DNA from: Odontesthes bonariensis
Taxonomy: Eukaryota > Chordata > Actinopteri > Atheriniformes > Atherinopsidae
NCBI RefSeq assembly: GCF_027942865.1
Contig: NC_134521.1
Span: 19,966,449 to 20,030,448 of the forward strand
Length of the DNA: 64,000 nucleotides
Reading direction: 5' to 3'
Shown here: piece by piece, positions 1 to 64,000 of the stretch
Position numbering within the stretch: position 1 is the stretch's first letter
How the letters are laid out: the number at the start of each line of letters is the position of its first letter
The notes under the pieces: model-generated
What the model was told of the DNA's origin: nothing
The model's input: the letters and a program-made list of their open reading frames with translations, nothing else
The model's database searches: none
Translations under genes and position numbers: made by a program

Positions 1-94
1 GTAGATGAACGTATTTTCTGCCAGAGATAAGGTCCAGGTTTAAAAAAACAGAACTTCCCTTTTAGGAATTGAATCCCTTTTTGGAAAGAGCTTT

Positions 95-478
95 GAAACA
101 TATTTAGTCTTGTATTCTGGGATACTGCCAATTTCTTTACATTGTCAGCATCTAGCTGTTATGCTGCAAACAAGTGGAACAAACTGCCAGTGGAGATTAA
201 ACTTTCACCAAATGTAGACATTTTTAAATCCAGGTTAAAAACATTTCTTTTCTCATGTGTCTATGCATGAAATCTGCACGATATCTTTTAATTTATCTGG
301 ACTGATGCTTGTTTTTAAATTCATTTAAATGATTTTATTTGTTTCTCTTTATATTCTTTTATGTATTTTTAATGCTTCTTCCACTCCCTGCTACAATTTC
401 TTTTATTTTATGTAAAGCACTTTGAATTGCTTGTACATGAAATGTGCTATACAAATAAATTTGATTTTGATTATTTTA
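95..478 (+). repeat. LINE 3' end (degenerate, 5'-truncated)
   Basis: The stretch encodes the end of a reverse-transcriptase-type ORF2 (a tract reading roughly as WNKLPVEIKLSPNVDIFKSR), then a stop. It finishes with the 3' tail common to fish LINEs: a 'GTAAAGCACTTTGAATTG' box followed by 'GTGCTATACAAATAAA' and a short TGATT-type repeat. No 5' part is present in the window. The exact clade (L2, Rex or RTE-like) cannot be fixed by eye. Confidence 0.6.
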
Positions 479-749
479 TTTTTTTAATGACAAAAAGGTG
501 GTAGCTTCTTAACTGTAAAGGGTGGCAAGCAGATTATTTACAGCAGGTAGATTACACGAGGATATGAGATTTGGATATCAGTTTTGTGAAAATACCTTTG
601 CACACAGGCCTCTTAATTCGGAGAGAAACTGGATGATTGGGTCGGTGTGCCTTTAATGGAGACCAAACTTAAGGGGAGAGTTTGGTTACCTCATCGTTAC
701 AGCCAAGGTGGGATGCTGTGAGGCAGCTTCATGTTTTTCAGGAGCAGAG

Positions 750-758
750 TATATAAAA
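750..758 (+). promoter_or_regulatory. TATA box, candidate promoter of the ZPLD1-like gene
   Basis: A perfect TATATAAAA lies 2.8 kb upstream of the first coding exon of the ZP-domain gene, whose start codon follows a splice acceptor at about 3530. An untranslated first exon must therefore lie upstream. A GT donor-like sequence (AGAG/GTAACC) near 998 could end such an exon. Assignment to this gene is inference. Confidence 0.35.
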
Positions 759-2020
759 CTCTTTCCCAGCCGGTTGTACAGATTAACATGACTTAACTGC
801 TTGAAACTGGACAAAGTTCGAACACAAACGTTTTACTGCCAGCAACAGTTCTAAACAGCAAAAACACATATCCTAAGGTGAATGACTGAATGGGACGGAG
901 ATATTTCCTGAAACACAAGCGTGAATGCTTTGTGTTTTTGTACACATGCTCCACTCAAGCTTTTACATCAAGGATTAGGAAGAAGTTGATCAAAGAGGTA
1001 ACCTGTGGCAAAAAGCATATGACTGCCAAAAGGGCGAAAGGGCCAGCCAAAAGAACGTCCTAATGCTAAGCTTAGTGTAAGCTCATCTCCACTCCATTGT
1101 GTGGACAGAGCTGATCAGGTCTTAGGATTCCTGGAGGGCGATCTGAGGAGGGTTTGTGGTTCAGGTGACGATTGCAGGAGGTTTTGTTCAACAGGGTGTG
1201 TCTTTATCTCCAAGCCAGATATGATGTGTAGGAGACCTAGTTTGGTAACAAAGAGGGGTAGCCCTCGGCAAACGGGGGGCGCTTAAATGGAGCAGAGGGC
1301 ATAATAAAGCTTTCTTGGGTGTTTTCATGTAAATATGGCTGAAACTATTGAGCGGGTATTAACATTTTGGTTATGTAATGACTTCAAGAGGGGGACGATA
1401 GACAGATATTTATGTTTTTTATCCAGTGTGGGTTTTGTACTTAAGCAGATCCTTGGCAATTCTTCAGTTTTTTCTTGACTGCGACCTGGTCATTTTCTGA
1501 AAAAAGAAAATCTACAACATCCAAACTTTTCCAATCATTTACGAAGGAAGAAGCCAAAGAACAGAAACTAAGACCCTGTCAAACGTACCTTCAGCTTCTT
1601 CTGAAACATTATCAACCTGGAGACGGGAGTTTTAGTCGCACTGGAACACCGGCTCTCTAACACCAGCTGAGGTCACTGCTGAAATGACAGGTTAAATTTA
1701 TTGCTACTTAACAAAACGTTGCGCCATACCGAAGAAACACCATATACATTTACCTATTGTTCATAGTCTGTCAGATGATCAGCCGGCTTGTGTTGCTTCC
1801 TCACTGTTCCCTCTCTTCTCAGTGGGCTTCCTGTGAACTCTTCATCTGGAAAGGAGGCCAATATAAATGGCTGAACGTCATGAAGTAAGAGCAGACGCAG
1901 TAAAAGATAGAATAAGCACAAGAGGAGGAGCAGCACTCTGTGGTCTGTATAAGGTAAGAAAAGCTTTGAAAAAAATTGGATTTTGCAGTATTGTATACAT
2001 TTAATCTGCCAATTCAAATG

Positions 2021-2209
2021 ATCTTATCTTATCTTATCTTATCTTATCTTATTTTATCTTATCTTATCTTATCTTATCTTATTTTATCTTATCTTATCTT
2101 ATCTTATCTTATCTTATCTTATTTTATCTTATTTTATCTTATCTAATCTTATCTTATTTTATCTTATCTTATCTTATTTTATCTTATCTTATCTTATCTT
2201 ATCTTATCT

Positions 2210-2238
<29 letters not shown>
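2021..2238 (+). repeat. Pentanucleotide microsatellite (ATCTT)n
   Basis: About 43 tandem copies of ATCTT run over 218 bp, with scattered ATTTT variants and one ATCTA. It lies between the candidate promoter and the first coding exon of the ZP-domain gene. Confidence 0.95.
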
Positions 2239-2240
<2 letters not shown>

Positions 2241-3540
2241 TATTTAATGAGTCTTACAATCATTGTGTCCCAGCACTTTAAGCCACAAATGAAACAAATA
2301 AAAAGTACATTGAATTCCACTGACGCTCCAGCTTCCTCTTCTTAAGATTCAGAGCAGCTATATTTGGAATCAGACGCCTCAAGCGTCTCTGACAGTAATT
2401 TCATCTCATGGGCAAGATAAATTTGAGTTTAACTGCGGCTGCTTTAAAAATGTTTAGCTTCCAGTGAATTATCTTCATTTTGAGAACTTGAAGGATTTTC
2501 AGTTGTATTATCATCGTTTTAAAAGTTTCAAAAGGTCTCTTCAGACACATTTCATTGGTTGGACTACAATGATACAATGAAAATGTATTTCTGCACTGGT
2601 AGACAGATCATTTACTATTGTAGTTCTGAATGATTTAGGGCACTTTTCACATCAGTCTGCTTCGAAAAACAAATAGTGTGGCCTCCACTGCCGGATATCT
2701 TTTTTAACAGCCAGTGGCTCTTGTTACTTTTCAGGATAAGACTGAAAGTTTATTAAAGTTTCTAGTTTATTTCAACACCTGCTTTAGGACTAAATGAGTT
2801 TGAATCATTCAGTGTTTCACATAGAAAATAGTTTGTCAGGCTCATGATTAAGATAACTAAACTAGATCAAATTAATTCCAGATAAACTGCTGACAACTCA
2901 TTGGATCTAAGTGCTTATACATTGATGAAATTGTATCACCAATCCAATCGTGTCAGATGGGACATGATATCAGTGATATGAGACCTTTTACAGAGGGAGC
3001 CCTTTTTTCTAAAGTCCTTGTGAAATCACATTTGATGTTGAGGAGTTTTTAAATGATCTATCTTACAATAAAGGCTCTATGTGCATTCATATCTACCCTG
3101 AAGGGGGCAAAAGGGGAATTTGTAGGTTTTCTTCATTTAATTTCAGTTTGTTCTCTTCTGTAAAAGCCCTCGCAGGTGACGTGTCCTGCACTCGGGGGCG
3201 TACACTAATTTTGCATCTAACAAGATGTCTTTTTCAAGTTCAAATTTGAGCAGAGCTGATGTGAAAGGGTCAGTAGCACCTAAACTAAATACAGGAGCTG
3301 ACTAATCAGAGCATAGTGGGCTCTATTTGAACAGGAATTACTGGAATATTTAGAAGCAAAGGGGGACTTTTCAGTGTCGTTAATACTCAAGTAGTAGGAT
3401 TGTGGATGAAGGGCATTTTTTTTTAAAGCTCTACACGAGTGTCTGTCATTGCATTTTCTGGTTCTTATCAGGACCTAGTAATGAGGAAATCAAGTGCTTT
3501 TCTAATTCCTGTTTTTTTTTTCTCCAGCAGTTGGAGAACA

Positions 3541-6500
3541 ATGTGGCTGGCCCTTCTTACATGTCAGCTTGCCACACTCCTTACCGTCCAAGCTCAAAAT
3601 GCCTGCTTCGGACACTCCACATTCAGGAGCCCAGGTCAGTGCAACCTAACCTAGGGCACCTAATAACTATTTGTTCTGTGACGATATAACGGTTTAATGG
3701 CATTAACAGAAAACCCAATCATTCTCCGTACGTGTGTGTTATAATCTGAACTGCTCTGCTCTGTATTTTGGCAGCTAGGCTGGTCTTGCATGCATGTGAG
3801 TGTCCTTAAATCTAAATAAACATAAAAAAAAGCATCTAATGCTGCCATTTACCCAATAAAAAAGTAGATAATTGTGCTCTAACGTCAGTGTCAGACGATA
3901 TTCAGCTTGTTGACGGCAATCAGTCCGTCTGCATATAAGATGCCAACATCAACTGATGGTAGAGGCTGATGTTTATCTGGTGTGTCCTGGTTGTGCTGCA
4001 TTGGCTTTGACCTGAAAATGACAACATAAAATGATAACATTATGCACATTTGATTTTGTTGGGCACAAAAAGAATAATAATAATACAGTAATATAAAAAT
4101 TGATGGGCCATGTAAGTGTGAAAAATTAACTGAGTTGGTAATAGCTTAACAGGCTAAGAATACTTTCAAAACAGTTTCTTATTATTCCATTTTTTTATGC
4201 ATCTGAATAAATTTGGACCCATTAAAGAATAATGAGATGAAGGGTTGAAATACATGTTCGGTTATGTTTTTGTTGAACACACTGTTATGTTTTTTCTGTA
4301 AATGCCCATAATTTCACAATCTAAGCATCCAAAATTATAAAACAGTATTTTTCTGACAAACAGGCCTACCGATTCTTTTTCACCAACACCATGACTATAG
4401 TTGTCATTAAATTAAGCCCTTTGTACACTGATTAGTGAACCTGCAAACACCGACTAACATCTCGCTCTTCGATGCAAATAGGAAAGTGTTTTATCTGTAT
4501 TCAGTCACATGTGAAATGATTCTGCAGTAGTTGCAGTTACAACACCCAGATGTGGGTGCTGCCCTTCGGGCTACAAGGGCGAGCACAGCTGATTTTTTCT
4601 TTAGAAAAACACATTTACTAACTGCAACCGCTCATATGGAGGGTCTGAAACTCACAGCAACAACTCAAGGACAAAATCAAGAACCAAAACTGATCGATTT
4701 TACCGCTCACACTTAATCCCCTGTGGGCTAACGTCTGCAGTTTAGTCAATAATACTGAGCTAGCGAAATGTTCTGAGAAATCTGTGATTATCACACTGGT
4801 CCACCACACCTTGCAGGACACATTGTCACATCACCATTTATGTGGTTGTAGCTTCCAGGTTTGCCACCTGGGAGGAGGTAGTAGCTCGTAGCCCTCAGAA
4901 AACTGAGTGTAAATGCACTACTGGAAAAGGAAAAGAATTTATGGATTTATGGCTAATTTTAGCACGTATACCTGTGTTGAAAAAGCTTCTTAAACGTGCT
5001 AGTTTTGGCTTTTAGACTAATCTACCTCCACAACACTGACTTCATAAAGTGATTAAAAAAATACACTGTAACGAATTGCTGTATATTTACGGTGGATTTA
5101 CAACAGTATCCTACTGTATTTTATAATAATTGTAAAATACTGCTGAATATTCATCCCTCAAATGTAAATTAACAGTTAAATCAGTCATTTAACAATACCA
5201 GTAGATAACTTTAATTTAACAGCATAAAACAGTATTTGTAGTTCTCCTACTGCCATATACTGTAATCCAAAATACGTTATTATACTGTTAAATAAATTAC
5301 GGTAGTTGCGCTGTAAAATGACTAAAACAGTTATCCTACTGTCATGTACTGTAATTCAAAAAACAGTATTATACTGCTTGATAAATAACAGTAGTTACCC
5401 TGTAAAATAACCACAGCACCTACCGTTATTTTACTGTCATACACTGCAATCCAAAAAACGGTAATATACTGTTAAAATAAATAACAATAGCTGCACTGTA
5501 AAATAAGCACTGTTATTTTACGGGGAAATACTTTACGGTGTAGTTATTGTTACTGCATTACGTTCAGTAGCATTAATGATGACAATAAATCAGAAATCTG
5601 CGCTTTAGACGTTTTTGTGACTATTTTTAATTTGTTACTCTAAATACTAGTCTTATATATTTAAATCAATGAGGATTTCTAAAAGACAATAAACAAAAAG
5701 AGATGTTAAATGTACTGCTCCTTGTAAAAAAGTTGTGATTAAACAAAATCTATTGTAATTCAACTGGGATGTGATGTACTGTAATTCAAAGTGCAGTATT
5801 ATACTGTGAAATTATGATCCCATTATCTTGATTCCTGTAACTTTTTCTTCCCTGACTTCACATCTTCAGTATTGATCTGTTGGAGCTTGTTCTCCCTATC
5901 TTTCTGGTCGCCTCGTTACCCTTCCTCGGCTTCACCTTCAGCTCCTTGTTTCCCCAGCTGACTGTGGAAAGCCAAAAGGGTCATAATTCACATATTTCGT
6001 CCAACGTACTAAATGTCATCCAGGATCTATTTTGTGCAAACTGGTGTCTATTAAACGCTGTTACAAGTGCCACCAGACATTTTATAAGCACCTTCAGGAA
6101 ACGAATAAATGCCACTTTTGAAAAATGTTTAGAAATGTGTAACGCTGGCAGACACTGCCTCGGGCTATGAATTTGGGTGTTTGTCACCCAATGAGGAAAT
6201 AGTGAGGGAATACCTTAAGGCGGTTGTGAACCAGCCGTGGGAAGAGAGACGATGCCGCACTGTAAGTGTTACGTAGGTGATACTTGTGGGGAAAACCAAC
6301 ATTAGCAGAGGAGGTAGCCTCACAATTTGCACCTCTAATCTTGTGATTAAAACATGTTGGTTAAGCTGGTAAAAAAAAAAAAACTGACATTGACCCAAAT
6401 GACCCAACTGACCCACAGAATGGGCGGGTGGATCAATGACAAACATGTGACCTCAACGACTCTCAAAGTGTGAAAACATCTTAGAAGCCTGAAACTCACC

Positions 6501-9500
6501 CAAGAATCAGTAGGAACTGACGATGTAACTGACGATGTTAGTCTTACATTTTAAAAATGATCTTAATCATATGTATAATTGAACAAAAACACTTGACACA
6601 CTGGGTTTTCTCCAGGCTGCAATCAAACGGTAAACCTAAAACTAGTTTCTTATTGGTAAGATGTGTGATTTCCTCACTGGATGAAAAACATTTGAATTCA
6701 TTGACTGAGGCTGGAGATCATTATCAGATGCCGCCTGGCATTTAATAAATGCCTGGTGGAGTTACAAATTTCTGTGTTGTTTGTGTGATGCCTTGTTTCC
6801 CTTGTTTACAGCGTTTAATAAATGACTGGGGGCGTTTGAATAGTGTGGGAAAGGAGATGAACTGTGGTCCATTTGGCTAAACTCCTATTCTTTCTGGTCA
6901 CTGCTGACCCAGGCCTTTTCACTGGGGAAGCACCTTATTGTCCTGCTCGGGATGAAGTTGATGCACTTTCTCATGGCATTGATGTCATCTCCAAGTGGCT
7001 CATAACTACAAGGGCTCACCACAGATCATGAAATAGCTACTTTGGTTCACATCGCATGCAATTTATGGTGATAAATTCCAGGAAGATTGCTACAATACAC
7101 TAGCCTGGCTGACGCGTCCACAATCTCAATGAGATGGTGGTCTGGGAACTAGGTGTGCATTTTCTCGTATTTGAGGCGTGGTTTACGAATGCCTAGAGCC
7201 GTTTATTGGGAGCTACGAATGTCTATCAAATGGCATCTGGTTCTTCCCATGCTGCTTTGCGCAAGATTCATAGCCAATTGTATCACTTAAACCAGATGAC
7301 GTATGTAGAGCGACAGAAATTCGACGAGGAAGAAGAAGAAAAAAAAGTAAAATAAAAGTAAACTTGCGCTCTAAGCTACTTAAAACACTTTCTAAGGCTG
7401 CATCGAGAGGTAACGTTGTGTCCGCTGCCATGTTGGATTAACATTCTACAAGCTTCGGTGTAGCGCATAGACGTCGTCATCGTCTTGCTCTCATTTCGGC
7501 CACTTGTATTCGCGATCTCGTTCTTTCGGTCACTACCCACAGCTCGTGACCATAGGTGAGGGTAGGAACATAGATTGACCGGTAAATCGAGAGCTTCGCC
7601 TTCTGGCTCAGCTCCTTCTTCACCACGACGGGCCGGTGCAGAGCCCGCATCACTGCGGACGCCGCACCGATCCGCCTGTTTATCTCCTGCTCCATTCGTC
7701 CCTCACTCGTGAACAAGACCCCGAGATACTTGAACTCCTCCACTTGGGGAAGGATCTCATTCCCGACCCGGAGAGAGCATTCCACCCTTTTCCGGCTGAA
7801 GACCATGGTCTCAGATTTTTTCAAGTCAAAACACTGAAATGTGGGGAGAATTTCCAAGTCTGGGGATGTTTTGTCTAATTTGTTGACAACAAACTGAATT
7901 CATCTGGAGCAAGGAGCAAAAAAACCCACTAGATTCTTTAGAGGCAGTAGAAAATTATTACATTATCGTGGGAGGAAACCATGGATATATATAATCTCAT
8001 TATCTTTGGACTTGGGTTGTTGTTGTTTTGTTGACTTCCTGATAAGATTTTCAACAATAAAATACAGCCCATGGTTGCGGTTTGACATCCTATGCTCATG
8101 TTTACTGAACGATAGAAGGGTTCTTTTCCACCTGTGCGCAGTATTTAATGCAGCCGTAGAGGTCCCTTATTTTAAAATGTCACTAAAAGTCAACATCACA
8201 ATTTCTACAGATGATCTGTGGTGCATCTGTTGCAAGGGGACAGTCTCAAAGATCAAGGTTTATTCAGTCCCTTTTTACATGAGATCATCACAGAGCCGCA
8301 AAGGATCATTGAAGGACAAAATGAGTTATTTAAACTCTAAAACAACCAATTGATCAGTGAAAGCATCACTCTCAGCCTCACAAATGTATAGTTATATCAT
8401 TAAGCTTTAAGTCATTTAAGCACAGTTTGAGATGTTACACCAAAACAGACGCTGTTACTTAGATTTAGTATTTCTATGTTCATTGGACCCTAACAGCTAA
8501 TTCAGTACTCTATCAGTGAGTAAAGATATTATAAAGATATTCAACATTTTCCACCTGTGCGTTATTCTGTTTAGTTTTTCTTTCCTGAAAAACGAAGAAT
8601 CCGTTAATTCTTCAGTCTTGGGTTGGGTTTTGGTCTCAGTCCCAGAGGCTGATTCTGATCTCCTGTTCTTTCTGCTCAGCCAACTCAGACATCGAGGTCT
8701 TTTGTGGATCTCAGGCGGTGGACCTCCAGATCCTCCTGTGTCCCGTCTATTTCAACGGATACAACGAGTCTCTGCTGGCCCTCAACTCGGAGCACTCCAA
8801 AGACCAGTGTAAAGGCACCGCTGACTGGATGGCAGACCCGCCTGTTGTCAAATTCAACATCCCCATCACAGACGAGGCGATCGGCGCCTGCTCCAGCTCA
8901 CTGACCGTACGTTGTCCGAGCCTGAGAACACCCAGCAAGGTGCGACTCCCAACAACTTCTCACTAAACTCTTGTTTTTGTTTTTTTAGGTTACTAAGGAG
9001 ACAGGAAGTGGAATTTTTGCAGATTTCTCCAGTGTCGAGCACATCAACATCTCAGGCATGATCTGCTCTGAGGATTCAGCCACAGGAGCCATCACCTACA
9101 ATCAAGAGGTGATGTACAGGTTCTCCTGCCGCTACCCTCTGCAGTACCTGGTCAACAACACTCAGATAACTGTGTAAGTGTGTGATAACCAGTGTTTTGA
9201 GTGGTCAGATTTATAGTTTTACTGCTAAAGATGAATTAGGATTGGATGGATTGATCAATGAATTAGGATATTTTTTGTCCATGTGTACTGTTTTGTTCTT
9301 GTTCTTTTCTTTCTTTTCTTCTTTCCTTCTTCCTTTGCTGTTTTCTTTCGTTCTTTTTTCTTTCTTTCAATAACATTTTTTTCAAAGAAGCTGAATTGAT
9401 CAAACGTGTACTTGGGCACCAGTTCTTATAAATACTGTTTTGAATTAGAATACCAAATCACCCTGAATTAATAAATAAATAAATAAATAAATGAACATTT

Positions 9501-12500
9501 GATTCGACGGTTTTCAGTGATAATAAACTTTAAATAAGGGAAGCTTTCATGCTGTCACAAAAGAGGACATCTAAATCTGATGCTGATAAGAAATATATCA
9601 TCTGATATTTAATACAAAAAAAAAGAATTAAAACATTATTACCTAAAAATGAAAACAGGCTGTCTTGTTAATTTATTCATTCACGGTATATTTGTAATAC
9701 AACCAATTTAATATGACTGAGCCCAAGTTTTTCTGTTTGATCATTTAAAAAATGAGCTAAACAGAGCTTTACAAAGTTAAAAATGGATTTGAACCAATGG
9801 TCCCTCTGCATGAAATGGAAGAATAAAGGATTAAGTTGACATTATTTACACTAATTCTAAGAAAAGGTTCAACTTCTCATTTGTTTGCTTTTGCTTCATG
9901 AGCAGCCAGTGGCTTTAGAGGTTTGTGTTACTTCTGTGTCTAATTTCAGTAAAACACGAATCTCACCTGGGGCTGTTGTTCCCTTGTGTATCAAATGAAT
10001 GATGACCTGGTTGTGTCCAACTTGGGTTTCCCCCCCCCCCCCCTCCGCAATTAGCTGACAGAATCTTTCTTCCCAACAGGGCTGGGTCCAACCTGGCAGT
10101 CAGAGACAATAACGGGAGTTTCATCAGCGCACTGAGCATGAGACTCTACTCGGTAAGAAGAGGCTGGCGTCAACATAAAACAGTTTTACATTTACTGTCA
10201 GACCAAAAAAAAAAAAGTGTTCGAGTGGGAATGGGGACACACTGACTTTGTTTAGTAACAGTCAAGAGCACATTGGATCCTAAATAACAACTCTCACCTT
10301 TGCAATTCCCCACCGAACCCTCTCAAGATCGTTTCATCAAAGTGGTCACTCAGACACGAATGTGGCACAATGAAGACTGTATCAGGGTTCAAAGAAAACC
10401 ACCTGTGAATCCCTCAAGCACGAAAAGCTCCTAACTCAAGGGATGAACCAGTGCTGTGTCTACACATAACAGAGAACTTAGCAAAGAATCAATTTTAAAT
10501 AGTATCTTTAGGCACTTTGTTACCAGCAGCCTATCACAAAGACACATAATTTGTTCCCATTTCTTTAGTTGCATCTATGAAAAATGCCAAAAAAAACACA
10601 GTCAGAAAGAGAGAAAATAGTATTTTTGCAGCAACAAGGTTATTCCCAAAGAGCTGCAGACTTGGCATATCTCAGTGTGGTGTGCAGTGTGTCCTTAAAA
10701 CATTTGAAGAAACTGGACAAGTGAAGGACAAAAGAACAAGAGGCCCAAGCCTCATCAGAAATGGTCTCCATGGAAGGGTGGCTGTCAAGAAGCCGTTTTT
10801 AAGGAAGGGAAACAGGGAGAAAAGGCTGTATGCCAAATGACACGTTACATTTTAGGCTGTGATCTCAGACTTCTCTGTTTCTGAAAGACAATATTGGGCC
10901 TCCTTTTTAAAAACTTTAACAAAAAAGATATTCTGACCTGTCAAAGTGGAATATTAACTGTAAATGTCAAAGTGTCTAATTTCAGTTCAGCTTCTTCCAG
11001 GTCAGGGTCCAGTGAAAATGTACAGAAAGTGTTTTTGGTTTTTTTTACATTGTTCTTTTAACTTTGAACAACTCGAGTTACCAAAGTCACACCCAGAACA
11101 GAGCTCAGGAAATTTGCTTTGTTTGTTTTTTTCTTTTTCCACTTCACCATTTCATTGTCAAAATGCTCAAAGACCACGTGTATGTGAGGCTTGAAGAGTT
11201 TGTCTCACCACATTAGACAGAAAATCTAAATGGGCTCTCACAACTTGTGTGTAGTCAGAATTCATCTCCCTGGGCTGGGTTTGGTTTGGGCTAATATGCA
11301 TGTTATGGTATGAAGTTGTTCTGGATGTTTTCTATTAGCTTGAGCATATTTGAGTATTTTTGAGTAAACAGAAATATAGACAAACTTGAACTCAGCCTTA
11401 GTGTTTGGTTGTTTATAACCTGCTGGAATCTGTACCTGAACTCCTGCACACTGGTGAATTGGACATCTGACGGGGGTCTGGTTTGTAGTCCATACTTATT
11501 GTATCTTCACTGTAGCCAAGACATCATGTCATACTGTATATCTTTACATAAGAGTAATAACTGTATCATGTGATTTGATTAAGATTACGAAGCTTTTTAT
11601 GGGTCCAAACATGTTAAAACTTTGTTTCCAAAGTTGAGATATTACACATCGATTACATATAGATATCACAGATGTTACACATAGAACATGATTTGATATT
11701 AAATTGTTTTATATCGATGTTTATATCATGTTAGAATTAATTTATTATTGTAGCTGTTTACTGATCAGTTTCACTATACGTCAATATGAATTTGTTCCAA
11801 ATTTTTGGGTTCTTACTCTAAACCTGAACCAAAACCTTTATAAAAGTTGCTCTATTTGGTATTCAAAGTCAGTACTTTCATCTAAAGTTGGTTAGAAGGC
11901 AGAAAATTCAAGTTTTTTTTATATGTCAAGCTATCACCTCAATTTCCTATCTCTATTATTAACCTTTTGTTTAATTTTAAACAGGCTATTGGTGAACAAG
12001 ACATTGTGTATAATTGTTTTTCTCTTGGTGTGGTACTAACTCATTCTACTTCTCTCGTGGGCTTTAAGGACAATGGCTACTCCGCCCCGCTGCAGATCCC
12101 TCCATATGGCCTGGAGCTAAAGACCAGGATCTTTGTCAAAGTAAAAGCATCCAACCTCACCAGCAGGTACTTCACATTTTACACAAGTCTTGGTTGTTTC
12201 AGAGGCCTTGTTTACTTAAAGATAAATAAAAAATATTAAAAAACATGCTAATATTTTTTGACCATGGACCATATTTTCCTACATATATAATCACAGGAGA
12301 AAAGAGAAGTAGCTTTTGTGGTCTTACCTAATAACAAAACCTATGCTTGCAGGTTCAATGTGCTCCTTGACCGATGTTGGGCCACAACTTCTCTCTTTGC
12401 CACCAGTACCTCCTCTTTTGATCTTTTTGTTGGGTAAGATACTGTTAATCATAGAATCAAAAACAACAACCAAAAAAACAAATCAACTTACCATGTGTGC

Positions 12501-15051
12501 GCACCACCATGAACGCAGAAGTTTTGCCATTTTGCTTGTGTGGAGCATTCAGGTGTTTGTTCACACAATGCCAAGGAGGAAAGACATCAGCAATGATTTT
12601 AGATAAACAATTGTTGCTGCCCATCAATCTGGGAAGGGTTACAAGGTAATTTCCAAAGTATTTGGATTCTACAGAGAGAAAGATTATTCACATGTGGAAA
12701 ACATTCAGGACAGCTGTCAATCTTCCCAGGAGTGGACGTCCCAGCAAGTTCACCCCAAGGTCAAAAACCCAAGAGCTACATCTCAGACTCTACAGGCCTC
12801 AGTTAGCATGATTAAATGTTAAAGTTCATGACAGCACGATCATAATAAGACTGAAAAAGTATGGCTTGTTTGGAAGGGTTGCAGGAGAAAGCCTCTTCTC
12901 TCTAAAAAGAACATGGCAGCACAGCTTAGGTTTGTAAAGTTACATCTGAACAAACCACAAGACTTCTGGAACAATGTCCTTTGGACAGACCAGACCAAAG
13001 TGGAGATGTTAGGTCATAATGCTCAGCAGCACGTTTGGAGAAAAGCAAACAGCATATCAGCACAAACACCTCATACCAGCTGTCAAGCACAGTGGTGGAG
13101 GGCTGATGATCTGGGCTTGTTCTGCAGCCACAGGAACTGGACACCTTGCAGTCATTGAATCCACCATGAACTCCCCTGTTCATTTAGTTTTTCACACACT
13201 GCCTCTGTGTTTTGTTTGTATTATATATGAAACAATGTGTTCTTTCTTTTTTTCCCGTCACTCTATGTCTTCATTTGTCCTCTTAAAGGTGTAATCGGGA
13301 TGGTCAGACAGTAATCAGAACCAATGGGGAGCAGCAGGAGGCCAGCTTTTCCTTTGAGGCTTTCCGCTTTGTCCAAAGCACAGATGCAGTTATTTCCACC
13401 TATTATATCCACTGTGCCACCAGGCTCTGTGTGAACACCATCTGCCCCACGCTCACTCAGGTCAGATTCTCCCTCCAATTGTAGAAAAAAATCACAAACT
13501 TGTCTCAAGACACAAACTCCGGGCCTTCATCATAGAAGTCACACATATTCCATTTCTCAGCCCTGTAAACTGCATTTTAAAAAACTTTAGCTCAGAATTG
13601 TTTCCATAGGAACGCAAGGACAAATTATTGGAGAACAGCTAAATAGAGATCCTCATATCACATCTAGCACATTCTCTTTACACTGTATCTAACATTTTAT
13701 GTCTAAACCAAAATCACTACCACCCAAATCACCTGCAGAACTGCAGCTCTAACACCAACTCAAGAAGGCGACGCAGTGGCAACGACGAAGAGGAAACAAC
13801 TGTGACCGATACTGCCACCGTCACTTCAGGCCCCATCACCATGCGTGTAGACAGTGGTGAGGATGTGAACAGTCTTCCCTGTTAGATTTTTGTGGATTCA
13901 TACCTGTCACATACAGTATGTGTGCGTGAGCTGGACTGAGCTTTCTTTTGGTCATGAACTGATATCTCTTGTTTTCTTGGTACCTGGTGACATATGGAGG
14001 TCTGTATACACTACTAACAAGACTTAAAGACACAGGGTAGCTGTGCCATTGGGCTCCACTGATCATAAAAAATGTGTCAGGTTTACAGAGAATCGTGGAT
14101 GTAGGGGTGATGAAGCAAAATCACCTTTGGAACAGGGGGGCTGCTTTTTTAAAACAGAATTTAGGCCGGATCAGAGGTGGGAGTGAACTGTACAAAGCTC
14201 ATTTCACGAAAAAAAGGGAAATTTAAACTGATTTAATAGTTTATGTCAGCAACGCACTCAGAAAAAGGTGGGCTAAAGGGATGTCAGCCATCAACTTCCT
14301 TTTTACAAGACTTTTTATGGTTTGGGAACTGAGATTTCAGCTGCTCAGCAGTCCATGGTTGTTGTTTGATTGTCCTCCTCATGATGCTCTGTACATTTTC
14401 TCATCTTTGGCACCACGTGGCTGTATTGATCATGGTGGTATGACTGTTTCTCCTGTAGGGCTGCCTGTGGGCTCCAAGTTCATCCAATCCAACAGTGGTT
14501 TCCACCTTTGGTGGATGCTCCTTTAATACCCAATCCTGACACCCTCACCTGTCACCAATTAATCTGCTGATTGTAGAAAACTTCCAGTACAATATTTGTA
14601 GGTTCTCTGAACCTTTCTGTCTTTCTTTGCCTTTAAACCAGTCTGTTGCTGCATCAGCAGCAGATTTTCATATCATGTTATGCATATTTTCTCCATATAA
14701 TGAAGTTGGTCATTGAAAATACTTAAAATAATTTCTTTGGATTTGTGTCCAGTAAGGAAATCTTCCAAACGTTTCAGAAAATGAGGCTTGTAGCATGTCA
14801 GGTGGGGATGAGTCAAGTAGAGGAAGTGAAGGGCCTATAGAAACATAATTATTGTCCATGTTGTCTAACTCATAGTGTTTCTTTTCTTCTAAGGTGCCAC
14901 GCAGACTGACATGAACAACACCGTGGTGGCCGTTTCAGTCGTCGCAGGCATCGTTGGAGCTATCTGCCTAACTCTGGTGGCTTTCATTGTTTATCGGATG
15001 TACAACTCTAAACTAGCTTTCAACAAGACAAGTCTGTTCACTCAGGAGTGA
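3541..15051 (+). CDS. ZPLD1-like zona pellucida domain membrane protein, 9 coding exons, 401 aa
   Basis: Exons: 3541-3634, 8680-8906, 8989-9173, 10080-10152, 12069-12166, 12353-12433, 13289-13460, 13739-13856, 14894-15051. All are GT/AG-bounded, frame is kept, and they total 402 codons with the TGA. Residues 1-19 form a signal peptide (MWLALLTC...). A ZP domain starts near residue 35 (DIEVFCG) and has paired cysteines through about 312. It includes the motifs YPLQYLVNNTQ and FSFEAFRFVQ, which align well with ZPLD1. A basic RRRR at 319-322 is a likely furin-type site. Residues 360-383 are a transmembrane helix, followed by an 18-residue cytoplasmic tail. ZP proteins polymerise into extracellular matrices after cleavage; that role here is family inference. 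Length is close to human ZPLD1 (about 415 aa), but the C-terminal tail differs, so it may be a paralogue rather than the orthologue. The TATA box is a candidate promoter. Introns carry several transposon relics. Confidence 0.9.
5062..5543. mobile_element. MITE-like DNA element with internal 93-bp tandem repeats
   Basis: It is bounded by inverted ends: TACACTGTAA on the left and, read on the other strand, CTACACCGTAA on the right. The interior is rich in ACTGTAA/TTACAGT palindromes. A unit of about 93-95 bp, marked by 'TACTGTAATCCAAAA', recurs near 5253, 5346 and 5442. It encodes nothing and lies in intron 1 of the ZP-domain gene. A partial extra unit is at about 5772-5810. Confidence 0.7.
7477..7857 (-). 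mobile_element. LINE reverse transcriptase fragment
   Basis: The reverse strand reads an uninterrupted 126 codons typical of the C-terminal part of a fish non-LTR reverse transcriptase: KSETMVFSRKRVE..., VEEFKYLGVLFTSEGRMEQE, RSIYVPTLTYGHELWV and RSRIQVAEMRARR. The catalytic FADD region and the endonuclease are absent, so this is a truncated insertion in intron 1 of the ZP-domain gene. Confidence 0.85.
10405..10845 (+). mobile_element. Tc1-derived non-autonomous element, truncated copy
   Basis: It shares long stretches with the copies at 48455, 59395 and elsewhere: 'CTAACTCAAGGGATGAACC', 'CACTTTGTTACCAGCAGCC' and 'CATATCTCAGTGTGGTGTG'. It then reads part of a Tc1 transposase N-terminal DNA-binding region (CGVQCVLKTFEETGQVKDKR). 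A further internal deletion joins this directly to the RNGLHGRVAVKKPFLRKGNR segment. It lies in the intron between ZP exons 4 and 5. Confidence 0.85.
12530..13215 (+). mobile_element. Tc1-like transposase relic (MPRRxDxSND family)
   Basis: The region holds a broken Tc1 transposase. The start reads MPRRKDISND. Then come fragments equivalent to a helix-turn-helix segment, GLFGRVAGESLFSLKR, and WTDQTKVEMLGHNAQQHVWRK, where the usual WSDES-type first catalytic motif is altered, followed by HSGGGLMIWACSAATGTGHL. Several stops and frameshifts break it. Its right end matches the terminal repeat of the inverted relative at 38779-39901 (CATTTAGTTTTTCACACACTG). It is an intronic insertion in the ZP-domain gene. 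Confidence 0.85.
14390..14590 (-). mobile_element. Tc1-type terminal fragment
   Basis: Read on the reverse strand, it matches the + strand segment at 21600-21790, including 'GGTGTCAGGATTGGGTAT', 'AAGGAGCATCCACCAAA' and 'CATGATCAATACAGCCACGT'. This is the promoter-proximal end of a common fish Tc1 family. No coding capacity remains. It sits in the last intron of the ZP-domain gene. Confidence 0.65.
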
Positions 15052-15867
15052 TAAAGGGTCAGATTAGTGTCATTCATTCAATCATATAGCCAATCAGTCA
15101 TTCATTCATACAAACGACTGTCAACAAACAAAAGTCTGAAGTAATTTCCGTATGACTACATTCACATTACCATCAGACAATGCTCCTGGAGTCTGATTTT
15201 CACGTAAACATGATTACCTGCTGAAACAGCATGCATGTTCCCTAAATGCCTTTTTTCACGAGTTATTTTTTATCAACAACAGAAAACATCATATTTCTCA
15301 GAGCACGCGGGAGATCAGATCAAAGTAAACAAACAATTTTGCAACGGAAGCTATTGTAGCACATTTGTGGATGACATTCAGCTCCAGTATTATGGAATAA
15401 GATCCAGAGGAACAAGAAAGGAACGTGGCTGGCTCAACGTGGCAAGCTTAACGGCTACCACAACTCTCAGAGCACTCAAAACAAAAGAAGAAAGAACAAA
15501 TGAGTCACATCAGTGTAAAAGAAACAGATTTGAGTCACTTCAGCCTGGTGAACGTACTGAACCCAGCAGAGGTTATATGCATGTGATGTTTGTTGGAAAG
15601 CATGATAAACCAAGTCAAGTCTGCCATCTAGAATAAGAGAAATTCTGGGTGCATACCGAGATCAAACGTTGGTCACTGAAAAGCTGGACGATGCTCCACA
15701 TCTGGCAAATTTTAAGGAACATTTTTATATTTTCTACCTAAATAAGACTTCAGCCTGAAACGCGACACGGAGACAATCAGACTGTAAAGCATTCATCCAC
15801 AACACAATATAACCTTATACATGCTGTTTTGTATATGTTTTATCAATTATTGATATTATGTTGGGGA

Positions 15868-15873
15868 AATAAA
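15868..15873 (+). terminator. Polyadenylation signal candidate of the ZPLD1-like gene
   Basis: An AATAAA lies about 820 nt downstream of the TGA and is followed by a GT-rich stretch (TTTTTGTGTGTGTGTG) that suits a downstream element. Confidence 0.5.
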
Positions 15874-16005
15874 TTGTTGGCAGGGATTTTTGTGTGTGTG
15901 TGTTTGTTCAAGCAGGGTAATAGCTACTGCAGCTCACATCTGGGGGAGGTTTTACACTTTTATATCCATTAGGCTAAAGCTTCACAAGTTTTTGTATTTC
16001 TTTCC

Positions 16006-16011
16006 AATAAA
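16006..16011 (+). terminator. Alternative polyadenylation signal of the ZPLD1-like gene
   Basis: A second AATAAA lies about 960 nt downstream of the TGA, followed by a T-rich stretch. Which signal is used cannot be told from sequence. Confidence 0.35.
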
Positions 16012-16464
16012 GATCATTAACAACATTTTTTTGTTTCATCATGTCTTCCATAAAGTACAGCTATGCTGATTTTGTTTTATCATAGTGTATTCGATTAGAA
16101 ATATTAACTCGCATCTGTCATACATAATGTAAAGCATACTCAAGTACAATAAATACAGTAAAGATGCATCATCATCATCTTATGATCTTTTAGAGAAGCC
16201 CACTATGAAATGTTGACAACCACTGACCCAAACTAGCTGCTGGCAGCAGCTATGAATCTGCTTATGTACTGATGTGTTTGCATTCACCATCTATGCAAGT
16301 CATACAATACATGGTAAGATATAACAAGCAGGGGAATTATGTTGCTGAAATCTAGTGTCCGTGGCTTCAAACTTCTTCCGTTTTAAACTGATGGACAGCA
16401 TCCTCTTGACATACTCATACTCGCTTCTAGCACCCCTCTCCCGATTTGTGCCTTTATTCAAGCC

Positions 16465-17240
16465 TTTTATGAGAGTTTAACTGTGAGTGTTAAAAATGAA
16501 TCTGTAACATAATGAGGAAAACCTGAAAAGGTCTGATCATTTCCCAAATCGGCCTCTACAGAGCAGAATATTGTGAAAAGATTCAGGAGGTCTGGGCAAA
16601 TCACATTGTGTAAAGGCCAAGGACAGAAACCACTGTTGGATAACCTTTTCTTAAGCGATAGAGTTATTTTCACACGTAAAGCCCACATCTTGTTATACAT
16701 GACTTCAAAAGAATTCATGGTATCTGTGTCTGTGTGCACAAACTTTTCCATACTGTGCAGATGCACAGGTCACATTAAAGCTTCTGGATAAGGTGGGCAA
16801 ACGCTTCCCATTCTCATGGGCATGTATCTGTCTACATCACAATATAGAAGTGTAAATAACGCTGATCCTCCTTCAGTCTCTTCTCAAAATGTCGATATTG
16901 TTCTTCTGCTCGTTTTCTTTGTCAGGTAAGTTGAATGGAAATCGAACCAGGTGTACCCTCGTAGAAATTTGAGGATTACAAAATTTTCTTCACAGCTGAG
17001 GCTTCATAAACAGAGTGTGTGTGTGTGTGCGTGACTGGCCAGCCTGCAGTTCACATCTGTCTCCTACTGAAAATGTACGGAGTATCATGAAGAGGAGAAT
17101 CGGACAACAACAACCACGGACTGTTGAGCAGCTGAAATCTTGGATTCAGCCAGAATGGACACAGATTCCTTGGAAAATAACCAACGCTTTGCATCCTCAG
17201 TTCCCAAAAAAAGTGTCAAAAGGAAGCTGATGGAACACAA
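16465..17240 (+). mobile_element. Tc1-like transposase relic with internal deletion
   Basis: The left part reads VKRFRRSGQITLCKGQGQKP, equivalent to the second helix-turn-helix/GRP linker region of Tc1 transposases. The right part reads SPTENVRSIMKRRIGQQQPR followed by TVEQLKSWIQPEW, equivalent to the third catalytic motif and C-terminus. The middle is missing or unrecognisable. It lies in the intergenic gap between the ZP-domain gene and hyou1, which are convergent. Confidence 0.75.
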
Positions 17241-17692
17241 ATTGTTGAGTGTGCTGCTGGTATTGGATTTTAATTTATATTCTCTAAATACATTAAAGTT
17301 GGCCAATGAACACATCAGATTTTCTTTTGTCTTTTCATCTGCTTTAAGTCTTTGTTGCAGTTTAGATATTTTTTTTAATCATTTCAGTTCTTATTACGTA
17401 GATCTGACACCAGCAAACGTATTACATCCCCATTACACGGAATTCCACATACATTCGAGGATGAATCATTTTGCATCATGCCTGGGTTAAGTATTTCTGA
17501 GACCACAGAAAGAGCTAAAGTGACAAATTAAAAACCGAAAACTGACCCACACAGGTACTGAGGTCATTTTAACTGTTGATCACCGTGTCAAAACAAGGTT
17601 CGATTGGATGGGTTTCTTTAAACTCTCGACACTGGCCGATTAGCTCAAAGATCAAGTCAATGCATGGACAAAATGACAAATAAAAAAAATAT

Positions 17693-17698
17693 TTTATT
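17693..17698 (-). terminator. Distal polyadenylation signal candidate of hyou1
   Basis: AATAAA on the reverse strand, about 1.64 kb downstream of the hyou1 stop codon. A nearer AATAAA lies at 18784-18789 on the reverse strand. The region between the stop and these signals has no other gene and would be the 3' UTR. Confidence 0.35.
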
Positions 17699-18783
17699 AA
17701 CAGTTTAGAAACAAACATTTGCATCTCCTATTACCGACTTGATTTTCACCACCACCCCACAGAAGCACAAAGTAGACCCCGACCCAAAACCCTCCGCCTC
17801 CCTGTTCCAGTGAAACACAAGTAAGAATCTTTTTAACACAGTAAAGAGCAGCGATACTACTGCTAACTTCCCTCCTCGCCTGGCAGCTTGTGGAAATTTG
17901 AAAACATGGACTTTATACTGCACAAACATTTAAGCTCTTCTCAACAACTGTGCCAACATCAGTGTCATCAGGCCGACTCATGAGCCGCTGTGGACAGGGT
18001 GATGGACGCAGCTTTGTGGAGTTGGTTCTAAAAAAAAAAAACAAAAAAAAAAAAACCCAGAACCGCCTCCGTTTGGCAGCTTCTTTTCTAACTTGTTCCC
18101 AGTCGTCACAGACAGGAGCAACTGAACAGGCCACCAGCTTGCTCGATTCTGTTCAGCTGCTAATTGGACGAAAAAGTACTGAGTGCTGGTGTTGGATAAG
18201 AACTCTAGAGGGCGTGTAATCCAGGAATGTTTGCCAGTAAACAGGTTCTGTAACGTAAAGCAGAATAAAAATGTAAAAAAAGGACTGTATTTGAGAGGAA
18301 GCCCCGCTATGTGCGCGGTACACGGGACACACAATGATACCAGCATTTCATGCCATGCACCTGCATAATTTACAGAACTGAAAGGAAATTCTTCTGTTTA
18401 ATCCAGTCTGATTAAAACTCCCCCCTGTTGTGTCATGCTGCCTCAGATTCATGTTTAAAGTTTAGGATTCACCGTTTAGTTGATGAAAAGGAATATATAC
18501 CATTATATACTGATTTATGCAGCCTAACAGCCTCAGAGTTGTTGAAGGGAAGTCCACCCTGTGACCAACAACAGTAAGTCGTGTTTTTTTTTGTTTTTAA
18601 ACTCACTGGGGCTCAGACAGTATCAACCCAACACTACCACACTGTGGTTAACTCATTCAGACCTAAGGCTTTGTCTTAGAAAAAAGAAAAACATGTCCAC
18701 TAAAGCCCATTTATTTCTCAGTCTCTGAAGACACCTGAAAGAAAAAAAAAAAAAAAAACATCTGAGAGTTTAAACCTTCGGTT

Positions 18784-18789
18784 TTTATT
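18784..18789 (-). terminator. Proximal polyadenylation signal candidate of hyou1
   Basis: AATAAA on the reverse strand, about 550 nt after the hyou1 stop. It would define a shorter 3' UTR than the signal at 17693. Confidence 0.4.
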
Positions 18790-19336
18790 GTAAATTACAG
18801 ACTTCAACCGTGACTTTATCAATATTAAAAAAATAATAATCATCTTGAAACTGTTGACGCAGGTCACATCAGGCATGAAAGCTAAAAGCACACATGTTGC
18901 ATCAGGTCTGAATGGGTTAAGGATACAGAGTGGGACGGAGCAGGAGGGGACCGACCAGAGTGGATCAGTTGTCTAAACGGGCCGAGCATCTGTCTGCATC
19001 ATCACGGATAACATCCCGATGTCGGGCATAAAGGAGCAGCAGCTTTGTTTTTGTCGTAGTCGACATGTATCTTGGCACAGATGCAGTCCGGGGCTTTATT
19101 TTTGTGAAACTGCTTCTTTGTTATGTCCATTGTTTTTACAGAGTCCATTAAAAGACAAAAGAGAAACTGCATGGGGACACAAAGGGGGCGTTAACATGAG
19201 CATTCTTCAATCTCTATCCAATCAGCTTCCAGAAAATTCAGCAAAGGAAAAAAAAAAAAAAAAAAAAAAAAAAAGAAACGGAACATTTTAAACTGTCAAT
19301 AAATAGTGATTTTTTTTCCCCCCACAGTTCCAGTTG

Positions 19337-35173
<15,837 letters not shown>

Positions 35174-35289
35174 GGTGAGCTGTAAAACACACGGAACAAA
35201 CGTTTAAATGAAAATAATAAAAACTAAATGTGTCCATACGAACTCTTACCTGTCCTGCATGTTAGGGAGTACAGCACTGTGTGGAAGCT

Positions 35290-36175
35290 CTGATTCAGCC
35301 CACATTTCTTTATGTTTTTGCTTCTAAGCAGCCAGACTCTCTTTTAAAGTGGTCTTGAGCAATAGTTCTCCAGGCTTTGTTTTTCTTTGGACATTTTCTG
35401 CTTTTTCCACTCATTTTCAGTCTAGTTCTTGTACCTGAACATTTTCAAAGGAATCATTCAAGCATGAAAAGGATCCTATTTAAAGGGATGAACCAGTGTT
35501 GTGTCCACACATAACAGACAACTTAGCAAAGAACCAGTTTTAAATTGTATCTTTAGGCACTTTGTTACTCGCAGCCTGTCACAAAGGCATGTCATCAGTT
35601 CTCTTTTTTTTTTTTTTCATCTATGAAAAATTCCAAAGATAACAGTTTGACGGACAGAAAATAGTACATTTCCTCCAACAAGGTGATTCCCAAAGAGCTA
35701 TTATCTGAAAACGTATGTGGCATATCTCAGCATGGTGTGCAGTGTGTCCTTAAAACATTTGAGAAAACTGGAGAAGTGGAGGACAAAAGAAGTAGTGTCA
35801 GGCCTAAAAAACTATCTACAGCAGATGAACAGGATCTGAAAGGGATTTCCTGACTGAGCTATGCCAAATGACACAAGAAGTGGGCTGAAAATCAGTGGCA
35901 GCAGGTCTTATGGAGGGATGAATCCTCCCCAGAACCCGGACCTCAACATTACTGAAGCAGTGTGGGATCATCCTGACAGAGAACGGAACAAAAGGCAGCC
36001 GACATCCAAAGAAGAGCTTTGGGATGTCCTTCAAGAAGCCTGGAGAACTATTCCTGAAGACTACTTTAAAAAAAAAAAAAAAAAATTACAGAAAGCTGGT
36101 AAGGTTCAGACTGTGTTGAAGAATAAAAGGTGCTCAGAACAAATATTGGCTTTCAAGCTAAATAGAATTGTGCAA
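35290..36175 (+). mobile_element. Tc1-derived non-autonomous element (shared-deletion subfamily)
   Basis: A near-full copy starts at 'CACATTTCTTTATGTTTTTG' and ends after 'GGTTCAGACTGTGTTGAAG'. The transposase reading frame is broken. It jumps from KKWAENQWQQ...WRDES-equivalent DNA directly to PPQNPDLNITEAVW-equivalent DNA at about 35923-35930. The 3' part encodes DRERNKRQPTSKEELWDVLQ. It lies in the intron between the inferred non-coding exon 1 and coding exon 1 of hyou1. Confidence 0.9.
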
Positions 36176-37062
36176 ACTAATTTTTTCCCTCATATACTGT
36201 ATTTAAATATATGTTTCAGCAAATTGCTGCATTCATTTCTTGTTTTCCTGCCATGATACAAAGAAATTAGGGGTGGCTGAAGATATTTTCAGTCAAATCC
36301 TATCTGAGGAACACTTCTGTCCATCCAGCAGAACAGCATTTAAACAAGTTGTCCCCTGTTGTTACATATTCTTGTATTTAAAGTGTAAATTAAAAGGAAT
36401 CAGAAGTATTTGCATTAAACTAACTCCATGTGATATGAATGTACCACATGTAAAAACATCAAGTTCACCTGATTCCACCCAGGTGTTCACATTTACCAAA
36501 CACGTGGCGTTTCTTCCGCTGCACAAGCTTTAATCTCGGCTAAATCTGAAATATAAACAAAGATCTCACCCTTGAGATTTTAGTTTCTGGGGTGAATGTG
36601 CATGCTGCAGCCTGCGCTGGAAATTAAGGCAAAAACAGGGAGAGAACAAGCAACCTGCGTAGAAACTTCTGGCCCTACGTCAGACAATGACGCAAGAGTG
36701 CAAAATAGATGCAAACCTTTTGTCCTCTCATTAACGCTGCAATTAACTTGCTGTATTTTCCCTGGCACAAGCCTTTTTTTTAGCTTCTAGAAATCACCAG
36801 GGTGTTCATACGGTCTGAATGAAAGATAAGTTGCTGATGTGCAGCTAAGTTAGACCAAACTATTACTGTCTAGCGTTAGAGAGATAGCCAGCATCTCTCC
36901 AATTTAGACTTAACCGGAAACTACCTTTGGTTACCAGCAATATGGCAGTATCGCATATGTTAAATCGACAGCACAACTATAAGCTGACAGGCACAGTTAG
37001 CTAGCTGCTGCCTGACAAATATCAAGCATGAATGACACATTAAGGCTGCAGCAGGAACTCAC

Positions 37063-37250
37063 CTTTCCTTCCTTCAGTCGGGACAAATGTTACTGTTCAA
37101 AGGCTACCAAAGGGCTGAGCTTCTCACTGCGGCCTGTGAGCTTAGTTTACCGAGTCCTCCCTTTATTCACGGCCTCTTTGCTATCACACTCGGTAGTTTT
37201 AGTTCCCCCTTATCACCGGCTTGCTCACGGCAGTAGGGCCCGGAACGCGG
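37063..37250 (-). other. hyou1: Inferred non-coding exon 1 of hyou1
   Basis: On the reverse strand, AAGGAAAG/GTGAGT at 37061-37062 is a consensus donor, preceded by a GC-richer stretch and an ERSE-like element. The acceptor at 35180-35181 needs a partner like this. The 5' limit is a guess placed near the ERSE-like site. No transcript evidence is available. Confidence 0.45.
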
Positions 37251-37264
37251 CGTCACCTCATTGG
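37246..37264 (-). promoter_or_regulatory. hyou1: ERSE-like element in the hyou1 promoter
   Basis: The reverse strand reads CCAAT-GAGGTGACG-CCGCG. The ER stress response element consensus bound by NF-Y and ATF6/XBP1 is CCAAT-N9-CCACG, so this has the exact spacing and one mismatch in the CCACG half. It lies just upstream of the inferred non-coding exon 1. Confidence 0.55.
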
Positions 37265-37825
37265 ATCCACTGAAGATGCTACCACGAGAAAAGGACCGTT
37301 AAGCCAGCTGTTGTCAACGTTACCGTTTCCGGTGAGCTTTCAAAATAAAAGCCCGAACACAGACACTGCCTTAAACTGTTCATTCTACACCAGACTAAAC
37401 ACAACTTAGTTTTTGTTTTTTGGTTCTAGTTGTAAATTTAATTTGCTAATTATGAGTAACTTAATTTGATTAATTTCAGTGCTTTATTTAGATTAGATTT
37501 TTTTTTGATAATATTCTTTGTGAGTTATTTGTTTAGAATAGTTTGCTAATTGGGTCACACTGGGCACCTGAGGCTATTTATGTAGGTAGGCACCTGGATT
37601 ACCAGCATGCACCGGGGTGGGCCAATGGCTTTTACCAGGGAAAGGGAGAGAGCAGCATGTTTTCTTTGTTCTTTTTTTTTTGGAAATAAATAATCAGAAA
37701 AACGCAAAAATTAATTTTTGGACATTCATCCTCTTTTGCCTGTGTTAAACCACATCCCCATGGTGCATCAGTGGTCTTTTGATTTTGTTTGGTTTAAGTT
37801 TAATTAGTTTTTTATGGACTACATG

Positions 37826-37895
37826 TATCTTTAGGCACTTTGTTACCAGCAGCATGTCACAAAGACACATCATTTGTTCCCATATCTTTGGTTCC
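37826..37895 (+). mobile_element. Tc1-derived element fragment
   Basis: The short match 'TATCTTTAGGCACTTTGTTA' followed by 'CAGCAGCATGTCACAAAGAC' belongs to the same family as the copy at 48455. It lies upstream of hyou1. Confidence 0.75.
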
Positions 37896-38145
37896 TTCTT
37901 TCATCCCTTATAGTTAGATGAATACAAGTTCAGGAAACATTTAGGAGACAGTTCAGTAACTCTCTACTGTCTTTAACTCTGGAAATATTAAACTGGAACA
38001 ATGGTGTGATTTATTTTCGCCACAGGAATAATAACGTGCTTTTGTTGTGAAAGGTAAATCTTCCAAACTTCCGGTAATTGACTTTTGATGTTTTGACGCC
38101 TGCTGCAACAGCCGGCACTGACCGGACATGCCAGGACCCGCCCAT

Positions 38146-38231
38146 ATTAGTCCACGCACTGCTCCGTGATTGGTCCACGCGCTGTGAGCGATGCCAAAGC
38201 TACTTTTGGCTGAATCTGATTGGTCCACGTG
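38146..38231. promoter_or_regulatory. hyou1: Cluster of ERSE-II elements upstream of hyou1
   Basis: ERSE-II, known from ER-stress promoters, is ATTGG-N-CCACG. Two perfect copies, ATTGGTCCACG, lie at 38169-38179 and 38219-38229. A third with one mismatch, ATTAGTCCACG, is at 38146-38156. All are in the same orientation within 85 bp. They lie about 0.9-1.1 kb upstream of the inferred first exon of hyou1, a classical unfolded-protein-response gene. No other gene start is visible nearby. Confidence 0.65.
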
Positions 38232-38778
38232 CAGATAGTGGGCGTTGGTTAAATGACGACATTTCCACGAAATGACTGACCAAACTGCGTGCAGCCTAAT
38301 GAAGTTATTCAAGTGTTTTCACCCACTGTGAGTGGGCATACAGCTTTATTAGATATAATTTCAATATCTTCATTTGTCCTTCGTATAAAATCCTGATCTG
38401 CACACAGACTGGGACAAACGCACCTCAACTGAAATCAGGAAATACAAACTGTCTTTTGTTATAATGAGAGGTAAGATTTGTGTTGTACACACAGTAAAAC
38501 CTCATCTTCATTTCAGGTACATAAACGCGTTCTGTGTGCATTTTGCCGAACAATAACAAGAAGTTTACACAAGAGAGAAATCAAAGATATCATTTTTAAA
38601 TTAAAAGTCATCCAGAGAGCTTTGAACCACGGGCACACGCGACATAAATCTCAATTGAGTTGTATTATTCTCCAAAGCAGATGGGCTATCAACATGTATT
38701 TGTCTTGAACGAAAGGAGAAAATAATCATAATATTCAATATAAAATAATAATACACAATATTTAACAAAAACTGAGAC

Positions 38779-39901
38779 AAAACACAGAGGTAGTGTGTGA
38801 AAAACTAAGTGAACCCCATGATGCAAGAGCTTGTAGAACTACCTTTAGCAGCAATAAGTTGAAGTAATAATTTTCTCACATGGTTGTGGAGGAATCTTGG
38901 CTTTCTTCTTTTCAAACTCTTCTTTCCAACGTGGCTTCAGCTCATTGAGGTTTGCAGCATTGGTTTATGCACAGCTCTCTTAAGGTCCCACCACAGCATT
39001 TCAATCAGGCTGAGGTCTGGGCTTTGACTGGACCATTGCAACACCTTGATTCATTTATTTTTCAGATATTCTGTTGTAGATCTGCTGCTGTGTTTGGGAT
39101 CGTTGTCCTGTTGATGACCCAGTTTCAGCCAAGCTTTAGCTGTTAGACAGACGGCCTCACATCTGACTCTAGAATACTTTGGTATCCAGAGGAGTTCATG
39201 GTGGGCTCAATGACTGCAAGGTGTCCAGTTCCTGTGGCTGCAGAACAAGCCCAGATCATCAGCCCTCCACCAACGTGCTTGACAGCTGGTATGAGGTGTT
39301 TGTGCTGATATGCTGTGTTTGCTTTTCTCCAAACGTGCTGCTGAGCATTATGAGCAAACATCTCCACTTTGGTCTGGTCTGTCCAAGGAACATTGTTCCA
39401 GAAGTCTTGTGGTTTGTTCAGATGTAACTTTACAAACCTGAGCTGTGCTGCCATGTTCTTTTTAGAGAGAAGAGGCTTTCTCCTGCAACCCTTCCAAACA
39501 AGCCATACTTGTTCAGTCTTTTTCTAATTGTTCTGTCATGAACTTTAACATTTAACAAGCTAACTGAGGCCTGTAGAGTCTGAGATGTAGCTCTTGGGTT
39601 TTTGACCTTGGGGTGAACTTGCTGGGACGTCCACTCCTGGGAAGATTGACAGCTGTCCTGAAAGTTTTCCACCTGTGGACAATCTTTCACTCTGTAGAAT
39701 GATGGAAGATCATTGCTGCTGTCGTTCCTCCTTGGCATTGTGTTAATACACACCAAAAAAAATCTGCTTTTATGGAGCGGCTCACTTACTGATGATCAAT
39801 TAATCAGTGCATTGATCAGCAGTACCTGACTGCTACTTCCTCTCTTAATTCCTGTGGAAGCAGTAAGGGTTCATTTAGTTTTTCCACACACTGCTTCTGT
39901 G
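38779..39901 (-). mobile_element. Tc1-like element, defective, with terminal inverted repeats
   Basis: The left end reads 'AGTGTGTGAAAAACTAAGTG' and the right end 'CATTTAGTTTTTCCACACAC', which are inverted repeats of each other. The reverse strand carries a broken transposase: MPRRNDSSND at the start, then LLNVKVHDRTIRKRLNKYGL and FGRVAGESLFSLKRTWQHSS, and in another frame AAQLRFVKLHLNKPQDFW and WTDQTKVEMFAHNAQQHVW. The C-terminal catalytic part is missing. It is related to the + strand relic at 12530-13215 and lies between hyou1 and vps11. Confidence 0.88.
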
Positions 39902-40029
39902 TTTTAGCTTAGTTTTTGTTAAATAAATTCTTAGTTTTCATTTGAGGTTCCATTGACTTGATTTTAAGACCTGGTAGTGACCAGATGATCTTTTAAATTC
40001 AGTCCAGACACAAAAAAGCCTCAGAATTG

Positions 40030-40915
40030 GGAGGACATTCCCTTCACATCTTGACAATGCGACAATGCTTTTCTCCAGTTAAATGTACATAAAACTAAGG
40101 ACATGTGCATTGATTTCAGAAAAAAAGCCCCATAACACCAATCAAAAAACAGGTCAGACAGTAGACATCGTCGAAAATTACAAATATCTTGGGACTATTC
40201 TGGATAATAAGTTCAATTTCAACTGCCATTCAGAGAACCTGCAAAAAAGGGCCAGCAACGACTGTATTGTCTGAGAAAACTCCAAGTTTCAGATCGATAA
40301 GTCCCTGATGATCTTATTTTACAGATCATATATTGAATCTGTACTGACCTTCTCTCTCCTCTGCTGGTTTGGCAACCTTAACACAAGGTCCAAAAATGCA
40401 CTGAGCAGCGATAAAGACGAGCAACAAGATTCTGGGAGTTGAACATTGCACACTTACGGATCTGTTCAAGAGACAGATAATTAAGAGGGCTAATACCATT
40501 CTGTCTGACAGCTCCCATCCTTTACATTCTGAGTTCCAGTTTCTACCTTCTGGCCCCCGGCTCAGACTTCCTCGTATGAAGAGCAACAGGTACAAGCACT
40601 CCTTCGTCCCTGCAGCCATTTCCCTTTTGAACTCAGGACAGGGTAGGACGAGTCGTACCTGATTGGTTGATATTGTTTCTGTTTCTTGTCTCCATGTGGT
40701 GTTATTGATGTTGGCAAAAATTGATGATACGCACTGTTCGCACTTTCGCTACTTTGTAGGGGCTGTTACTGATGTTTTTGCACACTGTATTATCCCTCCC
40801 TGTTAGACTTTTAATTATATGTCTTTTATGTTTTATGTCCTTTTTACTTGCTGCAACACTAATTGCCCTACGGGGACACAAATAAAACTGAATCTGAATC
40901 TGAATCAACTTGCTC
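40030..40915 (+). mobile_element. L2/CR1-like LINE 3' portion
   Basis: Broken reading frames give the end of a non-LTR reverse transcriptase (KTKDMCIDFRKK..., VENYKYLGTILDNKFNFN). The 3' tail reads 'AATTGCCCTACGGGGACAC' followed by 'AATAAAACTGAATCTGAATC', the tail and terminal microsatellite common in fish L2-type LINEs. It is 5'-truncated and carries many stops. Confidence 0.8.
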
Positions 40916-41474
40916 AATAAATAGAAAAATCCTTGTGTAAAAGGAAAAAGCATTTAAAAAAACAAACAATAAAACAACAGGGTGGAGGAATTCGAACATC
41001 ATGAAGGGGTAAACCCATGTTGAAGTTTCCCAGAGGTCCAACCCATCAGCGCACATTTGATGAAAAAGTGTCACATTAAAATGAATATAAACAACTCGTG
41101 CCCCTCTATATGTGGTAGACTTCTGCAATGTAATACAGGAAGTTTTTAAAACACCCATAATGTTTCCACAAATTTAATTTGTTACTATTTTAATCTTTCA
41201 GAGTGTCAGGAGTAATCTCAGAAATGACAGAAGGTTGCACTGTTTTCGAGTGTTAAAACTCCAACAACCCCAACATTTAGTATGAGAGACGGTATTTTCT
41301 TCTCGTCCAGTGGAACACTTTTACACACAAAAGGTCCATCACAGGAACTGAAAGCATGCCTCTGCATTTGCTGATAAATTAGATGGTATCCAGTGCAGTG
41401 AAGCATGTGGTGGAGCGGTGACGTCAAGCGGGAGACAAAGCGGTGGCTCAGGCAGAGATTACAGCCTCAGACTT

Positions 41475-44400
41475 CTAGCTGTTTCTCTTGGTGTGGATGA
41501 GGAGGTCCCTCTGCAGGTTTACTTCGAGGTTCCCCACAGTTTTGCTACCAGGGGGGTCCGTGACCAGAGTCAGTTTGTTAAACACGCCACGACCGAAATA
41601 GTCGGCCACGACCGAGAAACCATCGTTGGAGCTGCGCAACTGAAAAAAAACAACCAAACAAACATAAAAACATCATCAACAGCAAAGGAAAAACTCAACT
41701 CCAGATGTGGGCAGCTGGCTTTTTGATCAAGTTAAAACAGAATGTAGGGGACTGTGACGCCTGACGCAACAACTTTCTTCTCTTACCTGTCGGTTGAAGT
41801 GGTCATGAAGGTCGCGCTTCTGGTCCTGAGCGCGCAGCATGTCCATTACTTTGCGGTTCTCCGGCGTGCAAGTAGGACACTCGGCCTCGCTCTCTGCGTA
41901 GCTTTCGAAGCAGTGCTGGTGAAAGGAGTGGCTGCACAGGAAGTGAACCGATGGAAGCTCCAGGGGGCTGTTGCACATGTTACACTTGGTCTTCTGGAAT
42001 ATCTTGGCACTGTGTGGAAACACTCAGTTCAGTTTGCGCAATTAAAACGGAGCCACTTGTGACCTCCACGGGTCACATCGGCTGCGCGACTCTTCATGCG
42101 ACTCACCTCGTTTTGAGTTCCTGGATCTCCGAACGAAGATGGGCGGTTTCCTCGCGGTACTGACAAATTTTGCGTTCATCTTCCTCGATCTGTTGGCTTT
42201 CTCTCTGCAGCTTGTTGATGAGGTAGTCCTTTATAACCGACAGAGTGGCTGTCGAGTTGTGTGCCAGTGTCTGCACAACTAGTCGGGAGAGAAATTAGAC
42301 ATGTAGTACTGGCCAGACGATCTTCTAAAAAGGTCATAATATCTGCATAGTACCAACAAGCTCATCACAAATGGATCATAATCCATACTCAAAAGGTATG
42401 AAGAGGCCCCAAAACACAGCTTTGGTTTTACTAAACTTCCCTAGAATACAATACAGATGAGAAATGTAAAAATAGCACACAGGAAACTATGCAAACTCGG
42501 ACCATCCTGGCATCAAGTTTCTCAAGTTACAGCCGTGCAAAAAGTCTGGAGCCACCCCTCATTTACATATTACCGAGAAAGCAGGAAAAAGGTGCAGGTT
42601 TTCAGGAATAGTTCTCCAGGCTTCTTGAAGGACATCCCAAAGCTCTTCTTTGGATGTGGGCTGCCTTTTGTTCCGTTCTCTGTCAGGATGATCCCACACT
42701 GCTTCAGTAATGTTGAGGTCCGGGCTCTGGGGAGGATTCATCCCTCCATCAGACCTGTTGCCACTGATTTTCAGTCCACTTCTTGTGTCAGTTGGCATAG
42801 CTCAGCCTTTTCTCCCTGTTTCCCTTCCTTAAGAATGGCTTTTTGACAGCCACCCTTCCATGGAGACCATTTCTGATGAGGCTTGGGCCAACAGTTCTTT
42901 GGGGACTTTGGGAATCACCTTGTTGCTGCATAAAATACTATTTTCTGTCTGTCAAACTGTGTTATCTTTGGTGCTTTTCATAGATGCAACTAAAGAAATG
43001 GGAACAAATGATGTGTCTTTGTAACAGGCTGCGAGTAACAAAGTGCCCAAAGATACAATTTGAAATAGCTTCTTTGCTAAGTTGTCTGTTATGTGTAGAC
43101 ACAACACTGGTTCATCCCTTGAGTTAGGAGCCTTTTTTTATACTTGAATGATCCACAGGTCAGAGTTAAATGGCTTCACAAACAAACAAACACATTCTTC
43201 TGAAAATGTTCAGGTACAAGAACTGACATTAAAGCAGCCGATGTCCAAAGAAAAACTTTGCTTAAGACCACTTTAACATGATTACAAGAAAGTGTGGCTG
43301 CTTGGAAGCAAAATATAAAGAAAAGAAGGGGTGGTTCAAGATTTTTCTGCAGTTTTCTGCACTCTCCTCACGAGTTGGATGCGTTCATGCATCTGTCGGC
43401 TTCACGGTTCAACAAACAACTTCTGCAGCGGTGATGTCAGGTGAGTGAGCTTTCCCATGACATGACAAACAGCCTTTAGCACAGACTAGCGGTGTGCTTG
43501 AGGTACTGCTGCATGACATTTAGGGTCCAATCAAACACGCTCCCGATGGTACAGCATGACACTGCAAGGTGGAATAATGTTGATGCTGATTTGAGATGAA
43601 CAATTTGGTCCGATTTGGTTTGATTCAAAGATCTTGAGCTGTTACGGAATCTCCCCATCATTTTCAGTCCAGTGAGAGGAACTTTGCCCCATCTGTGCTG
43701 GACTGTTTTGGGGATATCATCGTGGTTTCTTTCAGCCATACAAACCTGTTGCCCCACTGAGGTAAAGATGAATAATACATTCTGAACACCGACCAATATT
43801 TGGAGTTTTTGTAGGTTTATCCTTCCACAGCTGACTTTTGGTATTTATTGGGGAACATCCTGCTGTTTTTCCATTTTAAAGAAAGGGTTTTAAGTCAAAG
43901 TTTCACCTCATGAGAGCAGGATGACCATTTTGAAGATGCTAAAGTTTTCAAAACAAAATCCTGCGTTATGAAATAAGATGTGGACCAGCTTACCGAGTAA
44001 TGGGGGCATCAGGTTTTTCTTATCAATGTGTTGCAGGACCTCACTGATATAGGCCTTGCAGTCTTCTTCTTTCCTGGCAAAATATCCAAGTGCCTGCTCC
44101 CAGAGGCAACCCTCGTTGTCTCCATAACGCTTGCAGGCTTCCACCACTTTCTCATACTCCTCATTCTGCATGTGGTAGTGCATGATTTGCTGGTACCTGC
44201 AGAGAAATGGAAATAATGTCCAAGAATTATTTCATTGAGCGCGCTTTAGGAGCTCTTAGTTCAGGACACCTGCTCCATCGGGCAATCTGGACACAGATCG
44301 GCATCTTTGTTTAATGACATCAACGAAGAAGAAAAAAGTCGGATTTCAGTGATTTGGTGCTTTCACCATAACTCTCTCGAGTCGACTCAGAATGGTGATT

Positions 44401-47400
44401 AAAAAAAAAAAAATTAAAAAAAGACACGCTGATCCCCTCGTTTATCAGGTCCGAGAGGATTGCCTCACCTGTTTTCCACCCCATCCTTCTGAGTGTGTAT
44501 ATACTCCTGGTTTTTAGTCCCTCGTGGGATTATCTCTTGTTTAATGCTCATGTGGCATCCTTTCGTCTTCCCTGTTATTTTTTCCCCTGCGATTTTCACG
44601 TTGTTTCTCTGTGGATCTTCAGTTGTTCTTAAAATAATCTCTAAAAAAATAAATAAATAAATCATCTGCCAGCTAAACCTAAGTCTTCTCTCCGTTGTGT
44701 GGATTTGGGTCCACTCCTCGGGAAGTTTTTTTTATTTTTTATTTTTATGGGCTTTTTATGCCTTTAATGGACAGAACAGTTCAAGAGAGACAGGAAGCAG
44801 GGCGCAGAGAGAGGGGGAAAGACATGCAGCAAAGGGCCGTTCGATGCGGGACTCAAACCGGGGCCAGTTGCAACGAGGACTGTAGCCTCTATTTAATATT
44901 TCTACTCTACTTTAATATTTAAACTTAGGGTTAGAGTTAGTTTTTTCTATATATACGGAGCTCCAGATCCATCAATGTGATAGGTCAACCCTGCCCGTTT
45001 GTTGGAAAATTTGAGTTAATAACCAGCGCCGTAATCCCACTCAGTGCTATGTTAGGGTTCGTGAAGGCTGATAACAAGAAGACATGTTGAACCTTAGTTT
45101 CAATTACAACCGCAGCAGATATTGTGAGGGTATTTTACGTCACAATGGGATTCTTTTTCACGCCGACCGGCTCTATACATATTCAGAGTCTCATGGATCT
45201 GTTCTACTTACAGTTTGCCCTTCTCATAGAGGTAGAGGACACCTTCTTTGAAGTTGTGCATCTGGCAGAGCACCAGGGCCTTATCAAACACCGTGTTGTC
45301 ACTCCTCAGCAACGACAGAGCTTCCCCCTGCAGGACCTTTTTTCTCTGCCAAACATATGCATCAGAAACAATCATTAAAAAGACTGAAGTCATTTGCAGA
45401 TTTTTTTTGCTAATCTTGAATGGCATGATCGAATTACCAGGGCAGCATTCATGACTATGTTGTGTGTTTTACACTGACCTGGAGGACTTGTTCGTGTGCC
45501 CAGTCTTGCAGTCGGAGCTCCAGCAGTGTGTCGTACACACCCTGGGGAGAACGGGGGTCAACCTCGATCATGTGCTCCAGAAAGGCTTTCAGCTCTCGAG
45601 GGTTGTTGGCAAAAATTGGGATGAATTCCTCCGAGTTCGCCTTAAACCAGAACGAATTTGGATGAGTCATATTTCTGACAAATACATGATCTAAAAATAG
45701 ATGAATAGATCGGAGAATGACGGTACCGCTGGCTGACCTTGTTGACCCGACTCCTGTCCAGACTGTCTTTTTCTAAATTGTCTCCACTGGGTTGGTAGTT
45801 GGTGCACAAGCCCTTTAGGAGCAACGTGGTGCCTTCAGGAACATGGTGCATCAGCGTCTTGCCGTAACGCTTCATGTTGCTTTCAGCTTGTTCAAAAGGC
45901 AGACGGCCGATGTATCGCAGCCCCTCCTGATAGTTCTTTAGGAGGGAAACAGGATATGTGAGCTACTGTACAGGCCAAATGCTGCTGAGGTCGACTGAGA
46001 TGTAGCTCGTTGGGGTTGGGCTGGGTCTGAAAACCATCCTTGAGGTATTACAAATTTATGTTTTAAAGGGGATATTTTATGAAAAAAGAAAATCTGTTTT
46101 TCCTGTGCGTCGGAGCAAATTCCTTATTTGATTGTCTGACGTAACAACTATTCATTAATTCAGAGAGCGGCTCAGATCTGCGGTGGAGTTCTTCGTCACA
46201 CTCCCAGCTCAGAGTACAAATATCAGGCCATCTCATCTTTTTCTCCACCCAACTTCGACTCCAGCTGCAGTCACTGCACCTCCAAATGGGAAGTCCAATC
46301 TTCCTCCTATCATCTGTTATTCAATCTACTAAACTCGAGAAAGAAAGTAGATCATAACGACCGAACAGGTCTCCGATTGAGCTTTTACCTCCTGGAATTT
46401 GTCTGTGGTCCAATTGAAGACGAGTGAAATGTGAGAATTTGAGAATAAATCTGCTTGAAAAAGGCTTGAAATAAATCAAAACCGTTGTATAAAATCGTGT
46501 AAGCAAGCAAAGCCTTCGTCAACTGGAGTGAGTTTATGGTCCATTTCATGCAGTCCAGGGATCTGTGTACCAATGTAATCACATCTCAAACGTTAAAATC
46601 AAGTTCTGACTCGTATTGGTTCGTCTTTACACCCCAAGTTAAGACTCTGTCTACGTCTTGTTGTGTTAAATCCACATTTTCATCTTCAGTCACCTGCATT
46701 TTGTCCAGTCAGGTCACAACCAATTCAACACATCGAAAAATGTAGTTTACAGTTTTACCTTGAGGTCCTCCAGCTGGATTTTCAGGTACCATTCGTGGTG
46801 TTTGTGCCTTTCAGCCAAAAACACAGCGTGGCTGTGGTACCCAGCCTGACGGAGAACCTTGATGGCGATCTCGACGTCAAAATGGACCTCGGTTTCACTG
46901 CTCTGTTGAAACACAACCAGCTTTCAGTGACTTATCCATTCGGATCTGTTTGTGCTGTCACGGAAAACCACAAAACAATTGTGACAGACCACACAAGTGT
47001 GACAGACTGCTAATAATTATCATCACCTTGATGAACTCCTCCAGCTTGGAGCTGTCCTTTAGCTTGGTGTAACAGTTCAGCAGCAGCGTGGTGTGGTCGG
47101 CGTTAGCCAGCGACTGCCTGTGAAGGGCTTGTAGGTAAGCGGTCAGGTTGTGGATCCTCTGTGCGTCCAGGAACTTCCTGATAACGTACGAAGGCTCCAG
47201 CTTCCCAATGGTGCTGAGGGAGAAACGCAACAAGAGATGGTCGTTGAGCTAAATCAAACACGATTAGTGTTTCAGTAAGATATGTGAAGCGATCCAATTA
47301 CCGGATGTACTGCTGGATGGCGCCATCATGATCTCCCTTCAAGTACAGGTGATCTCCATACTGTCGGAAGATCTCTGATAGTCCATCACTGTCCAAGTGC

Positions 47401-50400
47401 TGGCTCTTAGCCAGGTTTATGGCCATCACAAACAGGTTCTTCTTAAACAGCATCTTAAAAGACAAACAGGCGTCAGCCCCCCCCCGCCGCCTGATCCACA
47501 GCGACAATCGTGACGTTTATCATTTATCATGACAAAAACACGATTATAGACTCACCTCCAGTTTGGTCTGCGTGTCTTTCTCCTGGAGAACGAACATCTT
47601 TCCATCTCTGGTCAGAATGTAGAAGGAGCCCCACTCTGCCACCACGTCAACGACGTCATCAAAGCAAGCGCTGTAGGCGATGAACTTGTTGTCCAGGTCG
47701 TAGATGGTTAAAATCTGTTTCTCTGTGGGCGAGCTCTCACCGCTGACGAACCCCGATCTGGGTTCAAAACAAAACGCCGTCAACACTCTCAAAGGAAACT
47801 CAGGAGACTTTCAGTTGTTCTGGAGGGATTTTTGTGAGCTCGTCAATGATCATCTGACCGAGTTGTGGGACTAAAACTTCGGACGTTCGCTGTCCTCCCC
47901 AACTGCCCTCTGTGGGGTGAAACTTTCAAGCATGTTGCACATATTAATAATAATAATAATAATAATTGATTCTCAGCCCACTTTAAGACAGTGTTGAATC
48001 ACACACTCTGGTGTATTTTCTCATGGATCAGCTGAGGGGTTTCATCTGGAATATCTACATTTTAAAAATGTGGAAGATAAATGGATGACCACATTGAGCC
48101 GACTCCCCTTATTGATTTTTTCCCTTTATTCCGGCGTGTTTTTTTATTGAGCTTTCTGATCAAATTAAGGCTGTTTTTCAGTTAACAAGGTCTTTACTGA
48201 TACTACAGACATCAATGAGCCCAGCCAGAGATAATTTCTTTTGCATTCAGTTTCACCATGATGACATGCTGTTTTGACTGTAATATTTGCAAATGGCTTT
48301 AATGCTTTATTGTCCGTTCTATAGATGGATTAACATGGTAAAGCTAACCAGAGCCGTGTCAATGCGCTGATATGAGCTTTGCTGCACGAACAGTGAAGCA
48401 AAATAACATGTCATTTGTGATACTATTCATCTTGAAATGATATCATTAACATTAAATTTGGACTGATGATAACCCTCATTTCTTTATATTTTTGCCTACA
48501 AGCAGCCAGACTTTCTCGTAATCTTTTAAAGTGGTCTTGAGCAATAGTTCTACAGGCTTTCTGAAGGTCTTTCAAAGTTTTTCTTTGGACATTTTCTGCT
48601 TTTTCACTCATTTTCAGTCCAGTCCTTGTAGCTGAACATTTTCAGAGGAATCATTCAAGCATGAAAGGCTCCTAACTCAAGGGATGAACAAGTGTTGTGT
48701 CTACACATAGCAGACCACTTAGCAAAGAATCCGTTTTTAAATAGTATCTTTAGACACTTTGTTACCAGCAGCCTGTCACAAAGACACATCATTTGTTCCC
48801 ATTTCTTTAGTTGCATCTATGAAAAGCACCAAAGATAACACAGTTTGACAGACAGAAAATAGTATTTTTGCTCCAACAAGGTGATTCCCAAAGAGCTATT
48901 AGATGAAAACTTGGCATATCTCAGCATGGTGTGCAGTGTGTCCTTAATACATTTGAGGAAACTGGACAAGTAGAGGACAAAAGAAGAAGAGTCAGGCCTA
49001 AAAAACTATCTACAGCAGATGAACAGTATCTGAAAGTGACGTCCTTAAGAAAGAGGAAAGAATCCAGCAAAGACCTGACACAGGACCTGAACCTTCAGTT
49101 GATTCATCTACTGTTGGCCCAAGCCTCATCAGAAATGGTCTCCATGGAAGGGTGGCCGTCAAGAAGCCGTTCTTAAGGAAGGGAAACAGGGAGAAAAGGC
49201 TGAGCTATGCCAAATGACACAAGAAGTGGACTGAAAATCAGTGGCAACAGGTCTGATGGAGGGATGAATCCTCCCCAGAGCCCGGACCTCAACATTACTG
49301 AAGCAGTGTGGGATCATCCTGACAGAGAACGGAACAAAAGGCAGCCGACATCCAAAGAAGAGCTTTGGGATGTCCTTCAAGAAGCTTGCAGAACTATTCC
49401 TGAAGACTACATAAAGAAATGACAGAAAGCTGGTCTAAGAGGGTTCAGACTGTGTTGGAGAATAAAGGAGCTCAGACCAAATATTGAGTTTCAAGCTAAA
49501 TAGAAATGTTAAAATGATTCTGCCTTAACAAACAAAAACTTCTAATTGTCTAATTGCAGTAATTTTAAATGTCACATTACTGCGACCACACATACATATT
49601 TCATCATGTGAATATCTACGACATCACACAAAACCGATTTGTTCAGTGTTGTCCTTACTTGTTGGGTGACTTTGCATCTCTGATGAGTAAGAACAAATAT
49701 CCACGGTGCCAGTGAGCCAACAGCTTCTGCCCATCAAAAGCAAAGCAGGGTCCTCGTTCATCAGGCTGGTACAGGTACACACATTCATCCCCAGCCACAA
49801 TGAACTGGGAATCCTGGGACGGATCTGCCAGAGATGAGCAGTACAGCGCACAGCCATGTGAGTCCAGCTCCACTTTAGGATACTCCTTGATGGACAGGGT
49901 GTAGCACTGAGCAAGGGAAGACAAGCAGGAGTCAGAGAATACTTGCTGTTTATATTGACAAATACTGAATGGATGATGACGCAACAAGACTTACAAAGAC
50001 TTTCTCCAAAGTGGCGACAAACAAATGTGTAACTTTTGCCATTTGGCGGAAGGCGAGGCCTGTGACTGGACTACTTCCCTCGTGCAGAGTGAGAGTTTTA
50101 CTGTGACGGTCTCTGGTGATATCGCCTTTGGTCAAAACGACACTGCCATCTGTGAAGGCTGTCAAGAAACACGCCAGAGTTACGAGCAATGAAAGAGAAC
50201 CGTTTAGTCCAGCTGCGGTCAGTGGGCGAGAACCGGATTGCTTCTTTAGGTCTTACCGATAGCCATGAAGTTGAGGTTTTCGTGCACGCTGAGGCAAGAC
50301 ACTTCGGTCGGTTTGTTGCCAGGTATTGCAGGAAAAATCCTGGTGCAGAGTGGATTCCCACTGTCTCTCTTGTCCAGGTTCCAGACCTTTACCTGTGAAG

Positions 50401-53400
50401 TAAATCGCAGGTTCAGCTTGGTGGCGAATTCACCCGATTAGACCTGATAAAACACGTGTGCATCTCTCTCAGACCAGAGGGGTGTGCTTCAAAGCGAGAG
50501 TAACAGCTTTGTTCAGCAGTGAAAGTGAAAGAGTTTTCAGTGTCACAGAGGTGTCTCTTTCTGGCCCTGTTACATCAACAAGGTATCCAAGGCTGAAAAG
50601 TAGCAATGGACAGCACGGATTTAAAAAAAAAACAAAAAAAAACGTTACACACTTTTATGTACACATCGCACCATTTCTGTGAGATTTCAGTGCTCCGTCC
50701 TTTCAATCCTTTTATTCAGAACCATTTCTCAGACAGCAAAATCAGACCGAAACAACATTTACATTTGACATCGAAACTGCACGACTGCGCGGTCGAGGGG
50801 GAGGAGGATGGGTGAGGGAAGGTCAGTGGTCAGTGGGGGGGGGAGTAATGTTTATCACACTCACTTCACTTCACGATTGTGTCTTTTCTTTCAATCTATC
50901 CAAATAAAACAAAAAACAAAAAAAACAAGTATAAATTCTACATGGATGCCTCACACTGTAACCTGACTGAAAGCATCCGATTGGGGTTTCCTGTCAAATA
51001 ATCCACAATCCAACCGTCATCCTAAAAGCTGGTCGGCACAGACGCCGATCAAGTGCTGGCGTTTTAATCGCCATCATCTTTTCAGTTTTTAATCTATTAA
51101 AACGTTTGAAATCTGAACGAAACATTCACCATTTTGTCTGGAACGGTTGAGGGAACACATGATAATTAAAAGCTGTTGAGCTGTAAGTTACGCCGCAGGG
51201 AGAAACTCAGTGACCATGTGTTTCTCTCTACGTCGTTGTGCCAAAGTCTGACAAGTCTTCTGATGTTAGATGAAACACAGATCAGAAAACGTGCTCATAT
51301 TCTGAGCATATTCAATCAATGATACGCATCTCTCTTCGATCGGGTTTAAAATAAATACAGATGATTTTGACTTCATCACTGGACATTTCTTGAGTATAAA
51401 GTTAAAGGTGTCAGAGCTTTGTGCAGCTAAACATCAACAGCAGGCAGATTATTGACTGCAGTCCTCTCGCCTGAATGCAGCAGCGTCGCTGCTCTCTGCG
51501 GTCGGGACTTTTATCGTCTTCGCAAATCCATTCATACGACCTTTTCAGGAACGAGGCGTCAGTTAATCACTGTATTTTATCAATGTCAGTTCCACAGTGA
51601 CAGCATACAAACATACATACATCACCGCCTCATTATTGTCCAAAATACTTGAAGTGACGATCCAAAGGTTGCCATCATATGATCATACATATGATCAGCA
51701 GAAACTGTCGGTAATCGACAGAAACAACCACCTCATTCTGAAGGTTGTCCCAGAAATCACAACTAAAGATCTGATCGGGTCTCACCCAAAACTGGCGATA
51801 TTGAAGACTGGTTCTGAATTGATTTATGTTGCTCTGACCTCCATAGACTGAGACTGGTGTCTCACTTCTTCAGTATGGTGAGACAGTAACTGTACATTTA
51901 CACGTAGACGTAGAAAAAGTCCTCTTAACAAGGTTAGCACTTCCAACATCTTGTTCGTGTCTTGGGTTGCCATAGTTTAAAAAAAAAAAAAAAAAACAGC
52001 ACCAAATAACAACAAATGTAATCTCAATCCAATTCCTCGTAATCCAGTCAAATGAATTTAATTCCAAATTAGTCCAATGTTTTTTAACACTTAAACCTTA
52101 GATCTGAATGCCTCAAAATCACCAACTGCTGTGTGTTTGGGGCGTGTCTACAACAGGGCCACACTTACGAGGGGGTTTATTCCGTGCTCGTCCTGCCCCA
52201 CCGACACAAGGATACTGTGCTGTTTCAGCTGGTAGAGGTGTGTTACCCGCAGCTTGTAGGCCTGAAAGGACATCAGCTGCAGGGAGCGCGTCAAGAGCCA
52301 GATTTTGCCATCCATATGTAATATGACAGAGGTTAAGATCAAATTACAGGAAGACATGTATGGCAACTCAAAACACAGAAAAGACACAGTTATTGCAGTT
52401 TTAAATTCAAATAAAAGCAACTTGCTCACATATACTTGCATGTCACAAGTATGTGATACAGCAAACCAAGCAAGTTATGAAAAGAAACAGTTGCGGCTTA
52501 TTTTAGAAAGATATTCTCAAATAGCCCGGAAAAACGTACCTCATAAACTGCGAATCAGTCACAAAAGCATCACAGGCATCTTCACTAGTTTCATCAACAA
52601 TTCGGCCTATTTATCTAAAGGGGAAAACTAGCCCCAGAGTAGTCTGGTATCATCGCATGCACCATACTGAACATGAACCAGAGGAAGCAAAAGGAGAGAA
52701 TTATCTGCTTGGACAGAAAACTATAGATTAGCAAGTCAACAATAAAGGCTATAGGACCATCTCCAAGCAACTCTGTGCGTCTTTAACTACAGTTACAAAT
52801 ATTATTCAGAAGTATAAGCTCCAGGTAACGGCAGCCAACCTCTCAGGACGTGGCCGTGAGGCAGGTTGATCGGGGGGGTAGTGCAGGTGGTGGAAAACAG
52901 GCTAAGGAAAACATCTGGCGTCTGTTTCACAAAGCAGGTTCAACAAACTCTGAGTCTAATCCTGAACTCTGAGTTGATCTACTCTGGTTTCCCCTTGAGT
53001 TTTGCGCGTGCACCACAACTTTAAAAAGCCAGCATCAATGGAGCCCCGATTCAACGAGTCACCATGGCAACGGGGAAGAGGAGGGGCAACGTTTTTCACC
53101 AACCTCGAATTGGAAATCTTAATGCGCTCATACGGCGAGTTTCAATACGTTTTTAGAAATAAGTGCAACACCGCTGCAGCAGCAAAAGTGTAAGTTTAAA
53201 TGTAGTCCTTTGCAATCACAATAATATAACTGGGAAAACTGCTTGAATGGTAGCCCATTCATTTATTTTATTTAGGTGCAATCCCGCGGGGGAGAAGCGC
53301 TCTTGGCTGCAGTTTAAGATGAAATATAAAAACATTGTTCAAACAGATGAGACCTCGGCATGGAGGTACCTCATTTTGATCAAGTTTTACACTGTAAAGT

Positions 53401-55081
53401 AAATATTAAGTGGCTATTTGACTGTGCAGTTATTTTATCCCCAACATAATGCTGTTTTCACACACATAAACTATGTCTCATGTATCATGTTCTGTTAAAT
53501 ACTTATGCCTATTTAAACTAACACAGACTTCTACTGAGCCAACAGAAAGAAGGCAGATGCCCGTAAAACGGGTGGTGCCCAGCACCGCCACCTCTAACGG
53601 GAGGCCAGTGGCTGAGGGAATCCTTGGAGGGAGTCCACCCCCAAGACACAAGTGCCTTTATAAAATATAATAGGCCTATATCTATATCTTCTTTAAGCCT
53701 ATTTATACAAATATGTATTTGTCTTTTTTTTCTTTTGTCCCAACAAAATTCTGATGGTGCCGCTCAAAAAGATAATTGTCTGGAAATGCTAAAACATCTA
53801 TGCGCGGTCTGATAACCATCTCCCGATGAATATTTAATTCTATGCGCAGTAATGCTGCACCTTCATCCACGGGATCGTTGTCAAAAGGACATGCCATGTT
53901 TGTGGAAAAAGTCGCTCCTCTTTCTCGGGGTTGAGTTACCTCCCTTTGTGAAACAGAAAACTCAGAGTTTCCCTCATTTCAGGGTTAATCAACTCAGAGT
54001 TTTCACTGAACCTGCTTTGTGAAACGGACCTCTAAAGACACTCAGCTGAACTCGAAGGTCCAAGTTCATCACCGTGTGAACGCTTCATCCACCGCCTTTA
54101 AACAACCACAGGTGCTGCAGAACAAGACCCAGGAGAACTCCACATAAAAAATGCTTAATGTCTTAAAGAAGTTTTCCTACAATCTCACCTTAAATCCTGA
54201 TGTTTTCAACACACACATCAGGGTACAAAAGAGCCTATCAGATGCAAGGTAATTTTTTTTTACTTTTCGACCAGACCCTACCTGTCAAATTGCAGTCACT
54301 GAGTATTTCCAGACTGTCGCTCTGCTCTGACAAAATCCTGATTTTATCATTTAAAAAAATTAAACTAGCTTCAGATTTGTCCCTAAACTGTCACTGAATC
54401 AGGGAAGATATACTTTTAAATATGATGCTCCATCTGCTTCGGAATCACGGGCAAAAATAAATAAATAAATAAATAAATCACACTTATCTTTCAAAGACAG
54501 CTTCCCGAAACAAATGAACTGACTCAGGGTTAATATGTCTCCCTTTTTACGCATGCATTGCTGGATGTGGCAGCACCCCATTAAAGTATACCACACCGCT
54601 TGGCTTCGCCTTGATGTAAGTTACAGTTTTTAGGAGGAAGTATGCAGTGCTGCCTTTAGTTGCAATTTAGCTTACTGCTGTGGTGTGAAAGTAGTCTGAG
54701 CTGCAATGTAGCTCTCAATCATTTCCCAAACACAAAGTCAATCGTTGATTCAAAGATTTTATAAAATGTCATCAGCTCACTGGCTAATAAAATAACTCTA
54801 AAATAGCACTATGACGGATGCTAAATTGGCTCAGTTTGAGGTTTTGTTGTCACGTTTGCTGAGTCTCGGTTAGCATCAGCTGTCAGCTAATTAGCATAAC
54901 ATTAGCCCTAAAATGCTAACTGTTGCAGGTAAAGGATATCTCCAAGAACGACGTGTCCCCGGCCGGAGTCACTTGTCGTTATTCCTTTGGGAAGGACAAA
55001 GTTTTTCCCACTATCCGCAGGATCCTTCACCGTATCTTTGTCGAAGAAGACAAATTTCCTCCACTGTAAGAACGCTGCCAT
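41475..55081 (-). CDS. vps11: VPS11, core subunit of HOPS and CORVET, 16 exons, 926 aa
   Basis: Reverse-strand exons: 54940-55081, 52169-52317, 50257-50392, 49995-50158, 49659-49906, 47556-47757, 47302-47453, 47027-47213, 46759-46902, 45738-45935, 45479-45640, 45212-45345, 43994-44196, 42107-42278, 41787-42009, 41475-41639. They total 927 codons with the stop; human VPS11 has 941 residues. VPS11 is a shared core subunit of the endosome/lysosome tethering complexes. The N-terminal beta-propeller begins MAAFLQWRKFVFFDK and contains FIVAGDECVYLYQPDERGPC. The alpha-solenoid/clathrin-repeat middle includes LFKKNLFVMAINLAKSQHLD and TIGKLEPSYVIRKFLDAQRI. A coiled-coil segment follows, then a RING-H2 finger at about 807-845 (C807, C810, C823, H825, H828, C831, C842, C845). 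Intron 1 has AT-AC ends; all the others are GT-AG. A CLEAR motif precedes the ATG. Several introns carry Tc1-derived insertions. Confidence 0.97.
42538..43345 (-). mobile_element. Tc1-derived non-autonomous element (shared-deletion subfamily)
   Basis: It is a reverse-oriented copy in the intron between vps11 exons at 43994 and 42278. The ends carry the family terminal repeat: left 'TCTGGAGCCACCCCTCATTT', and right, on the reverse strand, 'TCTTGAACCACCCC'. The internal junction at about 42735-42745 fuses the WRDES-equivalent DNA to PPQSPDLNITEAVW exactly as in the other copies. It also lacks part of the transposase middle. Confidence 0.9.
44725..44900 (-). mobile_element. tRNA-derived SINE-like repeat
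   Basis: Read on the reverse strand, GGTTTGAGTCC resembles a pol III B box (GGTTCGANTCC). The forward strand shows the common fish repeat text 'TTTATGCCTTTAATGGACAG' and 'AAAGACATGCAGCAAAGGG'. An A/T-rich tail follows on the T-run side at about 44728. It lies in the vps11 intron 44197-45211. Confidence 0.55.
48455..49500 (+). mobile_element. Tc1-derived non-autonomous element (shared-deletion subfamily), longest copy
   Basis: It runs from 'CCCTCATTTCTTTATATTTT' to 'GGTTCAGACTGTGTTGGAG' plus a short tail, in the vps11 intron 47758-49658. It encodes pieces of a Tc1 transposase: CVLNTFEETGQVEDKRRR, KLSTADEQYLKVTSLRKRKE and DLTQDLN. After the fusion junction at about 49265-49272 it reads PPQSPDLNITEAVWDH, DRERNKRQPTSKEELWDVLQ and EDYIKK. 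The DNA between the first and third catalytic motifs is absent. Confidence 0.92.
52590..54230 (+). mobile_element. Tc1-type relic split by a Harbinger insertion
   Basis: The left part (about 52590-52922) contains 'AAGGCTATAGGACCATCTCC' and 'CCAACCTCTCAGGACGTGGC'. The right part (about 54031-54230) continues with 'CTGAACTCGAAGGTCCAAG' and 'CAAGACCCAGGAGAACTCC'. Together they follow the order of a fish Tc1 transposase gene, with frameshifts throughout. Both parts lie inside the vps11 U12 intron. Confidence 0.6.
52923..54030. mobile_element. PIF/Harbinger element, internally deleted, two convergent ORF remnants
   Basis: The ends are inverted repeats: left 'TGTTTCACAAAGCAGGTTCA' and right, on the reverse strand, 'CGTTTCACAAAGCAGGTTCA'. 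The + strand carries a Myb/SANT-like remnant (ATFFTNLELEILMRSYGEF, then GEKRSWLQFKMKYKNIVQT, then RPVAEGI). The - strand at 53703-53897 reads the N-terminus of a HARBI1-like nuclease (MACPFDNDPVDEGAALLRIE, RPRIDVLAFPDNYLFER) and then stops, so the DDE domain is deleted. A Myb-like protein plus a nuclease in opposite orientation is the standard Harbinger layout. Confidence 0.85.
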
Positions 55082-55118
55082 CTTGTTAGCGTTAGCAGCC
55101 TAGCGTCAAAAGGGCGTT

Positions 55119-55143
55119 GTCATGTGATACATTGTCACGTGAC
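55119..55143 (-). promoter_or_regulatory. vps11: CLEAR (TFEB/MiT) motif in the vps11 promoter
   Basis: A perfect palindromic GTCACGTGAC lies at 55134-55143, 53 bp upstream of the vps11 ATG. A degenerate neighbour, GTCATGTGAT, lies at 55119-55128. The CLEAR consensus bound by TFEB/TFE3/MITF in lysosomal gene promoters is GTCACGTGAC. VPS11 acts at the lysosome, so functional use is plausible. Confidence 0.75.
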
Positions 55144-55350
55144 TCAAAAGAAGCTGCGTCTAATTTCTACGCAAGCGCACGAGGCGGCTGAAACGAGAGG
55201 TTTGAGTGCAGCTTCGGCTGAATTTCTGGACCACTGTGATTGAAAGTTAAGAAATAATCGATGTGTGTTTATTACAAACGCTCAATGTACCTGAAACATC
55301 CACAACAATATAAAGTATAAACTTTATATAAAGATTTTATAAATATCGTA

Positions 55351-55352
55351 TG

Positions 55353-55422
<70 letters not shown>

Positions 55423-55433
55423 TATATTTTATA
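55351..55433. repeat. (TA)n microsatellite
   Basis: About 80 bp of almost uninterrupted TA dinucleotides with two small interruptions. It lies upstream of vps11. Confidence 0.95.
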
Positions 55434-55475
55434 TATATAAAGATCTAACAGAGGAGAGAACTTTGCAAAAAAAAA

Positions 55476-55975
55476 ACCAAAATTTCTTGATATTTTCCTT
55501 CCAAACAGTCAGACTTTCTTGCAATCTTTGAATCTTTTTAAAGCGGTCTTCAGCAAAGTTTATTTCAAAGTTCTTCTTTGGACAATTGGCTGCTGTTACA
55601 TTCATTTTCAGTCCAGTTCTTGTACCTGAACCTTTTCATTGGAATGTGTTTTGTTTATGAGCCTGTTAACTCTGACCTTAAACCACTCAAGCGTTAAAAA
55701 GGCACCTAACTCAAGGGTTGAACCAGTGTTGTGTCTACACACAACAAGCAGCTTAGCAAAGGACTCATTTTATTTTAAATGCCATCTTTAAGCACTTTTT
55801 TACTAGCTGCCTGTCACGAAGACAAATCATTTAAATCACACATCTATAAAAAATGTCAAGGATATTGTAGCTGGATTGACATAAAATAATATTTTTCTAC
55901 CAACAAATGGTCCCCAAAAAGCCACTAACTGAAAACTTGGCATATCTCAACATGGTTGCAGTTGTTTCAAAAAGT
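55476..55975 (+). mobile_element. Tc1-derived element, diverged truncated copy
   Basis: It is recognisable by 'TTCCTTCCAAACAGTCAGAC', 'CTAACTCAAGGGTTGAACC', 'GTGTTGTGTCTACAC' and 'GAAAACTTGGCATATCTCAA'. It is more diverged than the other copies and ends in the first part of the transposase region. Confidence 0.8.
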
Positions 55976-56124
55976 CACTCGCAGAACCAGGTGATGAGTC
56001 AAACAGATATGTCCTGCTGTAATCTTCTTGCGATGATTCTTTTTGCTGCTCACTTTGATTTTCAGGATTCAGTTCTGGCTCGAACACGTATAGCTGGATC
56101 TCACGTGTGGGCATGCTTAAAAAC

Positions 56125-56723
56125 TAGGGCTGGGCAAGTTAACTCGTTATTTTCGCATTAACTCGTTAATTATTTAACGCCGATAAATATTTTATTGCGC
56201 ATTAACGCAGTTTTTTTTATTTATTATTATTTTTTTTAATTTATTTTATTATTGTAAAAGTCTGTTGCTCACAGGCTTTTATTTTGTAAAAGTCTGTTGC
56301 TGTCTGCTTCGGAACCGGAAAAGAAAGTAATCGGCGGATCCACCAAATATGGAGAAGGGTACGGAACTTTTACTCGGCCATTTTCACTTTAAAGTTCTTC
56401 CAGACGGCGGAGTCGACAGAACCAAAGTCATCTGTAAACACTGACAAGTTGAATTGTCTTCTCACCGTAGTAGTTCCAGTCTAAAATATCACTTAAAGGC
56501 AAAACACACAACTGATACCAGCAAGTCATTCAAAGAAACAGACAGTGGAGCGAGGCTTCCACATAAAAACTACATAAAGATGCTGATGTTAAAAGTGTGT
56601 TTGCACAACAAATGTTATGGCACTTTCATTTTTGGATTTTGCGTACAAATGCGATTAATCGTGATTAATCAGGGAAATCATGTGATTAATTAGATTAAAA
56701 ATATTAATGGTTCCCCAGCCCTA
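56125..56723 (+). mobile_element. hAT MITE with 8-bp target duplication
   Basis: A 599-bp element with ends TAGGGCTGGGC and, reversed, TAGGGCTGGGG, flanked by an exact 8-bp duplication TTAAAAAC (56117-56124 and 56724-56731). Subterminal 'GATTAATCGTGATTAATC' repeats are typical of a common fish family. Inside is a broken BED-finger-like fragment (FKVLPDGGVDRTKVICKH, SSSLKYHLKAKHTTDTSK) left from a hAT transposase, with a stop between the pieces. Confidence 0.92.
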
Positions 56724-56911
56724 TTAAAAACATAGCTTGTTTTTTTAAAAAAGTTTTTTTCTTGTAACTGAGCTATTAAGCGCTCACCAATCACCATCAT
56801 CACCCTTCCCTGCCCCCTCATGAACCTCCAGGAATTCATCAATCAGACACGAACAGCCAGATTCTCAGGAGGCTTCCACACTCCATATCCCAGCTACCGT
56901 TGGGTGAAAGG

Positions 56912-57857
56912 CAGTGTTGTGCCAGTTCACAGCTTTTCTGAACTAGTTCAAGTTCAGTTCATACATGCTCAAAGTGAACAGTTCACGTTCAAAGTTCACA
57001 ATTTTAATTCTGAACTAGTTCAAAGTTCAGTTCATTTTACTTTTTTCGTGAGATATTCAAATAAATACTTTTTTTCACACTACGAGCTAGAAATCACTAT
57101 ACGTTCTTTGAAACTGCTCATTGACATTTGCTCATGACACTGCAATTGTGGGTTTCTTACCAGGTGATGAAACTTGCAGCAGTACAGACAAGGTAGACCA
57201 GTTCTATACTTAGTGCAATGAAATCTACCAGCATTTAATTAAAAAAAGAATATATAATATGAAATGCTGTTGGGGTCTTGGTTTGCAAGAGTGTATAATT
57301 GTTTTAAATGTTCATAAGGAGAATCGGTGTCTGTGTCCGTGCCATCACTTCCACCTGCCTTTTTTTTTTTAATTGCAGCGCTTTCTCTCACTCTCTCTCT
57401 CTCGCTCACTCGGCCTCTTCCAGCCCTCCGCGCTCTCGTCGTTGCCTGCTACGCGCCGTTGTTATGCCTACCCCGCTCTGCTGCAATTCATCATTGGTAA
57501 CGTCGTGCGGAAGCCAGTATGTTATTCATCTATTCTCAGCCGGACACTACGTTGCCCGCAATGCATTGCGCACACAATGTCAAAACCATTTCTGTCTGGT
57601 GATACATGATTTAAGCGGCGGCACCAGCGAGAACACAGGAGGGAGGAACTTTCTCTCGTTGCGTTTCAAAAGAGAAAACAGATGGAAAACAAATTCCAAC
57701 ATTCATACAGTGATGTCTGCCGTTCATGACACATAATGTGAACAAATTCACGTTCAAGTTCTTTATTAAAAAATGTGTTGCGTTCAGTTCAACGTTCACT
57801 GAAAAATGAGCGTGTTCAATGAACGCGTTCTTTTGAACTCGTTCACGCACAACACTG
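56912..57857. mobile_element. hAT-type element with 11-bp perfect inverted ends and 8-bp target duplication
   Basis: A 946-bp element starting CAGTGTTGTGC and ending GCACAACACTG, flanked by an exact 8-bp duplication GTGAAAGG (56904-56911 and 57858-57865). Subterminal GAACTAGTTCAAGTTCAGTTC / GTTCACTGAA arrays are repeated at both ends. About 57570-57720 has a short broken coding stretch that may be the start of a transposase. It has no complete transposase. Removing it rejoins 'CCGTTGGGTGAAAGG' with 'TGGGGTCACC', which looks like the tail of an older repeat. Confidence 0.9.
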
Positions 57858-58138
57858 GTGAAAGGTGGGGTCACCTGTCCATTGCTTGTTCTGAATTGTA
57901 TTACAACCTATTTAGAGTTATGAAGTGTGCAAGGCTCAACTAAAGATATCAACGATTAAGAATGAAATAACTGGAAACTACACCATGGGGTGTTTTTGGA
58001 TAGCGAGTGGTGTAGTCAAATTCGGACCCCTTTGGCTTTCCATACCTACAGAATCTGCTGTCTGACCCAAACTGCCTTAACTTGGAAAGCAATCCAAGCA
58101 GAGCACCGGCCTCATTGATAATCATTTGAGCGGTTCTG

Positions 58139-58260
58139 ATTGGATCAGTCGGAGACACGATCCGCTGCGATTGGTGTTCAGGGTTCGAGAACGTTGGGAG
58201 GTGGGATCAGACAGCGTAACGTGCGCCATCTTTTGCCGTCCCGTTGTCCGGCAGACTGGG
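58139..58260 (+). promoter_or_regulatory. CpG-rich CCAAT-box promoter-like region upstream of the transposase-derived ORF
   Basis: Two inverted CCAAT boxes (ATTGG at 58139-58143 and 58170-58174) are followed by a YY1-like GCGCCATCTTTTG at about 58224 and several CpGs, then the ATG at 58293. There is no TATA box. This resembles a housekeeping-type promoter. No transcript evidence is available. Confidence 0.35.
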
Positions 58261-58292
58261 GGCGAACAAAAAAACCCAAAAAAAAACAAAAA

Positions 58293-59363
58293 ATGGGGAA
58301 AAACAAGGATTTAAGTGACTTTGAAAAGGGGCAAATAGTGATGGCCAGACGACTCGGTCACAGCATCTCCAGGACGGCAGGGCTCGTGGGATGCTCGCGG
58401 TTTGCGGTGGTGAGCACGTACCAAAAGTGGTCCAAGGAGGGACAGCCGGTGAACCGGCGGCAGGGTCACGGGCGGCCGCGGCTCATTGACACCCGAGGGG
58501 AGCGCAGGCTGGCCCGCGTGGTGCAGTCGCACAGGAAAGCAACCGTGGCTCAGATCGCTGAGAAGCTCAACGCCGGCTGTGACAGGAAGGTGTCGGAGCA
58601 CACGGTGCACCGCAGCCTGCTGAGAATGGGGCTGCGCAGTCACAGAGCCGCCACAGAGCCCCCGCTGACCCCCGTCCTCCGCCGGCAGCGCGTGCAGTGG
58701 GCGCGGGAGCGTCACAGCTGGACCGTGGAGCAGTGGAAGAAGGTGGCCTGGTCCGGTGAATCCCGCTTTTGTTTACTCAACGTGGACGGTCGGGCGTGCG
58801 TGCGTCGTTTGCCGGCGGAAGACGTGGCAGCAGGATGCGCTGCGGAAAGAAAGCAGGACGGCGGGGACAGTGTGACACTCTGCGCGATGTTCTGCTGGGA
58901 GACTTTGGGTCCTTGCGTCCATGTGGATGTGACCCCGGCACGTGCATCCTACCTAAACATTGTTGCAGACCACGTGCACCCCTTTATGGCAACTCTTTTC
59001 CCTGATTGTAGTGGCCTCTTTCAGCAGGACAATGTGCCCTGGCACACTTCAAAAGTACTCCAGGAATGGTTTGAGGAACATGATGATGAGCTCAAGGTCC
59101 TGCCTTGCCCTCCTAACTCTGCAGATCTCAACCCGGTTCATCATCTTTGGAGTGTTCTGGAGAAACAAGTGGGATCCGTAGAGACCCCACCTCGAAACTT
59201 AGAGGACTTGAAGGATTTGCTCTTAACATCTTGGTGCCTGATTCCCCAAGACACCTTCAGGGGTTTGGTGGAGTCCATGCCTTTAAGGGTCAAAGCTGTG
59301 TTGGCTGAACAGGAGGGGGTGGACACAGTGTTAGATAGGACAAGTGGACTTAATGTGGGCTAA
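58293..59363 (+). CDS. Tc1-type transposase-derived protein, intact ORF with degenerate catalytic triad, 356 aa
   Basis: This is an uninterrupted 356-codon frame, single exon, of normal length for a Tc1 transposase. The ATG at 58293 gives MGKNKDLSDFEKGQIVMARR; the frame is open for 51 more codons upstream, to 58140. Residues about 5-115 are paired helix-turn-helix DNA-binding domains with a GRPR linker (59-64). The catalytic domain keeps family motifs but not the chemistry. The WSDES motif is WSGES (Gly155 for Asp), QQDN keeps Asp246, and NPIEHLW is NPVHHLW (His283 for Glu). With two of three metal-binding residues gone, it should not cut DNA. Every other Tc1 copy here is full of stops, so the open frame is notable: either a domesticated DNA-binding protein or a recently inactivated element. 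The first 650 bp of the frame are strongly CpG-rich and the last 400 bp are not. No clear terminal inverted repeats were found. Confidence 0.8.
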   Translation: MGKNKDLSDFEKGQIVMARRLGHSISRTAGLVGCSRFAVVSTYQKWSKEGQPVNRRQGHGRPRLIDTRGERRLARVVQSHRKATVAQIAEKLNAGCDRKVSEHTVHRSLLRMGLRSHRAATEPPLTPVLRRQRVQWARERHSWTVEQWKKVAWSGESRFCLLNVDGRACVRRLPAEDVAAGCAAERKQDGGDSVTLCAMFCWETLGPCVHVDVTPARASYLNIVADHVHPFMATLFPDCSGLFQQDNVPWHTSKVLQEWFEEHDDELKVLPCPPNSADLNPVHHLWSVLEKQVGSVETPPRNLEDLKDLLLTSWCLIPQDTFRGLVESMPLRVKAVLAEQEGVDTVLDRTSGLNVG

Positions 59364-59394
59364 TTTTACATTTCTGTATGTGTGCAAAAGTCAT

Positions 59395-60425
59395 GAGCCA
59401 CCGCTCATTTCTTAATATGCTGCCAGTTAAATAAGGTGCAGCGATTTATTCAGCAATGTGCAAACACAATGCTTTCTGTCATTTCTTTAAGCAGTCTTCA
59501 GGAATAGTTCTCCAGGCTTCTTGAAGGACATCCCAAAGCTCTTCTTTGGATGTCGGCTGCCTTTTGTTCCGTTCTCTGCCAACATGATCCCACACTGCTT
59601 CAGTAATGTTGAGCTCCGGGCTCTGGGGAGGATTCATCCCTCCATCAGACCTGTTGCCACTGATTTTCAGCCCACTTCTTGTGTCCTTTGGCACAGCTCA
59701 GCCTTTTCTCCCTGTTTCCCTTCCTTAAGAATGGCTTCTTGACAGCCACCCTTCCATGGAGCCCATTTCTGATGAGGCTTGGGCCAACAGCAGATGGATC
59801 AGCTGAAGGTCCAGATGCATCTCTCAGGTCCTGTGTCAGGTCTTTGCTGGGTTTTTTCCTCTTTCTTAAGGACGTCACTTTCAGATACTGTTCATCTGCT
59901 GTAGATAGTTTTTTAGGCCTGACACTTCTTCTTTTGTCCTCCACTTGTCCAGTTTTAAGGACACACTGCACACCATGCTGAGATATGCCAAGTTTGGGGC
60001 AAAAATACTATTTTCTGTCTGTCAAACTGTGTTATCTTTAGTGTTTTTCATAGATGCAACTAAAGAAATGGGAACAAATGATGTGTCTTTGTGACAGGCT
60101 GCTGGTAACAAAGTGTCTAATGATACAATTTAAAACTGGTTCTTTGCTAAATTGTCTGTTATGTGAAGACACAACACTGGTTCATCCCTTGAGTTAGGAG
60201 CCTTTTTTCATGCTTGAATGATTCTTATGTCAGCATTTAGAGGCTTAACAAACAAAAAACCAAATTCCTCTGAAAAAGGTTCAGGTACAAGAACTGGCCT
60301 GAAATTAAGTGAAAAAGCAACCAATGTCCAGAGAAAGACTTTCAGAAAGCCTGGAGAACGATTGCTCAAGACCACTTTAAAAGATTAAAGTAAAGTCTGG
60401 CTGCTTGGAAGCAAAATATCAAGAG
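59395..60425 (-). mobile_element. Tc1-derived non-autonomous element (shared-deletion subfamily)
   Basis: A reverse-oriented near-full copy, starting at the terminal-repeat text 'AAAGTCATGAGCCACCGCTC' and ending near 'GGAAGCAAAATATCAAGAG'. The reverse strand has the longest surviving N-terminal half of the family transposase: CVLKTGQVEDKRRSVRPKKL, SKDLTQDLRDASGPSADPSA and RNGLHGRVAVKKPFLRKGNR. The same fusion to PPQSPELNITEAVW occurs at about 59633-59640. It follows directly after the intact transposase-derived ORF. Confidence 0.92.
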
Positions 60426-60430
60426 TATTG

Positions 60431-63200
60431 TACATGAATATATAGTCGCATACATATGTTATGATGCCTGTGGCCTGTCGAGCAAAGTATAAACACACTC
60501 ATCCATGCTCATGTCAGAGTAAACAACAAAAATCTGCTCACACGGACTCCCAGATGTAATAGATGTTATTTAATAGGTGTTGAAGAAGTAATAGTTGCAT
60601 CAGCAAACAGTGTTATGACAGAGACGTGGGTCAGGTTCGGGAGGGTGGGAGGTGGCTGAGGGGATCCCACACTATGCAGGGACTCCAGTAAGGCAAGGCT
60701 GCATCAAACGAGTGGGCTTTAACAATCAACAATGCATATGTCATGAAGAACACCGATTACATAAATCATAGAAAGCACATGATGAACAACGTCACATGAT
60801 GTACAACTTATCGGAGGAAGGAGACTTCTAACATGTGGCTTGACTTCTTCATCACAAACAAAAGAAAAACAAAAAGGAAGCAATAATCTACATTCCAGTA
60901 AAGGGCAGGTAATCTCATACAAGTTCATGTATAAACGGATGCATATCGAGTTGTTTTTTCAGCGGTTTTTTTTTTTTTTGTGTGTGTTTTTTTTAATTTA
61001 TTTATTTATTTGACTAAACTTTTAAAAAGGAACAGTAATAAATAAGTTGAAACTCAAGCATCCGATCGCTCTGACTGCAGGAGTGTCCCTGTTTTATAAG
61101 CTCTCCTGAACACACTTTCACCTCTACTCAAAAAAAAAAGGGGGAAGGAAAAAAAGAAAAAGGAAGAAGAAGCAAACCAGGGAATGATATTGCCCCACCG
61201 CTCGATTTAAAGAAAAAAAAAAAAAGAAAAATGCAACAATCTCTCATTTATCAGTCTCATGGATGCTCACGTGGCGCGGTTTTAGTCCTTTGGACTCATT
61301 TCCCACTGAGATCACAGCGCAGCAGCTTTATCCCGTCATTAAAACTGTTGTAACAAACGATGCACCTAAGGAGCAGTATACCGTCACAGCATACCTACAG
61401 TACAATCAAGACTGAATTAGAAAAATACAGGTACAAAATGATTACATTCAAGAAGACAGTACTAGCACAAAAGGGTATAATCGTCATTTTGGTAACTAAT
61501 ATAGGAATCTAAACATTATATAAGCATTTTCTAGATAGAAAAAGTGAAGGAGGGGGAGGGGGTGTTTAATGACAGAAATATGGCTGCTCTATAGATGTGT
61601 GGTTTTGTCGTTGACTGGATTCTTGGGTACATATATAGTCATTAAAATGCATCATTTACATAGAGTGGGTAAAAATGATATATTTTCTCTCAAAGACCAT
61701 GATCATTTTGGTTTGGGTCATAAGGTGCAAATACTTTCTATTAAAAGAGGCATTGGGTGGTGCCATTATTTATTTTTTTTTCTTTTTGTCGCCCTCTGGG
61801 TTCAAACTCAAAGGTTCTCCCATTCGATACGCAGGATGAATTGTGCTGATATTGTTACCTGAAGATTCAAAACACTTAAGAGAATCCAGTGAAACCGTTA
61901 TGCTAGCTTTCTTCTTCTTCTTCTTCTTCTTTTTTGTATTGTCCCCTCTACAGGATTTCCGTTTGATCGTATCTTTCCATTTCTTTGGCAAATGTCAATA
62001 AACTCACTTGCGATAAGCAAATATATCCATTTTTTTGGGAGGGGAAGACGGTCCGCTTCACGTCTTATCGGTGGAAGAAGAATTGTACTGTGGATGCGTG
62101 CATCCATCACGCGAACTTTCTCTCATATCTGAAAATATATATGTGACATCACAAACCACACCGCGGTTCCCTTCGGCTTAACTGGGGAACGTGCACTTTG
62201 CTCGACTTTGAGCACAAATTTATCGAGGAGTCGCAGGTTTGAAAAGAGCAAAGCGATATCCTTTATCGATGCCTTGGTTTTAGGGAAAGGAAGATACTCT
62301 ATTTCAAGAATAGTCGGCTTTCTAAGACCCATTTGTTTCCTTTTCTAACGTATCAGAAAGCACTCTTAATGTATATCCAAGAGACGGAGTCAAACACAAA
62401 CGTCCACGGCCGAAAAAGACCAGCTCATTGTCTCGAGACGGTGCAATTTAGCTTACCGGGTAATCGCAGGCGCATTCGAGGTCTATGAGCTCACGCTTTC
62501 GAACAACAGTCATAATCCAGTATACTTGACCTCAAGGAAAAAAAACAAAAACAAAAAAAACACACTTTCATACACGACTTCGATGAAGGAACAGCATTAA
62601 AAAAAAAAAAAAACACACTTAAAAAGAGAAATGATCAAAGAGGAAAAACAACAACAAGAAAAAAGAGAAGCCACTTAAGTTATAAGTGTGACTGAGTCTA
62701 AAATGTGGTGATTCTTTATTTTTTTTTCTTCCCACGTACTGATCGACACAGGGGAACACGAGGCTGTTGGGTTGGGGTTGGGGGGGTATTGCTGGGGGGA
62801 GTCGGTGCTCGACGCAGCAGCTCCGGGGGAAGAGGACAAACATCCCTCTGCTTTTACAGACGCAACTATGGCCGAGACAGAGGAGTGAAATGGAATGATT
62901 CCGACTGAAGAGTCACGAGGAAAAAAACAAACAAAACCAAAAGTCAAGAACGCAAAGTTTTATGTATATATATATATATGTATATGTATAAATACTTCTA
63001 AAAAAAATTGCTTCTGTGTGACCTCTGGGTAGACCACAACTGAGGGCAATAAAATCTCAGAAGGCCAACAGGAATCAAGTAGGGAATTAAGAAATGCCTT
63101 GTCTCCACGAGCTCGAAGAGGAACCTGAGCACAGCACTGCCAATCGATGCTTTATGTCGGAGGAATGATCCACAGCAGAGTGCAAACGTCTCGATCCCCC
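60431..63200. other. No gene recognised; AT-rich non-coding sequence
   Basis: No exon with splice context and no transposase signature is visible. It contains T and A homopolymers, a (TTC)n run at about 61908-61931, and a reverse-strand AATAAA candidate at about 62713. It could be a long 3' UTR of a gene beyond the right edge on the reverse strand, but the sequence alone does not show this. Confidence 0.4.
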
Positions 63201-63207
63201 CCCCCCG

Positions 63208-63325
63208 AAAAACTTTGAAAGACCTCCAGAAAGCCTGGAGAACCGTTGCTCAAGACCACTGTAGAAGATTACTCCAAAGTCTGGCTGCTTGGAAGCAAAA
63301 ATATAAAGAAACGAGGGCTGGATCG
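63208..63325 (-). mobile_element. Tc1-derived element terminal fragment
   Basis: 'GAAAGACCTCCAGAAAGCC', 'TTGCTCAAGACCACTGTAGA' and 'GGCTGCTTGGAAGCAAAAA' match the end of the copy at 59395-60425 in the same orientation. Only the terminal 118 bp remain. Confidence 0.8.
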
Positions 63326-63329
63326 GGGC

Positions 63330-64000
63330 TCTCTGCACAGAACTGGGATTCTGTTTTGGTTTTTGAACCATTTTTTTTTCTCATTTTATGAGACGCGTAT
63401 TGTAAAAAAAACGTTTTTGAGGCCGCAAAACCTTCGAACTTCGATGACGAAGCCTGCGACCGGCTCGTGTCAGGCCCAGAGGTCATCGAAGACAAACCTG
63501 AGACAAGCGATGGTGTAAGAAACACTGTGACCGGCAGAGACAAGGCATTTTATTACCCCTTCCATGAGCAAACCCTTCCATGCCTGCTACGAATTAGTGC
63601 AGTTCATATGGAATAAACAAACGAAAACGGCCTATTCCGCTTTAAAAAAAGATCCACACGAGAAATTAACCTTTTCTAACTGCTACGCAAACTGCAATAG
63701 GGATCAAGTACTGACGAAAAAACTGCATTCCACTATTGAAAAAGTGTTCACACTGACTGAGGCTGAGGCAAACGGGGTGTCGGCGGGAAGTATAAGGCTG
63801 TATCTGAATCGCTTTCAGTCAACTTCGCCACTACGAGAAGCGTTTTTTTTTTTTTTCCTTTTCTTTTTTCTCTTGTTAAGCAGACGCACTGTCACATAAG
63901 CCTGCGAGGGACACCGTGAACATCGCACTGAAAGATAAAACAACGGGACAAACGCCCTCTGCTAGGATCAGTTCTAGTTCAGGTGCAAGGGAATGCACAC
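63330..64000. other. No gene recognised
   Basis: Short open frames occur on both strands without splice sites or family motifs. A T-rich tract lies at about 63844-63880. I see no supportable feature. Confidence 0.4.

Follow-up and report, generated by a model that had tools for sequence, protein, structure and literature searches.

The window analysed here is a stretch of 64,000 nucleotides on contig C21 of a 945-Mb assembly, whose genes and Tc1 content are those expected of a teleost. It contains an open reading frame for a protein derived from a Tc1-type transposase, 356 codons plus stop on the plus strand (58293..59363, P0001; hereafter the ORF). The frame is open from 58140, the first ATG lies at 58293 and the stop codon ends at 59363. 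The protein matches the Pfam families HTH_Tnp_Tc3_2 (E 3.2e-12) and DDE_3 (E 2.5e-10), and the GRPR motif is retained at residues 60-63 together with an N-terminal double helix-turn-helix. An earlier note on this DNA had described an intact 356-codon frame in which both helix-turn-helix regions and the GRPR linker are kept, and it holds on both counts. No fusion partner was seen within the frame.

The ORF starts about 3.2 kb upstream of vps11, the two lying head to head on opposite strands. The first coding exon of vps11 (54914..55081, minus strand) carries a PEP5_VPS11_N match (E 2.7e-8) that falls under the Pfam cut-off; a later exon scores above the curated cut-off. At 31 kb of the window, an HSP70-type exon presumably belongs to hyou1. 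Beyond the window, an HMG-box exon (L010:5919-6281, minus strand) and a guanylate-kinase exon (in L012) read like bbx and like a dlg gene, respectively. Directly behind the ORF, starting about 19 bp past its stop, lies a relic of another Tc1 element (59382..60400, minus strand, ends approximate), similar copies of which are found downstream of the window.

The 5′ half of the ORF is embedded in a CpG-island-like stretch (58151..58900) with 69 CpG, a GC content of 0.62 and an observed/expected CpG ratio of 0.99 over 750 bp, against 0.54 for the whole window. This is the highest CpG count among the window's 750-bp stretches (step 50). The matched parts of two relics of the same family, L023 and L029, have ratios of 0.0-0.41. 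Two inverted CCAAT motifs (ATTGG) are found on the minus strand at 58139..58143 and 58170..58174. The ORF had been said to sit directly behind a CpG-rich stretch with two CCAAT boxes: the boxes are there, in inverted form, but the stretch overlaps the 5′ half of the ORF. In addition, GCCATCTT at 58225..58232, which read in reverse is similar to a YY1 site, is a candidate promoter element only. A CpG-rich 5′ half with CCAAT motifs and a YY1-like word fits an unmethylated promoter, and transcription would probably start from this stretch. No AATAAA occurs within 1.2 kb of the ORF stop, and the first ATTAAA is at 60384. An A-rich stretch (58264-58292) lies right before the ATG, and the flank before 58282 has no match among the DNA matches listed.

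Alignment to Sleeping Beauty SB100X (5cr4) places Gly155, Asp246 and His283 of the ORF at the catalytic positions, the same residues that had been read there before, and hence the DDE triad of Tc1/mariner transposases is incomplete. Codon 155 (58755..58757) is GGT, for Gly, where the family mostly has Asp; codon 246 (59028..59030) is GAC, so that Asp is kept at the second catalytic position; and codon 283 (59139..59141) is CAT, for His, where the family has Glu. Among the relics of the ORF's own family, readable cases have Asp155 in 6 of 10, Asp246 in 15 of 22 and Glu283 in 9 of 20 (one further codon at column 283 is incomplete and stands outside the 20). One relic, L049, likewise has Gly at 155. 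The Glu codons of the nine relics are GAG or GAA, two changes away from the CAT of the ORF, in line with the claim that Glu to His needs at least two base changes. In 10 open transposases of other Tc1 families from the same genome, Asp155 and Asp246 are present in all 10 and Glu283 in 9, the remaining one having Asp instead. Because of the residues in these open transposases and in the relics, we infer that the family ancestor probably had D, D and E, and that two of the three positions have since changed in the ORF.

The ORF also differs from its relatives at its ends. At least 18 of the 21 bases of the terminal repeat of relic L019 are kept at one or both ends by 10 of 26 relics, whereas the two ends of the ORF match it at 12 and 11 of 21 bases, with a shuffled mean of about 11. 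The whole window has no match to the L019 repeat within 3 mismatches, and an inverted-repeat scan around the ORF found no terminal repeats. The ORF has thus lost its repeats, as domesticated genes do, and without them it is not mobile. On the other hand, the repeat end of the family is still common in the genome: an 18-base version has 76 exact copies against 0 for the reversed control, and with up to 2 mismatches 611 sites are found against 24, that is, about 590 above background.

The family to which the ORF belongs can be approached through such features. DD36E/Incomer elements, described in 132 ray-finned fish, have transposases of 314-382 residues (Table 1 of PMC6875036), 36 residues between the second and third catalytic positions and terminal inverted repeats of 22-32 bp (PMC6875036). 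The ORF has 36 residues between positions 246 and 283 and a length of 356 residues, within the Incomer range; terminal inverted repeats of 22-32 bp are missing from the ORF and present in relics such as L019. By spacing, length and short relic repeats, which are features and not sequence identity, its parent fits a place at or near DD36E/Incomer.

We searched the 945-Mb genome for further copies. With the protein, the ORF itself is found at 100% and the next full-length match at 38% identity (best 114 of 6777 first-look candidates). With the DNA of 58000-59480, at least 47 matches were obtained including the ORF, the others being 65-78% identical (best 40 of 99 candidates), and no DNA match listed extends before 58282 or past 59334 into the flanks. 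Match counts of this search are lower bounds. It skips very common words, so that the repeat following the ORF would escape it. Among the listed protein and DNA matches there is no close copy of the ORF, its nearest relatives there being partial or decayed. A search with the DNA-binding half (best 150 of 1745 candidates) gave one other whole-length, stop-free place of high identity, the relic L019 at 82%, followed in rank by a match of 57% identity with 6 stops. Nor did IMG/VR, a collection not devoted to fish, yield a close relative when scanned. Near-identical copies with D, D, E, named in the earlier note as evidence against domestication, are thus absent from the matches listed, among which the ORF is an intact frame in single copy, as a domesticated gene would be. 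The same note had described the other Tc1 copies as all broken. This stands for the window, where no other Tc1-like frame of more than 170 codons was seen, and for the relatives of the ORF, but not for other Tc1 families of the genome, which have many open copies. Indeed, many of their frames are open and full-length, with D, D, E in 9 of 10 examined, and the genome may therefore hold active Tc1 elements.

The comparisons below rest on 26 relics, which are part of the family loci in the genome. Duplicates were dropped before counting (L044, L045 and L046, the same places as L029, L023 and L019). Loci of about 51-57% DNA identity, among them L017 with 64% over a short stretch as well, were assigned to other Tc1 families, as were L006 (66% over 138 bases) and loci without BLAST match. 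Several family relics (L023, L053, L054, L055 and L068) lie about 40-80 kb apart in G000:C26:23087721-23349798, and three relics of this cluster match the ORF at the same coordinates with 67.1-67.6% identity, which suggests tandem duplication of a segment carrying one relic. From this cluster L053, L054 and L068 were dropped and L055 and L023 kept, so that the 26 relics may count one insertion twice.

How long a frame of this size survives without selection was estimated from the decay of the relics. Strictly scored, their 10,355 aligned bases contain 109 frameshifting gaps, or 10.5 per kb; the short relic L063 has none. Assuming that 10.5 gaps per kb correspond to 0.2 substitutions per site, a neutral 1068-bp frame remains stop-free with a frequency of 0.0015 (3 of 2000 simulations) and frameshift-free with one of about 1e-5. 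At 0.05 neutral substitutions per site these values are 0.16 and 0.06, and about 1% of copies would keep an open frame; the frame alone is hence compatible with a late loss of function. Chance survival is therefore implausible at the divergence of the relics and possible after a late death.

Selection was examined through the length of each copy's own branch at every codon position, obtained from three-way distances with the ORF and each of the 26 relics as focal sequence in turn. The ORF branch measures 0.133, 0.056 and 0.311 at positions 1, 2 and 3, a position 2/3 ratio of 0.18 (0.12-0.25 in 60 bootstraps over codons). The same method gives ratios of 0.30-1.25 for the 26 relics, the lowest being that of L019 and the next 0.45. 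Pooled, the relics have similar lengths at the three positions (0.215/0.183/0.246); they evolve as expected of dead copies. Maximum likelihood, with a fixed tree and each codon position fitted separately to the ORF and 15 relics (L019 left out), yielded 0.125/0.058/0.455 for the ORF against relic means of 0.22/0.188/0.227. The ORF branch is shorter at position 2 and longer at position 3 than that of every one of the 15 relics; at position 1 two relics are lower. The codon-position skew could in principle be an artefact of pairwise alignment to the ORF, which is countered by taking each of the 26 relics as focal.

Against the per-codon majority of the relics, the dN/dS of the ORF is 0.17 (0.11-0.27 in 300 bootstraps; 247 codons). 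The same procedure applied to 25 relics gives a median of 0.70 and a minimum of 0.27, the minimum coming from 48 codons only. Codons without a supported majority were excluded, leaving 247 of 356 for dN/dS and 243 of 356 for residue-change counts. L019 was included in the three-way branch lengths and in the main dN/dS set, and left out of the majority in the residue-change counts and in the regional recheck for the ORF and the other relics. Our results show that the ORF branch is under strong purifying selection, far from the dN/dS near 1 that had been named as counter-evidence. Purifying selection on a host copy, as in domesticated genes, is thus seen in one genome and against relics. The dS of the ORF to the relics is large, 0.585 overall and about 1.0 in the DNA-binding half, with relic medians of 0.17-0.30 by region. 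Part of the branch may therefore predate the insertion, the element itself then being under selection, and the relic median of 0.70, being below 1, is likewise a hint of selection from the mobile phase. Furthermore, GC3 in the DNA-binding half is 0.78 for the ORF against 0.39-0.57 in 10 relics, so that base composition may inflate dS there. The dN of this half is nonetheless the lowest of all in absolute terms (0.048, against 0.099-0.287 in 15 relics), and its low dN/dS is hence not due to high dS alone.

Constraint is unevenly distributed along the protein. It is strongest in codons 1-115 (58293..58637, plus strand), which comprise the two helix-turn-helix regions and GRPR; it is relaxed in codons 116-200 (58638..58892, plus strand), around the first catalytic position; and it is again present in codons 201-356 (58893..59360, plus strand), the rest of the catalytic domain. 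The respective dN/dS values are 0.04, 0.50 and 0.22, or 0.05, 0.46 and 0.22 with L019 out of the majority. In the DNA-binding half of the ORF 8 of 75 residues have changed; for 116-200 the count is 20 of 60, and for 201-356 it is 21 of 108. The DNA-binding half differs from 116-200 (Fisher p 0.002), and its difference from 201-356 is not significant (p 0.15). That selection may keep the DNA-binding part, as had been proposed, agrees with the lowest dN/dS being found in codons 1-115. The constraint on residues 201-356 (0.22) had not been foreseen in that proposal, and it suggests a remaining role for a portion of the former catalytic domain in folding or partner contacts.

Between other Tc1 families the pattern is the opposite. 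The 10 open transposases of other Tc1 families have mean identities of 0.28 in the DNA-binding half, 0.43 in the first-Asp region and 0.37 in the rest, and in all but one of 36 pairs the lowest identity is that of the DNA-binding half. Selection on a transposase during the active life of its element would be expected to leave this pattern. These 36 pairs, left after 9 of 45 pairs of nearly identical proteins were dropped, are not independent, since the 10 transposases form about five groups. The identity of the ORF itself to other Tc1 families is flat (0.29/0.31/0.30). A low dN/dS produced by mobile life only was considered and rejected, as the regional pattern in open transposases is the reverse of that in the ORF; this comparison sets deep between-family divergence beside one short ORF branch, and the dS of the ORF is large. 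With that limit, the inverted constraint is the best argument here that the host and not the element is being served, and it is not proof.

The relic L019 (C26:5495209-5498568, on another chromosome) deserves separate attention. It lies in the apparent 3′ UTR of an eif1-type gene (SUI1, E 9.9e-11) and has an open frame of 173 codons. Its DNA-binding half (L019:1513-1860, minus strand) is open over the first 116 codons, with 82% protein identity to the ORF, and the DNA alignment of the two has two single-base gaps that offset each other. The dN/dS of this half is 0.08 against the relic majority (0.03-0.17, 75 codons) and 0.11 against the ORF, with a dS of 1.06, and it is also CpG-rich (0.99). 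Codons 117-356 taken together are indistinguishable from shuffled sequence (0.636; 3 shuffles, 0.625-0.629); the BLAST match to the ORF reaches codon 147, and a short remnant, residues 293-309, can be recognised. The terminal repeats, at 20 of 21 and 21 of 21, are almost perfect beside this decayed second half, for which internal rearrangement is a possible cause. A single insertion that retains the binding half and has lost the nuclease half is hard to explain by selection from mobile life. We propose L019 as a second candidate domesticated gene, a case that the earlier note had not anticipated.

Taken as sequence evidence, these data make it probable that the ORF is a domesticated gene whose product binds DNA without cutting activity. 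The earlier note had suggested such a host protein, kept by selection, and the dN/dS of 0.17 and the losses of catalytic residues support it within one genome. In this scenario a Tc1-type element of or near DD36E/Incomer would have inserted between the present vps11 and the bbx-like gene. The remaining members of the family would have decayed, while the window copy would have lost its terminal repeats and two of three catalytic residues and its protein would have been retained for the host by natural selection. The product would be a stable, non-cutting, sequence-specific DNA binder acting through its two helix-turn-helix regions. Its likeliest targets would be the terminal repeats that its own family has left behind, with about 590 recognisable ends; there it might act by repression or recruitment, in the manner of SETMAR at Hsmar1 ends. 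DNA binding, the repeat ends as targets and the cellular role are what we infer from this analysis.

The main competing explanation is a late arrival from a divergent, unseen subfamily: selection would stem from mobile life elsewhere, and a recent insertion would have lost catalysis and not yet been broken. The ORF lies far from the known relics at synonymous sites (dS 0.585), which agrees with this, as does the report that some fish species have only one Incomer copy above 90% identity (PMC6875036). A recent insertion should, however, carry terminal repeats, and the ORF has none. Moreover, Glu to His took two changes and Asp to Gly a third, yet there are zero stops or frameshifts; the regional pattern of constraint in the ORF is opposite to the one seen among other families' open transposases; and no other match exceeds 78% DNA identity among the matches listed. 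We consequently regard a late arrival as unlikely. Chance preservation of the frame in an old dead copy is very improbable. There are many Tc1 relics, so that some will keep long frames, and several other Tc1 families do have open copies; but multiplying the stop-free and frameshift-free frequencies for 0.2 substitutions per site, an assumed calibration, gives about 1e-8, and the ORF falls outside the relic range both in position 2/position 3 ratio (26 relics) and in dN/dS (25 relics). Conservation at the DNA level only, for instance of a CpG-island promoter or enhancer serving vps11 with the frame being incidental, is even harder to credit. It would account for the CpG-rich 5′ half lying on the strand opposite to vps11, 3.2 kb upstream of it, but regulatory constraint does not make codon position 3 faster than positions 1 and 2, and codons 201-356 are protected too, although they lie outside the CpG stretch.

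Domestication might also have brought a different benefit. The ORF could act as a transposition brake, the dead enzyme competing for repeat ends or joining a working one in inactive complexes. Constraint on the DNA-binding half and on residues 201-356, with a relaxed first catalytic region, is what binding to ends and assembly would require; about 590 repeat ends remain, and in L019, a second relic, the DNA-binding half has been retained. However, the family seems to have died out long ago in this genome, so that perhaps nothing is left to brake, and we hold this variant to be a minority possibility. Similarly tentative is the idea that one lineage tamed two copies of a single extinct family, inserted at unlinked places, and that these together form a small regulatory pair reading several hundred repeat ends. 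The window gene, with its DNA-binding half and dead catalytic domain, would then perhaps be the full-length regulator, and L019, with the DNA-binding half alone, perhaps its competitor. If true, such a pair would represent a PAX-like DNA-binding module caught early.

The domesticated gene that we favour has several counterparts. The vertebrate genes CENPB, JRK, TIGD and POGZ, common to many vertebrates, derive from pogo. Like the ORF they are single-copy host genes from the same broad transposase group, and unlike it they have pogo and not Tc1-type parent elements. The PAX paired domain is proposed to derive from a Tc1-like transposase, and PAX proteins are ancient and fused to other domains. 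The paired domain is a DNA-binding region of similar architecture without a nuclease, a state that L019 resembles; reduced to its DNA-binding half, L019 may show a stage like that proposed for the origin of the paired domain. To our knowledge, domesticated genes from true Tc1-type elements have been reported less often than pogo, mariner and piggyBac cases, and among the papers listed in our literature searches none describes a host gene derived from DD36E/Incomer, which is no proof of absence.

DD36E/Incomer elements, as described, share with the ORF a transposase of about 350 residues with two helix-turn-helix regions, GRPR and the 36-residue spacing, and with its relics the short terminal repeats; they are common in ray-finned fish (PMC6875036). 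Unlike them, the ORF lacks two of the catalytic residues and the repeats at both ends; it therefore cannot be a mobile Incomer. Human SETMAR, derived from Hsmar1, is likewise a Tc1/mariner-superfamily transposase kept by the host, and it binds the remaining Hsmar1 ends in human cells; it is fused to a histone methyltransferase and has a mariner parent, whereas the ORF is unfused and has a Tc1-type parent (PMC8327481). F-box genes of Caenorhabditis have captured a Tc1/mariner HTH domain and, like the ORF, keep the transposase helix-turn-helix region within a host protein, but there it is fused to the F-box gene while the ORF protein stands alone (PMC12062965). Domesticated transposases are hence a known kind, to which the ORF would add a case from a DD36E/Incomer-like family for which there was none among the papers listed. 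The decayed copies in the same genome act as controls, which makes the claim testable with existing genomes. If orthologues exist, the loss of cutting activity and the retention of DNA binding by a transposase could be followed across a series of fish.
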